Below are positions 1 to 64,000 of a DNA stretch of 64,000 nucleotides, piece after piece (within the stretch, counting starts at the first letter, position 1; every line of letters begins with the position of its first letter). Source of the DNA: Acetobacterium woodii (GTDB lineage: Bacteria > Bacillota > Clostridia > Eubacteriales > Eubacteriaceae); the NCBI GenBank assembly GCA_016213825.1, contig JACQZP010000027.1, positions 186,001 through 250,000 on the forward strand, given 5' to 3'. The translations under genes and the position numbers were made by a program. The notes below the pieces were generated by a model. That model was not told where the DNA came from. It made no database searches and saw only the letters and a list, made by a program, of their open reading frames with translations.

Positions 1-138
1 GAATTTGATACGGTTTCTAACTTTGCGCAGCAATTTAATTGCGATTTGACGGTACTGGAGCATGGTGAACATTATTTTCATACTGAAGAGCAATTGAATT
101 TCTTCAGGCAATGGTTAGATAAGCGGATAAACGTTTGA
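1..138 (+). CDS. Alpha/beta hydrolase, C-terminal fragment (cut by window edge)
   Basis: The window opens inside an open frame that ends at a TGA at 136-138, giving 45 residues. The tail holds a 'GEHYF' block followed by 'FFRQWL', which is the usual C-terminal catalytic-His segment of small YdeN/RBBP9-type alpha/beta hydrolases, where the His of the catalytic triad sits in a 'GH/EH' turn. The rest of the gene lies upstream, so neither nucleophile nor start can be checked. The assignment rests on this short tail only. Confidence 0.55.
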   Translation, partial: EFDTVSNFAQQFNCDLTVLEHGEHYFHTEEQLNFFRQWLDKRINV

Positions 139-242
139 AGCTAGCATCGCATGTCGGTTTGGCTGAAGGGTTATGAGCGTATGAATTTATAAATATGAAC
201 AGCAGATAAATTAACGAAAAAGGTAATTGGAAGGAGCCTCAG

Positions 243-989
243 TTGGAACAAAATTATATCAGTAGTGTGCGACTAAATTCGCCAGTGGACGAAGACTCTT
301 ATCTTCACAATCTTATGGTGGTGCGCCATCTGACACAGATGAAAACGCTGTATTTTCCCAAAGCAGTGACTTTTTTTGTCGGCGAAAATGGCACGGGAAA
401 ATCAACTTTATTGGAAGCGATTGCGGTGGCCTTTGGTTTTAATGCTGAGGGTGGAACGCGCAATTTTAGTTTTTCTACCAGCGCAACCCACTCCGATTTA
501 CATCGTCACCTGACTCTTTCGCGAAGAACCTATCCCAAGGATGGTTTCTTTCTTAGAGCTGAAAGCTTTTACAATGCGGCCAGTTATCTGGATGAAGTTT
601 ATGAAGCGGAATTCCAAAACCAGCTGCCAACCGCCTATGGCGATCGGTCACTGCATAACCAGTCCCATGGCGAGAGCTTCTTGTCATTGGTGGAAAACCG
701 CTTCAACGGAAATGGTATTTATTTGCTGGACGAGCCTGAAGCCGCACTTTCACCCAGTCGGCTGATGACTTTGCTGGTACATATCAACGAACTGGTACGG
801 CAAAATTCGCAGTTTATTATCGCCACACATTCTCCCATTTTGATGGCCTATCCGGAAGCAGAAATATATCAGTTGTCCGAAGAGGGCATCCATTCGGTGG
901 ATTATCGGGAGACGGAACACTATCAGTTGACGCGGCGATTTCTAGAAAATCCTGAAAAGATGCTGCATTATTTACTTGCAGAGGATTGA
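243..989 (+). CDS. AAA/ABC-type ATPase (predicted ATP-binding protein, COG3910-like)
   Basis: A 248-residue soluble ATPase starting at TTG, with AAGGAG at 231-236 six bases before it. Walker A (GENGTGKST) lies at residues 47-55, an SHGES signature at 141-145, Walker B with LLDEPE near 161-166, and a switch His in ATHSP at 194-198. Spacing between Walker A and the signature is short, with no long coiled-coil arm, so this is a compact single-domain SMC/RecF-like 'predicted ATPase' and not an ABC transporter subunit. No membrane partner is adjacent. Its target is unknown; such proteins are often called nucleotide-binding proteins of unknown role. The next transcript begins at once downstream from its own promoter. 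Confidence 0.8.
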   Translation: MEQNYISSVRLNSPVDEDSYLHNLMVVRHLTQMKTLYFPKAVTFFVGENGTGKSTLLEAIAVAFGFNAEGGTRNFSFSTSATHSDLHRHLTLSRRTYPKDGFFLRAESFYNAASYLDEVYEAEFQNQLPTAYGDRSLHNQSHGESFLSLVENRFNGNGIYLLDEPEAALSPSRLMTLLVHINELVRQNSQFIIATHSPILMAYPEAEIYQLSEEGIHSVDYRETEHYQLTRRFLENPEKMLHYLLAED

Positions 990-1050
990 CAAAACCATGG
1001 TAAAGGGATATTCTTGTGATAAGTAGTACAAATCATACTTATCATACTTA
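986..1050 (+). promoter_or_regulatory. Sigma-A promoter with AbrB-type operator repeats
   Basis: TTGACA (986-991) is separated by 17 bp from TATTCT (1009-1014). It is directly followed by a 9-bp inverted repeat, TGATAAGTA (1017-1025) and TACTTATCA (1036-1044), and two abutting copies of TCATACTTA (1033-1041, 1042-1050). The repeats cover the expected transcription start, a position that favours repression. The first gene downstream is an AbrB-like DNA-binding protein, so autoregulation is the simplest reading (inference). Confidence 0.75.
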
Positions 1051-1072
1051 TTGCATTGAATGGAGGAAAATA

Positions 1073-1306
1073 ATGACTCAGCCAAAAGGAAAATATGCCT
1101 GGACTGTCAAGGTTGGTGAAAAAGGACAGATTGTCATTCCCAAGGAAGCACGGGACGTATTTAATATTAAACCGGGTGACACACTAATCTTGCTGGGTGA
1201 TGAAGAGCAGGGGATTGCGATTCCACCTAAAAATATGTTTGATAAAATTTCGCAAATGGTTTTTGGCGAGATTGGTGCTGATTCAGACAAGGACGTTGAA
1301 AAATGA
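1073..1306 (+). CDS. AbrB/SpoVT/MazE-family transition-state regulator
   Basis: A 77-residue protein. The ATG at 1073 is chosen over an upstream in-frame start at 1016 because GGAGG (1062-1066) precedes it, and because the upstream part would overlap the operator. The core 'KVGEKGQIVIPKEARD', followed by 'GDTLILLGD', is the swapped-hairpin AbrB fold, which binds DNA as a dimer. It overlaps the following ABC ATPase by four bases (ATGA), so the three genes 1073-2794 form an operon. AbrB-type proteins next to YtrB-type ABC exporters are a common clostridial arrangement, in which the small protein represses its own transporter. Confidence 0.88.
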   Translation: MTQPKGKYAWTVKVGEKGQIVIPKEARDVFNIKPGDTLILLGDEEQGIAIPPKNMFDKISQMVFGEIGADSDKDVEK

Positions 1307-2139
1307 GCGTTTTAGCAGTTAACAATCTGTACAAAAGATATGAAAAATTTGAACTGGATAATGTTTCCTTTTCCTTGGAACAGGGCACCATCACTGGTTT
1401 TATCGGTCGTAATGGAGCCGGCAAAACCACAACGCTCAAGTCATTGCTGAACTTTGTTCACCCGGATAGCGGTGAGATTTTGTTTTTTGGAAAGGGCTTT
1501 AATGAAAATGAATTCGAAATCAAGTCCAAAATCGGTTTTGTTGCCGGCGGGATTAATTATTATTCCAAAAAGAAGATCAAAACAATTACCGCAACCACCC
1601 GGCGTTTCTACGCGAATTGGGACGAACAAGCCAATCAACATTATATGGAACGATTTGCACTGGACGAAAACAAAACGCCTGATCAATTATCCGAGGGAAT
1701 GAAGGTGAAATATGCCCTTGTCCTGGCACTTTCACATCATGCTGAACTGTTAATCATGGATGAACCCACCAGCGGTCTTGATCCGATTTCAAGGGATGAT
1801 TTACTTGATGTCTTTTTGGGACTAACAAAAGAGGGGATCACCATTTTGTTTTCAACCCACATTACCTCAGATCTGGATAAATGTGCGGATAATATCATCT
1901 ATATCCAGCATGGTAAAGTGCGGGCAGACAGCGATATTGAATCATTTTTGGCGCAGTATAAAGTGCTGGAATTTTCAGATGAACAAGTAAACGATGATTT
2001 AAGATCCAAACTGATCGGATCTAAACAAACCAAGCATGGCTATAGTGCGTTAATTAAATCGACAGATGCGAATAATAGCGGGGCAAAAGTGACCGATGCG
2101 GATTTGGAATCGATTATGATTCATTTGGAAAAGGAGTGA
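1303..2139 (+). CDS. ABC transporter ATP-binding protein (YtrB/EcsA-like)
   Basis: A 278-residue ATPase. Walker A GRNGAGKT is at 35-42, the LSEGM signature at 129-133, Walker B LLIMDEPTSGLD at 149-160 and the switch His in STH near 186. The signature is LSEGM rather than LSGGQ, which is typical of the YtrB/BcrA-type exporter group. It is translationally coupled to the AbrB protein by an ATGA overlap, and the permease follows after seven bases. It should power the 2147-2794 permease at the membrane. The substrate (peptide antibiotic, lipid or other) cannot be told from the sequence. Confidence 0.9.
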   Translation: MSVLAVNNLYKRYEKFELDNVSFSLEQGTITGFIGRNGAGKTTTLKSLLNFVHPDSGEILFFGKGFNENEFEIKSKIGFVAGGINYYSKKKIKTITATTRRFYANWDEQANQHYMERFALDENKTPDQLSEGMKVKYALVLALSHHAELLIMDEPTSGLDPISRDDLLDVFLGLTKEGITILFSTHITSDLDKCADNIIYIQHGKVRADSDIESFLAQYKVLEFSDEQVNDDLRSKLIGSKQTKHGYSALIKSTDANNSGAKVTDADLESIMIHLEKE

Positions 2140-2146
2140 TGTAAAA

Positions 2147-2794
2147 ATGGATAATCTGCTTTATAAAGAATTCAAACTAGCCATGCACCCGACATCACTT
2201 ATTTTTTTATCTTTATCAGCAATGATGCTGATCCCGAATTATCCGTATTATGTGACATTTTTCTACACCAGTCTGGGGATCTTCTTTATGTGTTTAAGCG
2301 GTCGGGAAAATAACGACATCTTTTATACCATGATGCTCCCGGTCCGAAAAAAGGACATTGTCAAATCACGATTTTTGTTTGTTGTGGTTATCCAGCTGGC
2401 ACAGGTATTAACAGCAATCCCTTTTGCATATATCAGAAGCTTATATGATTTACCGGGCAATCAGGTTGGGATTGATGCGAACACGGCCTTTTTCGGGTTA
2501 TCCTTTTTAATGATGGGCCTTTTCAATCTGGTCTTTTTCACCAAGTACTATAAAAATACCGACAAGGTTGGGATCGCTTTTGGTTGGGGGAGTCTGGTGA
2601 TGACCGTTTTCATGATCATTGCGGAAGCAAGTGTCCATATTGTGCCATTTATGAAGAATTATTTGGATACGAAAGATCCGAATTTTATTGAATACAAACT
2701 GATGGTATTAGTCGTCGGCATCTTAGTATATAGTGTACTGACACTGGTTGCCTACAAAAATTCGGTAAGATCTTTTGAAGCATTAGATTTTTAG
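2147..2794 (+). CDS. ABC-2 type transporter permease
   Basis: A 215-residue protein with about six hydrophobic segments and a short N-terminal cytoplasmic stretch ending 'YKEFKLAMHP', the usual opening of ABC2_membrane_5-type permeases. AAGGAG at 2131-2136 lies inside the preceding gene end. It forms the membrane half of an exporter with the ATPase at 1303. It is shorter than many ABC-2 permeases, consistent with a homodimeric channel. The substrate is unknown. It is the last gene of the AbrB-led operon; a hairpin at 2867-2914 follows. Confidence 0.85.
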   Translation: MDNLLYKEFKLAMHPTSLIFLSLSAMMLIPNYPYYVTFFYTSLGIFFMCLSGRENNDIFYTMMLPVRKKDIVKSRFLFVVVIQLAQVLTAIPFAYIRSLYDLPGNQVGIDANTAFFGLSFLMMGLFNLVFFTKYYKNTDKVGIAFGWGSLVMTVFMIIAEASVHIVPFMKNYLDTKDPNFIEYKLMVLVVGILVYSVLTLVAYKNSVRSFEALDF

Positions 2795-2866
2795 CAAAAA
2801 AAGGGGGAGATAGTTTATATGAATGATAAATGTCAGACAATCGGCAACTAAGGCAAGGATAAAAAT

Positions 2867-2914
2867 GAACAGCCCTTCCGGTTTGATAGAATCATTATTC
2901 TGGAGGGGCTGTTC
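2867..2914. terminator. Bidirectional intrinsic terminator
   Basis: A 13-bp stem, GAACAGCCCTTCC (2867-2879) with GGAGGGGCTGTTC (2902-2914), has one mismatch. On the minus strand the stem is followed by ATTTTTAT, which suits the AraC gene ending at 2968. On the plus strand the T-tract is weaker. It probably separates the convergent ABC operon and AraC gene. Confidence 0.75.
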
Positions 2915-2967
2915 ATTGATTTTACGATGAAATCCTGATGATCGAATACTGATTTTTTAGAGTTTCG

Positions 2968-3816
2968 CTATTTCTTAATAACGGGTATCCAAACCTCATA
3001 TTGTGTATTTTGCGGGTCAGCATTTATATAAACCTCAATGTCTGGGGCATTGCCGTATTCATACCCGGAAGTTGGGAGCCACTCGGTGACAATTCGTCGC
3101 TCCAACTCTTGAATGGACTGGTTTGTTCCGTTGCCAGAGAAGATCGCCCAGGTGGCCGCCGGAACCGCGTACTCTTCCAGGCTGTCATCGATGTCTTTGG
3201 TACTGGAAACGGCGATCAAATACTTCCATTCTTCGGTGTCATTGCAGACACTTACCCCCAGCAGTCCCATTGGTTGTTGGTCCATCAACTCGGCTAATTT
3301 TTGAATCGTTCCATCTGTGGCAGCTGTCTGCCACATTTGCGGCACAATTTCAAAGTTTTTTTCAATTTCTTTGTGTAAAGGCTGCCCGGTTCCAATAATG
3401 CGAAAGGCTGTTTTCTGCTCAATTCTGTAATTCATTTCTGCTGCTCCTTTAATTGTAATTTTGAAGCTGATCGGCGGATAGGCACGGAGTGCAACCCCAC
3501 CTTCCTTAACCAGCGAAGGGGCGATCCCGTGAATACTTTTAAAAGCCCGGTTAAATGCGGTGGGCGACGTATAGCCATATTTCAAGGCCACATCAATGAT
3601 CTTATCGTCACTGCCTTGAAGATCAACGGCGGCCAGTGTCATTCGCCTGCGACGGATGTATTCGGATAAGGGAACATCGGCCATATAGGCAAACATCCGC
3701 TGGAAATGATACGTCGAGCAACAGGCAACGGCGGCAACTTGATCATAGTCAAGCTCTTCGGTAATATTTTCTTCAATATAGTTTATGGCTTTATTCAGTC
3801 GTTTAATCCATTCCAT
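2968..3816 (-). CDS. AraC-family regulator with GyrI-like effector domain
   Basis: A 282-residue regulator. Residues 1-105 hold the two AraC helix-turn-helix motifs ('YHFQRMFAYMADVPLSEYIR' and 'DVALKYGYTSPTAFNRAFK'). Residues 120-282 are a GyrI/BmrR-like ligand-binding fold ending in the typical 'YEVWIPV' strand. AAGGAG lies eight bases before the ATG on the minus strand. Rob-type AraC/GyrI fusions sense hydrophobic compounds and switch on detoxification genes. Two paralogues with the same architecture are at 8164 and 34708. It is monocistronic, and its target genes are not evident nearby. Confidence 0.88.
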   Translation of the reverse strand: MEWIKRLNKAINYIEENITEELDYDQVAAVACCSTYHFQRMFAYMADVPLSEYIRRRRMTLAAVDLQGSDDKIIDVALKYGYTSPTAFNRAFKSIHGIAPSLVKEGGVALRAYPPISFKITIKGAAEMNYRIEQKTAFRIIGTGQPLHKEIEKNFEIVPQMWQTAATDGTIQKLAELMDQQPMGLLGVSVCNDTEEWKYLIAVSSTKDIDDSLEEYAVPAATWAIFSGNGTNQSIQELERRIVTEWLPTSGYEYGNAPDIEVYINADPQNTQYEVWIPVIKK

Positions 3817-4270
3817 TTATTCAGCTCCTTATGACAATTATAATGTTTTAAAATTATCTGTCCTCTCTTTTCATGCACAAATTAGCGAGTTGGTTGTCAA
3901 TGTAATGCAGTTAGTTAATTACTCAATGATATCAGCACTAACGTTTCCTCTGTAATAAGCGGTATGAAAATCATTATTCAGATTGATACTAACCATTAAT
4001 GTTATAAGGATAAAAAGCAATCTTGTTTGCTGCTTGTTTTTGCTTAGTAATGGTGGGGTATACAACCACTATAGGGCGTTCTTTAATTCCGGAAACAGAA
4101 ATGGTAGTTGGTGTTTATATAATATGATAAAATAAACGGATAAGCAAGTATGGCGATCAGAGGAATGATCGTCAATAACCGTATAATCAAAAAATTAAAA
4201 AGTGGAATACTAAATTACATGATCAAGTAGCTCTCAGGCAATAAGTTGAATGAGCAGGAAAGGAAAAACC
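3817..4270. other. Intergenic region, no gene seen
   Basis: About 450 bp between the divergent AraC gene and the DUF1801-MBL gene. There is no open frame with a ribosome site. TATAAT at 4118-4123 could be the -10 for the plus-strand gene, but the -35 position reads ACAGAA, so the promoter is weak or activator-dependent. No stable hairpin or long repeat was noticed. Confidence 0.5.
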
Positions 4271-5491
4271 ATGAAACCTCAAAAACCAAATACAATTGAT
4301 GACTATATTGAAGTGTTTCCGGAAACGGTGCAGGAAAAACTGAGGCAGCTCCGGGAGACTATCCAGGCGGCGGCGCCGGAAGCAACTGAAAAGATAAGCT
4401 ACCAAATGCCGACTTTTTATTTAAACGGCAACTTGGTCCATTTTGCCGCGTTTAAAAACCATATTGGCTTTTATCCAACACCGTCAGCCATAGAACAATT
4501 CAAAGAAGCCCTTTCGGTTTATCAACAGGGGAAGGGATCAGTTCAATTTCCCATAAATGAAGCATTGCCGCTTGATCTGATCACCGAAATGGTTAAAGCG
4601 CGGGTCTTTGAAAATCAGAGCAAGGCCGAAGCAAAGAACCATTATCCAGCAAAAAAAAACAAAAATTTTGAGCATCAGGCGGCCACAAAAGAAAAACTAA
4701 TCATTCTGGGAACCGGAAATGCAGCGGTAACGAAATGTTATAATACCTGTTTTGCCATCCAAAAGAATGAAGAATTTTTTCTGGTTGATACGGGTGGGGG
4801 CAATGGGATTCTGACCCAATTGGAAAAAGCTGAGATTTCATTGGATCAGATTCATGAAATATTTATCAGTCATGAACACACCGATCATCTGCTGGGGATT
4901 ATTTGGCTGATTCGGATGATCTCAGCCCGGATGAAAAGCGGTTCTTATCAGGGAAATCTAAATATTTACTGCCACACAGAATTGAAGAAAACCATCGTGA
5001 TCATTGTGAAACTAACGATCCCGGACAAATTTGTCAAAATGATTGGCGACCGAATTTTATTCCATCAAGTAAAAGACGGGAAAGTTCGGGAAATCCTGGG
5101 ATACCCGGTGACGTTTTTTGATATTCGCTCAACCAAAGCTAAGCAATTCGGGTTTTCGCTGAAATTGGAATCGGGCAAAAAGCTGGTCTTTCTGGGCGAC
5201 GAACCTTATCGTGAGCATGAATATGACTATGCGTATCAGGCGGATTGGCTATTGCATGAAGCCTTTTGTCGCTATGCGGATCGGGATCAGTTCTTACCCT
5301 ATGAAAAAGATCATACGACCGTTAAGGAAGCCTGTGAAATTGCCGAAACGTTGGAAGTCGCGAATCTGATTCTGTATCATACCGAAGATAGCAACCTGGC
5401 CAAGCGAGCCGTTTTATATCAGCAAGAAGGCAGCGGTTACTATCAGGGAAATCTTTACGTACCGGACGATTTAGCAGTTTTTGATTTGTAA
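4271..5491 (+). CDS. DUF1801 (YdhG-like) domain fused to metallo-beta-lactamase-fold hydrolase
   Basis: A 406-residue fusion. The ATG at 4271 (MKPQKPN) is preferred over 4250 because AAAGGA lies seven bases upstream. Residues 1-115 form a DUF1801/YdhG domain ('TIDDYIEVFPETVQEKL', 'KISYQMPTF', 'IGFYPTP'), a frataxin-like fold. Residues 140-406 form a metallo-beta-lactamase fold with the metal motif HEHTDH near 201-206, GDEPY near 318 and a C-terminal 'LILYHTED' metal-ligand block. The second part resembles RNase Z/arylsulfatase-type hydrolases. Each domain is well known alone; the fusion is unusual. The substrate is unknown. Confidence 0.85.
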   Translation: MKPQKPNTIDDYIEVFPETVQEKLRQLRETIQAAAPEATEKISYQMPTFYLNGNLVHFAAFKNHIGFYPTPSAIEQFKEALSVYQQGKGSVQFPINEALPLDLITEMVKARVFENQSKAEAKNHYPAKKNKNFEHQAATKEKLIILGTGNAAVTKCYNTCFAIQKNEEFFLVDTGGGNGILTQLEKAEISLDQIHEIFISHEHTDHLLGIIWLIRMISARMKSGSYQGNLNIYCHTELKKTIVIIVKLTIPDKFVKMIGDRILFHQVKDGKVREILGYPVTFFDIRSTKAKQFGFSLKLESGKKLVFLGDEPYREHEYDYAYQADWLLHEAFCRYADRDQFLPYEKDHTTVKEACEIAETLEVANLILYHTEDSNLAKRAVLYQQEGSGYYQGNLYVPDDLAVFDL

Positions 5492-5855
5492 TAAACAATC
5501 TCAAAAGTGGTTATTAAATGGGACGGAAGGCGACGGTAGGTGAAGTTAAAAAAACGAGCTGTTAATCAACATATTTTGTGGAGATCTAAAATTGCAAGAA
5601 CAAGATCAACGTGGATCGGTCATGCTTTTAAGATTCGTTAGATGCTGCTTAAATATACTTAAATGCAATATTCATAGACTGTAAAATAGCAAAATACAGT
5701 ATTTAAAACCGAAAAAATACCGATAATTAGCCATATTCACGGGGTCATATAAGTCCCGGCAAAAATTCTTTAATAAAACTATTACATTTTGGTGGTGCTT
5801 AAAGCTTTGAAATGGTGTATAATACAATAAGAACATTTAATAAGCGGAGGTAGTT
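5492..5855. other. Intergenic region with likely aldolase promoter
   Basis: 364 bp without a credible gene. TATAAT at 5818-5823, 33 bases before the aldolase ATG, is a good -10, but no matching -35 is seen at 17-18 bp. An inverted repeat, ACTGTA and TACAGT (about 5676-5699), lies upstream; its function is unknown. Confidence 0.5.
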
Positions 5856-6743
5856 ATGAATATGTTACAGTTGGAACGAATGAAAAATGATAATGGTTTT
5901 ATTGCAGCCCTTGATCAAAGCGGCGGCAGCACACCAAAGGCACTGGCAATTTATGGAATTCCCAAGGAAGCTTATGCTGATGAGGCTGAGATGTTTCAAT
6001 TGGTTCATGAAATGCGGTCAAGAATTATGAAAAGTCCAGCTTTTACCAAAGAAAGAATTCTGGCAGCGATCCTGTTTGAAAAAACAATGGATTTGAAAGT
6101 GGATGAAAAATATAGTGCGGATTATCTTTGGGACACAAAGGGAATCGTCCCAATTCTAAAAGTGGACAAGGGTTTATTAGACTTAGAGAATGGCGTCCAA
6201 TTAATGAAACCGATTTCAGATCTTGACGCATTACTGATTCGCGCCAAAGAACGAAATATCTTCGGGACAAAAATGCGTTCGGTTATAAAAGAAGCCAATC
6301 AAACCGGCATCAAAGCAATCGTCGATCAACAGTTTGAAATTGGCAAGGCCATCGCAGCCGCCGGTTTTGTTCCGATTCTAGAGCCTGAAGTAGATATTCA
6401 TACACCGAACAAAAAAGAGGCAGAAGCAATCCTCAAACAAGAAATAATTGAGCACTTGAAATCATTGGCGGCGGACTGTCAGATCATGTTTAAACTGACC
6501 ATTCCAGAGGTTGACAATTTTTATGAAGAAATCATGACATATCCAAATGTCGTCAGAACGGTTGCGCTATCGGGAGGATATTCCCGGGAAGAATCAAACG
6601 AAAAACTGGCAAAGAATCATAACCTCATTGCAAGTTTTTCTAGAGCACTAACGGAAGGGTTAAATGCTAATCAAAGCGAGACAGAATTTAACAACATGCT
6701 AGATGAATCGATCCAATCGATTTACGATGCATCGATCAAATAA
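5856..6743 (+). CDS. fda: Fructose-bisphosphate aldolase, class I (Schiff-base type)
   Basis: A 295-residue class I aldolase of the short staphylococcal type, cleaving fructose-1,6-bisphosphate to glyceraldehyde-3-phosphate and dihydroxyacetone phosphate in glycolysis/gluconeogenesis. Typical blocks are '[17 protein letters not shown]' near the N-terminus, 'GTKMRS' at 137-142, 'EPEVDIH' at 176-182 and the Schiff-base lysine in 'MFKLTIPEV' (K213). AGGAGG precedes the ATG by about five bases; an internal Met at residue 3 is possible. It is monocistronic, with a strong terminator at 6771. In acetogens it would work mainly in sugar breakdown or anabolic carbon flow. Confidence 0.93.
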
Positions 6744-6770
6744 AAACCACGGCTATTCTATCTTAATCTC

Positions 6771-6818
6771 AAAACAGAAAATGTAATATCTAGTGCGGAT
6801 ATTACGTTTTCTGTTTTT
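6771..6818. terminator. Intrinsic terminator after fda
   Basis: A 20-bp near-perfect stem (6771-6790 with 6798-6817, one wobble) has a 7-nt loop and is flanked by a T-run on the plus side and an A-run that gives a T-run on the minus side. It can serve both the aldolase and the convergent peroxidase gene. Confidence 0.88.
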
Positions 6819-6863
6819 TATTTAAGGACAAAGGGAAGAACGTTCACTGGTCACATCAAGCAA

Positions 6864-7343
6864 CTACTCGCTTAGTAATTTCTCAATATCTTTCTCAATT
6901 TTTGCTGGAACATCTGTTGGCGCATAGCGCTTGATTACGTCGCCCTTGCTATTTACTAAGAATTTTGTGAAATTCCACTTAATATTTGAACCCAGCATTC
7001 CGCTCTTTTCTTTTTTCAAATAGGCAAACAGTGGATCCGCATTGTCGCCATTGACGTCAATTTTATGAAAAATTTTAAACGAAACGCCAAATCGGGTTTC
7101 ACAAAATGTCTTGATTTCGTCATTACTCCCTGGTGCCTGGTTGGCAAATTGATTGCAGGGAAAGTCAAGAATTTCAAATTCCTGGTTTTTATATTTATCA
7201 TAAAGATCTTGAAGGCCTTCATACTGGGGTGTCAAACCACAACCGGTGGCAGTATTTACAATCAGTAAAACCTTGCCTTGATAATCCTGCAAGGAAACAT
7301 CCACGCCATTGCCATCTTTAACGGTAAAATTATATACACTCAT
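6864..7343 (-). CDS. gpx: Glutathione peroxidase-family thiol peroxidase (Cys type)
   Basis: A 159-residue peroxidase starting at the ATG whose complement ends at 7343 (MSVYNF); a longer frame lacks a ribosome site. The catalytic Cys35 is in 'NTATGCGLTPQY', with the Gln motif 'FPCNQFANQ' and the Trp/Asn motif 'KWNFTKFLV' completing the Cys-Gln-Trp-Asn set. The Cys is a normal codon, so this is not a selenoprotein. Bacterial homologues usually take electrons from thioredoxin and reduce H2O2 or organic hydroperoxides. It is monocistronic; its promoter contains an OhrR-like double operator (7374-7406), which suggests induction by organic peroxide. Confidence 0.92.
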   Translation of the reverse strand: MSVYNFTVKDGNGVDVSLQDYQGKVLLIVNTATGCGLTPQYEGLQDLYDKYKNQEFEILDFPCNQFANQAPGSNDEIKTFCETRFGVSFKIFHKIDVNGDNADPLFAYLKKEKSGMLGSNIKWNFTKFLVNSKGDVIKRYAPTDVPAKIEKDIEKLLSE

Positions 7344-7373
7344 TGTTATTCTCCATTTCATAATTATATTTTG

Positions 7374-7410
7374 CACAATTTAATTATACACCACAATTAA
7401 ATTGTGTCAA
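7374..7410 (-). promoter_or_regulatory. gpx promoter with OhrR-like operator boxes
   Basis: On the minus strand TTGACA (7405-7410) lies 16 bp from TATAAT (7383-7388). A perfect palindrome CACAATT-A-AATTGTG (7392-7406) fills the spacer, and a second, imperfect copy (7374-7388) covers the -10. Together they form a 12-bp inverted repeat (7374-7385 with 7395-7406). The boxes match the known OhrR pattern TACAATT-n-AATTGTA except at the outer base. Regulation by a MarR/OhrR peroxide sensor is inferred; no clear ohrR gene is in the window. Confidence 0.78.
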
Positions 7411-7534
7411 ATCTTTTTTAGAGATATTCACAAAAAGTTATTTAACTTGATGTTTCTGCTATCATAGCAAGTCGCATGAAGGGCTGATTTTTTATGATAA
7501 GTTGCCGTTTCGTTCGTCAATACCCAACCCAACA

Positions 7535-7543
7535 TGATATAAT
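7535..7543 (+). promoter_or_regulatory. Extended -10 promoter for the DUF3795 gene
   Basis: TGATATAAT (7535-7543) is a full extended -10 element. The -35 position 17 bp upstream has no good hexamer. It lies about 90 bp before the DUF3795 start at 7636. Confidence 0.55.
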
Positions 7544-7635
7544 AAAAAAATCGAAAGAGTTTAAGCGATCAGCTGATGGTTTGGACTTTGAATGTGGGCT
7601 CATACTCTTCGAAATACAAAGAGGAGGCGTTCTTA

Positions 7636-8082
7636 ATGGAAGAAAAATTGATTGCACCCTGTGGGATGAACTGCAGTTTGTGTGTCAGCTACCAGTCGCA
7701 GAAGTATGATTTGAAAAAGCAGGGGTTTAATCGAAAATACTGTCCTGGCTGTATTCCGAGAGGTGAAAACTGCACCCATATGGGCGATCAGTGTGAATAT
7801 TTGAAAAATGGAACTGTCCGTTTTTGTTATGAGTGTGAAAACTTTCCCTGTAAACGGTTAAAAGCATTAGACAAGCGCTATCGAACCAAATATCATATGA
7901 GTATGATTGAAAACCTCAAATCCATCGAGAAAAATGGCATCGACACCTTCCTTAAAACAGAAGCGGAAAAATGGGCATGCCCTCAATGCGGCACGCCGAT
8001 CTGCTGTCATAATGGTCTTTGTTTGAATTGTAATCTTGAGATTCTGCGGCAAAACAAAAAATATCGTTGGAATGAGGAATGA
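7636..8082 (+). CDS. DUF3795-family Cys-rich zinc-binding protein
   Basis: A 148-residue protein; the ATG at 7636 has GAGGAGG at 7621-7627. It opens 'IAPCGMNCSLC', the hallmark of DUF3795, then continues with many Cys pairs ('YCPGC', 'CYECENFPC') and ends in a zinc-ribbon-like 'CPQCGTPICCHNGLC'. These proteins are common in anaerobes, and a metal (Zn or Fe-S) is likely. The function is unknown. It lies 81 bp before an AraC/GyrI gene on the same strand, possibly co-transcribed. Confidence 0.85.
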   Translation: MEEKLIAPCGMNCSLCVSYQSQKYDLKKQGFNRKYCPGCIPRGENCTHMGDQCEYLKNGTVRFCYECENFPCKRLKALDKRYRTKYHMSMIENLKSIEKNGIDTFLKTEAEKWACPQCGTPICCHNGLCLNCNLEILRQNKKYRWNEE

Positions 8083-8163
8083 TGAAGCGCTTTGTACGGA
8101 AGAGTACCGGCAACATACTTCGGAATATGTCAAAAAAAGCATTCTTCAGAATGGGGTTAGCTT

Positions 8164-8997
8164 ATGTTTAAAAATGAATTGGTCAGCAAAGCCATCGATT
8201 ATATCGTGAAAAATTTAAACCAGGAAATTTTGCTCGCAGATGTTGCCGCTCATTGCCATCTTTCCAAGTATTATTTCAGCAGAGTTTTCAAAGCCGAAAC
8301 AGGGGAAAGTGTCTACGCTTTTATCAAGCGTTTAAAAATGGAACAAAGCGCTATTGAAATGAAGCTCGGCAAGGATAAATCCATTACGGATATAAGCGTT
8401 AACTACGGATACAGCTCATCAAATTACAGTTCAGCGTTTAAGAAACACCATCATCTTTCGCCGACTGAATTTCGCAAAACCGTGAATACAAACTGCGCCC
8501 CCCATCCTTTTATGAAGGATAAGCTGGCAAAATTTCAGTCATTTGAAGACTACAATCAACGGATCGAAATCAAAGAACTGGATGATTTGTTGGTGATTTA
8601 TGAACGGTATCTGGGAAATTACCTTGAACTGGGGAATAATTTTGATGAATTCACAGAAAAGTATAAAAACTACTTTAAAGAAGATACCCTTCTGATCGAT
8701 CGTTTTTTTGATGATCCATCGATTACCGATGTCGGCCAATGCTTGTACGATATCTGCATGACGGTAGACACGAACTGCCTGATTGACAATGTCATGACGA
8801 TACAAGGTGGAAAATTTGCCATTTACCGTTTTGACGGGGTGATCCCGGATATCTATGAAGTGCTCCAGGGCATTTTTAATATTTGGCTGCCAAACAGTCG
8901 CTACGAAATGGATGAACGCTACGGATTGGACATTTACCGAGAGATGGACCGCGATAACCAGCATGTCATTATGGATTTATGCATTCCAATTAAATAG
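8164..8997 (+). CDS. AraC-family regulator with GyrI-like effector domain
   Basis: A 277-residue paralogue of the proteins at 2968 and 34708. The N-terminal AraC helix-turn-helix pair covers about residues 5-105 ('LADVAAHCHLSKYYFSRVF', 'DISVNYGYSSSNYSSAFK'). The C-terminal part (about 125-277) is a GyrI-like small-molecule-binding fold with 'GKFAIYRFDG' and a final 'VIMDLCIPIK'. It probably senses a hydrophobic ligand. It follows the DUF3795 gene and precedes a Cys-rich protein, a possible target pair. Confidence 0.87.
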   Translation: MFKNELVSKAIDYIVKNLNQEILLADVAAHCHLSKYYFSRVFKAETGESVYAFIKRLKMEQSAIEMKLGKDKSITDISVNYGYSSSNYSSAFKKHHHLSPTEFRKTVNTNCAPHPFMKDKLAKFQSFEDYNQRIEIKELDDLLVIYERYLGNYLELGNNFDEFTEKYKNYFKEDTLLIDRFFDDPSITDVGQCLYDICMTVDTNCLIDNVMTIQGGKFAIYRFDGVIPDIYEVLQGIFNIWLPNSRYEMDERYGLDIYREMDRDNQHVIMDLCIPIK

Positions 8998-9134
8998 AGC
9001 AAGAATAATAGAGCAAGAATTCAGAAGTATTAAAACTGACTTTTCCATATAATGAAAACAGTCATCGGGACAGAATCTGATTTGATAGACAACGGCGGAT
9101 CTCGATCGATAAATCAAAAATGGAGGAATTTAGG

Positions 9135-9683
9135 ATGTTTGATATTAGAAAAATTCAGGAACAAGTAATTTATACGGCGGTTAAAGAAGCGAGCAATGAA
9201 GAAACGGCTAAAGAAATGGTCTATGGACCCAATGGCAACGGCCAGCTGGAGGATAATCCGACCTGGGTCAAAGCAACAATGAAGCGACTGGAAAATAAGT
9301 TTGATCAACCGACCGTTCTCCAGTTGAGACGCAATTGTCAGTGTGGTTACGGAATGGATGAGAAGCTGGCGCTTGTTAAAGAGCTGGTCGAGGCATCTTC
9401 AAGTCTGGACGAATTTGGCAAGTTGGACAAAGCAAAAGCCGCCGGGTTGTATTGTGAGAACGGGGAACTCTATCTGCAGTTTCATGTTTGTCCCTGCCCC
9501 ATGCTTGAAGAGGTTGATCGGTTGGAGACCAATACCTGGTGTCAGTGTACCACCGGTTACAGCAAGGTTCTTTTCGAAAATGCGTTTATGTGTCCGGTAG
9601 AGGTAGCATTGTTAAAAAGCATCAAAATGGGTGATGATAAATGCTTAATGAAAGTCATTCCCCAAGGCGTGATTTGGAAATAA
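9135..9683 (+). CDS. Cys-rich protein, DUF6144-like, function unknown
   Basis: A 182-residue protein. The ATG at 9135 is preferred over 9120 because GGAGG at 9122-9126 then sits eight bases away. Cysteines come in tight groups: 'CQCGYG' in the middle, 'CPCP', then 'CQC' and two later single Cys, so a metal or Fe-S site is likely. The pattern resembles the DUF6144 family, but this is recognition from memory and not certain. It stands alone between the AraC gene and a terminator at 9700. Confidence 0.7.
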   Translation: MFDIRKIQEQVIYTAVKEASNEETAKEMVYGPNGNGQLEDNPTWVKATMKRLENKFDQPTVLQLRRNCQCGYGMDEKLALVKELVEASSSLDEFGKLDKAKAAGLYCENGELYLQFHVCPCPMLEEVDRLETNTWCQCTTGYSKVLFENAFMCPVEVALLKSIKMGDDKCLMKVIPQGVIWK

Positions 9684-9699
9684 GATTAACTGTAAAGTA

Positions 9700-9754
9700 A
9701 AACAAATAGACCCGGATCCGTCCGTTCTCGCAGGATAGATCCGGGTCATTTGTT
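9700..9754 (+). terminator. Intrinsic terminator
   Basis: GACCCGGATC (9709-9718) pairs perfectly with GATCCGGGTC (9738-9747), and the stem is extended by AACAAAT/ATTTGTT with one bulged base. The T-tract after it is weak, but the stem is long and GC-rich and directly follows a gene end. Confidence 0.75.
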
Positions 9755-9902
9755 GTGATGTCGGTGTTTTTTCGGTCGTTGGTCAGATGTCAGATTATCC
9801 TTATAGCAACATAATACATAAAGTAGGATAGACTTCAGATGCTTATTTTAATTTCTAACCTGACTGCGGAACGGGAATTCTCATGAAAATGGGACGTTTT
9901 GT

Positions 9903-9931
9903 TTGTCATGTAAACAACAACATGATACAAT
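9903..9931 (+). promoter_or_regulatory. Promoter of the binding-protein/GGDEF-EAL operon
   Basis: TTGTCA (9903-9908), a 17-bp spacer, and TACAAT (9926-9931) preceded by a TG extension (9923-9924). The start would fall near 9938, leaving an untranslated leader of about 230 bases before the gene at 10171. The leader holds three 12-bp repeats (10006-10041) but no riboswitch class I recognise. Confidence 0.7.
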
Positions 9932-10005
9932 GAAAAAAAATACGGACTGGCTGATTCGTTTACCGAGAGGCAATCCGGATAAAAGGCTTAACCGAAATTT
10001 TTGCG

Positions 10006-10041
10006 TTGTTTTAGGTATTGTTTTAAACATTGTTTTAAGTG
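10006..10041 (+). repeat. Three tandem 12-bp repeats in leader
   Basis: Three abutting copies of TTGTTTTARRYR (10006-10017, 10018-10029, 10030-10041) share the first eight bases exactly. They lie in the leader of the operon starting at 10171. They could be a binding array with near-helical period or alternative -35 elements; the role is unknown. Confidence 0.75.
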
Positions 10042-10170
10042 TCTAGTGTGAGAACAATTTGTGGGAACAATTATCATCGGAATCAAGCAAGCAAAAAATA
10101 AAAAGTTTTCAGGTTATGCTTAATTTAATTGGTGCGTGTTGAATGAGTTTTTTGTTTTAAGGAGAGAAAG

Positions 10171-11634
10171 ATGAAGAGAAAAGTAATCGCAATGTGCATA
10201 ATTTTAAGTGTGCTTTTTTTGTTGACTGCTTGCTCAGCAGGAGAAAAGACCGCATTAGATCCCAAAAACCCGGTTTCAATCACCTTATGGCATTATTACG
10301 TGGGTGATAATAAAATTGCTTTGGAAAAAGCGGTGGATCAATTTAATAAAACCATCGGCTCGGAAAAAGGGGTGGTTGTCAGTGCCGTCGCCAAAGGCAG
10401 TATTGCCGAACTGGAAAAAGCGGTTACCGACTCGGCCAAAGGTGTCATCAATGCAGAACCGATGCCGGATCTATTTTCAGCTTATCCGGATAAAGCTTTG
10501 GAAATTGATCAAATGGGAAAACTCTGTGATTTGAATGATTATTTATCAAAAGAGGAAAAGAGCCGTTATGTTGAAGAGTTTTTGAAAGATGGACAATTTG
10601 ATGGCGATCGTCAGTTGATTCTGCCCATCGTTAAAAGCACCGAATTACTGTATATCAATCAAACCGCCTGGAACGAATACGCCGCCGCCAATGGTGTGGA
10701 TACCCAGAAATTAACCACCTGGGAAGGTGTTTATGAAGCCGCTCGAGGGTTTTACCAATGGACCGATGCGAAGACCCCCGAAACAGCCTGGGATGGCAAA
10801 AGCTTTATGGGTATTGACTCCCTTGCCAACTATGTCATCATCGGAAATAAGCAATTGGGTGTTGAAATCATCGATGGTGCCAATCAAAAGGTTGTTTTAA
10901 ACCGGACCGTCATGAAAAAGTTATTTGATAATTATTATGGTGGAATCAGTCTGGGATATTTCAACGCGGTGGGAAAGTTCCGCTCGGATGATATTAAAGC
11001 CGGAGATTTAGCTGCCTATGTGGGCTCAACATCCGGAGCCGCCTATTTTCCAACTTGGATTGAAAAAAATAATACCCAGTCACCGATTGATCTGCTGGCA
11101 TTGTCATACCCGGTTTTTGCCGGCGGAAATCCTGATGCCATTCAACAGGGCGCTGGGATGAGCATCTCAAAATCTACGCCGGAACGACAAGAGGGGGCGG
11201 CGCTTTTTCTGAAATGGTTTACCGCTGAAGATCAGAATATTGAATTTGCCATGACCACCGGCTACCTCCCGGTGCAATCTGGCGCCTATGAGAATGCGGC
11301 GTTTAAAGAATCCTTGGAATCCATGCGTTCCGGTGAACAGTCAGAAAAAAATGTCGCGGCTGTTTATGATATTGCATTAGATCAGATTATGGACCGGGAT
11401 ACCTATGCCTCAATCCCTTTTAGTGGCAGTTACGATGTTCGAACAACCCTGGAAAAATCCCTGATAGCGATGGCAGCCACAGGTCGCGAAAATGCAATGG
11501 TGCTGAAAGAACAGGGAATGACAGAAGATGAAATACTGAAAACGCTGGATCTGAATGCTCGGTTTGAAGAATGGATGACGACCATTCGCAATAACCTAAA
11601 CGAACGGGGCATCGTTTATACCGAGAACCAATAG
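10171..11634 (+). CDS. Extracellular solute-binding lipoprotein (family 1)
   Basis: A 487-residue lipoprotein: charged N-terminus, hydrophobic core and lipobox LLTAC with Cys21 as lipidation site. After it comes 'ITLWHYYVGDNK', the usual first strand of family 1 (sugar/oligosaccharide) binding proteins, and 'STELLYINQTAWNEY' as in MalE-like proteins. It should sit on the outer face of the membrane. No ABC permease or ATPase is nearby. Instead, a membrane GGDEF-EAL protein starts 30 bases downstream. The binding protein may therefore act as a ligand-sensing partner of that enzyme rather than in uptake (inference from gene order). Confidence 0.88.
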   Translation: MKRKVIAMCIILSVLFLLTACSAGEKTALDPKNPVSITLWHYYVGDNKIALEKAVDQFNKTIGSEKGVVVSAVAKGSIAELEKAVTDSAKGVINAEPMPDLFSAYPDKALEIDQMGKLCDLNDYLSKEEKSRYVEEFLKDGQFDGDRQLILPIVKSTELLYINQTAWNEYAAANGVDTQKLTTWEGVYEAARGFYQWTDAKTPETAWDGKSFMGIDSLANYVIIGNKQLGVEIIDGANQKVVLNRTVMKKLFDNYYGGISLGYFNAVGKFRSDDIKAGDLAAYVGSTSGAAYFPTWIEKNNTQSPIDLLALSYPVFAGGNPDAIQQGAGMSISKSTPERQEGAALFLKWFTAEDQNIEFAMTTGYLPVQSGAYENAAFKESLESMRSGEQSEKNVAAVYDIALDQIMDRDTYASIPFSGSYDVRTTLEKSLIAMAATGRENAMVLKEQGMTEDEILKTLDLNARFEEWMTTIRNNLNERGIVYTENQ

Positions 11635-11664
11635 ACCCTAATTCACTTAGATAAGGAACAAGGC

Positions 11665-14592
11665 ATGAAAAAAACCTGGACACTCCGAAGGCAGTTAAAT
11701 ATTCTTCTGGCATTGATCGTGATCTTTCAAAGCGTTGCGTTGGTATCTGCCTTGTTGGTATCACAGGTTTTTTTCATGTTGGACGCCGAAGCTGTTCGAT
11801 TGCTCAATAATACCACCGAAACCCGAATGGAGACCTTCAATTCAGCGGTGGGTCTGATGATTGGGAATATGGCCGATGAAACCCAACAATTGAATTCGGA
11901 ACTGATTTTGTTGGCCAGACAAAAAGGTGTATCACCAGAAAGCTTGTATCTTGACAATGGGACTTACAACGAAACGGCCCTGTTAGCCAGCGACTCGCTG
12001 GTATCAATTTTAAAGCAGAATCGGGTCACGGGAGCTTTTTTTATTTTAAACGGCTCCAATGCCAATCAAGACGATCAGGCTGCCCATTCGGCAGTTTATA
12101 TCCGAAATGCGACGCCTGAAGACGGTGAGACCTCCAATTTTTTGCTTGAAATTGGGCCGATGGCGGTATCGAAGCAATACACAATGGCAACCAGCATCCG
12201 TTGGAATCTGGATATGCGTGCCGATCAGGAAGCCAGCAGTTTTGACTTTTATGAAAAGCCAATCTGGGCCAGCACTCAGTTTAAAAATTCAGAAATGGAA
12301 CGGTACGGCTATTGGTCCACCCCCCAGGATATATTAAAAGATAACCAACAGGTGGTCTGTTACACCATGCCAATTTTGGATGAAAACGGCAAAGGATACG
12401 GTGTCATGGGCATCGAAATTGACATGCCTTATTTTTCCCAGTCTTATCTGCCTGATTCTGATCTGATTTATCAAAATAGTTTTTATGTAATCGCCGGAAT
12501 GGAAAATGATGCTCTGGATCTGAATTGGTTTATTCCCAGCGGCGTGCTGGCAAAAACCTATTTAAAAAGTGATGAAGAACTGCGCTTAAAGTCTCTGGAA
12601 GACGATGGAATTTATGAGACAAAATTGGATGAATTAGGATCAATGATCTGTTCGGTTCGGGAATTGAAGGTTTACAGCGGAAATTCGCCTTTTGCCGATC
12701 AAAATTGGACATTGGCCTGCTTTGTGCCCAGTGACGTTTTAAGAGAAAATTCGCTTTCGGTCCAGCAAAAACTGGTTTACAGTATTGTGTTAACCACCTT
12801 ATTGGCTTTTTCAGCTGTCTTTGTACTGGTATATTTTTTTACACGCAAAATTTCTGGGGTGGCAAAGTATGTTCGGAATCTTTCGCCTTATGATGAAATT
12901 CACTTCAAACCAACGGGGATGCTCGAGATTGATGATCTGACCTCGGCGGTTCAGTTGTTAAGCCAGAGTTTGGTGAATGTCTCAAAAACAACATCAAAAA
13001 TATTGGAACTGAGTTTATTACCGATTGGCGGTTATGAAGTTCTTGACAACAGCAAACATGTAATTCTGACCGATTTTCTCTATTGGCTGCTGCATCTCGA
13101 TCCGGGAAGTCTGATTACGAAAGAGGACTGGCAAACTTACTATGAAAAGTTGACCAATTATCCAATGGAAGATTACGAAAATATTTACGGATATTATGAT
13201 CAATACACCGAAAAACAGCTATGGTTGCGAATTCTCGAAGCAAAATCACCGACCGGTATAGTGGGGGTCATTTTAGACGTGACCGATGATATGGCTGAAA
13301 AGCAGCGTTTGACCAACGAACTGGATTATGATGCACTGACCGGATTATTGAGTAATACTGCCCTGAAGCGAGAGGTAACCCGAAAAATAAAAGAGGCGCC
13401 AGATAAAATCGGAGCCATGATTTTTATTGATCTGGATAATCTGAAATACATTAACGACAATTTCGGTCATGACGTGGGGGATCGGCTTATTATTCGAGCG
13501 AGTGAGATTTTTCGTTATTTTGAGCAGTATCAGGGTCTGGTATCACGAATATCGGGTGATGAGTTCGCTATTTATCTGCATAATTATGATCATCAGGATC
13601 CGATTCGAAAAATTGTTAAAACGTTATATGATAATGAATACTATCTGACAACACCGGATGGTTTCCGTAACCGAATCCGTTTTTCAGCAGGTGTTGCCTG
13701 GTATTCACTGGATGCCGATAATGTAACCGATCTGCTTAAACTGTCTGATTTTGCGATGTATGAAGCAAAGAGCAAAGAGAAAGGACGAATGTTTGAATTC
13801 AATCGGAAATATTATGAGCAGATGTCCTATTTACTTGAAAACCGAGAGGCCATCAATCGCTTACTGGATGAACAGCTGATTCGGTTTGCATTTCAACCGA
13901 TTGTTGATCTAAAAACGGGTGAAGTGGTAGCATATGAAGCGTTGATGCGTCCGCTACTGGATAATTTCAAAAATCCAACAGAGATTCTCGCCGTTGCAGC
14001 TGCTCAGTCTAAACTGGCTCAGTTGGAGCGCCTGATTATTTTACTGGCCTTCCAGACCATTGAAGAACGTTCTGAAGAAATAGGAAGTAAAAAAATATTT
14101 ATTAATAGCATTCCCAGCCAGCGCCTCAATGATGAAGACAGTCAAATGATTTGGGATAATTATAGCCATCATTTTGACCGGGTTGTGATCGAGGTAACGG
14201 AAGAAGAAAGCAAAGACGGGAAAAATTTGGATAAAAAGGTCGAGTATATCAGAAAAAGCGGTATGCAAATTGCAGTGGATGATTTTGGAGTCGGTTATTC
14301 CAATGAGATACGAATTCTATCACTTCTGCCGGATATCATTAAAATTGATTTGGAAATGATTCAGGGAATCAACAAAAATGTGGATAAACAAAATCTGGTT
14401 GCCAATTTGGTATCATTTTGTCACCAAAAAGGAGTGAAGGTCGTAGCAGAAGGGATTGAAACGAAAGAGGATCTGTCTACTGTTATTAAATTAGAGATAG
14501 ACTATGCACAGGGGTTCTATCTGGGATATCCAAGTTTTGAATTGGCAGAAATCAGTAACCCCGTCAAAGAAGAAATTATTAAACAACGCTAA
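11665..14592 (+). CDS. Membrane sensor protein with GGDEF and EAL domains (c-di-GMP turnover)
   Basis: A 975-residue protein. A transmembrane helix near 12-37 and another near 370-392 enclose a ~330-residue extracellular sensor (dCache-like, inferred). A linker with a PAS-like stretch leads to a GGDEF domain (about 550-715) with SGDEF at 630-634, then an EAL domain (about 730-960) with EAL at 758-760, 'FINSIPSQ', 'EVTEE', 'DDFGVGYS', 'IKIDLEMI' and 'AEGIET'. The EAL catalytic residues look complete. The first Gly of GGDEF is Ser, a variant sometimes still active or used as a GTP sensor. It is co-transcribed with the solute-binding lipoprotein. Confidence 0.92.
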   Translation: MKKTWTLRRQLNILLALIVIFQSVALVSALLVSQVFFMLDAEAVRLLNNTTETRMETFNSAVGLMIGNMADETQQLNSELILLARQKGVSPESLYLDNGTYNETALLASDSLVSILKQNRVTGAFFILNGSNANQDDQAAHSAVYIRNATPEDGETSNFLLEIGPMAVSKQYTMATSIRWNLDMRADQEASSFDFYEKPIWASTQFKNSEMERYGYWSTPQDILKDNQQVVCYTMPILDENGKGYGVMGIEIDMPYFSQSYLPDSDLIYQNSFYVIAGMENDALDLNWFIPSGVLAKTYLKSDEELRLKSLEDDGIYETKLDELGSMICSVRELKVYSGNSPFADQNWTLACFVPSDVLRENSLSVQQKLVYSIVLTTLLAFSAVFVLVYFFTRKISGVAKYVRNLSPYDEIHFKPTGMLEIDDLTSAVQLLSQSLVNVSKTTSKILELSLLPIGGYEVLDNSKHVILTDFLYWLLHLDPGSLITKEDWQTYYEKLTNYPMEDYENIYGYYDQYTEKQLWLRILEAKSPTGIVGVILDVTDDMAEKQRLTNELDYDALTGLLSNTALKREVTRKIKEAPDKIGAMIFIDLDNLKYINDNFGHDVGDRLIIRASEIFRYFEQYQGLVSRISGDEFAIYLHNYDHQDPIRKIVKTLYDNEYYLTTPDGFRNRIRFSAGVAWYSLDADNVTDLLKLSDFAMYEAKSKEKGRMFEFNRKYYEQMSYLLENREAINRLLDEQLIRFAFQPIVDLKTGEVVAYEALMRPLLDNFKNPTEILAVAAAQSKLAQLERLIILLAFQTIEERSEEIGSKKIFINSIPSQRLNDEDSQMIWDNYSHHFDRVVIEVTEEESKDGKNLDKKVEYIRKSGMQIAVDDFGVGYSNEIRILSLLPDIIKIDLEMIQGINKNVDKQNLVANLVSFCHQKGVKVVAEGIETKEDLSTVIKLEIDYAQGFYLGYPSFELAEISNPVKEEIIKQR

Positions 14593-14759
14593 AATTTATA
14601 AAGCAATGTTTCCCTTGAAAATTATTAAAAAGCGAAAGAAGTTGAATAAAAGTGTGCAACCAGAGGCGATCTGTGATCAGCGGCACACTGCTCAATCGCC
14701 AGTTCGATTTATAACTATTAAGTTAACTTATATAGCAAAGGGATATCCAAAGATCGATT

Positions 14760-14789
14760 TTGATAAGAAAATTATGATCTGGGTATAAT
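14760..14789 (+). promoter_or_regulatory. Sigma-A promoter for the zinc-ribbon gene
   Basis: TTGATA (14760-14765), an 18-bp spacer and TATAAT (14784-14789), about 55 bp before the ATG at 14844. Confidence 0.7.
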
Positions 14790-14843
14790 AAAATTATCCA
14801 TTTATGGTGAAATAATGAGTTTAAAGATACTGGAGGAAAGAAA

Positions 14844-15086
14844 ATGATTACTTGTCCCAGATGCGGAAAATCGAATCCTGATGGAACTGAATTTTGTCTT
14901 TACTGTGGCTATGATTTGAAGAAGAAAGCGGATTTGGCAACAGACCTGAAAAAAGATCTGAACGCAGCGTCAAAAGGTTCGCGAACACCCGAAACGAAAG
15001 AAGTGCACTCAAAAAAGAATCGTTTTTTAATCATTATCGGGATAATTGTGATTGTGGCAATGGTGTTGGTATTCTTATTCTGGTAA
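14844..15086 (+). CDS. Small zinc-ribbon membrane protein
   Basis: An 80-residue protein with GGAGG at 14831-14835. The N-terminal zinc ribbon 'CPRCGKSNPDGTEFCLYCG' (Cys4) is followed by a charged linker and one C-terminal transmembrane helix (about 61-79, rich in Ile/Val). Zinc ribbons of this DZANK/zinc_ribbon_2 kind on a tail anchor are common in Firmicutes and usually lack a known function. The gene has its own promoter and lies between two c-di-GMP genes. Confidence 0.83.
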   Translation: MITCPRCGKSNPDGTEFCLYCGYDLKKKADLATDLKKDLNAASKGSRTPETKEVHSKKNRFLIIIGIIVIVAMVLVFLFW

Positions 15087-15180
15087 ACTGATAAAAATCG
15101 ATATCGATGATAAGTTCTGAAGCGATAATAGAGTTAATTTTTGTAGCAACATAAGGAATGTCAATGTTGACATATTTGTC

Positions 15181-16926
15181 TTGGTAATTTATAGTAGTGA
15201 GATAGATAATGACGTCAATAGGAGAATAAAATGGAAGATCCATGGGTATGAAACAAAAAAAAGAAACAGACGAATTGTCTTATCTTTTATGGGGCTCTTT
15301 GTACTAACAGTTTTATTTTTGGCAAACGCAAATCATGAAGAAGATCTTAGTATCATGACTGAAACGGCAGTGACACTTTCAGAAAACTGGACAATCAATG
15401 ACGGAAATTCAATCCAGCAGGGTGAAAGTTTGCCAGTTAAGCTCAATGTTGTACCGGGGAATACCTATGAGGCCTCAATCATACTTCCGGATGTGGCAAA
15501 TAAGATGAATTATCTATTACTGCGTTCATCCATGCAGGATATGGTCGTATATCTTGACGGTAATGAAATTCGGCGCATTGAAAAACCGGAAAAATCGGGA
15601 ATTTCAAGTCCGTTGGCGAGTATCTGGGTGATGTTGAAGTTGCCGCCGGATTTTCAGGGAAAAACGCTGAAACTTGTCATCAAAAGTGATGTCGCCGCTT
15701 TTTCCGGTCTGATTAACAAGGTGATAATTGGTGAAGACTCGGCAGTATTATATAATCTAATCAAACAAGAGTTTGGCTCTTTTGTTATCTTTCTGGTGCT
15801 GTTTTCGGTGGGGTTAATCTCAATTGTTATCTCTATTTTTGCAAAAATCGTTACCGACAATCGCTTTTTATATCTTGGTTTGCTGGTAACATCGACCAGC
15901 GTCTGGATTTTATCCGAAGCAAAAATTCTCCAGTTTTTTACCGGAAACCGCTATATTATTGGTGCTATCAGCTACCTGATGGTACCCCTGATGGGGCTGT
16001 TTTTTTGTTTATATGTTAAAGAAGCAATTTTTACCGAAACACGGCATAAACAGTTGATGACGATCATGGCTGGGCTGTATCTGTTATTATTAATCAGCAC
16101 GATACTCATTCAGGCATTGGGGATTAGCGAGTTTATTGTGACAATGAACATTACCCTGATGGTGATTTTGTTAAATGTGATCGTGTTTTCAATCCTGTTA
16201 TTTATAGAACTGGTAAAAAATAAAAATCAAAATGCCAAGCAATTTTTAAAGTATGTAAGTCTTTTAGCGGTCAGTGTCATCTTTGAAGCAATCGCTTTTT
16301 ATACCAATAGTTTTGACTACACATCAACTTTCATCCGGATCGGCAGTCTCATCTTTTTCGGACTATTGCTGATTGACTCATATTTTTATTTTAAAAAGAA
16401 CCTTGAAAGCCAGAAAGAACGGGACCTTTATGAAATGCTGGCATACAAAGACATTTTAACAGGCGGATACAACCGTGCCGCATTTGAGCGTGATTTTGAG
16501 ATTTTGAGGAACAAAGAAGAGTGGTTCAGACTGGTATTGCTGGATTTAAATGAACTTAAATACATTAATGATCATTATGGTCACCGGTCTGGTGATGAAG
16601 CCATAAAAACCCTTTATACCATTATGGCAGATATATTTACATCGGTGGGAATGTGTTATCGGATTGGTGGCGATGAATTTGCCATCCTGATGAAAAATAC
16701 TGACGATGCAGTGGTTGAACGCAGGATTCAGTCATTTAGAGAAGTACTGAAGCAAGCCGAAAAAAAACTCGAATATCCACTGGATGTGGCAATTGGTAAA
16801 GATGTTTACAATGCGGCAACCTGGTCAAACACGACAAAATTCTATCATCATGTGGATCAGCAAATGTATGTCGATAAGCTTGAGAGAAAACAAATGCGGA
16901 AAGCTAAAATAATGGGAACCCAATAA
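15181..16926 (+). CDS. 7TMR-DISM-like membrane diguanylate cyclase (start disrupted or slipped)
   Basis: The frame encodes 581 residues: a TM helix near 37-55, an extracellular beta-sandwich (about 60-185), seven TM helices (about 195-405) and a GGDEF domain with GGDEF at 496-500, probably active. The frame's first possible start (TTG, 15181) has no ribosome site. AGGAG (15220-15224) instead serves ATG 15231, which encodes six codons and ends in an ATGA overlap with ATG 15248. That start gives a natural 'MKQKK' opening but is out of frame after a run of eight A (15255-15262). One extra A, or loss of two, would join it to the 'RNRRIVLSF' of the main frame. Slippage, phase variation or a base error are all possible. 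Confidence 0.8.
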   Translation: MVIYSSEIDNDVNRRIKWKIHGYETKKRNRRIVLSFMGLFVLTVLFLANANHEEDLSIMTETAVTLSENWTINDGNSIQQGESLPVKLNVVPGNTYEASIILPDVANKMNYLLLRSSMQDMVVYLDGNEIRRIEKPEKSGISSPLASIWVMLKLPPDFQGKTLKLVIKSDVAAFSGLINKVIIGEDSAVLYNLIKQEFGSFVIFLVLFSVGLISIVISIFAKIVTDNRFLYLGLLVTSTSVWILSEAKILQFFTGNRYIIGAISYLMVPLMGLFFCLYVKEAIFTETRHKQLMTIMAGLYLLLLISTILIQALGISEFIVTMNITLMVILLNVIVFSILLFIELVKNKNQNAKQFLKYVSLLAVSVIFEAIAFYTNSFDYTSTFIRIGSLIFFGLLLIDSYFYFKKNLESQKERDLYEMLAYKDILTGGYNRAAFERDFEILRNKEEWFRLVLLDLNELKYINDHYGHRSGDEAIKTLYTIMADIFTSVGMCYRIGGDEFAILMKNTDDAVVERRIQSFREVLKQAEKKLEYPLDVAIGKDVYNAATWSNTTKFYHHVDQQMYVDKLERKQMRKAKIMGTQ

Positions 16927-17123
16927 ATCGAACAAAATTGGCTCAGGGATTTGGAAAAATTGCTGAGCCAATATTCAGTAAAACAGGACTTTCCACAAGT
17001 CATGAAATATCGAACAATTATAAATGTCAATTAGGATGTATCTGATCAGAACTGCCCAGGATATATTGTTTTGAAATTTTACATAAATATCCAAAGTTTA
17101 GTCTTTCATGATTGAAAACGAAG

Positions 17124-17132
17124 TGGTATAAT
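17124..17132 (+). promoter_or_regulatory. Extended -10 promoter for hemerythrin-cheX
   Basis: TGGTATAAT (17124-17132) is an extended -10 element about 46 bp before the hemerythrin ATG. The -35 region is poor (TTTCAT at 17104-17109). Confidence 0.6.
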
Positions 17133-17177
17133 GGGTCACAAACAAGAACCAATACAAACAAGAAAGGACGCAAAATT

Positions 17178-17603
17178 ATGCTATGGAAAGATAAATATGA
17201 ATTGGGGGATTCTTTAATTGACACGCAACACAAGGAACTGTTTCAGCGTGTTGAAACATTTATGGGAACACTCCGCTCTGCTGATTCATGGGAAGACAAG
17301 GTCCAACATGTTAATGAAACCCTTGAATTTATGAAAGGCTACGTAGTTGAACACTTCCGAGATGAGGAAGTCTATCAAAAAAGTATTGATTATCCCGGCT
17401 ATGAGGCCCATAAACAAATACATCTCGATATGGTGAATTACGTTTTACAGGTATCTGATGAATATGAACGCAGCGGTTTTGACGAGAAAATGATGCAACA
17501 ATTTGGCGGAAAGCTTCTTGCCTGGCTGATTAACCATGTTGCATCAGAAGATCAGCGGATCGCTGATTATGCAATCAAAAGAAAGGAGCAAGCAAATGAC
17601 TGA
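17178..17603 (+). CDS. Bacteriohemerythrin (O2/redox-sensing di-iron protein)
   Basis: A 141-residue protein starting at 17178 with AAAGGA upstream; a longer frame from 17112 overlaps the promoter. All seven di-iron ligands are visible: H18, H59, E63, H78, H82, H120 and D125 in 'DTQH', 'HFRDEE', 'HKQIH' and 'HVASED'. Such proteins bind oxygen reversibly and protect or signal in anaerobes. The gene overlaps cheX by eight bases, so the two are co-translated. This links oxygen sensing to the chemotaxis system and fits the neighbouring signalling genes. Confidence 0.93.
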   Translation: MLWKDKYELGDSLIDTQHKELFQRVETFMGTLRSADSWEDKVQHVNETLEFMKGYVVEHFRDEEVYQKSIDYPGYEAHKQIHLDMVNYVLQVSDEYERSGFDEKMMQQFGGKLLAWLINHVASEDQRIADYAIKRKEQAND

Positions 17604-18054
17604 TAACCATCTCTATAGCCCGTTTGTAGCGGCGACTCGTAACGTGTTTCAACTGATGCTGGACCTTTCGGATGTTTCAGATCGATCCGTGGAAAACTTT
17701 GAGTGCGATAATGAACTCAACATTTCAATTGGTGTCATTGGTGATCTTACCGGAGAAGTGATCTACCGATTTCCCGATGCGACTTCCCTTAACATGGTGA
17801 AAATTATGAGTAATATGGAAATGGATGTTGTGGACGACTTCGTAACCTCAGCGATTTCAGAAATTGCAAATATTATCAGCGGCAACGCGCTTACAATATT
17901 ATCCGAGGGTGATTTGACTTGTGACATCCTTCCGCCGGCGTTGGTCGTTCATGACGATAACAAGGAATATGCGATGCGTACGAACTGTTGCATTTCGACA
18001 TCAGAAGGTGATGTTTGCCTGGAAATCTGCTTGAATCCTACCATCGTAAACTAG
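17596..18054 (+). CDS. cheX: CheX-family chemotaxis phosphatase
   Basis: A 152-residue protein. The ATG at 17596 has AAAGGAG upstream and overlaps the hemerythrin gene. The fold is CheX/CheC-like, with the phosphatase helix 'SEIANIISGN' carrying the Glu and Asn that remove phosphate from CheY-P. No other chemotaxis gene is in the window. Its coupling to hemerythrin suggests that oxygen contact tunes motility, or that this CheX acts on a different receiver protein. Confidence 0.88.
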   Translation: MTDNHLYSPFVAATRNVFQLMLDLSDVSDRSVENFECDNELNISIGVIGDLTGEVIYRFPDATSLNMVKIMSNMEMDVVDDFVTSAISEIANIISGNALTILSEGDLTCDILPPALVVHDDNKEYAMRTNCCISTSEGDVCLEICLNPTIVN

Positions 18055-18153
18055 TCGCGCTCGCCAATAGCGTCAATCGATTATTAAATTTTTCAAAACT
18101 ATGAGAGTTTCAAATTTGACATTGATCAGACGAAGGAGTATATTTAACTCATG

Positions 18154-18200
18154 TTTTTCAGGCGGCTGTTAATGCAAGCCTTCATTTAAATGCCTGAAAA
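18154..18200 (+). other. Inverted repeat in the leader of the MutS-like gene
   Basis: TTTTTCAGGC (18154-18163) pairs with GCCTGAAAA (18192-18200) across 28 bases, ending ten bases before the ribosome site GAGGAG-like element of the 18213 gene. It lies between cheX and that gene. It could be an operator or an RNA hairpin affecting translation. It has no clear T-tract, so it is not a normal terminator. Confidence 0.45.
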
Positions 18201-18212
18201 TTGAGGAGTTCA

Positions 18213-19889
18213 ATGGAAATATTGTTTTTGATAATGATTGGCATCGCGGCGATGATCGTCTTTAGTCTTATCTCCAGCAGAAGAGCCAGAATGCTCTTTC
18301 GGCAACGCTTAATGAATGAATTTGGAACAGCACCAACCCGCTTTAATCCCGATATTTGGGGCAGTGTGTCTGATTATTGGGATCGAAAACTTAAATACGA
18401 AAAGATTGATGTCGCCATCGATGAATTGACTTGGAGCGATTTGGATATGGACGAGGTCTTTAAACGCCTGGACACCTGTTTGACCTCGGTTGGTGATGAG
18501 GTCTTATATGCCACCCTGCACGAGCCAAGGTGGGATGATGAATTATTAAAAGAACGCGAACAATGGATCAATTTCTTCTCGGAGAATCCCAAAGAACGTC
18601 TGGAAATTCAAATGATTCTGTCAAAATTGGGTAAGTCAAGCTACAATGATGTTTCAGCCCTTATCTTCGAAAGTGAGCTAAAGGCCCTAAAAAATCCCGA
18701 AATCTATACAATTCTGGCTATTATTCCTTTTCTTAGCATAGGGATCTGTCTGTTTAATCTGTCAATCGGCCTGATAAGTGTGGTCCTTTCAGTTATTGTT
18801 AATGGGGTCATCTATTATTATTTTAAGAAAGAAATCGCCAAGAACTTATTGACGATTCATTATTTATCGGCCATTCTGCGATGCTGCAATAGCCTTTTGG
18901 GATATCAAAAGACCGACGGTCTAAGTGCTTTAATTGCAGAAATTCAACAAGATAATCTCCCATTTAAAGCCCTTGCCGGTAAACTCTCCGGTGTCATGAT
19001 GGGCGGGACCTCGGATCTTGATATCCTTCTGGATTACCTGAAAATCATCACCCTCTACGACTTCAGAACCTATAACAAAGCCATAGCGCTGGTTTCAAAA
19101 AATAAAGCGGCCTTTCATCGCATTTATCAGAACATTGGGGAGCTGGATCTGTCAATTGCATTGGCATCATTTAGAAAAAGTCTTCCATGGACCGTTAACC
19201 CAACCTTCACCGAAGCATTTACAGTGGTTGCCACTGATTTATATCATCCCTTATTGCACGCACCCATCGCAAATGATATTGAATTGGGGAAAAATAGCCT
19301 GATTACCGGGTCTAATGCGTCTGGAAAATCGACGTTTGTAAAGGCTTTGGCAATTAACAGTATTTTTGCTCAGACCATTTACACTTGCACCGCCAGCAGT
19401 TTTTCGCTGGCCCACTGTTTGCCGGTTACCTCAATGGCGGTGAAGGATGATATTTTAGCGGGAGACAGTTATTTTATGGCTGAAATTAAATCGCTGAAAC
19501 GAACCCTGGATAAGGTGAATAGCTATCCCTGTCTCTGTTTTATTGATGAAATTTTAAAAGGCACCAATACCATTGAGCGAATCGCCGCTTCAGCGGCAAT
19601 TCTTGACTATTTAGATCAGCAGAATTGTCTTTGTTTGATTGCCACCCACGACATTGAACTCACCAATATTTTGGCAAATACCTATGATAATTATCACTTT
19701 CAGGAGACGATTACGGATGAAACCATTTGGTTTGATTATAAATTACACACCGGCCCAGCCCGGACTAAAAATGCCATTGCGCTGTTAAACTATTTAGAAT
19801 TTGACCAAGAGATCGTTGCAAATGCCAATGCTCTGGTCGATAGTTTTGCAGCAACCGAAAAATGGCCGATACTTTCCTCGATATCCTAA
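18213..19889 (+). CDS. Membrane-anchored MutS-family ATPase
   Basis: A 558-residue protein; ATG 18213 has GAGGAG at 18203-18208. There is one N-terminal TM helix (about 3-24) and a pair of TM helices near 168-210. A MutS lever-like helical region follows, then a MutS_V ATPase domain with Walker A GSNASGKST at 366-374 and Walker B 'CFIDEILKGTN' near 441. It lacks the mismatch-binding MutS_I domain and the Smr nuclease, so it is not MutS or MutS2. Such 'MutS-related' membrane proteins are found in many Firmicutes and Bacteroidota; their role is unknown. Confidence 0.85.
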   Translation: MEILFLIMIGIAAMIVFSLISSRRARMLFRQRLMNEFGTAPTRFNPDIWGSVSDYWDRKLKYEKIDVAIDELTWSDLDMDEVFKRLDTCLTSVGDEVLYATLHEPRWDDELLKEREQWINFFSENPKERLEIQMILSKLGKSSYNDVSALIFESELKALKNPEIYTILAIIPFLSIGICLFNLSIGLISVVLSVIVNGVIYYYFKKEIAKNLLTIHYLSAILRCCNSLLGYQKTDGLSALIAEIQQDNLPFKALAGKLSGVMMGGTSDLDILLDYLKIITLYDFRTYNKAIALVSKNKAAFHRIYQNIGELDLSIALASFRKSLPWTVNPTFTEAFTVVATDLYHPLLHAPIANDIELGKNSLITGSNASGKSTFVKALAINSIFAQTIYTCTASSFSLAHCLPVTSMAVKDDILAGDSYFMAEIKSLKRTLDKVNSYPCLCFIDEILKGTNTIERIAASAAILDYLDQQNCLCLIATHDIELTNILANTYDNYHFQETITDETIWFDYKLHTGPARTKNAIALLNYLEFDQEIVANANALVDSFAATEKWPILSSIS

Positions 19890-19959
19890 TTAAAATTTCG
19901 AATCAGGGATATCCAATCATTTAAACTAATAAAGAAAATGTCGAAACTGGAGGACTGAG

Positions 19960-20319
19960 ATGCATGATCTATTGCTAATAAGCGGCGCCGTGATGATTAT
20001 CTGTTACTTGATTATTTTATCAAGAACAACAAAAAACATTGAACGATCAGTCAGGTTATCAAATGCTTTCGTGGCGTCGGCCTGTTTTTTAATTTGCTTT
20101 TCATACTCAAACTATGCAAATTCCATTGAACTGCCCTGGTCGCAGATTAATTTAAGTGCCTTATTTTTTGATTTTGGTTTAGTCGCCTTCTTAGTTGGTC
20201 TTTATATTATGTTTATCCAGTTGCTTAAAGATCCGATGTTTAAGTATTCGCCATATGTTGCAATAATCGGATTGAGTTTACTGACGATGTATGCTAATTT
20301 AGCCATGCCGATCGGCTGA
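19960..20319 (+). CDS. Small multi-pass membrane protein, function unknown
   Basis: A 119-residue hydrophobic protein with about four TM segments (near 3-20, 37-52, 64-86, 95-114). GGAGGA lies about seven bases before the ATG. I do not recognise a family. It sits just upstream of a membrane LuxR regulator with a similar TM character and may be its partner. Confidence 0.7.
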   Translation: MHDLLLISGAVMIICYLIILSRTTKNIERSVRLSNAFVASACFLICFSYSNYANSIELPWSQINLSALFFDFGLVAFLVGLYIMFIQLLKDPMFKYSPYVAIIGLSLLTMYANLAMPIG

Positions 20320-20432
20320 CGGAGATGTTTTTTCCGAAAGACGGACAACCGCAAACAGCCCAAAATACAACCATTGTAAATCAAGCATGAGATCGGTGGC
20401 AGATTGGTCGATTAAGGAGACAGGCAATATTG

Positions 20433-21395
20433 ATGAAGCATTTTTTAATACTATTTTATTTTATTGTGTTCACCATCGGGTTTTCACTCATTATCCTGGG
20501 ACTATTCATATGGCTTAAAAATAAGCAGGAAACACTCAAATATTTTATAATGTCGGCATTTGCGCTGACCTTAATACTTTTTGAGCAAATGGTGACAGCC
20601 TATAATATTGCAAATATGATTGAGAGCAATCCCCTTGATATTGTTATCAGATACATATCGACCATCGGCTGTGGGCTGATGATCTATGCGCTAACCAGGC
20701 TGATCTGGTTAATAAGAGGCGCAATCAATACTAAGAAAAAAGAGTGGGGTTTAATCCTGTTTTCATTGATGCCCCTCATCATGATGACCCTTTACTACGT
20801 GACGGACAATTTAGTGATGGTCAGAGTGGCGGGCTTTCTATTTTTTGGAACCGTGCTCTACAATACCATCATTTTAATTGGGAACATTGAAAAAATTGAA
20901 GATCTTATTTTAAAGTCAGCCATCAAGAAATTTTTAGTCATATCGCTGCTGATGTTTCCAATCTTGTTTTTTGATACGTTTGTGGAAAAACTACCAAAGA
21001 TCGGGGAAGATTTTCCGTTTGGACTGCTTTCAGTATTTGTATTTTATTTGATTTTTTGTGGTATCAGTATCTATTATCTGATCAAGAATTATCATGTTTT
21101 ACTCAATCAACCGACTGGACCGATAAATACCGGGGATGAAAATTCCGAAGTGGACCCGAATAAAAGCAGCGATTTAAATAACAACAATGAAAAACTGTTT
21201 GAAAACTATAGAATTACGCCTCGGGAAAAGGAAATAATTGATCTATTGATAAATGGTTACAGCTATAATCGAATTTGCGATGAGCTTGTGATCGCGCTTC
21301 CAACTGTTAAAACCCATGCCCATAATATTTATAAAAAACTGGGAATCCGAAATAAGATCGAATTAATCAATCTAGTCAGAGAAAAAAACAATTAA
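20433..21395 (+). CDS. Membrane-bound LuxR-type transcriptional regulator
   Basis: About 320 residues. Seven TM helices occupy roughly residues 1-225, then a polar Asn-rich linker (about 230-258) leads to a C-terminal LuxR/FixJ helix-turn-helix ('LTPREKEI'-like 'ITPREKEIIDLL', 'ALPTVKTHAHNIYKKLGIRNKIEL'). AAGGAG at 20414-20419 could use TTG 20430 or ATG 20433. A DNA-binding domain tethered to a polytopic sensor is a known one-component layout (Eubacteriaceae have many). The likely targets are the neighbours 19960 or 21556. Confidence 0.85.
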   Translation: MKHFLILFYFIVFTIGFSLIILGLFIWLKNKQETLKYFIMSAFALTLILFEQMVTAYNIANMIESNPLDIVIRYISTIGCGLMIYALTRLIWLIRGAINTKKKEWGLILFSLMPLIMMTLYYVTDNLVMVRVAGFLFFGTVLYNTIILIGNIEKIEDLILKSAIKKFLVISLLMFPILFFDTFVEKLPKIGEDFPFGLLSVFVFYLIFCGISIYYLIKNYHVLLNQPTGPINTGDENSEVDPNKSSDLNNNNEKLFENYRITPREKEIIDLLINGYSYNRICDELVIALPTVKTHAHNIYKKLGIRNKIELINLVREKNN

Positions 21396-21400
21396 TCCAA

Positions 21401-21430
21401 AGCAGTGTGAGAATTCATGCTGTTTTTTTT
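21401..21430 (+). terminator. Probable intrinsic terminator
   Basis: A short stem (AGCA 21401-21404 with TGCT 21418-21421, inner TGA/TCA pairs) is followed by eight T. It lies eight bases after the LuxR gene stop. The stem is weak but the T-run is good. Confidence 0.5.
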
Positions 21431-21555
21431 GTTTTTTGAATAAATCATACAAAAGTATGAGACACTTTCGGTTAAATCAACCGATTTCCTGATCGTTTAT
21501 GGACGCAAGTAACGATAAAATGAGGCGGAAATAAACAAACCAGGAGGATCAATAA

Positions 21556-21954
21556 GTGAAGAAAAAAAGAATAATGGTGATTGTGGCTATTTCAGTGATT
21601 CTGGCAGCAGTATTAACAACATTCCTATTTGTTGTGGTTATCCCGGAACGGAATAACGAAGCGATCCGGCAAATGGAAATCCACAATGTCGATTTCAGTA
21701 AACTGGAAGATGGAATCTATCCGGGGGAATACGCATATGGGCATTACACCTATCACGTAGAGGTAACGATTAAAGATCAAAGAATTGCAAATATTGATGT
21801 TTATCATGGCCGGGACAGTAAACAGGCAAAAGCAGCAGAAGGGGTAATTAATGAAATTATTGCAGAACAAAAAATTAATGTCGATGCAATATCAGGCGCA
21901 ACCACAACAAGTAAAGCGATCCTGAAAGCGGTCGAGCTGGCCCTCATTAAATAA
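21556..21954 (+). CDS. Membrane-anchored FMN-binding domain protein
   Basis: A 132-residue protein starting at GTG 21556, with AGGAGG at 21542-21547. There is one N-terminal TM helix (about 5-28), then an FMN_bind domain with 'DGIYPGEY' and the flavinylation site 'SGATTTSKA', where the Thr takes covalent FMN from an ApbE transferase. Similar small proteins are extracellular or membrane electron carriers (RnfG/NqrC-like domain). No ApbE is in the window. It would act at the outer membrane face in redox transfer; the donor is unknown. Confidence 0.88.
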   Translation: MKKKRIMVIVAISVILAAVLTTFLFVVVIPERNNEAIRQMEIHNVDFSKLEDGIYPGEYAYGHYTYHVEVTIKDQRIANIDVYHGRDSKQAKAAEGVINEIIAEQKINVDAISGATTTSKAILKAVELALIK

Positions 21955-22041
21955 GAAGCGATCTAAAAAACCACTTGGACGTTAGCGATAACCGTGATAT
22001 CAATCATCCTGATGGAAAGAGTTAAAGAAAAAAAGGCTTCT

Positions 22042-22803
22042 TTAGTTAAGCTTAAAAAAGTTCTCGGCTCTTTCCACCCATTCTTCGGGATGATAAGCAC
22101 TGATTTCGGAATGGCGGTAACCCGGCAATTCGATTAACTGACATTTTTTAACAGCTTTTTGGAATAACGCTCCAGACTGTTTGATACACTTCATTTCCTT
22201 ACCGCCGTACCAGTAAATCAGATCGGCCTGGCTGTCTCTCAAGCTGTTTTTTAGTTCATATTGATAATAGGTTTCAAAAACCTGATTCATTGTTTCAACT
22301 TTTACAGCCGGAATATCCCTTAAATACAATGCGGCAATTTCATCAGGTAAATGCATTGCTTTAGGCATCATTTTTAATGCCCATTGATTGAATTTTTTTG
22401 AAAAGAGCAGTTTGCCTAAAAATTTATAGACAAAGCGGCTGTATTTCAAAAGGAAGGGCTGGGGAATACAGAGGCCACTTTCGATAATCGCTTTTTCAGC
22501 AAGGTTCGTTCTTTTTGATAAGAGCTCAATGGCAATCTGTCCGCCTAAAGAAACCCCACTGAGGGCAAAAAGTTTACCCCCACAGTGGTCATCAATATAA
22601 GCAAGTAACTGCTCAGCAATTTGTTCAGTAGAGGTATAAGGGACGTCGGCTTCTTCACCGTGTCCGTCGATTACCGGTAAGATCACATGGTATTGATGCT
22701 GCAATAAGCGGGCTTCTCGTAAATAAAGCCAATAGGACCAACCGGCACCGTGAATCAGCATGATCGCGGGTGAGTTTTTATCGCCATATTCATAGTACTT
22801 CAT
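22042..22803 (-). CDS. Alpha/beta hydrolase
   Basis: A 253-residue hydrolase. 'LIHGAGWSYW' gives the oxyanion-hole block near residue 18, the nucleophile Ser is in 'SGVSLGGQIAIELL' near 84, and a late His in 'PGYRHSEISAYHPEEW' completes the triad. AAAGGAG precedes the ATG. It overlaps the upstream TetR gene by four bases, so the two form a regulator-enzyme pair. The substrate is unknown; the small size fits esterase or C-C hydrolase types. TetR control suggests a xenobiotic or lipid-like inducer. Confidence 0.88.
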   Translation of the reverse strand: MKYYEYGDKNSPAIMLIHGAGWSYWLYLREARLLQHQYHVILPVIDGHGEEADVPYTSTEQIAEQLLAYIDDHCGGKLFALSGVSLGGQIAIELLSKRTNLAEKAIIESGLCIPQPFLLKYSRFVYKFLGKLLFSKKFNQWALKMMPKAMHLPDEIAALYLRDIPAVKVETMNQVFETYYQYELKNSLRDSQADLIYWYGGKEMKCIKQSGALFQKAVKKCQLIELPGYRHSEISAYHPEEWVERAENFFKLN

Positions 22804-23408
22804 AATGGTTGCTCCTTTCTTGGTCTTTCAAATAGTTCATCTAACATATTTTCGATCATCGCAAGAATCATTTTCTCAATTCCGGATTCCACCAAGATAT
22901 CTTTATTTTGGATGGTGAGATTCATAATCTGAATCCAGTTAATCACGGTGTCCAGATCATAATGCTCTTTTAGTTTATTCGCGTTGAGTAAAGTTCGCTC
23001 CATTTCCTTTTTTAAATCGGTCATTTTATGAAAACAATCGCTGGGAAGTCTGGTGTATAATAGCTGAAGATCTTCTCTGGTTATAAAACGATAGACATTG
23101 TTTTCAGCTTTCAAAAACATATGATAGTATAATTCCCGCAAATCATCTCGTTCAAAATATCCCTTTGCTTGAATGATTTCTTCAAGTTTAAGATTCGTGC
23201 TTTGTTGGTAGGCGTCAGCAAGTTCATAAACCAGCATTTCTTTTGAGATGAAAAAATTATAGAAGGTACCTTGGGCAATGCCGACTCTTTTGGTAAGCGC
23301 TTGAATACTCATTTTTTTAAAACCATTCTGTTTGATCAGTTCTAAACCAACGATCATCAGTTGACTTCTTATTTCTTGTCGTTTTTCGTTTGAATAAATT
23401 TTTGGCAT
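22800..23408 (-). CDS. TetR-family repressor
   Basis: A 202-residue regulator with an N-terminal TetR helix-turn-helix ('KKMSIQALTKRVGIAQGTFYNFF', about 30-52) and a variable helical ligand domain. It is the first gene of the pair with the alpha/beta hydrolase. A 14-bp perfect inverted repeat lies between its promoter and its start (23422-23458), so it very likely represses itself and the hydrolase. Confidence 0.92.
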   Translation of the reverse strand: MPKIYSNEKRQEIRSQLMIVGLELIKQNGFKKMSIQALTKRVGIAQGTFYNFFISKEMLVYELADAYQQSTNLKLEEIIQAKGYFERDDLRELYYHMFLKAENNVYRFITREDLQLLYTRLPSDCFHKMTDLKKEMERTLLNANKLKEHYDLDTVINWIQIMNLTIQNKDILVESGIEKMILAMIENMLDELFERPRKEQPL

Positions 23409-23421
23409 GCAGCTACCTCCA

Positions 23422-23488
23422 AATAATATGAATATATTTATTAAATATTCATATTATTCAGTATAGTCCAGAAGTTTCCTTTTGTCAA
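23422..23488 (-). promoter_or_regulatory. TetR operon promoter and 14-bp inverted-repeat operator
   Basis: On the minus strand TTGACA (23483-23488), a 17-bp spacer and TATACT (23460-23465) form a near-consensus promoter. Just downstream, AATAATATGAATAT (23422-23435) pairs perfectly with its complement at 23445-23458 around a 9-base centre. This covers the first transcribed bases, as expected for a TetR block site. Confidence 0.85.
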
Positions 23489-23516
23489 GTCAGCTGATTG
23501 ACCGACTTTGAGCCAA

Positions 23517-24785
23517 TTATGCCACGACCTGAGATTGCCGGGAAGCGGTATCACTAGGGGTTCTAAATTCTATCTGCTCTGAAACCTTAAAATCGAGATC
23601 ACTTTCATTCAGAACGTGGATAAACGCATTTATGTACTTCTCGGTTTCAAAACTCTGTAAAAAATCAATCGTGATGTTTTCCCCTACTGACAGCATGTTT
23701 AGAACCAGTCCGGTTGTTCCGCTGCTGTACATATGCATGGAGTCGATATGCTGTTCGCATTCGCCCAGTTGGGACTGTCCCATATAACTGATAATAAAAG
23801 TATTTAAGCTGATATTATTAAAAAAAGACATCATTTTCTGCTTGGCTTCATAAGACGGCAGTTCATCTAATTTATCACTCAAATACACCATGCTGTTGGC
23901 GCTTGTTTTTACAACATTGGGCTGTTTTTGTTCATTGAGCATTTTTCGGTAGGCAATTGCCTGATCTTTGAATGTCAGCTTTTCCAAATCAACCGAATAG
24001 GGCAGATAGAGACTATTAACGCAGTTTTTATAGGTATGATCCAGATTTAGCTCGGGTCGCATATTGCTGGCGAGATTACATAAGATTGGTTTATCCGCAT
24101 CCGGATAAATGTTTTTAATCGCTTGTGAAGTGAGCAATGCCATGGCAATTGACGGGGTGGCATTATTTTCTTTGGCAAACTTGATAAAATTTGACTGGTT
24201 GATGTTCACTTCATAACGATAATATGTTTTTTCATCACTCTGGTTTATGGCATCAGGTAAAGCATAGCCATCTTTATTTATCACAGGCAGGTCGGCATCA
24301 AGGACATCAAATTTTCCATCGCCTAAAGGTTCTTTTGTTTCGTCCGGCAAAAGCGGTTCGCCAGCCAGTTTTATCAACGGGGCGTTAAATTTGGTTTGAT
24401 ATTTGTAGGTGCAGTAATAATAAAGTAAGGTTTCCACAAACGGCTTGATTCCCTGGCCGTCACAAAGCCCATGATGAAAGGCAACGCAGATATGCTGATC
24501 CTGATAAGTCACATCAATTAAATGATAGTTAATTTCAGCGCTTCCCAAAGAATGTAGTTCTGATGGTTTGTCCAAAACAAAGGGCATCGGATTTTCAATC
24601 AGATAAAAATCACCATTCTGTTCAATCATTTTTTGCGATAGGTAGGGATATCGCTGGATTGCTTTAGCCAGAGCCTTTTTTAAAGAGTCACCACAAATCG
24701 TTTCTTTCATATGGGTATCAATCACGGTACTGTGAAGTCCCTTTTCGCGGTATAAGAAGGCCTGACCTGAACGTATTTTTTCCAT
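23517..24785 (-). CDS. Condensation-domain-like acyltransferase
   Basis: A 422-residue protein of the chloramphenicol-acetyltransferase/condensation superfamily. The catalytic motif HHxxxDG is seen as HHGLCDG in 'VAFHHGLCDGQG' near residue 110. The C-terminal half has 'NMLSVGENITIDFLQSF', similar to the second CAT-like lobe. There is no peptide-synthetase neighbour, so a free-standing acyl- or acetyltransferase acting on a lipid, alcohol or sugar is likely. A distant paralogue is at 33250. Its promoter carries the triple TTAACN boxes (24873-24900) shared with glycosyltransferase, membrane-protein and SDR genes, which points to an envelope role. Confidence 0.82.
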   Translation of the reverse strand: MEKIRSGQAFLYREKGLHSTVIDTHMKETICGDSLKKALAKAIQRYPYLSQKMIEQNGDFYLIENPMPFVLDKPSELHSLGSAEINYHLIDVTYQDQHICVAFHHGLCDGQGIKPFVETLLYYYCTYKYQTKFNAPLIKLAGEPLLPDETKEPLGDGKFDVLDADLPVINKDGYALPDAINQSDEKTYYRYEVNINQSNFIKFAKENNATPSIAMALLTSQAIKNIYPDADKPILCNLASNMRPELNLDHTYKNCVNSLYLPYSVDLEKLTFKDQAIAYRKMLNEQKQPNVVKTSANSMVYLSDKLDELPSYEAKQKMMSFFNNISLNTFIISYMGQSQLGECEQHIDSMHMYSSGTTGLVLNMLSVGENITIDFLQSFETEKYINAFIHVLNESDLDFKVSEQIEFRTPSDTASRQSQVVA

Positions 24786-24847
24786 TTTATTTTCCTCGCT
24801 TTTCGATAATTATTTTTGTTTTTAATTTTGAATTGGTTGATATCTGT

Positions 24848-24900
24848 ATAATAGACTAAAAATGTTTAAGCACGTTAATGTTCCGTTAAAGATTTGTTAA
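24848..24900 (-). promoter_or_regulatory. Triple TTAAC-box promoter (site A)
   Basis: On the minus strand, TTAACA (24895-24900), TTAACG (24884-24889) and TTAACG (24873-24878) recur every 11 bp. The -10 TATTAT (24848-24853) begins exactly 25 bp after the start of the last box. There is no -35, so activation by a protein bound to the boxes is expected. The layout matches the PhoP/PhoB class of response-regulator sites. Confidence 0.82.
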
Positions 24901-25015
24901 AGTGCGGATTTTTTTAAAAATCTGATTAAAAAAGCAAAGATTAAAACAAATCGGATTGACGAAAGCATACAATTCCGATATGTTAGTTATAAAAATAATT
25001 GAAATGAGGGACAGA

Positions 25016-26212
25016 ATGAGTAGAGAAAACTATGCAGTGTTTTCGACTGCAAAGATCGGGAACCTTGATCTAAAAAACAGGCTGATCCGATCAGCAACCT
25101 GTGAATACAAGATGGCTGAAGATGGATCGGTAACGGAGATCGTCCTTGATATTTACCGGAAGCTGGCAAACGGGGGCGTTGGGATGATTATCACCGGACT
25201 GATGGCCGTTACCCAAGGTGGAAAGGGCGTATCTGGCCAGGCCTGTATTGACGATGATCGATTTATTACTCAAATAGCAAAAATTGCTGAGGCTGTCCAT
25301 GACCAGGACAATAATTGCGCTGTCATCGCTCAGTTGTGTCATTCCGGGCGTCAACTCACCCACGAGAACACAACCGCAGATTGTGTGGGTCCAACCGCAA
25401 TGCCATCACCGTTGCTTGAGAAAAAGGCCAGGGAACTGTCCGGTGATGAAGTTGAGACAATTATCACAGCCTTTGTCAATGGCATCATCAGAGCAGAAAA
25501 GGCTGGTTTTGATGGTGCTCAGTTGCATGGGGCACATGGTTATTTGTTGAGCTCCTTTCTTTCACCCTACACCAATCAGCGTAGGGATTGCTTTGGCGGA
25601 TCAACCCAAAACCGGGTACAGATAATCAAAGCGATCGTAGAAAGAGCCAGAAAGGCAGTTGGCGATTTCCCGATTTTAATCAAGGTAAATTGTGATGATC
25701 ACGTTGTCGGCGGAATTACGAAGGCGTCTTTCCCCGAATTGATAAGTGAGCTTTCAGCTACTGGCGTTGACGCCATCGAGATAAGCGGCGGAATCTGGGA
25801 TTGTCTGGTGCGTTCTGAGGAGGAGCTTGGTTTTGTCCCGGTACCGATTCCAGAATCCCGGACGCAACTAGATAAACCAGAAAAACAATCTTACTATTAC
25901 AGTTATGTTAATAAATTAAACCCATCGGTGCCGCTCATTCTGGTTGGCGGGAACCGTAATATTGAAGCGCTGGAGACGATTATTCAGGAACAAAAAGTGG
26001 ATTTTATTTCCATGTCCCGTCCCCTGATTGCTGAGCCTGGCTTGCCAGAGCGATGGCTTCAGAGCGTAGGTAGTGATAAGGCAAACTGTGTATCGTGTAA
26101 TGCTTGCCTGCTCTATAAGGATGCGTTTGGCTGTGCATTGAAGCGGTTAAAATTTAATCGCAAAGAGTTTGAGGCTGGATATGCAGGGGGCTGGAAGGCT
26201 GTTTTCAAGTAA
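25016..26212 (+). CDS. Old-yellow-enzyme-type NADH:flavin oxidoreductase with C-terminal Cys cluster
   Basis: A 398-residue TIM-barrel flavoprotein. Start 25016 (MSRENY) with GAGGG just upstream is chosen over 24956. OYE blocks are 'HGAHGYLLSSFLSPYTNQR' and 'GGNRNIE' with a final 'SMSRPLIAEP'. After it, Cys358, Cys361, Cys364 and Cys373 match the [4Fe-4S] site of dienoyl-CoA/enoate reductases, but the FAD/NAD domain normally following is absent. It needs an outside electron donor. Clostridial single-module versions reduce enoates or similar double bonds. It is monocistronic, with a strong terminator. Confidence 0.88.
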   Translation: MSRENYAVFSTAKIGNLDLKNRLIRSATCEYKMAEDGSVTEIVLDIYRKLANGGVGMIITGLMAVTQGGKGVSGQACIDDDRFITQIAKIAEAVHDQDNNCAVIAQLCHSGRQLTHENTTADCVGPTAMPSPLLEKKARELSGDEVETIITAFVNGIIRAEKAGFDGAQLHGAHGYLLSSFLSPYTNQRRDCFGGSTQNRVQIIKAIVERARKAVGDFPILIKVNCDDHVVGGITKASFPELISELSATGVDAIEISGGIWDCLVRSEEELGFVPVPIPESRTQLDKPEKQSYYYSYVNKLNPSVPLILVGGNRNIEALETIIQEQKVDFISMSRPLIAEPGLPERWLQSVGSDKANCVSCNACLLYKDAFGCALKRLKFNRKEFEAGYAGGWKAVFK

Positions 26213-26226
26213 GGAATCCTTGAAAA

Positions 26227-26269
26227 AACAACACGCTAAAAATCAAAATTTTTAGCGTGTTGTTTTTTT
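26227..26269 (+). terminator. Strong intrinsic terminator
   Basis: A perfect 17-bp stem (26227-26243 with 26248-26264), a 4-base loop and a T7 tail follow 15 bases after the OYE stop. Confidence 0.93.
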
Positions 26270-26432
26270 CGTACAGGTTTGTTGGGTATTAATATTCTCG
26301 ATTTAAATCCTTAATAATTATGAAAATGCTCTGCGATATCGTCAAATAAGGCAGTCATTTATGATATAATTTAAACGAACAGATAACAACGAGAGATAAC
26401 TAAACAAAATTAAGGAGTAAAGCTAAAAAGAA

Positions 26433-27719
26433 ATGATTAACTTATTATATATTTTCATTGTCGTGTTGCTGGTGTTTTTTAACGCATTTTTTGTTGCAAC
26501 AGAATTTTCCATGGTAAAAGTCAGAAAATCTAAAATTGAAACACTAATTAATGAGGGAAATAAAAGCGCCCGGCATACCTTAACCGTCATTAATAACCTG
26601 AATTCATATTTATCTGCCTGTCAGCTGGGTATTACCCTGGCCTCTCTTGGCTTGGGCTGGGTTGGAGAACCCGCGATTGCGATGATGCTGGAACCCTTGT
26701 TTGAACTGTTTGAATTACCGGCAAGTATGGTTCATTCGATTTCATTTATTCTGGGATTTTCAATTATCACGACGATTCATATTGTGCTGGGCGAGCTGGT
26801 GCCGAAGTCGCTGGCCATCATTAAAGCCGAGAAGATTGCCATGAAAACCGCCCTGCCGTTGATTATGTTTTTTAAAATAACAAACCCGATCATGTGGCTG
26901 TTCAATAATAGCACCAATGCTATTTTGAAAATTTTTGGCATTTCTCAAGTTGATGAACATGATGTGGCTCATACGGATGAAGAGATAAAGCTACTGGTTG
27001 CGGAAAGCTATCAGCATGGTTTAATCGATCAGACCGAATTGGCCCTGGTCGATAATATTTTTGACTTTTCCGAGACGACTGTCAAAGATATTATGGTACC
27101 ACGAACCGATATGATCTGTATTTTTCTGGAAGATAGCATCGATGAGATTCTGGCAACGACCTTTGAGAAACATTTGACACGCTATCCAGTATGTCGGGAA
27201 AGCAAAGACAATGTGATCGGTTTTTTACATGTCAAAGATTTATTTCAACAGAAAATACTGGGTAATATTGAAAATATTGAAGACCTCATCAGAAAACCTC
27301 ACTTTGTTCCTGAATCCTTATCAATCAGTGAATTATTAAAAATCTTTAAAACCGAAAAAATCCAGATGGCGATTATCGTTGATGAGTATGGCGGAACAGC
27401 CGGATTGGCAACTTTGGAGGATATTCTGGAAGAAATTGTTGGTGAAATGCAGGATGAATTTGATGAGGAAAGTGACGAAATTGTTGTCGATGAAAATGGC
27501 GACTATATCGTCAATGGCAAAGTCCGGATTGACGAGATCACTGATCTGATCGATGCCGAGATTGAAGCCGAGAATATTGATACCATTGGTGGCTGGGTTT
27601 ATTCACGGCTTGAGGGATATCCCCAAATTAATGATCAATTTATTTTTGAAGACTATCAATTTACAGTCTTAAATTGCGATGAGAAAAGAGTTATAAAAGT
27701 GCGAATTAAAAAAATATAA
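26433..27719 (+). CDS. Hemolysin-C/CorC family membrane protein (CNNM domain + CBS pair)
   Basis: A 428-residue protein: a DUF21/CNNM membrane domain with three to four TM helices (about 1-150), a linker 'HTDEEIKLLV', a CBS pair (about 205-330, with 'VMVPRTDM'-like 'IMVPRTDMICI') and a C-terminal CorC_HlyC domain (about 345-425). Homologues export or gate Mg2+ or Co2+. The predicted ribosome site AAGGAG (26412-26417) lies 15 bases from ATG, longer than usual, but an in-frame stop just upstream rules out an earlier start. Monocistronic; the long inverted repeat after it may serve as terminator. Confidence 0.9.
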   Translation: MINLLYIFIVVLLVFFNAFFVATEFSMVKVRKSKIETLINEGNKSARHTLTVINNLNSYLSACQLGITLASLGLGWVGEPAIAMMLEPLFELFELPASMVHSISFILGFSIITTIHIVLGELVPKSLAIIKAEKIAMKTALPLIMFFKITNPIMWLFNNSTNAILKIFGISQVDEHDVAHTDEEIKLLVAESYQHGLIDQTELALVDNIFDFSETTVKDIMVPRTDMICIFLEDSIDEILATTFEKHLTRYPVCRESKDNVIGFLHVKDLFQQKILGNIENIEDLIRKPHFVPESLSISELLKIFKTEKIQMAIIVDEYGGTAGLATLEDILEEIVGEMQDEFDEESDEIVVDENGDYIVNGKVRIDEITDLIDAEIEAENIDTIGGWVYSRLEGYPQINDQFIFEDYQFTVLNCDEKRVIKVRIKKI

Positions 27720-27728
27720 CAAAAAATG

Positions 27729-27780
27729 TTGACAGGCTAGTGATCACTAGCTATACTAAAGCTAGTGATCGCTAGCCTGT
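27729..27780 (+). promoter_or_regulatory. TetR promoter with two palindromic operators, also terminator-like
   Basis: TTGACA (27729-27734), a 17-bp spacer and TATACT (27752-27757). The spacer is filled by the perfect palindrome GCTAGTGATCACTAGC (27736-27751). A second copy with one change (27761-27776) follows the -10. The two copies together form a 21-bp arm inverted repeat (27732-27780), followed by TTATTTTTT. RNA read from the upstream CorC gene could fold there and terminate. This is one of the clearest operator pairs in the window. Confidence 0.88.
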
Positions 27781-27801
27781 TATTTTTTGCTGGGAGGTAG
27801 T

Positions 27802-28437
27802 ATGACAAAGCGTAATACGAGAGAAATAATTTTAGAAGAAGCACTGAATCTATTTTCAGTAAAAGGATATGAAAGTGTGACTGTCAAAGAAATTGCCAAT
27901 TCGGTGGGAATTAAAGACAGTTCGCTTTATAAACATTTTGGAAGCAAGCAGGCTATTTATGATACCTTGCTGGAGTGGATGAATCAGAAATTTGAAGAAA
28001 CCGTGACATTTTACCGGTTACCCCAGGGAGAACTGGAAAGTGTCGCCCGAGAGTATGGCCGGAATGATCTGGTCTGGCTTAAAAAAGCCTGTGAAGCGGT
28101 ATTTTTATTTTTTCTGAAAGACCCCCAGGCGTCGAAGTTCCGTAAGATGTTAACCATTGAGCAATATAAAAATAGTGATGCCGCCAAAACCCTAAGTAGC
28201 TGGTTTTTTGATGACGCCATCACGTTTCAGACTGATTTATTTAGTGAGATGATCCGTCAGGGAACTTTTAGGGAAGGACCGCCAGCAATTATTGCCCTAC
28301 AGTTTTATGGCCCTTTTTATACCCTGCTATGTCAATATGACAACATGCCGGAAAAAGAAGCAGAGGCACTCGCAATTCTCGAGGCCCATATTGAGCAATT
28401 TGCTGCGATTTATCAAATCAGAAACGAGGAAGACTGA
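27802..28437 (+). CDS. TetR-family regulator
   Basis: A 211-residue regulator with the start at 27802 after GGGAGG. The N-terminal helix-turn-helix holds 'VTVKEIANSVGIKDSSLYKHFGSKQAIY'. The C-terminal domain is large and aromatic. It overlaps the radical SAM gene by one base (TGATG). Two palindromic operators sit on its promoter, so it controls itself and the radical SAM gene. Confidence 0.92.
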   Translation: MTKRNTREIILEEALNLFSVKGYESVTVKEIANSVGIKDSSLYKHFGSKQAIYDTLLEWMNQKFEETVTFYRLPQGELESVAREYGRNDLVWLKKACEAVFLFFLKDPQASKFRKMLTIEQYKNSDAAKTLSSWFFDDAITFQTDLFSEMIRQGTFREGPPAIIALQFYGPFYTLLCQYDNMPEKEAEALAILEAHIEQFAAIYQIRNEED

Positions 28438-29510
28438 TGAATTTAAATGTAATGATGGACCAAAATATTAAACAAATTATCAAAACCGCGGGTCGGTTCT
28501 ATCTGAATAACGGCAAGGGACGTTCATTTTTGATGGGGATGTTACCAGCGATGGCAAAAAGCACAGGGATCCGAAAACAACAAGGGAAAAAAGGTTTGCA
28601 GGTGCCGCCCTTTCTGATTGCCAGCATTGCCTCTCAATGTAATCTGCGCTGTGCTGGCTGCTATGCCTGGGCTGGTGGCGGATGTGGAACTACAACGGGT
28701 AAAGTGGATCTGGATACTAGCCAATGGCGGAGCATTTTTGATCAGGCTTCCGATCTGGGGGTCGCATTCATTTTGCTGGCGGGGGGAGAACCTTTTTTAC
28801 GCCGTGATATTTTAGAATTAGCCGGCGAGTACCCCAACATTATTTTTCCGATATTTACCAATGGCACGATGATGGACGATGCTGCGGTTGAATTCCTCGA
28901 TCAGCACCGCAATCTCATTCCTATTCTCAGCATTGAAGGTAATGCCGAAGAAACCGATGCGCGCCGAGGGACGGGAACCCATGCTCAGATCGAAGCCGTC
29001 ATGGTCGCCTTAAAAATGAAGAACATCCTCTTTGGAGTATCCATCACGGTGACAAAAGAGAACATGAAGCTGGTAACAGCGCCTGTTTTTTTATCATCAT
29101 TGGAGGATCAAGGCTGTGGCGTGACTTTATATGTGGAATATGTACCGGTTGAAACTGGAACTGAACATCTTGTGTTAGGAAAAAGCGAGATCAAGATACT
29201 CCAGACAATTTGTCTGGAACTCAGAAAATCCTTTCGTCGAATGGTAATCTTGTCATTTCCGGGTGACGAGGAAGAAATGGGCGGATGTCTGGCCTCAGGA
29301 CGGGGATTTTTTCATATCAATCCTTATGGTGATGCCGAGCCCTGCCCCTTTTCACCCCATGCCAAACAGAACCTGAAAAGCGATTCCATCGAAACGGTGC
29401 TCCGCAGCCAGTATTTTTCCGATCTGCGGGAAATTGCTGTCAAGGCCGGAAATCACGGCGGTTGTACATTATTTGATGAGAAAGAACAGGTAGAAAGGCT
29501 GATGGGATAG
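28437..29510 (+). CDS. Radical SAM protein with SPASM-like C-terminus
   Basis: A 357-residue enzyme. The radical SAM cluster motif CNLRCAGC gives Cys68, Cys72 and Cys75, followed by 'LLAGGEPFLRRD' (GGEP SAM-binding). Near the end, 'GCLASGRGFFHINPYGDAEPCPF' and a last 'GGCTLF' supply further Cys of the kind that hold an auxiliary cluster. Such proteins modify peptides, cofactors or tetrapyrroles, but no precursor peptide is seen nearby. It is co-transcribed with the TetR gene, so its product or substrate is probably sensed by that repressor. Confidence 0.88.
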   Translation: MNLNVMMDQNIKQIIKTAGRFYLNNGKGRSFLMGMLPAMAKSTGIRKQQGKKGLQVPPFLIASIASQCNLRCAGCYAWAGGGCGTTTGKVDLDTSQWRSIFDQASDLGVAFILLAGGEPFLRRDILELAGEYPNIIFPIFTNGTMMDDAAVEFLDQHRNLIPILSIEGNAEETDARRGTGTHAQIEAVMVALKMKNILFGVSITVTKENMKLVTAPVFLSSLEDQGCGVTLYVEYVPVETGTEHLVLGKSEIKILQTICLELRKSFRRMVILSFPGDEEEMGGCLASGRGFFHINPYGDAEPCPFSPHAKQNLKSDSIETVLRSQYFSDLREIAVKAGNHGGCTLFDEKEQVERLMG

Positions 29511-29693
29511 CTGATAGTTTGCGAGATACTTTTGTAGCGATTATTGAAGCTCGTTGACCGGACAAATGAAAACGGGGGGAATATTCCTGAAATGTTAATT
29601 TCGATTAGTGTTTAATAATTTTTAATATAGCCTATTTGTATGGTAAAATATTGTCTAAGTATCATATAATATTAAATGCGATTAATATTATTC

Positions 29694-29723
29694 TTGCGTT
29701 TTTTTTTGTTTTCATGATATACT
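29694..29723 (+). promoter_or_regulatory. Promoter of the 663-residue flavoprotein gene
   Basis: TTGCGT (29694-29699), 18-bp spacer, TATACT (29718-29723) with TG extension (29715-29716), about 40 bp before the ATG at 29765. Confidence 0.62.
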
Positions 29724-29764
29724 TTATTTCGTAAATTAAATTAAATAACGAAAGGGTATAAACT

Positions 29765-31756
29765 ATGAATAATTATCCTCATGTTTTTAAGTCTATTCGC
29801 ATCCGTGGTGTTGATTTTAAAAATCGCATTGAGATGGCACCACCATCGCCAAATCGTGCTGACCGGGATGGCCGGGTTTCCCGGGAATTTATTGATTGGT
29901 TCAAACCCATCGCTGAGGGTGGAACAGCCATGATCCATGTTGGCAATTCGGTGATTGATCGGGACGAATCCAGCGATGAAGAACGGCAGTTAGATTTAGG
30001 TACCGACGGATGTATTCTTCCGCTCTCTCAATTTGTCGAAATGTGTGAAAGTTTTGGGTGTCAGGCTTCGCTTGAAATCAATCATTGTGGAATGGACTCC
30101 GATCCTTTCAAAATCGGACATCCGGCTATTTCAGCTTCTTCCATCACCACTCCGGCGGAAATAGGACGGGCTAAGGCAGGTGGGCGGGAGCCTATTCCTA
30201 CCATTGAAATGAGTCATGAAAAAATTAAAGAAACCGTTGATAAATATGCGATGGCCGCTTACCGTTGTCAGAAAGCCGGCATGAAAGTCTGTATGATTCA
30301 CGGCGGACACGGGAACTTGATCTCCCAGTTTGCCAGCAAACTCTTTAATAAACGCACCGATGAATATGGTGGTTCCCTGGAAAATCGAGCCCGGTTCTGT
30401 ATCGAAGTGTTGGATGCCGTGCGACAGAAAGTTGGGGAAAATTTTGTCATCGAGTTTCGGATTTCAGCAGATGAAATTCACCCTGACGGTATGCATTTTG
30501 AAGAAACCCTTCAGTTTATTGAATTAATTAAAGATAAAATTGATATTCTGCATGTTTCCGCTGGGATTCACGGTGATTTTGCATACATGCGTTACTGGTG
30601 GCAAAACTCATTGATGGATCGGATGTATAATGTTCATTTTGCTGCGGATATAAAAAAACGCTTCCCAGATTTACTCATTGCTACCGTTGGTTCGATTATG
30701 AATATCAAAGATGCGGAAGAGATTATTGCTTCTGGAAAAGCGGACTTTGTCGCGATGTGTCGTCCGTTAATTGCTGATCCGGCGATGCCACGAAAATATG
30801 CTCTTGGCCAGGAAGAAGACCACCGACCATGTATACGTTGTCAGTATTGCGGCAAGAGATTGATCATCCCCCGAGTGATTGGGTGTGCGGTCAATCCACT
30901 TTGTGCCAATATTGATGAATTTCCCTATGGCAAGATTCCCAAAGTTGAGAAAAAAAGGAAGGTCGGCGTCGTTGGCGGCGGTCCAGCCGGTATTCAGGCT
31001 TTGTTGACTCTTTGCGAACGGGGACACGAGGTTGTTCTTTACGAAAAAGCAGATCAACTGGGTGGAAATGTGATCACTGCGGCCTCACCCAAATTTAAGA
31101 CTGACATGCAGGATTATCGGGATTATCTGGTTCGTCAAGCCGAAAAATCATTGGGAACAATTCATTTGAATACTGAAGCAACGGCAGAAATGCTCGATGT
31201 TGAGCAATTTGATGCCCTGATTTTGGCAGTAGGAGCGGATCCTCTGATTCCAAATCTTCCCGGGGTCGATTTACCTCATGTTCATTGGGCACCAGACGGT
31301 GAAATGGGGTGCGTTGCTGTGGGGGAACAGGTCGTTATCATTGGTGGTGGAGCGATTGGCATTGAATCGGCCATTGAACTTGCTGAAAAAGGAAAGCGGG
31401 TAACGGTGCTTGAAATGGCACCAGATCTCTCTAACCTCTTTATGACCGCCAGTGGCACAATGCAGGATCTATTGGAAAAGGTGGAAACCCTGAAAATTCC
31501 GGTAATCACCAGTGCTAAACTGAAATCCATTGATGAGCTGGCCATTTACTATGAAGATTTAACCACCGGAGCTGAGCATACCCTGTCTGCGGACACGGTA
31601 CTACTGGCGGTTGGAATGGTCCCAAGACATCAGTTGGTTGATGAACTGCGTCAGAGTGCACCACCGACTGAAGTTTTTGTGGTTGGAGATGCGATTGAAG
31701 TCGGTAGTATTGCCGAAGCAGTGAATAGTGCTTTTAAAATAGCGGTTCATCTGTAG
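29765..31756 (+). CDS. Enoate/2,4-dienoyl-CoA reductase-type flavoprotein (OYE + 4Fe-4S + FAD)
   Basis: A 663-residue enzyme with the full three-module order: an N-terminal OYE TIM barrel with FMN (about 1-340), the [4Fe-4S] ligands Cys356, Cys359, Cys362 and Cys374, and a C-terminal FAD domain ('VGVVGGGPAGIQAL', near 400) with an inserted NAD domain ('VVIIGGGAIGIESA', near 523). Electrons pass NAD(P)H-FAD-4Fe4S-FMN to an activated double bond. Family members include FadH, BaiCD/BaiH and clostridial enoate reductase. The true substrate is unknown. Monocistronic, with a clear promoter and terminator. Confidence 0.92.
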   Translation: MNNYPHVFKSIRIRGVDFKNRIEMAPPSPNRADRDGRVSREFIDWFKPIAEGGTAMIHVGNSVIDRDESSDEERQLDLGTDGCILPLSQFVEMCESFGCQASLEINHCGMDSDPFKIGHPAISASSITTPAEIGRAKAGGREPIPTIEMSHEKIKETVDKYAMAAYRCQKAGMKVCMIHGGHGNLISQFASKLFNKRTDEYGGSLENRARFCIEVLDAVRQKVGENFVIEFRISADEIHPDGMHFEETLQFIELIKDKIDILHVSAGIHGDFAYMRYWWQNSLMDRMYNVHFAADIKKRFPDLLIATVGSIMNIKDAEEIIASGKADFVAMCRPLIADPAMPRKYALGQEEDHRPCIRCQYCGKRLIIPRVIGCAVNPLCANIDEFPYGKIPKVEKKRKVGVVGGGPAGIQALLTLCERGHEVVLYEKADQLGGNVITAASPKFKTDMQDYRDYLVRQAEKSLGTIHLNTEATAEMLDVEQFDALILAVGADPLIPNLPGVDLPHVHWAPDGEMGCVAVGEQVVIIGGGAIGIESAIELAEKGKRVTVLEMAPDLSNLFMTASGTMQDLLEKVETLKIPVITSAKLKSIDELAIYYEDLTTGAEHTLSADTVLLAVGMVPRHQLVDELRQSAPPTEVFVVGDAIEVGSIAEAVNSAFKIAVHL

Positions 31757-31861
31757 GTTGGAAGCTATTTAGTTCAGGATATTTCAAAAACTTAAAGCAC
31801 CTATTGAGAAATGACTGAAATAGGTGGATATCGGGCTAATATTTATCGGTAGACAGATAAA

Positions 31862-31914
31862 AGCAGTTCCGACTGGTTGTTGTATTATCGCAATCAGTTG
31901 GGACTGTTTTTTTT
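31862..31914 (+). terminator. Intrinsic terminator
   Basis: An 18-bp stem with wobbles (31862-31879 with 31891-31908), an 11-base loop and eight T. It lies about 105 bp after the flavoprotein stop. A smaller inverted repeat, CACCTATT and AATAGGTG (31798-31826), comes before it. Confidence 0.82.
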
Positions 31915-32036
31915 ATCATTAAAGAAATTAAACAAAAGATCAAGATTGGGGACTTCTTGATTAATGATAATTCAATTAGAATCCATCTGTTGCGTAGATA
32001 TAATTAGTCGCAAACATAACAAATTATCCCTATTTA

Positions 32037-32045
32037 TGGTATAAT
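32037..32045 (+). promoter_or_regulatory. Extended -10 promoter for the GGDEF-acyltransferase pair
   Basis: TGGTATAAT at 32037-32045, about 100 bp before the gene at 32147; the -35 position reads TAACAA. Otherwise the 390-bp gap 31757-32146 holds only the terminator at 31862. Confidence 0.6.
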
Positions 32046-32146
32046 TTACCACAAAATCGATGCAATCGACGTTTGGCGAGTAATCTAAAATCGTGCGGAT
32101 AAATAATTCGTGATTGGCATTTTTATAAGATTGGAGGAGGGATGCA

Positions 32147-33253
32147 ATGAACCAGCTGTTAACCATTAATAATGAACTGCATGAAAAATGGCGGCGGATT
32201 CTCTTTCGCACTTGTATTATTATCGGTATCATTATTTTTGTTGCCGAATTTATGATCTTTATTTTTAATAAACATAATCAGGCCTTTTCGCCCAAAATTG
32301 TTCATTATCTGCTACTTTATCTGGTGCTGCCATCGTTATTGAACCTTATTTTTATTTCAGGAGCCTATCTAATCCTAAAAACAGAAAAATACAGCGAAAA
32401 GATCAGAAACTATACGGTCGCGATCCTCTTTTTTTTGATTTGTGCCTGTGTCCAGTGTTTTCATTACACCTTTCCACCAATCCTGTGTGTTCCCTGTATT
32501 GCAGTGTTCATGACCGTGATTTTCTCGGATTTGAAACTTACACGTCTGATTTGTACGCTGAGTCTTGTATCGTTGACCATTGCTTTCATGATTTCGAGCC
32601 AGGAATTAAATGCCGACATCAAAAAGCTCTTTCTGAATTGTGTGGTGTCAGCAATTATAATCTTTTGTTCTTATCTGGTGGCAAAGGTTTTGACAAGCTA
32701 TACCAATGAGCAGGCTCAAAGTATTCACAACAGCTATTTAAAACAGTTGGAGCTGGCGCAAGCTGCCAAAATCGATCCGCTGACCGGCTTGCTTAACCGG
32801 CGCGCACTCATGGAAAGCATGAAGCAATATGTCTATGTAGACGGGTCCTTTAATCAGTCTATGATCATGACAGTAATTGATCTGGATGACTTTAAATTAG
32901 TCAATGATAGCTATGGACATATTAAAGGAGATGAGGTGTTGATTGCTTTAGCTGAAATATTAAAGCGGAATTTGCCGAAGAATGCCAGTGCTTTTCGTTA
33001 TGGTGGCGAAGAATTTGTGCTTTTGTTCACCAAACAGAAGCTAAATAAAGTGGCTGAATTGGTTGAAAAAATGCGAGTGGAGTTTAGTCAGTACGCATTT
33101 GATTTTCTTGAAGACCAACACCTTACCTTCAGTGGTGGGATTGCAGAATGTACCGATATTTCCTGGTCAACCAGTGAATTTTTTGAGAAAGCAGATCAGG
33201 CCCTCTATCTTGCCAAAGGTGAGGGTAAAAATCAGATTAGGGTTTATGCATGA
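32147..33253 (+). CDS. Membrane diguanylate cyclase (GGEEF)
   Basis: A 368-residue protein: about six TM helices in residues 25-190, then a GGDEF domain starting at 'DPLTGLLNRRAL' with GGEEF at 286-290 and a complete-looking active site, so c-di-GMP synthesis is likely. GGAGGAGGG precedes the ATG. It overlaps the next gene, a condensation-type acyltransferase, by four bases (ATGA). That tight coupling suggests c-di-GMP made here controls an acylated surface product (inference). Confidence 0.9.
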   Translation: MNQLLTINNELHEKWRRILFRTCIIIGIIIFVAEFMIFIFNKHNQAFSPKIVHYLLLYLVLPSLLNLIFISGAYLILKTEKYSEKIRNYTVAILFFLICACVQCFHYTFPPILCVPCIAVFMTVIFSDLKLTRLICTLSLVSLTIAFMISSQELNADIKKLFLNCVVSAIIIFCSYLVAKVLTSYTNEQAQSIHNSYLKQLELAQAAKIDPLTGLLNRRALMESMKQYVYVDGSFNQSMIMTVIDLDDFKLVNDSYGHIKGDEVLIALAEILKRNLPKNASAFRYGGEEFVLLFTKQKLNKVAELVEKMRVEFSQYAFDFLEDQHLTFSGGIAECTDISWSTSEFFEKADQALYLAKGEGKNQIRVYA

Positions 33254-34524
33254 AATATAAAGCAGAAATATTCGACAAATTGCAGTATTTGTATGAGGTG
33301 ACGGGATTTAATGACCATCAAGTACACTGTGTAATCGACTTGGAAAATAATCTGGACGAATCGGTCATGAAAGAGGCAGCATCATTGCTTGTATCAGTGG
33401 TACCCATATTAGCCAGAGTTTATAAAAATGAGGGCCGAAATTCCTATTGGGAAGATGTCGACTCAACCGACGGAAAGGATCTTTTTACCATTGTTTATAA
33501 ACAAGAAGATTTTGACCGATTTACCTTTTCTAAAACAAATGAGGAAGCTGGCCCTCAAATAAAGATCTGTCTGTTGCGATCAGATCGTGATTCATTGTCA
33601 ATCGTTATGAATCACATGGTCAGTGACGGTGGCGGTTTTAAGCAGTGCGTGTATTTGTTGGCAGATATTTACACAAATTTAATAAGAGATCCGGATTATA
33701 AGCCGGATTATATCATTGACGGAGAACGGAGTTTTAAAAGAATTATCAAGAAAATCGGTTATTTTTCACGACTTAAGATTTTGTTATTTGGAAGAAAAGA
33801 CAATAATCAAAGCAGCGAATGTGAATTTTCTTTGAGTCAATCAAAAGAGGTATCACCATTTATTGTAACACATGAGGTTGAAGCAACCATTTTCAGGAAA
33901 ATCAGAAATCGCTGTAAAAGTGATAATGTTACGGTGAATGATGTTATTCTAACCGCATACTTTCGCACTCTTTCTGAATTTATGAACATGAATGGAAGAG
34001 AATTTGATATTCCCAATATGATTGATATGCGAAAATATTTGGAAAACAAGAATTTCACAGCGCTCGCAAATCTTGCCTCAACCGTTATTGTGAGAATTGC
34101 AGTAACCGAGGGAGAACGTTTTAGTCAAACATTGCACAAAGTCAATGGTCTAATGAATGAAAAAAAGTCGGATTATTTGGGAATCAATACCTTTTTAAAG
34201 CTTTATTTACTACAGAAAATATTTCATAACAAGTATTACAGTGTTTTGCAAAAGGGATTGAAAAACCCTAAAATATGCATGACAAATTTGGGAATAATTG
34301 ATTCAAAGAAACTTCTATTTCAAAATTCACCCACCACAAATGCAATTATGTGTGGATCAATTAAATACCGTCCTCATTTTCAAATGTCGCTAAGTACTTT
34401 TAATGACAGGATGACTTTATGTGTAAACCTATACGGAGACAAAAGCGATTATAATACAATTTCAAATTTTTTAGCATCAGTAGATAATGAGCTTAAAAGC
34501 TTCGCTGATTCTTCGAGACAATAG
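33250..34524 (+). CDS. Condensation-domain-like acyltransferase
   Basis: A 424-residue relative of CAT/condensation-fold acyltransferases. The catalytic block reads 'MNHMVSDGGGF' near residue 123, i.e. H-x3-DG with Asn in place of the first His. Later 'NMIDMRKYL' and 'NLASTVIVRIA' match the conserved region of bacterial alcohol-acetyltransferase-like proteins. AT-rich and slightly different in codon feel from its neighbours. It is translated together with the diguanylate cyclase at 32147. The acceptor could be a glycolipid or polysaccharide; not known. Confidence 0.8.
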   Translation: MKYKAEIFDKLQYLYEVTGFNDHQVHCVIDLENNLDESVMKEAASLLVSVVPILARVYKNEGRNSYWEDVDSTDGKDLFTIVYKQEDFDRFTFSKTNEEAGPQIKICLLRSDRDSLSIVMNHMVSDGGGFKQCVYLLADIYTNLIRDPDYKPDYIIDGERSFKRIIKKIGYFSRLKILLFGRKDNNQSSECEFSLSQSKEVSPFIVTHEVEATIFRKIRNRCKSDNVTVNDVILTAYFRTLSEFMNMNGREFDIPNMIDMRKYLENKNFTALANLASTVIVRIAVTEGERFSQTLHKVNGLMNEKKSDYLGINTFLKLYLLQKIFHNKYYSVLQKGLKNPKICMTNLGIIDSKKLLFQNSPTTNAIMCGSIKYRPHFQMSLSTFNDRMTLCVNLYGDKSDYNTISNFLASVDNELKSFADSSRQ

Positions 34525-34707
34525 GTGAATAAGGAGAAAAACAATTAACGAAATAAAAAGTACCGATGATAAATGATAAATCTATGTATCTTTAGGAGTG
34601 GCTAACGATAATTACCATTACAGGCCATCCGATTTATTCCGTCTGATTATTATCGGGCAGGGGCTATTCCGCTAGGGTAGAATACGTTATGAAAGGAGGT
34701 TAAGGAG

Positions 34708-35574
34708 ATGTTGAAAAATTTGAATGATGCATTGGATTACATTGAAACACATCTGGATGAAACCATTGATTTTCACGAAATAGAAAAGATTGTTGGTGTT
34801 TCAGAATACCATTTTCGCCGGATTTTTTCATTTTTAGCGACAATGTCATTAAATGAATATATTCGCAATCGACGTTTGTCCAACGCAGCCTTTGAATTGC
34901 AAAAAGGAAACACCTCAGTGACTGAAATGGCATTTAAGTATGGCTACAATTCAGTGGATGGCTTTTCGAGGGCATTTAAAGAGTGGTCAGGAAAAAATCC
35001 GTCAGACATCAAGAGCATAACTAGTTTTAAAGCATTTCCGAAACTGACCTTTCAATTAACGATTCAAGGAGGGATAGATATGGAATATCGAATTGAAGAA
35101 AAAGAAGCATTTAAAATGGTGGGGTTAAAGAAAAGAGTTCCGATAATCTTTAGCGGTGAAAACCAGGAAATCATGAAACTGGCACAGAGTATGACTCAAT
35201 CACAGCGTGAGAGACTCCATACCTTTGCAAACATTGAACCAAACGGACCCATGAACGCGTCATTCAATTTTGATGAGGGCCGGATGAAAGAACAGGGCAA
35301 CCTGGATCATATGATTGGCGTTATCAGTACGCTGGATGACAATTTTAAGGGATTTGATGTGGTAGAAGTGCCTAAGTTACAGTGGGCAATCTTCATTACT
35401 GAAGGTGAGTTTCCAAAAGCAATGCAACAATCATGGGGCAAAATATTTTCAGAATGGCTGCCTTCTTCAGACTATGAATTAGTAGAAGCGCCAGAGATCG
35501 CTTTCATCGGTGATTTGACAGATCGGTCTAATGTCAGATGCGAAAATTGGATTGCAGTAAAAAAGAAAAAATAG
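34708..35574 (+). CDS. AraC-family regulator with GyrI-like effector domain
   Basis: A 288-residue paralogue of 2968 and 8164. The AraC helix-turn-helix pair ('YHFRRIFSFLATMSLNEYIR', 'EMAFKYGYNSVDGFSRAFKE') covers about residues 8-105, and the GyrI-like ligand domain about 125-288. AAAGGAGG and AAGGAG both precede the ATG. It is monocistronic, with a terminator at 35583. It likely senses a hydrophobic compound; targets unknown. Confidence 0.88.
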   Translation: MLKNLNDALDYIETHLDETIDFHEIEKIVGVSEYHFRRIFSFLATMSLNEYIRNRRLSNAAFELQKGNTSVTEMAFKYGYNSVDGFSRAFKEWSGKNPSDIKSITSFKAFPKLTFQLTIQGGIDMEYRIEEKEAFKMVGLKKRVPIIFSGENQEIMKLAQSMTQSQRERLHTFANIEPNGPMNASFNFDEGRMKEQGNLDHMIGVISTLDDNFKGFDVVEVPKLQWAIFITEGEFPKAMQQSWGKIFSEWLPSSDYELVEAPEIAFIGDLTDRSNVRCENWIAVKKKK

Positions 35575-35582
35575 TTTTAGAG

Positions 35583-35614
35583 GCCCTATTGGTTTTCCAG
35601 TCAATAGGGCTTTC
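35583..35614 (+). terminator. Intrinsic terminator
   Basis: GCCCTATTG (35583-35591) pairs with CAATAGGGC (35602-35610) followed by a short TTTCG tail, nine bases after the AraC stop. Confidence 0.7.
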
Positions 35615-35644
35615 GCTATCAATTGACGGTAGAAAAAGGCCGCT

Positions 35645-35676
35645 TTAACAATTCTTTAACATCATAACCATATAAT
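35645..35676 (+). promoter_or_regulatory. Two TTAACA boxes and -10 before the two-component operon
   Basis: TTAACA at 35645-35650 and 35656-35661 have the same 11-bp period as the four triple-box promoters. TATAAT (35671-35676) is the likely -10. Its distance to the boxes differs from the other sites, so this is a related but not identical layout. It is the only such site in front of a response regulator and may mark autoregulation. Confidence 0.6.
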
Positions 35677-35709
35677 AGTCCCGAACACTTGGATTTAGGA
35701 GAAAGAAAA

Positions 35710-36384
35710 ATGATTAATATATTAGTTGTCGAAGATGATGTCAAACTGAATTATATTGTCTGTTCATTTTTAAATGATAACGGATACCACGCCATCAGCT
35801 GTAAAAATGGCACCGAGGCCTTTGACCGGATTTTGGAAGAGCCGGTGAACCTGATTATTTCGGACATTATGATGCCGGAAATGGATGGCTTTGAATTTGC
35901 TGCGGAAATTAGAAAACAGGATAAAAGTATTCCGATTTTGTTTATGACCGCCCGGGATGATATGACAGCCAAACAAAAGGGCTACAGCCTGGGCATAGAC
36001 GATTATATGGTCAAACCCATTGAGATGGATGAACTGGTTTTGCGGGTGTCAGCCTTATTGCGTCGAGCCAATATCCGCAATGAGCGAAAGCTGGCGGCGG
36101 GTTCGCTGATTTTAAATGAAGAAGAAACCACCGCATATCTCAATGGCGAGGAAGTTGCGTTGACGGTAAGGGAATTTAATATTCTTTTTAAACTGTTATC
36201 CTATCCTAAACGTACCTTTACCCGAGCTCAGCTGATGGATGAATTTTGGGGCTATGACACCGAAAGTACGCCCCGAACCGTGGATGTGTCGATCACCAAA
36301 CTGCGGGACAAACTTTCGGAATGTGTCGATGTGGAAATTGTGACCGTCCGGGGACTGGGATACAAGGCGGTGATTAAAGGATGA
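35710..36384 (+). CDS. OmpR/PhoB-family response regulator
   Basis: A 224-residue regulator; the ATG at 35710 follows AGGAG. The receiver domain has the acidic pair at 9-10, phospho-acceptor Asp52 in 'SDIMMPEMDG' and the 'VKP' lysine near 102. A C-terminal winged helix (about 130-224) has 'FTRAQLMDEFWGYD' and 'VDVSITKLRDKL'. The family binds direct repeats with an 11-bp period. TTAACA repeats of that period occur before this gene and before four other transcripts in the window, so it is the best local candidate for binding them. It overlaps its kinase gene by four bases. Confidence 0.93.
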   Translation: MINILVVEDDVKLNYIVCSFLNDNGYHAISCKNGTEAFDRILEEPVNLIISDIMMPEMDGFEFAAEIRKQDKSIPILFMTARDDMTAKQKGYSLGIDDYMVKPIEMDELVLRVSALLRRANIRNERKLAAGSLILNEEETTAYLNGEEVALTVREFNILFKLLSYPKRTFTRAQLMDEFWGYDTESTPRTVDVSITKLRDKLSECVDVEIVTVRGLGYKAVIKG

Positions 36385-37442
36385 AGTTTCGCTATGAAAA
36401 TCTGGAAGATACGCGGATCAATGCCAAGCGCCCCTTCTGGAAAGAATTTTTAATTGTCTTTGGGGTGGTATTAATCTGCAGTGCCGGGGAAGTACTGATT
36501 TTCAATCAACAAATGCTGGATAAAACCAATCCCTGGATCATGGCTCTGGTGGGTATGTCCTATGCGCTGTTTATGGGACTGATGGTCAGTCTCGGTACTC
36601 GCTTTATTATGTATACCGGATTTCAAAGGCCGTTGACAGAAATCGGCCAGGCAGCCCGTAAAGTGGCCGCTGGCGATTTCACCGTCCACGTTCATTCCCA
36701 GCGAAAGGACCACAAAAAGGATGAACTGGAGGTCCTGATTGATGACTTTAACAAGATGGTCGAGGAACTGGCCACCATTGAAACCTTAAAAAGCGATTTT
36801 ATCGCCAACGTATCCCACGAGATGAAAACACCGCTGGCGATTATCCAAAGCTATGCTTCAGCGTTGCGAAAAGAAGAACTGCCCCAGGCTGATAAACAGG
36901 AATACATTGATACAATTGTCGAAGCATCAAAAAAACTGTCCACCTTAGTGACCAACATTCTGAAATTGAACAAGCTGGAAAATCAAGAAATCATCCAGAC
37001 CGAGACCTATTCCCTGGATGAACAACTGCGCTGTTGTATGCTGGCACTGGAAGATAAATTTGACGAAAAAAATATCGAATTTGATGCGGATCTCGACGAA
37101 GTTGTGATCACTAGCGATGAAAGCCTGATGGAAATTGTCTGGAACAATCTGTTGACCAATGCGATTAAGTTTACCCCAAAAGATGGTTCGGTAAAAATTG
37201 AGTTGCGAAAAGAAGACGCCCAGGCCGTTGTCAGGGTCAGTGATAGCGGATGTGGTATGAGTGACGAAACCTGCCGGCGCATCTTTGACCGCTTCTATCA
37301 GGGTGATACCTCCCATTCAGAAGAAGGCAACGGCCTGGGACTGGCCCTGGTTAAACGGGTGGTGGATCTGGTAGCGGGAACCATCACGGCCGAAAGTGAA
37401 GTGGGTAAGGGAACAACATTTACGGTAATTTTAAAATTATAA
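36381..37442 (+). CDS. Sensor histidine kinase
   Basis: A 353-residue kinase with two TM helices (about 22-42 and 50-75) and almost no extracellular loop, a HAMP region ('AARKVAAGDF', about 78-130), a HisKA domain with phospho-His146 in 'SHEMKTPLA', and an HATPase with N-box 'NNLLTNAIKF' and 'GNGLGLALVKR'. The minimal extracellular part suggests sensing within the membrane or through a partner protein, as for PhoR-like or intramembrane-sensing kinases. It works with the regulator at 35710. Confidence 0.93.
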   Translation: MKFRYENLEDTRINAKRPFWKEFLIVFGVVLICSAGEVLIFNQQMLDKTNPWIMALVGMSYALFMGLMVSLGTRFIMYTGFQRPLTEIGQAARKVAAGDFTVHVHSQRKDHKKDELEVLIDDFNKMVEELATIETLKSDFIANVSHEMKTPLAIIQSYASALRKEELPQADKQEYIDTIVEASKKLSTLVTNILKLNKLENQEIIQTETYSLDEQLRCCMLALEDKFDEKNIEFDADLDEVVITSDESLMEIVWNNLLTNAIKFTPKDGSVKIELRKEDAQAVVRVSDSGCGMSDETCRRIFDRFYQGDTSHSEEGNGLGLALVKRVVDLVAGTITAESEVGKGTTFTVILKL

Positions 37443-37453
37443 GCCATAACATC

Positions 37454-37497
37454 ACCTAAAAAACTCTCGCATCATCGATGTGAGAGTTTTTTTAGGT
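37454..37497 (+). terminator. Strong intrinsic terminator
   Basis: A near-perfect stem of about 20 bp (37454-37473 with 37477-37497) contains CTCTC/GAGAG and a T7 run within the descending arm. It lies 12 bases after the kinase stop. Confidence 0.88.
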
Positions 37498-37646
37498 CAA
37501 AGATCTGATGCAACGATGCAAAAACCAGCGTTATGATCGGTTGCGTTGAGAGTTTCAATAGCATCGCATGTATCGGGAGTCCGGCTCATGCTTTTGCATT
37601 GGTGAGTTTCTCATCAAGCAAAAACAGATTTGTATAGCAATCGGTA

Positions 37647-38825
37647 TTATGATGCCAGCTTGGTTGGGTATTGGCAGCGATCACTGATATATTGTTCGAT
37701 TTCATCCGCGGCTTTGCCAGATCCCCCAGCTGATTGGATTTCCTGGCGTATCTTAGTCATATTTGCTTGATAGAAGGAATCATTTAAAACCTTGGTTGCC
37801 ATTTTTCTTAAATTAAATTCAGTCACTTCCTTCTTATTGATAACTTCACCCAAGCCAAGTTCATTCATGCGGTTGGCCACCAGAGGTTGATCTGCCCTTT
37901 GTGGAATTCCGATGATTGGAACACCATAATACATCGCTTCATTTGCACTATTCATGCCACAATGGGTAATAAATAAATCGCTCTGTTCTAACACGGCTAC
38001 TTGGTTAACGAAAGGATATACATAGAAGTTATCCGGTATTGTGCCTAAATCTTCCGCATTTATTTGCTTGCCAATGGACATAATAACAGAAACATCGGTG
38101 TCTGCAAACGCATCGATACAAGTCTTGAAGAAATTAAGGGCATTGGTCGATATGGTACCCAGCGAAATATAGACAATTTTTCCATTCATTTGATCAAAAG
38201 GAATGTCACTTTCTTGCTGTCGTCCGCCAACAGAAGGACCAATGAAGACGAATTGCTTTTCGTCAAATTGCTCGTTATGGAGTTGAAATTCTCTGGATGT
38301 ATAGACAATGTTTAAATCCGGCTTGTGATCAAGCACTTCATAGATCAAATCAGTACGACGCAAACTTTTATCTTTAACTAATAGATTTGAAAGTGCTTTT
38401 CTGAACGCCTTGCTATTTCTGATGTTGCGCAAGAACCTGTTGCCGTGAAGATAATCATCGCCAACACTCTCATTTAAAACAAAGGTGGTGTTTAGGCAGA
38501 CCGTCTTGATGCCCAATTCTTCACCTAACTTAGCACCATAGAAAAATCCCATTTCATAGATAATACAATCAAAGTCACCAGCGATTTCTAGTGCTTTGTA
38601 GTATATGTTTGACATTGTGGCGAAAAGATCACTGAATTTTACTTTTGTGCCAATTGTTGATTCATAAGTGATGATACTTGCGCCTAGCGGAGCGATTTTC
38701 TTCCCGAATTCATCATTGATAAGATAAGTGACCTCATGGTCTCTCTCTACCAGTGTTTTGGTAAGTGCAATAGTGGGATTGACATGCCCGTGTAGAGGCA
38801 TATTGATCATTAATATTTTTGCCAT
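37647..38825 (-). CDS. MGT-family UDP-glycosyltransferase (YjiC-like)
   Basis: A 392-residue GT-B enzyme of GT1 type. The start is set at the Met of 'MAKILMINMPLHGHVNPT' (complement of 38825), with AGGAG upstream. The N-terminal lobe has 'GHVNPT'. The C-terminal lobe has 'VYISLGTIS' and the donor-binding block 'FITHCGMNSANEAMYYGVPIIGIPQRADQ'. Relatives transfer glucose to macrolides, flavonoids or diacylglycerol. Its promoter holds the triple TTAAC boxes (site B), shared with an acyltransferase gene, so a lipid or envelope acceptor is likely rather than an antibiotic (inference). Confidence 0.9.
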   Translation of the reverse strand: MAKILMINMPLHGHVNPTIALTKTLVERDHEVTYLINDEFGKKIAPLGASIITYESTIGTKVKFSDLFATMSNIYYKALEIAGDFDCIIYEMGFFYGAKLGEELGIKTVCLNTTFVLNESVGDDYLHGNRFLRNIRNSKAFRKALSNLLVKDKSLRRTDLIYEVLDHKPDLNIVYTSREFQLHNEQFDEKQFVFIGPSVGGRQQESDIPFDQMNGKIVYISLGTISTNALNFFKTCIDAFADTDVSVIMSIGKQINAEDLGTIPDNFYVYPFVNQVAVLEQSDLFITHCGMNSANEAMYYGVPIIGIPQRADQPLVANRMNELGLGEVINKKEVTEFNLRKMATKVLNDSFYQANMTKIRQEIQSAGGSGKAADEIEQYISDRCQYPTKLAS

Positions 38826-38938
38826 TGGATGTAGTCTCCTCTTAGTAATATATTTACACACAAAGTGCTTTGCTGTTTTTAAAATTATTTGGATATTGAA
38901 CGCTATTTCTTTTTTGTGTGTTTTGTTTTGATGTCATC

Positions 38939-38991
38939 ATATTACCTTTCTAATATTCCTAAACATTAATATTTAGTTAAAATTGTGTTAA
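38939..38991 (-). promoter_or_regulatory. Triple TTAAC-box promoter (site B)
   Basis: On the minus strand, TTAACA (38986-38991), TTAACT (38975-38980) and TTAATG (38964-38969), 11 bp apart. The -10 TAATAT (38939-38944) begins 25 bp after the start of the last box. Downstream of the last box the sequence GGAATATT is shared with sites C and D. It faces the glycosyltransferase gene, back to back with site C. Confidence 0.85.
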
Positions 38992-39065
38992 TGTGTACAT
39001 TTCGTAAAAATTTTCGATCGCTATTCACAATGACAGATAAAATGCAAGGATCCTGATTGTGATTT

Positions 39066-39118
39066 TTAACAAAAGGTTAACAATAGATTAACTTTGCGGA
39101 ATATTTCAAGCGTAAACT
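39066..39118 (+). promoter_or_regulatory. Triple TTAAC-box promoter (site C)
   Basis: TTAACA (39066-39071), TTAACA (39077-39082) and TTAACT (39088-39093), exact 11-bp period; -10 TAAACT (39113-39118) starts 25 bp after the last box begins. GGAATATTTCAAGCGTAA after the boxes is nearly the same as at site D. It drives the membrane-protein genes from 39166. Confidence 0.87.
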
Positions 39119-39165
39119 GTAGCTATTAACTGAAACAAATTACAGTGGATCAAAGGAGAAGTGTG

Positions 39166-39687
39166 GTGAGTGAATTTAGAGTAAATGAAAACAAATTGGT
39201 GATGAATGAGTATTTGGAAATTAGCGTCAAGTCGGATTTAGTGCAACTTTGCAGTGACTGCTATCATGCACTGGGATGGACCGTAATCAATTCCAGTTCA
39301 GGGATTGATTCGGTAAAATTGAAACTGCAGCGGGATCGAAAAATCAAAAACCGGGTGGCCTTATGTGATCTCCAGCGAAAGTGCGAAGACGCCTTTATCA
39401 ACATTGAAAAGCTGGAACGTGCCAAAAATACCAAAGCAATGGCCCTAGCCCTTGGTACGGGGATAGTCGGGACGATGTTTATGGCCGGAGCAACCTTTGC
39501 GTACCTGGCCGCCATGATTCCGCTGTGTGTTATCTTGGCGATTCCGGGATTTATCGGCTGGGGGTTACCTTATTTCCTTTATAAAAATAATGTCAAGAAA
39601 AGCACCGACCGCGTCAATCCGATGATTGAAAGCAATTACGATGTGATTTATGAAGCCTGTGAAAAGGCCAGCCAGTTATTGGTTTAA
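39166..39687 (+). CDS. Membrane protein of unknown function
   Basis: About 173 residues. AAAGGAG at 39151-39157 favours a GTG start at 39163 or 39166 over the frame's first GTG at 39145. There is a soluble N-terminal part (1-90) with several Cys, then a hydrophobic hairpin (about 98-145, Ala/Gly/Ile-rich) and a polar C-terminus. I do not recognise the family. It is led by triple-box promoter C and followed by a 31-residue TM peptide gene and a decayed small gene, so it belongs to a stress- or starvation-induced envelope operon (inference). Confidence 0.75.
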   Translation: MSEFRVNENKLVMNEYLEISVKSDLVQLCSDCYHALGWTVINSSSGIDSVKLKLQRDRKIKNRVALCDLQRKCEDAFINIEKLERAKNTKAMALALGTGIVGTMFMAGATFAYLAAMIPLCVILAIPGFIGWGLPYFLYKNNVKKSTDRVNPMIESNYDVIYEACEKASQLLV

Positions 39688-39710
39688 AAACAGTTAGGAG
39701 GTGAAAAGAA

Positions 39711-39806
39711 ATGAAAAAAGGTATTTTCGCAGTGATTGCCGTCGGGTTAGCGTGTGCAGCTGGTGTTTTGGCATTATTAAAACTGAACGAGCAAGATAGA
39801 TACTAA
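39711..39806 (+). CDS. 31-residue single-TM small protein
   Basis: ATG 39711 follows a full TAGGAGGTG ribosome site (39695-39703) at ideal spacing. The peptide is 31 residues: two Lys, then a hydrophobic helix of Ala/Val/Leu/Gly (about 4-23), and a polar tail 'KLNEQDRY'. The charge pattern and the strong ribosome site support a real membrane miniprotein. It lies 23 bases after the 39166 gene, in the same operon. Confidence 0.72.
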   Translation: MKKGIFAVIAVGLACAAGVLALLKLNEQDRY

Positions 39807-39849
39807 TCAATTTAGACAGATTGAGCGGGATACAGAAAGGAAAACAACA

Positions 39850-39962
39850 ATGAACATCAAAGAAAAAGCGAAAGGTTTTGTCTTAGAAAAGGCAATGAGT
39901 TAGAAGAAGCCAAACAAAGATTAGCAGTAGCGCGGAATCAAAGCGACAATAAAAGAAACTAA
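39850..39962 (+). pseudogene. Frameshifted CsbD/YtxH-like small stress protein
   Basis: ATG 39850 (AAAGGA upstream) gives 'MNIKEKAKGFVLEKA' and then stops at 39901-39903. Shifting frame near 39893 continues as 'GNELEEAKQRLAVARNQSDN' to a TAA at 39960-39962. The joined product would be a ~37-residue Lys/Glu-rich helix like the start of CsbD-type stress proteins. One base change broke the frame, or the short 17-residue product is what remains. It is third in the site-C operon. Confidence 0.5.
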
Positions 39963-40045
39963 GTAATTCTGAAAAATGTAAGTAGTAGCTATTGAAGAAT
40001 AAGCATTAAAAGAAAAAAGCAACCGAATTATGAAAGGGAGTAACA

Positions 40046-40573
40046 GTGAAGGAATTATTAAAATTACGTAGCAAGGCAAAGGATGATTTTTACCAAGCTA
40101 AATATGAGCATTATAAGAAATTTAATCTATTGGCGCTTACTGCATCAGGGTTTGTATTTATCATTTATCAGCAAGCATATCAGTGTACTAGTGCTGGATA
40201 TCGATTACTTTAAGAAAGTAAATGATACATATGGACATGATCAGGGTGATGTGATCCTTAAATTTATTGCCAGCCATCTTAAAAATAGTTTGCGAAAAGA
40301 GGATATCGTCATCAGATGGGGGGCGAAGAGTTTGTGGCGATATTGCCCGAATGCAGGCCGGACCAGGATTTTGACATCGCCGAAAGAATGAGAAAAGAGA
40401 TCGAAGAATCCGATAACGGCGTCTGTAAGTTGACGGTATCCATCGGCATTGCGGCATATTTGGGTGGTGATTGCATTGATACAATCAATAAGGCGGATAA
40501 AGCTTTATTTGAGGCAAAGAGTGAGGGGCGAAATAAGGTCAAGCGATATGAGGTCGGGATGATCACAGTATGA
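40046..40573 (+). pseudogene. Broken GGDEF-domain gene (at least two frameshifts)
   Basis: GTG 40046 with AAGGGAG gives an N-terminal segment with a TM stretch, stopping at about 40214. A second frame continues with 'VLVLDIDYFKKVNDTYGHDQGD', clearly GGDEF, and reads to the run of six G at 40318-40323, where the GGEEF motif is split. A third frame continues 'GGEEFVAILPEC' to the stop at 40571. Seven G would restore the second junction. The sensor region between TM and GGDEF is missing, so true decay rather than one sequencing error is likely. Confidence 0.82.
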
Positions 40574-40760
40574 GCTGGTGTTTTTTTGAAAAATCTGTCG
40601 TGTAGCTAACAGCATAACAGATTTTTTTCGTTTGAATTTATTGCTGATTAGCGGATAATGCATTAGTTAACAAAGGAAAAATAATGAAGAATAAAAATAT
40701 CATAGCTATGATATAAACAATTTAATCAATAATATGGATCGATATTATCGTATGAATATA

Positions 40761-40805
40761 TTGACTTCAAGGCATTGCTTATGTATAATAATCGTGTATA
40801 TACAC
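40761..40805 (+). promoter_or_regulatory. MarR promoter and palindromic operator
   Basis: TTGACT (40761-40766), a 17-bp spacer and TATAAT (40784-40789). The perfect palindrome GTGTATATACAC (40794-40805) is at the transcription start. The wider block ATCGTGTA-n2-TACACTAAAA recurs at 41275-41294. Confidence 0.85.
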
Positions 40806-40823
40806 TAAAATATAGGTGGTCAC

Positions 40824-41261
40824 ATGAAAACAGAAAATCAAAACAAAAAATCGTCAGTTTGCAATTGTCTCAATCTGCGGCGTGCTTCCCTGGCGATAAC
40901 CGAAATTTACGACCATTATCTGGCGCCCTGCCAGCTCAGTGTCAGTCAATTTTCAATTTTAAAGCACATTTTTGCCATGGAACCGGTGAGTGTCAGCGAG
41001 CTGGCCGCTGAAATCCGGTTGGATCGGACCACCTTGGTTCGCAATTTAAAGCCCCTTGAACAGCAGGGGTTGATCCATGACATTGCCCAGTCGGGAAGGC
41101 GAAACCGGCAGCTTTGTTTAACGGCAGCCGGTAAAGAAAAAATCGAACAGGCCCATGTCTATTGGCAGCAGGCTCAGCAACAGATTGAAGCGCAGTTGGG
41201 ACAGGAAGATACGGAAACCCTCCAAGCGCTGTTATTAAAAATTGAGGTTTTAGAGCCTTGA
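40824..41261 (+). CDS. MarR-family regulator
   Basis: A 145-residue winged-helix protein: 'LSVSQFSILKHI', recognition part 'VSELAAEIRLDRTTLVRNLKPLEQQGLI', wing 'GRRNRQLCLTAAGKEKI'. The N-terminus carries Cys13 and Cys15 in 'CNCLNL' and Cys37, a pattern that could sense thiol oxidation, though it is not the classic OhrR arrangement. The same palindrome lies on its own promoter and in front of the next gene (41278-41289), so it represses itself and the 41316-43374 operon. Confidence 0.9.
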   Translation: MKTENQNKKSSVCNCLNLRRASLAITEIYDHYLAPCQLSVSQFSILKHIFAMEPVSVSELAAEIRLDRTTLVRNLKPLEQQGLIHDIAQSGRRNRQLCLTAAGKEKIEQAHVYWQQAQQQIEAQLGQEDTETLQALLLKIEVLEP

Positions 41262-41277
41262 TTTTTTTAGCATTATC

Positions 41278-41289
41278 GTGTAGATACAC
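41278..41289 (+). promoter_or_regulatory. Second MarR operator
   Basis: GTGTA-GA-TACAC at 41278-41289, within a 20-base block nearly equal to 40791-40810 (including the ACTAAAA tail). It lies 27 bases before the Fe-S protein gene at 41316. Confidence 0.82.
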
Positions 41290-41315
41290 TAAAAGAAAGC
41301 GAGAAAGCGTGTAAA

Positions 41316-42167
41316 ATGAAAGAACTGATTAAACAAGAAATAATTCGGTATGTCAGAGAAAATGAAAACAATTACTCAAATGAAATCCAGGCACCCTATT
41401 TCGATGAGCCTTTAGTTCAGTTTGCTTCCGCAACAGATGAGTTATTTAGACAGTATAAAGAAATTATCGCACCCGAACATTTAACCCCGCAAGAAGTGTT
41501 TAACATTGCCTATGCAGGTGAAGCAACCAGTCCTCAAACGGTAATCAGTGTTGTATTGCCGGTCTCCGAAAAAATTCGGCAAAGCAACCGCAGTCAAAAG
41601 GAGTGGGCCTCGGATGAATGGACACTGCTGCGGTCCTTTGGGGATGACGCTTTTATTGATGGCTTGAATGCGCATCTGTCAGGTTTTTTAAACAATAAAG
41701 GCTATAAAACTGTCGAGCCCACGGCGTTGAAAGATTTTAAAAAATACGCAAATGAGCAGGGACCCTTATCAAACTGGTCGCAACGCCATGTCGCTTTTGC
41801 AGCCGGACTGGGAACCTTTAGCATCAATGATGGTTTTATTACGGAAAAGGGAATGGCCATCCGTCTAACATCTTTTGTCACCGAAGTCGTGATTGAGCCG
41901 GATAAACGACAAGCGGAAAATCATACGGCAAACTGTCTCTATTTGTCAAAAGGAACCTGTAAAGCCTGTTTCAAACGTTGTCCAGTGGGAGCCATTACGG
42001 AAAAAGGACATGATAAGATCGTGTGTGTACAGCGTTGCTATGGAGAAGAATCCCAATCGCGGGCAAAAGCAATTGGCGGCAATCCGGGAGCAGGCTCAGG
42101 CTGTGGTTTATGTCAAACCAATATTCCCTGCGAATTTTCAAACCCGATGGCAGCAGTCAATCGATAG
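41316..42167 (+). CDS. Epoxyqueuosine-reductase-like double [4Fe-4S] protein (COG1600)
   Basis: A 283-residue protein. The C-terminal third has two clusters of Cys: 'CKACFKRCPVGAI' and 'CVQRC…CGLCQTNIPCE', typical of QueG-like proteins, where two 4Fe-4S clusters feed a cobalamin. The middle 'RHVAFAAGLGTFSINDGFITEKG' is the family's corrin-site region. It is shorter than QueG (about 380) and lacks the HEAT tail, so it is probably not the tRNA enzyme. It is first in a MarR-controlled operon with DUF2284 and DUF3786 proteins. Confidence 0.82.
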   Translation: MKELIKQEIIRYVRENENNYSNEIQAPYFDEPLVQFASATDELFRQYKEIIAPEHLTPQEVFNIAYAGEATSPQTVISVVLPVSEKIRQSNRSQKEWASDEWTLLRSFGDDAFIDGLNAHLSGFLNNKGYKTVEPTALKDFKKYANEQGPLSNWSQRHVAFAAGLGTFSINDGFITEKGMAIRLTSFVTEVVIEPDKRQAENHTANCLYLSKGTCKACFKRCPVGAITEKGHDKIVCVQRCYGEESQSRAKAIGGNPGAGSGCGLCQTNIPCEFSNPMAAVNR

Positions 42168-42187
42168 AAAAAATAAGGAAGGTAGTA

Positions 42188-42745
42188 ATGAATAAGCAAA
42201 CTGAAATTGAAAAAGAACTGGCCCAACTGCCCATTCTAGAATATGTTTTTTTCAAACCGGAAGAGATTATCTTCTCAAAAGAAGTCCGGGATCTGTGTGA
42301 AGGTAATAGCTGTGGCATGTATAATAAATCCTGGGCCTGTCCCCCGGCAGTGGGCAGTGTCGAGAGCTGCATAGAAAAATGTCAGGCTTATGATAAGGCA
42401 ATGCTTTTTACCACGGCCACTGAAGTGGCCAGCAGCTTTGATATGAAAGGATGGATGCGGGCCCGGGTCGAGCATGAGGCCTTAACTGATCAGGTGGCTG
42501 CGGTTTTTCGCAGCTATGATAAAGATGCCTTGATTCTATCGACTGAAGGATGTACCGTCTGTAAAAAATGCACCTACCCAGATGCGCCCTGCCGGTTCCC
42601 AGATCGCATGTATCCGGCCACCGAAGGTTATGGCATTATGGTGATGCAGATGGCTCCGGCTTTAAAGATCAGCTACAATAATGGAGCCAATACGGTTACT
42701 TATTTCAGCATGGTTTTATTTAATGAGCAGGAGAACACACAATGA
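42188..42745 (+). CDS. DUF2284 metal-binding protein
   Basis: A 185-residue Cys-rich protein; ATG 42188 has AAGGAAGG upstream. Blocks are 'CEGNSCGMYNKSWACPPAVG', 'CIEKCQAYDKAM', 'CTVCKKCTYPDAPCRFPDRMYPATEGYGI', and a C-terminal 'TVTYFSMVLFNEQ'. DUF2284 proteins are predicted metal-binding proteins common in methanogens and acetogens. The last four bases overlap the DUF3786 gene start. A decayed copy of this gene end sits at 55303-55372. Confidence 0.87.
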   Translation: MNKQTEIEKELAQLPILEYVFFKPEEIIFSKEVRDLCEGNSCGMYNKSWACPPAVGSVESCIEKCQAYDKAMLFTTATEVASSFDMKGWMRARVEHEALTDQVAAVFRSYDKDALILSTEGCTVCKKCTYPDAPCRFPDRMYPATEGYGIMVMQMAPALKISYNNGANTVTYFSMVLFNEQENTQ

Positions 42746-43374
42746 CCAGTTCATATGATGTTATTTATGAGGCGCTTCTGCCAAAACTGGCTAAGTGTGA
42801 CCTACGGGAAAGTGCCGCCCGTTTTGGTTTAAACATTGATTCTGATGGACAGATTGCTATCAATTTTTTAAAAAGAGATTATCTCATTAGTAATACCGGC
42901 GTGACTCAGGTTGATGGGAAACCGGTTAATATCAATAACCGATCGATCCTGATCCATTATGTTTTATCTCAAGGCGCTGGTGAGCCGGTCTATTCGTTTA
43001 AACCTCTTTTTCGCATGACGACTATTTTTTCAAGTGGCGATACCGGAAAAGCCAGCATGATGGATGCTCCCTTGATTAAAACATTTGGAAATGATGTTGA
43101 TAAGTTGGCAGAGACCGTAATGAAATTAGGCGGAAAATCTGAGAGTTCGCAAGAACCTTATAGCCAGTGCTGGATAATGGACGTGCTGCCCAAAATACCA
43201 GTTAAGATTATCTTTCGGGAAGCTGATGAGGATTTTCCAGTTGAGATTCAAACCCAATTTGATGAAAGTGCACCGGATTTCTTAGAATTTGAATGTCTGG
43301 CTTTTTTATGTGGCTGCCTTGTCAGAGCACTGATTAAAACTGCTGAATATGGAACAGTGGATGGTTGGGAGTAA
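42742..43374 (+). CDS. DUF3786 protein
   Basis: A 210-residue protein matching DUF3786: 'YDVIYEALLPKL' at the start, 'ILIHYVLSQGAGEP', 'VLPKIPVKIIFREADEDFP' and 'FLEFECLAFLCGCLVRAL'. It is the last gene of the MarR operon and is coupled to DUF2284 by an ATGA overlap. DUF3786 is often found beside corrinoid or acetyl-CoA-pathway genes; the function is unknown. Its final 198 bp and terminator are duplicated at 45617-45837. Confidence 0.87.
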   Translation: MTSSYDVIYEALLPKLAKCDLRESAARFGLNIDSDGQIAINFLKRDYLISNTGVTQVDGKPVNINNRSILIHYVLSQGAGEPVYSFKPLFRMTTIFSSGDTGKASMMDAPLIKTFGNDVDKLAETVMKLGGKSESSQEPYSQCWIMDVLPKIPVKIIFREADEDFPVEIQTQFDESAPDFLEFECLAFLCGCLVRALIKTAEYGTVDGWE

Positions 43375-43395
43375 CTGCCCTACCATCTGTTTTTT
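43355..43395 (+). terminator. Terminator overlapping the DUF3786 stop
   Basis: CAG-GGATGG-TGGG (43355-43369) pairs with CCC-ACCATC-TG (43378-43389), followed by TTTTTT. The stop codon is inside the loop. The same structure follows the duplicated fragment at 45799. Confidence 0.7.
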
Positions 43396-43633
43396 ACTTG
43401 GAAAGGTATGATGTTTAGATAATTTACTAAAATAAACTGGTCGCAGTTGTTGGAACAATATACTCATGTAACATAAACTTCAAAAATTAGATATCTGCAG
43501 GAAATCAGAACCTAATTTGAAGAAAATACCTGCCGGCAACAGTTGAATTGTTTAAAGTGTGTATACAGCGTTATTTGAATAGATAATAGTTCGAAAAATT
43601 ACATGACCTGTGATGTCGGTTGGGAGAAAAAAT

Positions 43634-44386
43634 ATGTATTATAAGTTGATTGGCTGTAAAGCAATTCAAAGAGAGATTGCCAGTATTGTCTATAAATGTC
43701 CTAATGTTATCGATACGACGATGATCAGACAGGATTTTCATGAAAATCCGAAAATACTCAAAAATATTTTACAGGAAGAAATTGATCATATTGACAATGA
43801 TACCTGTAAGCACACAAATGGGATTAGAATCAATGAAATCAGCGCTATTCTATTAGGTTATGGACTGTGTTCTTATGCGACAGCTGGTCTAAAAAGCAAA
43901 AAATATCCACTTGTTATACCCAAAGCCCATGATTGTATAACACTTCTGATGGGTTCTAAGGAAGAATATAAAGAAGATTATTCTAAGAATGTTGGTACCT
44001 TTTTCTATTCTCAAGGATTTTTGGAACTAGGAGCTTTTTCAGATGACCAAAGGATTGAAAAAAAGCGCTTGGAATATTCGAAAAGGTACAAAGATTCTAA
44101 AAGAGTTGAGCGATTGTTGGAAGTAGAAGCAGAGATGCTAAAAAATTACAAATACGCAGCTTTAATATCATGGCCGGATTTAACCGCAGATTTCTGCGAA
44201 AATAAGGTGCGGAAAATAGCTGAGAAAAAAGGCTGGGAATACCGTAATATTAAGGGAAAGTCTTCACTTTTGGAAGATCTAATAAATGGAAATTGGCGAG
44301 AAGAGAATTTTATAATCGTTCCACCAGGTAATGAGATGATTCCTTCCTATGATGATGAGATTATGCGATTAAAAGTTGACAAATAA
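43634..44386 (+). CDS. DUF1638 protein
   Basis: A 250-residue protein; ATG 43634 follows GGGAGA. DUF1638 blocks: 'LIGCKAIQREI' at the start, 'ILLGYGLCSYATAGL', 'PLVIPKAHDCITLLMGS' with conserved Cys/His. The family is frequently encoded next to corrinoid methyltransferases in acetogens and methanogens. Here no methyltransferase is present. The gene is AT-richer than 40.8-43.4 kb and stands at the left of a block flanked by duplicated DUF3786 ends. Confidence 0.85.
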   Translation: MYYKLIGCKAIQREIASIVYKCPNVIDTTMIRQDFHENPKILKNILQEEIDHIDNDTCKHTNGIRINEISAILLGYGLCSYATAGLKSKKYPLVIPKAHDCITLLMGSKEEYKEDYSKNVGTFFYSQGFLELGAFSDDQRIEKKRLEYSKRYKDSKRVERLLEVEAEMLKNYKYAALISWPDLTADFCENKVRKIAEKKGWEYRNIKGKSSLLEDLINGNWREENFIIVPPGNEMIPSYDDEIMRLKVDK

Positions 44387-44401
44387 CTTTTTATTTTGGA
44401 C

Positions 44402-44447
44402 TTGACTTTAGAATGAAAACCTGCTATCATTTGCATATGCAAGTGAT
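44402..44447 (+). promoter_or_regulatory. MarR promoter with TTGCATATGCAA operator
   Basis: TTGACT (44402-44407), a 17-bp spacer and TATCAT (44425-44430). The palindrome TTGCATATGCAA (44431-44442), extended to ATCAT…GTGAT (44426-44447), abuts the -10. Confidence 0.82.
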
Positions 44448-44465
44448 ACTGTTGGGAGGGAAGTT

Positions 44466-44903
44466 ATGAAAAGTGATGAATCCGTTTTAGCTAAGTGTTT
44501 ATTTTTCACATCAAATCGCCTTTCTAATATAATGAGAAAGGTTGCCGATGAAGCCTTTAGTAATTTAGATATTGCATCATCTTATGTGTATTTATTGGTA
44601 CTAGTCCATCAATATAATGGAATTACTCAAACAGAACTTAGCCAAAAGCTAGATATTGCAGCATCTACGGCTACAAGATTTGTTGATAAATTAGTATCGC
44701 AAGATATTCTGAAAAAGGAATATGAGTGGAAAACTGCTCATATCTATCTTACAGACAAAGGGAAAGATATATGCGAGCAGATTGATGACTGTTTTAAAAA
44801 CTTATATAAGTGCTATACGGATATTTTAGGTGAAGATGTGAGTAATAATTTAGCTAAGGAAATGTGGGAAGTTAGTGAAGCTTTAGCAAAAAAAGGATAC
44901 TGA
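44466..44903 (+). CDS. MarR-family regulator
   Basis: A 145-residue winged-helix regulator: 'YNGITQTELSQKLDIAASTATRFVDKLVSQDILKKE', wing 'TAHIYLTDKGKDI'. GGGAGGG precedes the ATG. The same TTGCATATGCAA core occurs on its own promoter and as a 30-bp palindrome just after the gene (44917-44946), in front of the flavin-split-barrel gene at 45095. It thus likely represses both. Confidence 0.9.
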   Translation: MKSDESVLAKCLFFTSNRLSNIMRKVADEAFSNLDIASSYVYLLVLVHQYNGITQTELSQKLDIAASTATRFVDKLVSQDILKKEYEWKTAHIYLTDKGKDICEQIDDCFKNLYKCYTDILGEDVSNNLAKEMWEVSEALAKKGY

Positions 44904-44916
44904 TCTCTTTTTTTTA

Positions 44917-44953
44917 CAGCATCATTTGCATATGCAAATGATGCTGATATAAT
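44917..44953 (+). promoter_or_regulatory. 30-bp perfect palindrome over promoter of the 45095 gene
   Basis: Positions 44917-44946 read the same on both strands for all 30 bases, centred on TTGCATATGCAA. TATAAT (44948-44953) follows one base later, and TTTGCA (44925-44930), 17 bp upstream, would be the -35. A protein on the palindrome would block polymerase directly. As RNA from the upstream gene it could also fold, but there is no T-tract after it. Confidence 0.85.
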
Positions 44954-45094
44954 CTTAAAACTGTTAGTGCTTAAATTATAATAATATAAATAGGTGTATC
45001 TCACATTTTTGTGATTAGTTCATATAATTATGTTGTAATCAAAGTATTACAACAATTATAAATAAACAAATAAATAATATTGGAGGACGATTAA

Positions 45095-45493
45095 ATGATT
45101 AATTATGAAGAAATTTTAAACCAAAAAGTAACTGGTGTTTTGGCAACAGTAGACGAGAATGAAGCACAAACTAGAATATTTCAAACCTTATGGGTAGAAA
45201 ATAATAGGGTATATTTTTGTACTGGAGCACAGAAGGATGTTTATAAACAATTAACTAGTAATCCTAACGCATCTTATTGTGTAGAGAATAAGTTCTCCCC
45301 AGTTCTATCAGTAAACGGAAAAGCTTCCTTTGTGGAGGAATTGGAATATAAGGAACGCGCATTTGAAGTATTACCTATGTTAAAAAATCTTTACCAAGAG
45401 CCAACAAATCCAAATTTCAAAGTTTTCTATATTGATATAAAACAAGTGAAAACTTTTAGTTATGCTGAGGGACCAAAAGAATATAACCTATAG
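45095..45493 (+). CDS. Pyridoxamine-5'-phosphate-oxidase-like flavin split-barrel protein
   Basis: A 132-residue protein with GGAGG eight to nine bases before ATG. Split-barrel features: 'GVLATVDENEAQTRIF', 'VYFCTGAQKDVYKQLTSNPNASYC'. It should bind FMN or F420-like flavin and reduce small substrates; true PNPOx activity is unlikely at this size. It lies under the MarR palindrome at 44917, with a strong terminator after it. MarR plus split-barrel protein is a common small detoxification unit. Confidence 0.85.
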   Translation: MINYEEILNQKVTGVLATVDENEAQTRIFQTLWVENNRVYFCTGAQKDVYKQLTSNPNASYCVENKFSPVLSVNGKASFVEELEYKERAFEVLPMLKNLYQEPTNPNFKVFYIDIKQVKTFSYAEGPKEYNL

Positions 45494-45512
45494 GATGTTA
45501 ATGTAGAAACCT

Positions 45513-45550
45513 AAACCTATGCCAATTTTGTTTTAGCATAGGTTTTTTTG
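45513..45550 (+). terminator. Intrinsic terminator
   Basis: AAACCTATGC (45513-45522) pairs with GCATAGGTTT (45536-45545), then T5, 20 bases after the split-barrel gene stop. Confidence 0.88.
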
Positions 45551-45616
45551 TTGCAAAAAATATTGTAAAATAGTCTGTAATTTGTAAGGACCTGTTTGGA
45601 CGGGGAACCGTTTTTT

Positions 45617-45815
45617 GATGGGGTACTGCCCAAAATACCGGCTAAGATTATCTATCGGGAAGCTGATGAGGATATATCCGGTTGAGATTCAAACTCTGTT
45701 TGATGAAAGTACTCCGGAATTTCTGGAGTTTGAATGCCTGGCATTTCTTTGCGGCTGCTTAGTTAGAGCCTTGATTATAACGGCCGAATATGGAACCGTG
45801 GACGGATGGGAGTAA
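45617..45815 (+). pseudogene. Duplicated 3' fragment of the DUF3786 gene
   Basis: Positions 45617-45815 repeat 43177-43374 at high identity with one inserted base near 45675 that breaks the frame; the fragment ends in the same 'FECLAFLCGCLVRAL…TVDGWE' and stop. There is no start or 5' part. The homology runs on through the terminator hairpin (45799-45837). The two copies bracket the DUF1638-MarR-split-barrel block and look like a recombination or insertion scar. Confidence 0.88.
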
Positions 45816-45837
45816 CAACCCACCGTCCATTTTTTTA
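45799..45837 (+). terminator. Terminator of the duplicated fragment
   Basis: TGGACGG-a-TGGG (45799-45810) pairs with CCCA-CCGTCCA (45819-45829) followed by T7. It matches the terminator at 43355-43395 in place and shape and may now terminate the GntR gene on the other strand only weakly. Confidence 0.78.
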
Positions 45838-46545
45838 TTTGAGGGTGTTAATGAAATCATCAAAATAGCCTTCTAGATGTCTTACCGCCCCGTCACCATC
45901 ACCGTTGCGGATATAGTCATACACTTTTTCACGCAGTTTCACAGCGTTAAGCGGACCAATCTGATCTGCCCAAATCCGGGAATATTCGACAATAAATATA
46001 GCAAATGAATTGAGAAGAATTGGCAATAACAGGTTACCGGACACGATGTTCAATGCATGATATTCCTGGTGAAGCATCTCGCCAACCCACATATTGTCCG
46101 GCGGGTTAGGCCCATTGAGAGACTCCCGGATTTCTGCCAGTATCCGCAGTGGCTTTTCCAACTGTTCCTCTGTATGATTTGCTGCCAAATTGCGCAGTAC
46201 CAGGGATTCGAGCGCCACCCGGGTATGGAGAATGGACGTTATCATCTGTTTATCCATCATGCCGTCGTGATAGCGTATAATGGCCATCAGCGTATCAGCA
46301 GTGCCGTATTCCACATAGTTTGCGACGTAAACGCCATGTCGTGGAACGATGCGGAGAAAACCCTTACGGGAGAGGTTTGTTATCCCCGTATGCACAATGC
46401 TTTTACTGATCTGCATGCTTTCAGCGAGTTCACTCTCGGTCGGCAGTCGATCCCCGATTTTGAGATCACCCGAAATGATCATTGATTCAACCTGCTGTTC
46501 AAAAACATCTAAAGCGTTGGGTACGCACAACGGCTCAAATTTCAT
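45835..46545 (-). CDS. GntR-family (FadR/FCD) regulator
   Basis: A 236-residue repressor: N-terminal GntR winged helix ('GDRLPTESELAESMQISKSIVHTGITNLSRKGFL') and an FCD helical domain with metal-binding type Asp/His positions ('RVALESLVLRNLA', 'MLHQEYHALNIVSG', 'EGYFDDFINTL'). AAAGGAG precedes the ATG. It is divergent from the molybdoenzyme operon, with palindromic CACCAAG/CTTGGTG sites between them (46741-46779). FCD regulators usually sense carboxylic acids, which hints at the substrate class of that enzyme. Confidence 0.9.
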   Translation of the reverse strand: MKFEPLCVPNALDVFEQQVESMIISGDLKIGDRLPTESELAESMQISKSIVHTGITNLSRKGFLRIVPRHGVYVANYVEYGTADTLMAIIRYHDGMMDKQMITSILHTRVALESLVLRNLAANHTEEQLEKPLRILAEIRESLNGPNPPDNMWVGEMLHQEYHALNIVSGNLLLPILLNSFAIFIVEYSRIWADQIGPLNAVKLREKVYDYIRNGDGDGAVRHLEGYFDDFINTLK

Positions 46546-46702
46546 TTTTTAAAACTCCTTTCCGATTGACTTTATCCGCTATTATACCACCGATTAAAAT
46601 TATCGCAAAGGGACAAGTGAAAATTATTGATAGTACAGCATTTAATTGTATTTTGTTTAACAAATGTAAAAAAAAGAAAACTCTGATTTTCCAAGAAAAT
46701 AC

Positions 46703-46779
46703 TTGTTTAAATAGACAATAAGTGGTAAAGTAAAAAAAATGGTGATTGTGATTAATCACCAAGTAATTGCTTGGTGATT
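46703..46779 (+). promoter_or_regulatory. Molybdoenzyme operon promoter with GntR-type operators
   Basis: TTGTTT (46703-46708), a 17-bp spacer and TAAAGT (46726-46731) with a TGG extension. Directly after it, GGTGATT-n6-AATCACC (46741-46760) and AATCACCAAG-n6-CTTGGTGATT (46754-46779) overlap, with another GGTGATT at 46795. The TTGGTG/CACCAA arms suit FadR-type GntR binding. The rest of 46546-46864 shows only AT-rich sequence and an AAGGAGG ribosome site. Confidence 0.72.
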
Positions 46780-46864
46780 TTCATTGACGGGAATGGTGAT
46801 TCGAGAAAAGTGCAACATTTTTTAGTGAATAAGTCAGATTACAAATAAAAAGGAGGCAGTTAAA

Positions 46865-49162
46865 TTGGGAGAATGGAAAAAGACACAATGTAATATGTGT
46901 GCAGTAAGCTGCGGTCTGGAGTTGGAAGTGGAAAACAACAAAATCATCAGTGTACGCCCTGACAAAGACAGCCCTAAATCAAAAAATTACTGCTGCCGAA
47001 AAGGCAGAGCGGTAAAGTATTATCAAGACAACACTGAAAGGCTGGACTACCCGTTAAAACGTGTGGGTAATGAGTATGTCAGGATTTCCTGGGAGCAAGC
47101 GTATCGTGAAATCGGTGCGAAGGCGAAAGAAATAGTTGATCAGTATGGTCCGCGGACATTTGCGCTTATCGGCTGTGGTCTACCTTCTGCACAAGGGGAA
47201 GCGGCGGTTGCGATGACACTCAAGAATGCAATCGGTTCGCAATATTACTATAATCCCATTGGCATTGAATTTATGGGTTTCTGGTGGAGCTGTGGCAAGA
47301 TATTCGGCAGCCAGTTAAGCGTTCCGGAACCAGATGAAAGCGTTAATGATGTGCTTATTTTCTGGGGCAGCAATTCATATGTTGCGCACAATTTCAACCG
47401 ATCAAGACAAGTGATCCGTGAATTTTCTGAAGATCCCAACCGTCTGGTTATTACTGTTGATCCGCGTTTGTCGGAAACGGCGAGGATGTCAGATATGCAC
47501 GTTGCATTGCGGGCGGGAACGGATGCGCTGTTTTTACGCACATTGATTGCGCTTATCATTCGCGAGGGCTGGCAGGATCAAAAATTTATAGATGAAAGAG
47601 TTCTTGACTTTGATAAAGTTAAGTCATGGTTTAATGGCTTTGATATCGAAGGAGCACTGGAAGTTTGTGGCGTTCCTTATGTGCACGCAAGAGACTTCAG
47701 TAAAATACTGGCGACCAGAAATTGGGGTGTGCATCAGGATCTTGGGTTGTTTATGGGTCGGCACAATACGCTGAATAGCTATCTGATGTTAATGCTGATG
47801 GTTATTACCGGGAAGGCCCTTGTTAAGGGCGGCAATGTTGTTCCTAATGTCTTTGGCAACATGGGTGCTCATACAAACGAAGATGATCCCACAGTATGGC
47901 ACACGGTAGAAACGGACAGAGCTCCTGTTCTCGGGGTTTATCCGGATGGGGTTCTTTCTACGGAAATGTTGAGCGACAATCCGGAACATTTGCGGGTACT
48001 GTTTACCTCAATGACAAACCCGGCGCGTTCATTTCCCGATTCAAAAGCAATTGAAGAGGGCCTTGACAGGCTTGATCTCCTGGTGGTCATTGACATCGTT
48101 ATGACTGAAACAGCCAGACACGCAGATTATGTCTTGCCGGGAAAAACCGCCTATGAGGCCTACGACTTCAATCTTTTTCAGATGACTTTTCCGGAAACCA
48201 TCTGTCAGATGAAGCATCCGTTTATCGGACAGATCGGCGAAAGGAAAGAAGACGGAGAAATTTGGCTCGGTATTGCTAAAGCTATGGGACTGCTTCCTCC
48301 GATTCCCGATTCTCTGTATAAAGCGGCTGAGGGTGATCGCATCACTTATTTTACTAAACTGCTGATGTTTGTCATAAAACACAAAAAATATTTTGACATC
48401 CTGCCACTGATTATCGCAGAGACGCTGGGAAAAGCGATGGGCTCCGCCACCCGAGCAATGATGTGGGCAGTTCTGATCACTTCTCCCCTGGCAGGATCAG
48501 ATATGGTCAAACGAGCCGGATTTACAGCTGGGAAAAGACACCGCCTGCTGCAGCTGATTCCTAAGTTTAGGAATATCATCACAATGGATAATGTGTTTCA
48601 GGCAGTTGACGATCACTCGGAAGGCGTCGTCATTGCACTTTCTGATAATGACAAGGATAATCTGCGACATCTCGTCCATAAAGACAAGAAGTTTCATTTA
48701 TATAATGACGTAGTATCCGACTATATTCAGAATATAACGCCGGAAAAGGAAAAAGCGGAGCTGGACGGTGAGGTTGAGTATCCATATGTAATCAGTTCAG
48801 GGCGACATTCCGATGGCGGTGTCAACAGCATTATGCGTAATCCGGCAACGTATGTTCATCGCAAGCCTTATGTGTTGGCCATGAATCCCGAAGATGCCGA
48901 GGAATGCGGTTTCAAGGAAGGACAGGAAGTGCGTGTAACAACAAAGGGTGGAACGCTTGTTGCGCCGGTTGAAATCTCGTATCAGATAGCAAGAGGATAT
49001 TTCTTTGTACCGCATTATTTCGGATTTGAATTTAATGGCAAGACAATCGGCGAGGGCGTAAGTACTTTGGCAAGAGCCATTGATCTTGATCCAATTACAG
49101 GCAATCCATTTTTGCGCTATATCCCGTGCAAGGTGGAAGCATTGGAGGCGGTGGGGATATGA
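46865..49162 (+). CDS. Molybdopterin (or tungstopterin) oxidoreductase, catalytic subunit
   Basis: A 765-residue DMSO-reductase-family enzyme, TTG start with AAGGAGG seven bases upstream. The N-terminal [4Fe-4S] ligands are Cys9, Cys12, Cys16 and Cys43 or Cys44. 'RISWEQAYREIGAKAKEI' and 'IFWGSNSYVAHN' are family blocks. The likely metal-ligand position is Cys143 in 'WWSCGKIFG'. The C-terminal molydopterin-dinucleotide domain has 'GFKEGQEVRVTTKGG'. No in-frame TGA occurs, so no selenocysteine. A ~100-residue helical insert (about 500-610) is unlike formate dehydrogenase. With NuoE/NuoF/HydA-like partners it should couple a substrate oxidation to NAD(H) and perhaps ferredoxin. The substrate is unknown. 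No Tat signal, so cytoplasmic. Confidence 0.88.
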   Translation: MGEWKKTQCNMCAVSCGLELEVENNKIISVRPDKDSPKSKNYCCRKGRAVKYYQDNTERLDYPLKRVGNEYVRISWEQAYREIGAKAKEIVDQYGPRTFALIGCGLPSAQGEAAVAMTLKNAIGSQYYYNPIGIEFMGFWWSCGKIFGSQLSVPEPDESVNDVLIFWGSNSYVAHNFNRSRQVIREFSEDPNRLVITVDPRLSETARMSDMHVALRAGTDALFLRTLIALIIREGWQDQKFIDERVLDFDKVKSWFNGFDIEGALEVCGVPYVHARDFSKILATRNWGVHQDLGLFMGRHNTLNSYLMLMLMVITGKALVKGGNVVPNVFGNMGAHTNEDDPTVWHTVETDRAPVLGVYPDGVLSTEMLSDNPEHLRVLFTSMTNPARSFPDSKAIEEGLDRLDLLVVIDIVMTETARHADYVLPGKTAYEAYDFNLFQMTFPETICQMKHPFIGQIGERKEDGEIWLGIAKAMGLLPPIPDSLYKAAEGDRITYFTKLLMFVIKHKKYFDILPLIIAETLGKAMGSATRAMMWAVLITSPLAGSDMVKRAGFTAGKRHRLLQLIPKFRNIITMDNVFQAVDDHSEGVVIALSDNDKDNLRHLVHKDKKFHLYNDVVSDYIQNITPEKEKAELDGEVEYPYVISSGRHSDGGVNSIMRNPATYVHRKPYVLAMNPEDAEECGFKEGQEVRVTTKGGTLVAPVEISYQIARGYFFVPHYFGFEFNGKTIGEGVSTLARAIDLDPITGNPFLRYIPCKVEALEAVGI

Positions 49163-49614
49163 ACACAGAATATCGAGAAGTAATAACCCGGGCAATGGAA
49201 TACGGCGGGATACTTGACGCCATGCTGGCACTGCAGGAAAAAGATGGCTATCTGACCGGGGAGGCTGTCGAAGCGCTGGGGAAAGCATTTAATATGTTTC
49301 CTTCTCAAGTGTATGATACCGCAACTTTCTATAGCATGCTGAAATTTGAACCACAAAGTATCACCGAGATTTTAATCTGCCGCGGGGCACCCTGTCATGT
49401 GGCCGGTTCAGTTGAAGTGATTGTTGCAATTGAAAAGGAAATTGGCATCAAAATCGGAGAAAAAACAGAAGACGGAAGATACTCCTTTGATTATACCGAA
49501 TGTTTGGGCCAGTGTCAGGCAGCGCCTGCTGTTTTGGTAAATGGAAAACTGCATACGAATGTCACGCCGGAAGGGATAACTGTTTTACTTAGAAAAGGAG
49601 GACCAGAAGAATAA
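49159..49614 (+). CDS. nuoE: NuoE-like [2Fe-2S] subunit
   Basis: A 151-residue thioredoxin-like ferredoxin (24-kDa type). ATG 49159 overlaps the upstream stop (ATGA) with GGAGG in front. Cluster ligands: C-x4-C in 'CRGAPC' and C-x3-C in 'CLGQC'. The N-terminal helices 'GYLTGEAVEALGKAFN' fit NuoE/HydC/HndA. It transfers electrons with the NuoF-like flavoprotein next to it. All genes from 46865 to 52325 overlap or nearly touch, so they make one complex. Confidence 0.92.
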   Translation: MNTEYREVITRAMEYGGILDAMLALQEKDGYLTGEAVEALGKAFNMFPSQVYDTATFYSMLKFEPQSITEILICRGAPCHVAGSVEVIVAIEKEIGIKIGEKTEDGRYSFDYTECLGQCQAAPAVLVNGKLHTNVTPEGITVLLRKGGPEE

Positions 49615-50846
49615 TGGAAGAGCTAAGAATAACACTACGTAATGCTGGAAAAATAAATCCCGAACTAATCGAAGATTATATCAAAGTTGGCGGATATACA
49701 GCGCTAAAAAAGGCTAGAGAAACGGAACGGGAGCAGCTCATCAATATGCTGGAACAATCGGGAAAACTTCGTGGCCGCGGAGGTGCCGGATTTAATACCG
49801 GACTGAAATGGAGTGGCGCATTTAAGGCTAAAGGGGCGATTAAATATGTTGTCTGTAATGCCGATGAAGGAGAACCGGGTACATATAAAGACCGGATGAT
49901 TATCGAGTCTGATCCGCATACGATTCTGGAAGGGATTTTGATCGGTGCTTATGCTATTGATGCAAAAGAGTGTTACATTTATTGTCGCGGTGAATATGAA
50001 AACAGCATCCGGATTCTGAGAAAGGCCATCGCACAGGCAGAAGAAAAAGGGCTCTGTGGGGATGTAAAAATTCGTGTTCATTCCGGTGCTGGTTCTTATG
50101 TGTGTGGCGAAGAAACGGCGCTGTTAAATTCGCTGGAAGGCAAGCGGGCGGAACCGAGATTAAAACCACCATTTCCGACGGTTGCAGGTTTTAATGCAAA
50201 GCCGACAGTTGTAAATAATGTTGAAACTTTTGCAGCAGTGCCAGCGGTTGTCGAAAAAGGAGCCGATTGGTTCTGCTCAATCGGCGCTGAGCAATACCCG
50301 GGAACAAAGGTATTTTCTTTGAGTGGGGATATCACAAATAAAGGGTGTTTTGAAGCGGCAACCAATGTAAAACTCCGTGATATTATCGATGAATTTGGTG
50401 GTGGCGTTGCAAATGGCAAGCAATTAAAAGCCGTCCAGCTGGGCGGAAGTTCTTGTGGATTTCTAAAACCGGAACAATTAGATACCCAGGTGGATCTGGA
50501 TTCGATGCGTGAAATCGGCGGATCACTCGGTTCAGGAGCGTTGCTTGTCATCGACGATAGCCACAATATGGTCGACATACTGGTCGGCATGGCAAAGTTT
50601 TTTAATCATGAGTCATGCGGAAAATGTACGCCATGCCGTGAAGGAACCCTTAGGGTTGCCGAACTGATCGAAAAGATCGCAGCTGGAAACGGAAGTAGCC
50701 AAGATTTGGAAGAAATTAAATTATTGTCTGACTATATGAATATGTCGGCTTTCTGCGCATTAGGTCAGTCAGCTACAACAGCAATAACCAGTGCAATGGC
50801 ACTTTTCCCCGAAGATTTCAGTGCGAAGATAGCTAAGGAGGTGTAA
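49614..50846 (+). CDS. nuoF: NuoF-like NADH/FMN subunit
   Basis: A 410-residue subunit: FMN site 'GRGGAGFNTGLKW', NADH site 'NADEGEPGTYKDR', SLBB part, and the [4Fe-4S] motif 'ESCGKCTPCREG' with a fourth Cys in 'FCALGQ'. It lacks the extra N-terminal thioredoxin domain and C-terminal ferredoxin domain found in HydB/HndC of bifurcating hydrogenases. It is the NAD(H) end of the molybdoenzyme complex. One-base overlap (TAATG) with nuoE. Confidence 0.93.
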   Translation: MEELRITLRNAGKINPELIEDYIKVGGYTALKKARETEREQLINMLEQSGKLRGRGGAGFNTGLKWSGAFKAKGAIKYVVCNADEGEPGTYKDRMIIESDPHTILEGILIGAYAIDAKECYIYCRGEYENSIRILRKAIAQAEEKGLCGDVKIRVHSGAGSYVCGEETALLNSLEGKRAEPRLKPPFPTVAGFNAKPTVVNNVETFAAVPAVVEKGADWFCSIGAEQYPGTKVFSLSGDITNKGCFEAATNVKLRDIIDEFGGGVANGKQLKAVQLGGSSCGFLKPEQLDTQVDLDSMREIGGSLGSGALLVIDDSHNMVDILVGMAKFFNHESCGKCTPCREGTLRVAELIEKIAAGNGSSQDLEEIKLLSDYMNMSAFCALGQSATTAITSAMALFPEDFSAKIAKEV

Positions 50847-50849
50847 GCG

Positions 50850-52325
50850 ATGGAAATGATCAACATTAATATAAACGGCAAAGTATTTTCTGTGGATGCA
50901 GAAAGTACAATTCTTGAAGCCGCAACAGCAAATGGCATACATATTCCGACATTGTGCACCATAAAAGGAATCGACTCCAGGGCAAGCTGCAGAATATGCG
51001 TGGTTGAAGTAAAAGGTGAAAGAGTCTTTCAGCCTGCTTGTGCAACCAAAGTCAGAAAAGGGATGGAAGTCGATACCGATACACTGGCAATCCGCAAATC
51101 AAGAAAAACAACCTTGGAGCTTTTGCTTTCGCGTCATGCGGTCGATTGTCATCATTGTTTGAGAATTGGAAATTCCCGATGTGATGATCTGGATCCTGCT
51201 TTTTGTGAGATGTGCTTTTTCTGCGAGTGTGTCAAGGATGGATGTTGTGAACTCCAGGCCTTAGCACGTGAGTACAAGGTCGATGTACTACCGTATCCGC
51301 ATGAGAATATCGATCAGAAAGTAGATAAAAGTACCGGCTCGATTATTCGTAATTCGAACAAATGTGTAAAATGCCGCAGATGTGTAGATGTCTGTAATGA
51401 TATTCAGACAGTCCATAACTTAAGTATCATCAACAGAGGATCAAATACGAAAATTGTACCGGAAATGGATAAAAACATGAAAGACAGTCCATGTGTACAA
51501 TGTGGACGTTGTGTAGATGTCTGTCCCACTGGGGCTCTTTTCGTTGAAGAACATACGGATGAAGTTCTTTTTTATACACATAATTATGGTATCGAGACGG
51601 CCGCACTGGTTTCATCAAATACGCTAAAAAAACTTGCAGAGCTGTTTCGGATGGAGACACCTGTTATGGAGGCAGAGCTGGTTGTTGCTGGGCTTCGCAA
51701 AATTGGGGTGGATTATGTCTATACCGATGAGGTTGTCAATCAGCTGTCGGCGAAAGATGGCGAAAAAGCATTATTAAAAGCGCTTGAAACAGAAAAAGAA
51801 ACAGTGATTATTACCGACAGTTATGCCGCAGAAAAATTTGTAAAACAAAATTTTGCAAAACTGGCTCCGAAGCTCGTTACTTATGACTCGCCCCAACGCA
51901 TTTTTTCAAAATACATGAAACAGAACTTTGCGGGGGATCAGAATCATAATACTTCTGACTTTCGTCTAATCGCAGTTACCGAGGGCGGGGAAAACGCAGC
52001 CGATGCTTACGAAAATAAAAGCGTGGATTTCGTAATTCCGGCAAGAGAATTATACAGTATTTTCATTAGAACCGGTGTGAATCCTAAAAAAAGACAGCCA
52101 CTAAAACCAGATAGCATTGTGGTATCACCAAAAGAGCTACCAGCAACGGTATTCTTTGCACCGGTAGAATGGTCAATGGAAAAAGACATTAAGCAAACGG
52201 AATTTGTGTTAAGTGGAAACCGTATAAAAGCAGCAATCGCAACGAATTTGGGACAGGTAGGGGTATTGTTGGAGGAAGTCCAAAATGGGAACTCACCCTA
52301 TCGTGTGATTCGAATTAACGCATAA
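50850..52325 (+). CDS. [FeFe]-hydrogenase-like Fe-S subunit lacking H-cluster ligands
   Basis: A 491-residue protein. [2Fe-2S] domain with Cys36, 47, 50 and 64; a His-Cys cluster region from His96 with nine Cys (100, 103, 111, 119, 122, 125, 127, 132, 133) instead of the usual three; two [4Fe-4S] ferredoxin motifs ('CVKCRRCVDVC', 'CVQCGRCVDVCP'). Residues ~235-491 align in order with HydA, but TSCCPGW is replaced by TDSYAAEKF (322-330), MPCxxK by VTEGGEN (376-382), and the last CxxxC segment is missing; SPQ (347-349) and 'FVIPAREL' remain. It cannot make H2 and must serve as an electron-wiring subunit of the molybdoenzyme complex. Confidence 0.88.
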   Translation: MEMINININGKVFSVDAESTILEAATANGIHIPTLCTIKGIDSRASCRICVVEVKGERVFQPACATKVRKGMEVDTDTLAIRKSRKTTLELLLSRHAVDCHHCLRIGNSRCDDLDPAFCEMCFFCECVKDGCCELQALAREYKVDVLPYPHENIDQKVDKSTGSIIRNSNKCVKCRRCVDVCNDIQTVHNLSIINRGSNTKIVPEMDKNMKDSPCVQCGRCVDVCPTGALFVEEHTDEVLFYTHNYGIETAALVSSNTLKKLAELFRMETPVMEAELVVAGLRKIGVDYVYTDEVVNQLSAKDGEKALLKALETEKETVIITDSYAAEKFVKQNFAKLAPKLVTYDSPQRIFSKYMKQNFAGDQNHNTSDFRLIAVTEGGENAADAYENKSVDFVIPARELYSIFIRTGVNPKKRQPLKPDSIVVSPKELPATVFFAPVEWSMEKDIKQTEFVLSGNRIKAAIATNLGQVGVLLEEVQNGNSPYRVIRINA

Positions 52326-52423
52326 GTATGAATATGGAGACTGTTTTGGAGATGCGATACAAAATTAATACCGTTGAAGATTACCAATTGCTGTGTGAAT
52401 TAGAAGGTCAAAAGGAGCAAATA

Positions 52424-53647
52424 ATGATGAATAAACCAATTTTAGCGGATGAAGCAGCTGAGCTGCTATTAACGATATCAAATTTTTTGAAAGAAGAAAG
52501 TATCCCATTGACAGATACCCTAAATAGAGTACTTTCATGTGACATTTATGCATCGTTTCCGATGCCACCGTTTAACAAAAGTCCATATGATGGATATGCA
52601 CTGCGCAGTGAGGATGTAGCAGATGCTTCGGTGAGTCATCCGGTCGAACTTAGCATCACTGAAGAAATTCAGGCTGGATGCGCGCCTCAAATTGAAGTGA
52701 CAAAAGGGAAAGTCGCTAAAATAGCGACAGGTGCACCAATACCCGAGGGCGCCGATTGTACAGTCAAATATGAAGCAGTGGAAAGTGACGGGGAGAAGGT
52801 AAGAATAACAGAACCCATAAATAAAATGGAAAATGTAATTCTGCAAGGCGAGGAAAGCAAACAAGGGGAACCATTATTTTCGAAAGGCACCCTGGTTACA
52901 CCGCCGGTTCAGGGCATGTTGGCAGCTCAGGGAATCGCTGTTTGTCAGGTGTATGCAAAGCCGCGGGCGTCACTTATCTGTACTGGTTCAGAATTGCTGG
53001 AACCGGGTGAGCCAATCCAGAAAGCAAAAATCTATAATTCAAACCGCTACAGCATCGGCAGTTATCTGCAAGCCTTTGGCCTGAATTGTCATTATGAAGG
53101 AACCGTTGCTGACGAGTTAGAAGCCATTGCGGATAAACTGGAGGAGGCATTGGAAAAATCAGATATGGTCATCACAACCGGCGGTGCATCGGTAGGTGAC
53201 TATGATTGGGCAGTTGCGGCTGCCCAAAAGATTGGGGCAAACATTTTATTTCGGAAAGTGCAAATGAAACCAGGCTCGTCCATTCTTGCCGCTGAAAAGG
53301 ACGGAAAACTGATTCTGAGTCTTTCGGGAAATCCCGGCGCTGCTGTTATGAGCATGATTAAGATTGGGTTGCCATTTATTCGCAGACTATGCGGCCGCAG
53401 TGATCTGTACCCCAAGACAATTGAAGTTACGCTTAAGGATCCGGTTATGAAAAAAAGTCCGGTACTAAGGTTGTTGTGTGGAACATTGGAAATTGAAGCT
53501 GACAGCGTATTATTTGCGGCAAGGAATGTTCAGGGAAATGGTGCTATTTCATCATTTTATAATTGTAATCTGATTGGGGAAATTCCTGCTGGGAGTGGCG
53601 TGGTTTTAGCCGGAACAAAAATAAAAGCAATTTGTTTTATGGAGTAA
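52424..53647 (+). CDS. moeA: MoeA molybdopterin molybdenumtransferase
   Basis: A 407-residue protein. The start at 52424 (AAAAGGAG upstream) gives the usual MoeA length; an in-frame ATG at 52328 has no ribosome site. MoeA features: 'PMPPFNKSPYDGYAL', 'IATGAPIPEGADCTV', 'ICTGSELLEPGE', 'ITTGGASVGDYD', 'LSLSGNPGAAVMSM'. It inserts molybdate (or tungstate) into adenylylated molybdopterin. It follows the hydrogenase-like subunit within 100 bp, so the cell makes metal-cofactor capacity together with this enzyme. Confidence 0.93.
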   Translation: MMNKPILADEAAELLLTISNFLKEESIPLTDTLNRVLSCDIYASFPMPPFNKSPYDGYALRSEDVADASVSHPVELSITEEIQAGCAPQIEVTKGKVAKIATGAPIPEGADCTVKYEAVESDGEKVRITEPINKMENVILQGEESKQGEPLFSKGTLVTPPVQGMLAAQGIAVCQVYAKPRASLICTGSELLEPGEPIQKAKIYNSNRYSIGSYLQAFGLNCHYEGTVADELEAIADKLEEALEKSDMVITTGGASVGDYDWAVAAAQKIGANILFRKVQMKPGSSILAAEKDGKLILSLSGNPGAAVMSMIKIGLPFIRRLCGRSDLYPKTIEVTLKDPVMKKSPVLRLLCGTLEIEADSVLFAARNVQGNGAISSFYNCNLIGEIPAGSGVVLAGTKIKAICFME

Positions 53648-53669
53648 TCGGCACATGAATGGAGAAAAT

Positions 53670-54191
53670 ATGAAGCAAAACATACCGGTTTATTCTTTTG
53701 TCGCATGGTCCGGAGTGGGAAAGACAACCCTGCTTGAGAAATTAATTCCAGAGTTAAAAAGTCGGGGCATGAAAGTGGCTGTTATCAAACATGATGATCA
53801 TGAATTTGAAATTGATAAAAAAGGAAAGGACTCCTGGCGGATGACACAGGCAGGAGCTGATGTTACCGTCATTGCTTCTGATACCCAGGCAGCAATTATG
53901 GAAAACAGACGCGTATCCATGGATGTCCTGCTATCCCATGTTGCAAATGTGGATTTGATTTTAACAGAAGGCTATAAGTTAGGCCCATGGCCAAAGATTG
54001 GGATCTGTCGTTCCGGTTCAGGAAAAGTGCTACCAGAGATAAAGGGGAACTACTTAGCGGTGGTTTCAGATTTACCCCTTGATGTTGACTGCCCGGGCTT
54101 TGCACTGGACGATAAAAAAAATATTGCCGATTTTATCATAGCGGATATGAAGAAATCCGTCATTAATAATGAGGTAGGCAAATGCAATTAA
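53670..54191 (+). CDS. mobB: MobB molybdopterin-guanine dinucleotide synthesis GTPase
   Basis: A 173-residue P-loop protein; ATG 53670 is preferred because GGAG sits seven bases before it. Walker A 'WSGVGKTTL' near residue 15, then 'VIKHDDHEFEID', 'DSWRMTQAGAD' and 'LILTEGYKLGPWPKI', all MobB blocks. It aids attachment of GMP to the pterin. MobA is not nearby. It overlaps the next gene by ten bases. Confidence 0.92.
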   Translation: MKQNIPVYSFVAWSGVGKTTLLEKLIPELKSRGMKVAVIKHDDHEFEIDKKGKDSWRMTQAGADVTVIASDTQAAIMENRRVSMDVLLSHVANVDLILTEGYKLGPWPKIGICRSGSGKVLPEIKGNYLAVVSDLPLDVDCPGFALDDKKNIADFIIADMKKSVINNEVGKCN

Positions 54192-55210
54192 TTAAAACAG
54201 AAGCTGCTGTAGGTCATGTGCTTTGCCATGATCTCACACGGATTATTAAAGGTCAGGATAAGGAAGCCATATTTCGTAAAGGCCACATTGTCGTTAAAGA
54301 AGATATTCCGGTGTTGCTTTCGATGGGAAAAGAATATCTCTACATATGGGAAAAACAGCTCGGCGTGTTGCATGAAAATGACGCAGCGCAGATTCTTTAT
54401 GAGCTATGTAAGGGCGAAAACATGTATCCTTCTGATGTAAAAGAAGGCAAGATTGAACTGTTTGCAGATTGTGATGGATTGCTTAAAATAGATGTGGAAA
54501 AAATGAAGCAGATCAATGGGCTTGGAGAGATGATGATTGCAAGCCGTCACGGAAACTTCCCGGTTAAAAAAGGTGATAAGATTGCCGGAACCAGAATTAT
54601 TCCACTTGTGATAGAAAATGAAAAAATGAAAAAAGCGCAGGAAATTTGCAGCGGAAAAGCAATCTTTCAGGTAAAACCATTTCAACCTAAAAGAGTTGGA
54701 ATCGTCACAACCGGAAGTGAAATCTATAATCATCGAATCAAAGATACGTTCACGCCAGTAATTATCGAAAAGCTTGCTGAATACCAAGCTGAGGCCGTTG
54801 GCCAGATTATCTGTAATGATGATCATGAGATGATTACAGAAGCGATCCATACGTTTTTAAAACAGGGTGTTGATATGATTCTATGCAGTGGCGGAATGAG
54901 TGTGGATCCGGATGACCGAACACCGCTGGCGATAAAAAATGCGGGAGCCAGGATTGTAAGCTATGGAGCACCGGTGCTTCCGGGAGCAATGTTTTTGCTT
55001 GCCTATTATGAAAAAAATAGCGTTCCAATCGTGGGTCTGCCTGGATGTGTAATGTATGCCAAACGAACAATCTTTGACCTTGTACTGCCCCGGTTAATGT
55101 GCAGCGAAATTTTACAAAAAGAAGATTTGTCTGTTTTAGGACAAGGGGGTCTTTGCCTCTGCTGCGAAACATGTACATTCCCGAACTGTGGATTTGGAAA
55201 GGGTGGCTGA
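54182..55210 (+). CDS. MoeA-like molybdopterin-binding protein with C-terminal Cys cluster
   Basis: A 342-residue protein with a MoeA/MogA-type cofactor domain: 'VGIVTTGSEIYN', 'LCSGGMSVDPDDRTP', 'GLPGCVMYAKRTIFD'. The N-terminal third is MoeA-related but reduced. The final segment 'CLCCETCTFPNCGFGKG' has five Cys, a tail found in a clostridial subgroup. It overlaps mobB. It may deliver or insert the finished cofactor into the 46865 enzyme, or handle tungsten in place of molybdenum; unproven. Confidence 0.87.
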   Translation: MQLIKTEAAVGHVLCHDLTRIIKGQDKEAIFRKGHIVVKEDIPVLLSMGKEYLYIWEKQLGVLHENDAAQILYELCKGENMYPSDVKEGKIELFADCDGLLKIDVEKMKQINGLGEMMIASRHGNFPVKKGDKIAGTRIIPLVIENEKMKKAQEICSGKAIFQVKPFQPKRVGIVTTGSEIYNHRIKDTFTPVIIEKLAEYQAEAVGQIICNDDHEMITEAIHTFLKQGVDMILCSGGMSVDPDDRTPLAIKNAGARIVSYGAPVLPGAMFLLAYYEKNSVPIVGLPGCVMYAKRTIFDLVLPRLMCSEILQKEDLSVLGQGGLCLCCETCTFPNCGFGKGG

Positions 55211-55302
55211 GAAAAATAATACAGCAAATGGTTTTACATATTTTGATAAAACGGAAATGCGGTCATAGAATAAGAGGCTGAAGAGGTTTAAGAAAATGTA
55301 AT

Positions 55303-55372
55303 GCTCTGTGATGCCGGATTCGTTGGAGCCCATACAGTCACCTACTTCAGCATGGTCTTATTTAACGAATAG
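55303..55372 (+). pseudogene. Remnant of a DUF2284 gene end
   Basis: The frame ending at TAG 55370-55372 encodes '…GAHTVTYFSMVLFNE', matching the last residues of the DUF2284 protein at 42188 ('GANTVTYFSMVLFNEQ') with about 80% base identity over ~50 bp. Nothing upstream continues the gene. It shows that a second DUF2284 copy was once here and was lost. Confidence 0.75.
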
Positions 55373-55395
55373 AAAATCCAATAGCCAGCAAGACT

Positions 55396-55422
55396 ACACC
55401 GAATTTTTCGGTGTTTTTTTTT
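55396..55422 (+). terminator. Intrinsic terminator
   Basis: ACACCGAA (55396-55403) and TTCGGTGT (55407-55414), tight loop, then nine T. It lies after the molybdoenzyme operon and the DUF2284 remnant. Confidence 0.87.
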
Positions 55423-55446
55423 GCAAAAATTACAAAAATGGTCACT

Positions 55447-55499
55447 TTAACACGAACTTAACAAAAGATTAACGTTAAGGAATAGTTGAAGCGTAAGAT
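55447..55499 (+). promoter_or_regulatory. Triple TTAAC-box promoter (site D)
   Basis: TTAACA (55447-55452), TTAACA (55458-55463) and TTAACG (55469-55474), exact 11-bp period; -10 TAAGAT (55494-55499) starts 25 bp after the last box begins. The GGAATAGTTGAAGCGTAA between is nearly the same as at site C. It drives the SDR gene. Confidence 0.87.
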
Positions 55500-55572
55500 G
55501 TGCTTATCAAAAGAAATCTAACAAGCGTATTGATACAGCAAAACTATTTATAAGATTAAGAAGGAGCACATG

Positions 55573-56370
55573 ATGAAAGTACAGGGAAAAAATATTGTCG
55601 TAACCGGCGGCGGAAATGGTGTGGGGCGAGAGCTGGTTTTGCAGCTGCTGAATAAGGGGGCGATGGTCGTGGCGGTGGATATTAATCCGAAGGTTTTAGA
55701 AGAAACGGTAGCAATTGCCGGGAAAAATCCCCGACTGTTTACTGAAGTGGTCGATATTTCGAATAAGGAAGCGGTCTTTGCTTTTGCCAAGAATGCCATT
55801 GAAAAGTATGGAATGATCGATGGGATCATTAACAATGCCGGCATCATTCAGCCCTTTGTTCATCTGAATGAATTGGAAATGGATCGCATTGAACGGGTTA
55901 TGAATATCAATTTTTACGGTACCCTCTATATGGTCAAAGCATTTTTGCCATATTTGCTGAAATGTCAGGAGGCACACATTGTTAATGTTTCCAGTATGGG
56001 AGGTTTCTTACCAGTGCCTGGACAAAGTGTCTACGGAGCTTCTAAAGCGGCAGTTAAACTACTGACCGAAGGTCTGTCATCTGAACTGAAAGATACCAAT
56101 GTTAATGTGTCAGTGGTTATTCCAGGTGGGATTGCCACTGATATTAAGAAGAATTCAAATATTGCCCATCAGACAGCCAGTGATAACAGTAAAGCGAACA
56201 AAGTGTTAACCCCTGAAAAAGCGGCAGAATTGATCATCAAAACAATGGAAAAGAAAAAGCTGCGCTCCTACATCGGGAAAGACTGTAACTTGATGAAGGT
56301 ATTTTATAAAATAAATTCAAAGTTGGCAATGGGGATGATTAATCGAGTGATGGCAGCAAATGCGCATTAA
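55573..56370 (+). CDS. Short-chain dehydrogenase/reductase
   Basis: A 265-residue SDR. ATG 55573 (six bases after AAGGAG) is preferred over 55570. Cofactor motif 'TGGGNGVG' at 13-20, 'DI' near 63, 'NNAG' near 92, Ser in 'VNVSSMGG' and the catalytic 'YGASK' (Tyr near 158). The 'VVAVDINP' with Asp after strand 2 favours NAD(H). The C-terminus is longer and basic, as in membrane-associated SDRs acting on lipids. It is under triple-box promoter D. Confidence 0.92.
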   Translation: MKVQGKNIVVTGGGNGVGRELVLQLLNKGAMVVAVDINPKVLEETVAIAGKNPRLFTEVVDISNKEAVFAFAKNAIEKYGMIDGIINNAGIIQPFVHLNELEMDRIERVMNINFYGTLYMVKAFLPYLLKCQEAHIVNVSSMGGFLPVPGQSVYGASKAAVKLLTEGLSSELKDTNVNVSVVIPGGIATDIKKNSNIAHQTASDNSKANKVLTPEKAAELIIKTMEKKKLRSYIGKDCNLMKVFYKINSKLAMGMINRVMAANAH

Positions 56371-56428
56371 TCGAAGATCGCTTTAATAAAAATAATGCTG
56401 TTTAACAAAGCTTAATATTAGATTAGTT

Positions 56429-56446
56429 CCGGGTTATTCGACCCGG
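56429..56446 (+). other. GC-rich hairpin between SDR and NTF2-like gene
   Basis: CCGGGT (56429-56434) pairs with ACCCGG (56441-56446) around TATTCG. It has no good T-tract, so it may be a weak terminator or an mRNA-stability hairpin. Just upstream, TTAACA/TTAATA/TTAGTT (56402-56428) resemble the TTAAC boxes, but spacing is 10 then 11 bp and there is no matching -10. Confidence 0.45.
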
Positions 56447-56485
56447 TTCAAATAAATAAATTATTAATTTTAAGGAGAAAAAACG

Positions 56486-56896
56486 ATGAATAATGTAAAA
56501 ATGGAAGATGCTATTCGAGACAGCTTGGAAAATGGGTTTGAAAATTGGAACGGCGGTTATGATGGCTGGCTGACATGGTGCAACACCCTGTATGAACCAG
56601 ATGCCCACTATAATATTCCGCTTGAAGGCTCACAGAAGCGTCTGACACTGCAGGAATACAAGGACATGATGGGAAAGCTGTTTGAACACTTCACGATGGA
56701 GCTCGGTGCTTTTGAGAATATGATCATCAAGGATGACTGGTGTGCGATCCGCTATACGGTCACGATCAAAAATCTTGACACCGGTAAGGAAGTTAATCAA
56801 AATACGATGGAATTTGTTAAGTTCAAGGACAACGGTGGCGACATTGGTGTTCGTGTGATTGAGGGCTGGGCCCTTTCCGATTCGCCACTCTGCTAA
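56486..56896 (+). CDS. NTF2/SnoaL-like small protein
   Basis: A 136-residue cone-fold protein with AAGGAG before ATG. Features: an N-terminal helix ending 'WLTWCNTLYEPDAHYNIP', the conserved His/Asp region of SnoaL-like enzymes, then 'DWCAIRYTVTIKN' and a final 'EGWALSD'. The family includes small-molecule isomerases, dehydratases and ligand carriers. It follows the SDR by 115 bp and may act on the same compound. Confidence 0.8.
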   Translation: MNNVKMEDAIRDSLENGFENWNGGYDGWLTWCNTLYEPDAHYNIPLEGSQKRLTLQEYKDMMGKLFEHFTMELGAFENMIIKDDWCAIRYTVTIKNLDTGKEVNQNTMEFVKFKDNGGDIGVRVIEGWALSDSPLC

Positions 56897-56929
56897 ACAA
56901 GATAAGGCGAGTAAAAATTTTATAAATAT

Positions 56930-56978
56930 GGGAGCTGGTTTTACACTTTGTTTGTAAAATTGGCTCTCGTTTTAATTT
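56930..56978 (+). terminator. Intrinsic terminator
   Basis: A 16-bp stem with wobbles (56930-56945 and 56953-56968), 7-base loop, then GTTTTAATTTT. It lies 33 bp after the NTF2-like gene. The rest of 56979-57192 shows no further gene. Confidence 0.78.
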
Positions 56979-57192
56979 TAGCGGAACGCTATTGTCTAAA
57001 AAATAGGATCGGACATGGCCAGTAAAACTTCAAATACTCAATAGGACTAATTCGCTGTCCAGACAGTCCTAACGCTTTAAAAAAAATTTTCGATATATTA
57101 TAGCAACATCGTCTATTTAATAATGGTGTTTATTCATTATTGATGATAAACTAGAGTGATTAAACTATCAAAGGATTTACAGGAGAAAAAAG

Positions 57193-58545
57193 GTGGATCA
57201 GAACAAAAGTCTTTTTAAAAAGAAACAGGCATTAATCATTTCAATAGTTGTATCTCTTCTCATCTTGGCGTTTTTTTTGCTGATCATTGGCATGTTTATG
57301 AATAACATCAAGCAGCAGGAAATGTTGAAAACCACTGATAAATTCATTAATTTTAAAAGTCAGGTGGAACATTTAGTTTCCACAAACAAAACCCTGATTC
57401 AGGGTTTTGAGGCCTACATCCTGATGAATCCAGGACTGGATGAATCAGAGGCCTATAGCTATCTTAATAATCTCTTATCTAAAAATGAAAACCAAATCAG
57501 AAACATTGGCGTTTGTCAGGATACGACCATCATCTGGAATTATCCCAAGGAGGGAAATGCTGTAGCCATTGGCGTTGATCTGTCTACGGTTGAAAGTCAG
57601 AAAGCGCTGGTGCTTAAGGTTAAGAATGAACAGCTGCCAATCTTGCAGGGGCCAGTGGAACTGATTCAGGGAGGAACGGGTTTTATTATCCGTCTGCCCA
57701 TCGTCAGAAAGGACACCGGTTATTGGGGACAGATCAGCATTGTCCTTAAAGGGGATAATATCATGGAAGAGATTGATGCTTATGCTGAAGCTGCCGGCTT
57801 AAATGTCGCCATCTACAATGATCAAAACAAGACAGTTCCTTTTTATGGGTCTGTGAGTACGGTGGGACAATCACCGTTGACTTTTGATATTGATCCAGAC
57901 TTTATTAACTGGAAGGTGGCGGTGTCACCCAAAGACGGGTGGGACAATAATTTGCTTATTTTTGGGGTTGCCATTTTTTTAGCAGTACTAATCGCTGCTG
58001 GGGCCGGTTTATTAACATATCGAGCGATAAAAACAAATTACAAATTGCGAATTATGTCCAGTTATGATTCCCTTACTGGTCTTTTTAATCGTCATTATTT
58101 GAATGAATATCAGACCATGGTTTTGGCCTCAGCCAAAAGAAATAATCGGCAGGTGGGGTTTATGAGTATGGATCTGAATCATTTCAAGAATATCAATGAC
58201 ACTTATGGGCATAATGTTGGTGATCTGGTGCTTGCGGAAACAGCACGGGTTTTAAAATATAGCACTCGGACAAATGAGGCAGCTTTTCGACTGGGCGGCG
58301 ATGAATTTCTCATTATCATGCCAGATATAGAAGATCGGACGGTATTGCAGCAAGCCCGGGAAAGACTCTCGAACAGTTTTAAAACTGAATTTCATCTGGC
58401 TGATTATCCCGCTAAAATTGCGGTGAGTATTGGTACGGCATTGTTCCCAGAAGATGGTGATAATATTGACGAATTACTTCAAATTGCCGATGAAGAGATG
58501 TATGCGGATAAAAAGGAACAGAAAATGAAACAAGCAGAAAATTGA
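57193..58545 (+). CDS. CHASE-domain diguanylate cyclase
   Basis: A 450-residue protein with GTG start and AGGAG seven bases before. Two TM helices (about 13-36 and 255-278) flank a ~215-residue extracellular CHASE domain ('FEAYILMNPGL', 'IRNIGVCQDTTIIWNYP', 'GGTGFIIRLPI'), a small-ligand sensor. The GGDEF domain begins at 'DSLTGLFNRHYL' with GGDEF at 368-372 and looks active. It is the fifth c-di-GMP gene of the window, counting the broken one. Confidence 0.92.
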   Translation: MDQNKSLFKKKQALIISIVVSLLILAFFLLIIGMFMNNIKQQEMLKTTDKFINFKSQVEHLVSTNKTLIQGFEAYILMNPGLDESEAYSYLNNLLSKNENQIRNIGVCQDTTIIWNYPKEGNAVAIGVDLSTVESQKALVLKVKNEQLPILQGPVELIQGGTGFIIRLPIVRKDTGYWGQISIVLKGDNIMEEIDAYAEAAGLNVAIYNDQNKTVPFYGSVSTVGQSPLTFDIDPDFINWKVAVSPKDGWDNNLLIFGVAIFLAVLIAAGAGLLTYRAIKTNYKLRIMSSYDSLTGLFNRHYLNEYQTMVLASAKRNNRQVGFMSMDLNHFKNINDTYGHNVGDLVLAETARVLKYSTRTNEAAFRLGGDEFLIIMPDIEDRTVLQQARERLSNSFKTEFHLADYPAKIAVSIGTALFPEDGDNIDELLQIADEEMYADKKEQKMKQAEN

Positions 58546-58643
58546 TCAGATCAACCATCGGGACAGCTTGTCAATAAAGCCATATTATGATAATATGAAT
58601 GGCTCGTACCCCGATAAAAAAATGATGAATGGAGAACAATAAA

Positions 58644-58985
58644 ATGGAACAATTGCCTAATTGCCCAAAATGCAATTCAGAATATACCTATGAAGATGGA
58701 GAACTGCTGATCTGCCCGGAATGCGCCCATGAATGGACTTTGGCGGCAACAAACGAAAGCAGTGATGACGAAAAGATCGTCAAAGACTCTAATGGAAATG
58801 TCTTAACGAATGGCGATACGGTCATCTTAATCAAAGAACTGAAAGTCAAAGGCAGTACTCAGGATCTGAAAAAGGGAACCAAGGTAAAAAACATCCGTCT
58901 GGTCGATGGGGATCATAATATCGACTGTAAAATTGACGGCTTTGGAGCCATGTCCTTAAAATCGGAGTTTGTTAAAAAGGCATAA
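58644..58985 (+). CDS. yjdM: YjdM (PhnA-type) zinc-ribbon protein
   Basis: A 113-residue protein; the ATG at 58644 has GGAG upstream, while the one at 58629 does not. N-terminal zinc ribbon '[25 protein letters not shown]', then the PhnA beta-barrel with '[25 protein letters not shown]' and '[14 protein letters not shown]'. Widespread; formerly linked to phosphonate use but the actual role is unknown. Monocistronic, with a strong terminator at 59064. Confidence 0.93.
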
Positions 58986-59063
58986 AGGCCTGAATTTAAT
59001 AGCGGTAGAAAATTAACGGATTAGTTAAGAACTTAAAAAATTTAATCACGAATAAACGGAAAG

Positions 59064-59107
59064 CCCATAGATTTTCACAGGCGGAAAATCTATGGGTTGT
59101 TTTTTTG
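59064..59107 (+). terminator. Strong intrinsic terminator after yjdM
   Basis: CCCATAGATTTTC (59064-59076) and GAAAATCTATGGG (59084-59096) pair perfectly; T7 follows. Confidence 0.9.
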
Positions 59108-59131
59108 AAAACGACGATCACCAAAAATCGT

Positions 59132-59162
59132 TTGACTTAGAGTTCACTCCAGATGCTAAGAT
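59132..59162 (+). promoter_or_regulatory. MerR-type promoter 1 (before MATE gene)
   Basis: TTGACT (59132-59137), 19-bp spacer, TAAGAT (59157-59162). The spacer carries AGAGT-n2-ACTCC and CAGATG. The long spacer is the hallmark of MerR-activated promoters. Confidence 0.83.
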
Positions 59163-59292
59163 TAATATGAAAAGTCAGCCAAACGGCCAGTGAAGAAGAA
59201 AAGGCTTCTATATCAAATGGAAGTTAGCTCAACTCAGGCCTTGGAAAATTAATCGAAAAGTCTAGGAGCAGAAAAGGAAGGCGAAAGTTAAA

Positions 59293-60669
59293 TTGGAGAA
59301 AACAGCAATCTTAAAGGTTGAAAAGTCAGAATTGAGTCAACGATTATTTTCGAATGGGGATTTAGTTAAGTTATTTATCCCCCTGGTTATTGAGCAGTTT
59401 TTAGAATATTTTGTGGGTCTGACCGCTTCCATTCTGGTGGCCCATGTGGGGGAGGCCGCAGTATCCGGGGTCTCCCTGGTAGAATTCGTGATGGCATTGC
59501 TCATCAGCATCTTTGCGGCATTGGCAACCGGAGGAGCCGTCATTGCCGGGCAGTATCTGGGAAATAAGCAGGAAAAAGCAGCCAATAAAGCTGCCAATCA
59601 GTTGGTATGGTTTGCGGGGACTTTATCAGTTATCATCATGGTATTGATCTATCTGTTTCGAACCGCTATTTTGCACGGTTTGTTTGGACAGATCTCAGAC
59701 GAAGTCTATGGCCACGCCAATATTTATTTACTCATTGTCGCCGCTTCGATTCCTTTTCTGGGTTTGTATAATGCAATAGCCGCGATCTTTCGGACCATGG
59801 GGAATTCCAAATTGCCGATGAAAATTATGCTGCTCATGAATATCGTTAACGTGGCGATTACGGCGTTATTAATCTTTGGCTTCCATCTGGGAACCGCCGG
59901 GGTGGCCATTCCGACATTAATTTCACGGGCGGGGGCGGCGTTGCTGATTATTGCGTTTGCCTTTAACAAAGAAAATATTCTCTTTTTGGAGAAAACAATC
60001 AAGTTTAAATTCGATGGATCGATGATTAACCGGATTCTGAAAATTGGGGTGCCCTCGGGCTTTGAAAATGGAATGTTTTATTTTGGTCGGCTGATTATTT
60101 TAAGCCTGGTTTCGACTTTTGGGACAGCAGCCATTGCCGCAAACTCGGTGGGGGGAACCATTATTATGTTTGAGGTGCTACCAGGCATGGCGATTGGACT
60201 GGGCTTGACGGTGGTCATTTCCCGTTGTGTGGGATCGGGTGATTATGAACAGGCCCGATATTATACCAAAAAAATCACCGGGGCGCTTTACGTGGCCCAG
60301 ATTATCAGTTCCGCCATTGTGCTTCTGTTACTGCCCGCGATCTTAAATATTTATGCCCTTTCGCCAGAAGCCACTCAATGGACAATCGAGATTGTCTGGG
60401 GGCATGCCATCATGATGATTATGATCTGGCCGCTGGCCTATACATTGCCAGTAACCTTTCGAGCCGCTGGTGATGCCAAGTTTTCGATGGTGGTCAGCAT
60501 TTTCTGCATGATCTTCTGCCGAATCTTTTTAGCCTATGTGTTTGGTGTTCTTCTCAAGATGGGAATGATCGGCACCTGGTTAGCCATGTTTGTGGATTGG
60601 ATTGTTAAAGCGATTATTTTTGTCTGGCGGTACTTTTCTGGAAAATGGACAGAATTTCGGGCAATTTAA
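59293..60669 (+). CDS. MATE-family multidrug/cation efflux protein
   Basis: A 458-residue transporter with twelve TM helices, a TTG start and a purine-rich AGGAAGG upstream. Two MATE repeats can be seen ('[21 protein letters not shown]…' start; '[17 protein letters not shown]' at the second half). It would export drugs, organic cations or flavins using Na+ or H+. Its promoter holds a MerR-type operator shared with the Fe-S and flavin genes downstream, so the inducer is probably a toxic electrophile or drug. Confidence 0.9.
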
Positions 60670-60677
60670 AAAACAGC

Positions 60678-60708
60678 TTGACTTGGAGTCCACTCCAGAT
60701 GATAATGA
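60678..60708 (+). promoter_or_regulatory. MerR-type promoter 2 (before merR)
   Basis: TTGACT (60678-60683), 19-bp spacer, weak -10 TAATGA (60703-60708). GGAGT-CC-ACTCC (60685-60696) is a perfect palindrome. It starts nine bases after the MATE stop and would drive the aldo/keto-reductase remnant and merR. Confidence 0.82.
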
Positions 60709-60991
60709 GGCTATCGCGATTCCCTGTACCGCCTGTCAGTACTGCGTGGACGGATGCCCGAAAAACATTGCCATTCCTAAGTATTTTGCTCTGTACAATG
60801 CAGATAAACAGTCAGCACCGCAGATGTTTTCAACCCAACGGGTTTACTATGATAATTATATCAAAACCTATGGCAAGGCATCTGACTGCATTGAATGTGG
60901 GAAATGCGAAACGAGCTGTCCGCAGCATATTGAGATTATCAAAGGTTTAAAAGATGTCGCAGAAGTATTTGAAGCGCCATTGAATTTCTAA
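60704..60991 (+). pseudogene. 3' remnant of an Fe-S aldo/keto reductase gene
   Basis: The frame encodes '[31 protein letters not shown]' type sequence (two [4Fe-4S] motifs, C-x2-C-x2-C-x3-CP and '[12 protein letters not shown]') that matches the last ~95 residues of the aldo/keto reductase at 61604-62755. No barrel domain and no usable start remain; the coding part begins inside the -10 of the MerR-type promoter. A deletion apparently joined an operator to the gene tail. Confidence 0.83.
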
Positions 60992-61019
60992 TATAAAAAA
61001 TTAACCGAGGTGAATTTCC

Positions 61020-61397
61020 ATGACCATAACCGAAGTAAGTAAAAAATATGATATTACGCAGGATACCCTGCGTTATTATGAACGGATCGGACTAATTCCG
61101 GCCGTCAATCGAACCAAAGGCGGGATGCGGAACTATACCGAAGAATCCTGCGGCTGGATTGAGCTGGCAAAATGCATGCGTTCAGCCGGAATTCCCATCG
61201 AGGCTCTGATTGAATACTGCGCCCTGACCCAACAGGGGGATGGTACTATTACCGCCAGAAAAGAGCTGCTGGTTGAGGAACGAACCAAGCTGGTGGAAAA
61301 AATGGAAGACATGAAAAAGACCCTCGATAAACTTAATTACAAGATTGACATCTACGAAAAAGCCGAAGTGACCGGGGTTTTGTCCTGGAAGAAATAG
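61020..61397 (+). CDS. MerR-family regulator
   Basis: A 125-residue regulator; GAGGTG precedes ATG. N-terminal winged helix 'TEVSKKYDITQDTLRYYERIGLIPAVNRTKGGMRNY', then a dimerisation coiled coil (about 80-118, 'LLVEERTKLVEKMEDMKKTLDKLNYKIDIYEKA'). Only one Cys (Cys42-44 region) and Cys57/Cys67-type positions; no metal loop at the end. It is like AdhR/NmlR-type regulators of electrophile and aldehyde stress. It is the natural binder of the four GGAG/CTCC promoters in 59.1-63.7 kb. Confidence 0.92.
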   Translation: MTITEVSKKYDITQDTLRYYERIGLIPAVNRTKGGMRNYTEESCGWIELAKCMRSAGIPIEALIEYCALTQQGDGTITARKELLVEERTKLVEKMEDMKKTLDKLNYKIDIYEKAEVTGVLSWKK

Positions 61398-61430
61398 TAC
61401 CAAAGTTTAACTGAATCAAATGAGTCACTA

Positions 61431-61467
61431 AAATCTCCGTAACTTAAGCGTATGGAGATTTTTTTGA
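61431..61467 (+). terminator. Terminator, AAATCTCC type (copy 1)
   Basis: AAATCTCC (61431-61438) pairs with GGAGATTT (61454-61461), T-run after. It is closely related to terminators at 62768 and 63646. Confidence 0.85.
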
Positions 61468-61482
61468 AAAAATTTTAAAATA

Positions 61483-61513
61483 TTGACTTTGTTTAAAGTT
61501 CAGATGGTACTAT
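61483..61513 (+). promoter_or_regulatory. MerR-type promoter variant before the aldo/keto reductase
   Basis: TTGACT (61483-61488), 19-bp spacer, TACTAT (61508-61513), overlapping TATAAT at 61511-61516. The arms are ACTTT/AAAGT rather than GGAG/CTCC, while the CAGATGGTA tail is kept. It may be bound by another MerR paralogue. Confidence 0.68.
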
Positions 61514-61603
61514 AATATTAGTAGACAAATAATCCAGTATAGATATATTTGGCTAAACAGTCGGTCACCGATTGTTTAAATCTAAAATTAGGGAGACTAA
61601 AAG

Positions 61604-62755
61604 ATGTTGTATCGAAAATTCGGAAAAACAAATGAAGAGGTTTCTGTTTTAGGGTTTGGTTGCATGCGCTTGCCGGTTATCGACGGGGTTCAAAACAATA
61701 TCGATGATGAGAAAGCCATTGAAATGCTACGATACGCCATCGACCATGGCGTAAATTATGTTGATACGGCCTATCCTTATCATGGGACCGGTTTTGACAA
61801 AGGCGGCGAGAGCGAACTTTTTGTGGCCCGGGCCTTAAAAGATGGTTATCGCGAAAAAGTTAAAATCGCGACCAAGCTTCCGTCATGGTTGATTCAGTCA
61901 CGAGCGGATATGGACCGATTATTGAATGAACAGCTGAAACGGTTGGAAACTGACACAATCGATTTTTACTTGCTGCACGGACTAAACCGAATCTTCTGGG
62001 AAAACCTGAGAAACCTGGGAGTCCTTGAATTTCTCGATCAGGCGATCAAAGACGGTCGAATCAAACATGCCGGTTTTTCGTTTCATGATGACTTTGATTT
62101 ATTTGTCGAAATTGTCGATGCCTATGATTGGTCTTTTTGTCAAATCCAATATAACTATCTGGATGAAAACTATCAGGCTGGTAAAAAAGGATTGGAATAT
62201 GCAGCTGGAAAAGGATTGGGGATAACCATTATGGAGCCAGTCAGAGGCGGTGCACTGATCGATAAATTGCCCCAGGAAGTTTTAGCCGCCTGGGACCAAG
62301 CGCCGATCAAAAGAACGCCGGCCCAGTGGGCATTCAGATGGGTCATGAATCATCCTGAGGTTTCCGTGGTCCTTAGCGGCATGACGACGATGGAGCAGGT
62401 GGTCGATAATATTAATACCGCCAATGAAGGGGCAGCCAATTCCTTAACCAGCGAAGAACTGGCATTAGTGGATTTCGCCAAGAAAACGATAAAGGCAAAG
62501 ATGAAGGTCAACTGTACGGGTTGCCGATATTGTATGCCATGTCCGTCTGGGGTCGATATCCCAGGACATTTTGCCCTATATAATAATGCGTTTCTATTTG
62601 ATATGCTCCCCAGAGCCAAAGGTCAATATGGGATGATGTTTCCGCAAGATGCCAAGGCATCCAATTGTGTTGAATGTGGAAAATGTGAAGAACATTGTCC
62701 CCAGAATATTGCCATTATCCAGGAATTGAAAAATGTCAGAGCTGCCTTGGAATAA
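61604..62755 (+). CDS. Aldo/keto reductase with C-terminal [4Fe-4S] ferredoxin domain
   Basis: A 383-residue protein with GGGAGA before ATG. Barrel blocks: 'GFGCMRLP', catalytic 'DTAYPYHG' (Asp/Tyr), 'KIATKLPSW' (Lys), 'DFYLLHGL' (His), 'QIQYNYLD' and 'VVLSGMTTMEQV'. The tail (about 300-383) carries two cluster motifs, 'CTGCRYCMPCP' and 'CVECGKCEEHCP'. Such Fe-S aldo/keto reductases are common in clostridia and may pass electrons between ferredoxin and a carbonyl substrate. A related gene tail remains at 60704. It is in the MerR-controlled cluster. Confidence 0.92.
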   Translation: MLYRKFGKTNEEVSVLGFGCMRLPVIDGVQNNIDDEKAIEMLRYAIDHGVNYVDTAYPYHGTGFDKGGESELFVARALKDGYREKVKIATKLPSWLIQSRADMDRLLNEQLKRLETDTIDFYLLHGLNRIFWENLRNLGVLEFLDQAIKDGRIKHAGFSFHDDFDLFVEIVDAYDWSFCQIQYNYLDENYQAGKKGLEYAAGKGLGITIMEPVRGGALIDKLPQEVLAAWDQAPIKRTPAQWAFRWVMNHPEVSVVLSGMTTMEQVVDNINTANEGAANSLTSEELALVDFAKKTIKAKMKVNCTGCRYCMPCPSGVDIPGHFALYNNAFLFDMLPRAKGQYGMMFPQDAKASNCVECGKCEEHCPQNIAIIQELKNVRAALE

Positions 62756-62767
62756 AATTGACACTGA

Positions 62768-62804
62768 AAAATCTCCGTACCTTAAATGGGCGGAGATTTT
62801 TTTA
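62768..62804 (+). terminator. Terminator, AAATCTCC type (copy 2)
   Basis: AAAATCTCCG (62768-62777) with CGGAGATTTT (62791-62800) and T-run. The loop TACCTTAAATGGG is nearly the same as in copy 3. Confidence 0.9.
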
Positions 62805-62822
62805 AGAAAAGAGCAAGGGGGA

Positions 62823-62853
62823 TTGACTTGGAGTACACTCCAGATGTTAGTCT
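62823..62853 (+). promoter_or_regulatory. MerR-type promoter 3 (before flavodoxin-family gene)
   Basis: TTGACT (62823-62828), 19-bp spacer, TAGTCT (62848-62853). GGAGT-AC-ACTCC (62830-62841) is a perfect palindrome, followed by AGATG. Confidence 0.85.
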
Positions 62854-62899
62854 AATAATAGAAAGAATCAGATTGAGAATAATAAAAGGAGAACGCAAA

Positions 62900-63526
62900 A
62901 TGAAAGTACTTTTAATTAATGGCAGTCCCAATGCCAAGGGATGCACCTATACCGCTTTAACCGAGGTTGAAAAATCGTTGAACGCAGAAAAAATCGAAAC
63001 AGAAATTGTTCATGTCGGACATAAGGATATCAGAGGTTGTATCGGATGCCGTAAATGCTTCACAACCGGGAAGTGCGTTTTTGATGACGTCGTTAATGAA
63101 ATGGCGCCAAAATTTGCCGAGTGTGATGGCATCGTGGTCGGTTCGCCCGTTTATTATGCCTCTGCCAATGGGACATTGATCTCGTTCCTCGACCGGTTGT
63201 TTTATAGTACCAGTGGAAATTGCGATACGACTATGAAAGTAGGCGCAGCTGTGGTATCGGCAAGAAGAGCCGGAACGACGGCAACCTTTGACGAGCTGAA
63301 TAAATATTTTACCATCTCCAATATGCCGATTGTGTCCAGTCAATACTGGAACATGGTCCATGGTTATACCCCTGAAGATGTCTATCAGGATGAGGAAGGC
63401 TGCCAGATTATGCGGACCTTAGGAAAAAATATGGCATTTTTAATCAAGAGTATCGATCTGGGCAAAGAAAAATTTGGTTTGCCGGAAAAAGAGGAGCAAC
63501 ATATATTTACTAGTTTTATAAGATAG
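62900..63526 (+). CDS. Flavodoxin-fold NAD(P)H reductase / iron-sulfur flavoprotein
   Basis: A 208-residue protein starting at 62900 with AAAGGAG upstream. FMN loop 'NGSPNAKGCTYTAL' at the N-terminus, then 'CIGCRKCFTTGKC' (about 50-62), the compact cluster motif of iron-sulfur flavoproteins, and 'GSPVYYASANGTLISFLDRLF'. Isf-type proteins move electrons from ferredoxin and reduce O2, H2O2 or quinones in anaerobes. Its promoter is a perfect MerR-type site, and a terminator lies 120 bp after the gene. Confidence 0.9.
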   Translation: MKVLLINGSPNAKGCTYTALTEVEKSLNAEKIETEIVHVGHKDIRGCIGCRKCFTTGKCVFDDVVNEMAPKFAECDGIVVGSPVYYASANGTLISFLDRLFYSTSGNCDTTMKVGAAVVSARRAGTTATFDELNKYFTISNMPIVSSQYWNMVHGYTPEDVYQDEEGCQIMRTLGKNMAFLIKSIDLGKEKFGLPEKEEQHIFTSFIR

Positions 63527-63645
63527 TAGATGCCAGTAAGGCAAAAAAGACGGACTAAACGTATAAGCGATGGTTTGTGATCCCCCCAAATATTACCGAG
63601 AAATAAAAGAATGGCTGAGTAGTCCTAGAATTAAGTTGATGTTTA

Positions 63646-63683
63646 AAAATCTCCGTACCTTAAATGGACGGAGATTTTTTTAA
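63646..63683 (+). terminator. Terminator, AAATCTCC type (copy 3)
   Basis: AAAATCTCCG (63646-63655) with CGGAGATTTT (63669-63678), T6. Stem, loop and the TAAGAAA after it match copy 2 almost base for base. Confidence 0.9.
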
Positions 63684-63700
63684 GAAATGAATGATTGCTA

Positions 63701-63731
63701 TTGACTTGGAGCGAACTCCAGATGATACAGT
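63701..63731 (+). promoter_or_regulatory. MerR-type promoter 4 (before larB)
   Basis: TTGACT (63701-63706), 19-bp spacer, TACAGT (63726-63731). Arms GGAG-n4-CTCC (63708-63719) are followed by AGATGATA. Confidence 0.83.
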
Positions 63732-63772
63732 TAATAATATCAATGCGATACACGCAAAAACCAGAGGTGGAA

Positions 63773-64000
63773 ATGGAAACACAGGAAATATTAAAAAAAG
63801 TAAAAACAGGTGAGATCTCTGTGGAGGAAGCAGAGCTTTTTTTTCGGAGACAACCCTTTGAAGAAATGGGTTATGCCAAACTGGATACTCATCGAAAAAT
63901 GCGGTCCGGCTTTGCCGAGGTGATCTTTTGCAGCGGTAAGGCGGATTCCCATTTGCTGAATATATTTGGAAAGCTTTATGAAGAAGATGGTGAGGTGATG
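63773..64000 (+). CDS. larB: LarB, nickel-pincer cofactor biosynthesis (partial, runs off window)
   Basis: ATG 63773 with AGAGGTGG upstream; 76 codons are visible to the window end. The opening 'LKKVKTGEISVEEAELFFRRQPFEEMGYAKLDTHRKMRSGFAEVIFC' type sequence is the N-terminus of LarB, the carboxylase/hydrolase that acts on nicotinic acid adenine dinucleotide to begin the nickel-pincer nucleotide of lactate racemase and relatives. LarC and LarE would be expected after the edge. A MerR-type promoter lies directly upstream, which is unexpected for a cofactor gene. Confidence 0.88.
   Translation, partial: METQEILKKVKTGEISVEEAELFFRRQPFEEMGYAKLDTHRKMRSGFAEVIFCSGKADSHLLNIFGKLYEEDGEVM

Follow-up and report, generated by a model that had tools for sequence, protein, structure and literature searches.

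The window (the whole stretch of 64,000 nucleotides analysed here, from a host genome assembly of 3.94 Mb in 37 contigs) contains, between positions 46865 and 55210, a run of plus-strand genes that overlap or almost touch, from which we infer a single operon. The first gene, with a Shine-Dalgarno sequence AAGGAGG (46851..46857, +, read directly) ahead of its TTG start, encodes a Mo/W bis-pyranopterin catalytic subunit of 765 aa (46865..49162, +; PF00384, PF01568, PF04879). It is followed by the genes for a NuoE-like [2Fe-2S] subunit (49159..49614, +; PF01257), the ATG of which (49159) overlaps the stop codon of the Mo gene (ATGA), for a NuoF-like FMN/NADH subunit of 410 aa (49614..50846, +; PF01512, PF10589), and for a 491-aa H-cluster-less homologue of the [FeFe]-hydrogenase HydA, hereafter the adaptor (50850..52325, +). 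A preceding reading of the window made from the sequence alone (hereafter, the sequence-only reading) had placed NuoE, NuoF and a Mo/W subunit alongside the HydA relative, in agreement with the gene order and the Pfam matches. Three more genes probably belong to the same operon: moeA (molybdopterin molybdotransferase; 52328..53647, +; PF03453, PF00994), mobB (53655..54191, +; PF03205, with TIGR00176 above the cut-off) and a gene for a MoCF-domain protein with a probable role in cofactor biosynthesis (54182..55210, +; PF00994). Behind the last gene, a terminator-like hairpin followed by T8 (55396..55414, +) was detected by a consensus scan that produced 12 sites in the region, against 8.7 expected in shuffled sequences. 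The divergent gene on the other side (45835..46545, -; PF00392, PF07729) encodes a GntR/FCD-type regulator, a candidate regulator of the operon; a similar gene is also found in loci L035, L046, L056 and L061.

The HydA homologue and its missing H-cluster motifs

The adaptor consists of an N-terminal Fe-S wire (residues 1-235, 50850..51554, +; PF13510 and Fer4 families) and a former hydrogenase domain (residues 236-491, 51555..52322, +; PF02906). The sole Pfam family assigned to residues 251-489 is Fe_hyd_lg_C (PF02906; E 2.8e-22, 80 bits, cut-off 22.1), and no NuoG-type molybdopterin-oxidoreductase-like C-terminal part was encountered there. The top NCBIfam model is that of the NADH-dependent [FeFe]-hydrogenase A6 (306 bits, under the cut-off of 765), and TIGR01973, the model for NuoG, reaches 110 bits, with the best stretch at residues 6-107. 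The sequence-only reading had set a HydA origin against a grouping with ordinary NuoG; on profile scores alone, the HydA models prevail over the NuoG model, and kinship with NuoG was rejected on these scores. The top PDB sequence match is HydA1 (7q4v; 5e-51, and 6.5e-78 with the family profile). A Foldseek search with the AlphaFold2 model of the adaptor (mean pLDDT 81, pTM 0.81) retrieved T. kivui HydA first (E 8.4e-35, TM 0.80 by query), and VIA aligned the model with CpI and with HydA of A. woodii, T. kivui and T. maritima (Z 25.5-31.6), with Desulfovibrio HydA 1hfe over residues 126-491 (Z 28.3), and with algal HydA1 3lx4 over residues 234-491 (Z 20.8, rmsd 2.9, 250 aligned). In the predicted structure, a hydrogenase fold is present after residue 234/235. 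The PF02906 match, the model and its overlay on the HydA structures, down to the algal enzyme, sustain the identification of a HydA relative proposed in the sequence-only reading, which had expected such a fold after residue 235.

A genome scan yielded 60 loci (L numbers), with an adaptor match adjacent in 21, and the window adaptor together with all 21 scan loci that have an adaptor hit make up the 22 rows of alignment A3. The H-cluster motifs were compared between these 22 adaptor family members and 18 hydrogenase-type sequences. As placed by the alignment, the site of motif L1 (TSC[CS]PxW) reads ITDSYAA in the window (51810..51830, +) and that of motif L2 (MPCxxKxxE) reads TEGGENAAD (51978..52004, +); the cysteine columns of L1 and L2 are devoid of Cys in all 22 family rows, the window adaptor having D323 and G379 there, respectively. 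The residues that precede L3 are retained (...YRVIRINA and then the stop codon) and the CPGGC...GGG.P stretch is missing, the stop lying right before L3 in 24/24 complete members; a 25th member, L055, runs off its contig and was not counted as complete. (The three adaptors of genome G010 entered alignment A2 and the counts of ends and inserts, and the adaptor fragments of G018 and G009 entered neither.) In two members, the C-terminus reads RICG (L063) or RLCA (second copy of L035), and the Cys in it is not aligned with L3. The loss of the H-cluster cysteines and the deletion of the last motif, both recognized earlier in the window gene, are shared by the family members compared. As to the other landmarks named in the sequence-only reading, R399 and E400 of 'REL' are invariant in 22/22 rows, and the SPQ segment (residues 347-349), present in the window adaptor, is not conserved across the family. 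The outside rows L039 and L041, which retain the C.GGC..GGG.P stretch and have the other motifs altered, represent a different phenomenon from the adaptor family.

The former hydrogenase domain is under purifying selection. The dN/dS values for residues 1-235 and 236-491 are 0.146 and 0.168 in the comparison with the L035 orthologue, which rests on 35 synonymous and 21 other changes, and 0.189 and 0.179 in the comparison with L036; the values for the whole gene are 0.158 and 0.183. In a quick tree, the 22 family rows are separated from the 18 hydrogenase-type rows by a branch with SH-aLRT support of 99. These results bear on the possibility that the protein is a decaying remnant of a hydrogenase, with no role of its own. 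Such decay could account for the disappearance of every H-cluster motif and for the one relative in which a mere operon scar is left; against it stand the low whole-gene dN/dS, the same end point in all complete members, and the invariance of R399, E400 and all cluster ligands across the 22 rows, so that we regard this explanation as most improbable.

All presumed ligands in the front part of the adaptor are invariant in 22/22 rows, namely, C36/47/50/64, H96/C100/C103, C172/175/178/182 and C215/218/221/225, and, judging from the families, would bind a [2Fe-2S] cluster, a [4Fe-4S] cluster at a His/Cys site and two further [4Fe-4S] clusters. The ligands of the Fe-S wiring, which was described earlier as kept, are indeed retained. 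Residues 104-132 (51159..51245, +, from a motif search) form an insert, missing from that earlier description, with four extra conserved cysteines (C119, C122, C125 and C127): the HydA pattern H-x3-C-x2-C-x5-C is expanded in the adaptor family to H-x3-C-x-H-C ... F-C-x2-C-x2-C-x-C-x5-C. The insert motif is present in 24/24 adaptor members searched and in 0/18 hydrogenase-type sequences, 17 of which have the short form; the remaining one, L008, escaped the pattern, and the same gene from L042 is short. The AlphaFold2 confidence is low around the insert (pLDDT <50 at residues 98-109 and 115-132), the cysteines of which might hold an additional [4Fe-4S] cluster or a zinc site.

The NADH module and electron bifurcation

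The sequence-only reading had suggested that the complex might bifurcate or confurcate electrons. In a more specific form, this would be an electron-bifurcating or confurcating complex of the HylABC-FdhF2/Bfu type, with the Mo site as the third substrate site. The subunit set is the same in outline, HylA likewise is without L1-L3, and the NuoF subunit, when its PDB matches are ranked by overall score, comes closest to bifurcating B subunits, with complex I NuoF behind them. Against this reading, the 410-aa NuoF contains three Pfam families, Complex1_51K, NADH_4Fe-4S and SLBB, with NADH_4Fe-4S as the sole Fe-S family, and aligns with just the middle of the bifurcating subunit 7t2r_B (residues 115-526 of 597), without the B2-B5 clusters. 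In the definition of Schut et al. (PMC9304861), the Bfu family has B and C subunits that carry six clusters, and homologues without B2-B5 are stated not to interact with ferredoxin. According to Losey et al. (PMC7311640), bifurcating and non-bifurcating NuoF cannot be told apart by counting Fe-S domains alone, and residue tests do separate them. At these diagnostic sites, the residues of 7t2r_B and of the window NuoF are, respectively, A and T, M and K, F and Y, and PSGG and SSCG (the latter within GGSSCG). The non-bifurcating residues (T90, K92, Y162 and GG[SG]SCG vs A(E)/M, F and GGPSG) are found in all 18 family NuoF rows of alignment A5, and GGPSG in none of them; T90, K92 and Y162 show no variation among the 20 rows of this alignment, which also includes two outside comparisons (L039 and L042) and leaves out the L060 gene (internal TAA) and the L078 fragment. 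The absence of the bifurcation domains, together with the non-bifurcating residues, disfavours flavin-based bifurcation; Bfu-type bifurcation was accordingly rejected as the likeliest reading, and we consider it unlikely. Bifurcation or confurcation by the known mechanism is not borne out, although the adaptor could take electrons from ferredoxin, and a coupling outside the flavin is conceivable.

The Mo/W subunit and its ligand column

The Mo/W subunit contains the ligands for one [4Fe-4S] cluster (C9, C12, C16, C44) and belongs, by its fold and by the PF04879, PF00384 and PF01568 matches, to the DMSO reductase (bis-PGD) superfamily. The predicted model (pLDDT 90.6) shows Z scores of 31-35 to formate dehydrogenase, Nap and acetylene hydratase, with the rows largely tied. 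In profile alignments with 7qv7, 9t1s (the ligand residue of which, printed as X, is taken as Sec) and 2e7z, Glu135 occupies the Cys/Sec ligand column, and Phe replaces the His that follows it in formate dehydrogenases. Glu is found in the ligand column in 41/41 rows of alignment A4 and Phe at the neighbouring His position in 38/41. This alignment leaves out the first L044 copy (internal TAA), the partial L075 and L078, L082 (in two pieces), the distant L083-L102, and the four G010 copies, which were placed in A1, where E135 is invariant in 5/5 rows. Among 21 rows from the distant loci, counted on the printed alignment, the ligand column holds Cys in 10 (L083, L085-L092 and L098), Glu in three (L079, a row of A4 as well, L082, and L084, where the Glu lies beside an insertion and is unsure), and another residue in eight, mostly with a Cys one column further on. 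The known metal ligands in these enzymes are Sec, Cys, Ser and Asp; judging from its position in the alignments, Glu135 would be the metal ligand of the present subunit.

Two explanations of the operon can be weighed against this column. One is that it encodes an ordinary NAD-dependent formate dehydrogenase in which a HydA-like linker replaces the NuoG-like one. The catalytic subunit matches the formate dehydrogenase model TIGR01591 best, and formate dehydrogenase chains are its best PDB sequence matches, but the score is 235.7 bits vs a cut-off of 666.25, and the family-wide replacement of Sec/Cys by Glu and, nearly so, of His by Phe led us to reject this identity, which we find decidedly improbable. 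The other is an acetylene hydratase-type Mo/W hydratase, or some other non-redox enzyme, in which the redox subunits would only keep the metal reduced (activation) and would take no part in the individual turnovers. Acetylene hydratase is among the top profile matches (242 bits), and its fold is similar (Z 31.5); furthermore, loci of the Syntrophaceae type have the Mo enzyme with no adaptor or NuoEF nearby. Conversely, the column of Asp13, which we take to be the catalytic Asp of acetylene hydratase, contains Ala, Gly or Ser in 41/41 rows, its Cys column contains Glu in 41/41, and the occurrence of the NADH module in 15 of the 21 adaptor loci argues for a steady electron flow; a non-redox enzyme thus appears rather unlikely.

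A Mo gene copy in L036 has an in-frame TAG. Pyrrolysine at this position was considered and rejected, the best match to the PylB model in G010 being 168 bits vs a cut-off of 348; given this weak match, the copy is most likely broken.

Distribution, known relatives and a proposed mechanism

The Mo, NuoE, NuoF and adaptor genes occur together in 15/21 adaptor loci (with an internal stop in NuoF of L060 and NuoE of L063 matched in part), the hosts of which include Sporomusa acidovorans, two Mogibacterium MAGs, Lachnospiraceae TWA4 and many gut Clostridia. In the other six loci (L044-L047, L051 and L052), the adaptor adjoins the Mo gene and there is no NuoEF. A search at E 1e-20 detected no NuoF homologue in the genomes of L047, L051 and L052 (MAGs, which may be incomplete), each of which has the adaptor; the L044-L046 genomes do contain NuoF homologues, the best of them in frames of 628-633 aa, similar in length to HydB in the PDB (626-630 aa). 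A 260-aa protein with 4Fe-4S domains and what reads as a flavodoxin-like N-terminus is encoded next to the adaptor-Mo pair in L044-L046. Its relatives are located just before the Mo gene in L050 and L055 and about 2.4 kb behind the adaptor in L080, and no gene of this type is present in the stretches examined around L047, L051 and L052. Because L055 and L080 carry NuoEF as well, this gene is not simply a replacement for NuoEF; its product is a candidate electron donor. The existence of adaptor-Mo pairs without NuoEF suggests that the pair is the core of the system. The Mo enzyme, in turn, can apparently live without the adaptor: in L050, the Mo gene is apart from the adaptor, which is found on another contig of the same genome, with a NuoF reading in two frames, and there is no adaptor near the Mo gene at the loci of Syntrophaceae, Smithella and others. 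In a quick tree of the Mo subunit, for which long branches were flagged, the adaptor-linked rows fall in one starred 25-row branch that includes L050.

The Mo gene is present in 2/19 genomes of the window's genus, and a third genome, G018, has an adaptor at a contig end. A search across 398 genomes of the phylum singled out the adaptor of the window itself (710 bits), the other matches listed scoring at most 291 bits; the next five (L103-L107) are frames of 577-591 aa with hydrogenase motifs present, and HylA of G. acidurici was not identified among the listed matches.

The association of an H-cluster-less HydA with a molybdoenzyme is a principle known since 2013 from HylABC-FdhF2, the electron-bifurcating formate dehydrogenase of Gottschalkia (Clostridium) acidurici, in which a HydA homologue without L1-L3 is combined with NuoE/NuoF-like partners and a separate molybdopterin subunit (PMC6085437, PMC5861303, PMC9304861). 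The window complex is a distinct variant: its NuoF is without the bifurcation domains and residues, its Mo subunit is without Sec/Cys, and its adaptor has the four-Cys insert (defined against the hydrogenase-type sequences compared), HylABC-FdhF2 being set apart here by its published description. Poudel et al. 2018 (PMC6085437) describe HylA as lacking L1, L2 and L3 and complexed with FdhF2, and predict that 19% of 2,516 formate dehydrogenase homologues are in HylABC complexes; because motif absence was their criterion, the present family could be among that 19%. The adaptor shares the whole fold and the Fe-S front with group A HydA (A. woodii 7q4w, C. pasteurianum CpI and T. kivui 8a6t, residues 1-495 of which align with 1-491 of the adaptor model), but is without L1-L3, with the C-terminus cut before L3 and an extra insert. 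The non-bifurcating NADH-dependent hydrogenases of Syntrophus and Syntrophomonas (PMC7311640) likewise wire a NuoF with non-bifurcating residues to a HydA-type subunit; there, the third substrate site is an H-cluster, and here it is a Mo/W enzyme. NAD-dependent formate dehydrogenases (6tg9, 8j83) also wire a NuoF-type subunit to a Mo subunit, but their Fe-S wire is part of the Mo chain itself, extending it at the N-terminus (in 6tg9_A, the adaptor front corresponds to residues 25-243 and the Mo part to 256-703), whereas the window has a separate HydA-derived protein and no Sec/Cys. Acetylene hydratase (2e7z) belongs to the same bis-pyranopterin family as the Mo/W subunit, with its Asp13 and ligand Cys not conserved in the latter. 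Catechol dehydroxylases, likened here by description only, are members of this family as well and are placed closest to acetylene hydratase in PMC7028382. Searches of the open-licence PMC literature listed no paper concerned, by its title or the start of its abstract, with the four-gene complex, with adaptor-Mo pairs without NuoEF or with a Glu ligand; to judge from this literature, a system that unites NuoEF-less pairs, the four-Cys insert, Glu at the ligand site and a NuoF of the non-bifurcating type is apparently undescribed.

The explanation that we consider probable is an NADH-fed, non-bifurcating four-subunit enzyme in which the HydA-derived adaptor feeds electrons to the Mo/W subunit. 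The operon products would form a soluble oxidoreductase, in which NuoF would transfer hydride from NADH onto FMN, and single electrons would then pass, via the [4Fe-4S] cluster of NuoF, with NuoE beside it, into the Fe-S chain of the adaptor. The former H-domain, with no chemistry left, would be retained as a docking scaffold that puts the last cluster of the chain near the [4Fe-4S] cluster of the Mo/W subunit. The latter would reduce an organic substrate, perhaps, as a guess, in a step resembling reductive dehydroxylation; the reverse direction, an oxidation that yields NADH, is also possible, NADH-driven reduction being our best guess. The role of the HydA homologue as an adaptor is suggested most strongly by the existence of the adaptor-Mo pair without NuoEF: the pair would be the core, with an exchangeable donor module, which is NuoEF in most loci and might be another low-potential donor, perhaps ferredoxin-like, in the loci that do not have it. 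With less confidence, we suggest as a possibility that these enzymes constitute a new Mo/W class in which the metal is bound by Glu instead of Sec, Cys, Ser or Asp and with which acetogens and gut Clostridia carry out a reduction not yet described; the electrons would come through a domesticated hydrogenase without an H-cluster, acting as a socket that accepts the NADH module or another low-potential donor. The host bacterium itself probably makes acetate.

Under the adaptor explanation, selection has preserved a hydrogenase fold that no longer has its catalytic metal site, its role probably being that of an electron adaptor, and the context differs from that of the known bifurcating Hyl complex. 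Annotating complexes of this kind as bifurcating, or as formate dehydrogenases, should be avoided. For acetogens and gut bacteria, they offer a testable case of a bis-pyranopterin enzyme with a carboxylate in the ligand position.

With regard to the substrate, the weakest point of this explanation, the neighbouring genes of the loci do not indicate any single compound, and nothing in the analysis specifically favours the carboxylates, aldehydes or hydroxy acids named as candidates in the sequence-only reading. In locus L057, the operon genes are preceded by genes for Old Yellow Enzyme-type reductases, a CoA-transferase and a FabA-like dehydratase, a hint, limited to that host, of carbon-carbon or CoA chemistry.

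Probable operon loss, interrupted copies and uneven divergence

In one relative (genome G009), only a scar of the operon remains at the syntenic position (locus L038, 8882-9897). The scar consists of short NuoE-like, adaptor-like (that is, resembling the H-cluster-less HydA homologue) and moeA-like pieces that are fused with their order kept, and the flanks are conserved on both sides; the operon was thus probably lost from G009 via several deletions.

One of the four copies of the Mo/W catalytic subunit gene (Mo gene) in another relative, G010, contains an in-frame TAG codon (L036, 10575-12818, minus strand). A search of the G010 genome for the pyrrolysine-pathway protein PylB produced no match above the family cut-off, so this copy is probably broken. 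Internal TAA codons in gut MAGs, one in a Mo gene copy (L044, 1615-3906) and one in a NuoF gene (L060, 12824-14032), reflect either decay or assembly error.

Divergence within the operon is uneven in one comparison: between Sporomusa acidovorans (L043, 10001-15453) and the window (46865-52325), the Mo subunit is 85% shared, whereas the adaptor is just 57% shared, perhaps as a result of recombination.

A second type of altered hydrogenase

A distinct HydA-like protein of 486 amino acids, with partly altered H-cluster motifs L1-L3, is encoded next to NuoE and NuoF at L039 (5599-8794), and also at L040 and L041, in genomes of the same order. No frame of the size of the Mo enzyme was present in the examined stretches of these three loci. 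This protein is a second type of altered hydrogenase, differing from the adaptor.

Recurrent neighbours of the Mo and adaptor genes

A 260-aa protein with 4Fe-4S domains, whose N-terminus appears flavodoxin-like by our reading of the sequence, is repeatedly encoded close to the Mo or adaptor genes, at six loci (L044, 807-1589; L045, 6381-7163; L046, 4647-5426; L050, 9205-9981; L055, 418-1194; and L080, 10047-10823).

In gut Clostridia, a candidate mobA-like gene, identified by reading the sequence, repeatedly lies close to the Mo gene (L045, 8217-8807; L047, 9377-9973; L051, 9427-10008; also L053 and L080); its recurrence is in keeping with dedicated cofactor supply. In the window, a gene for a DUF1638 protein (43610-44386) lies upstream of the region.
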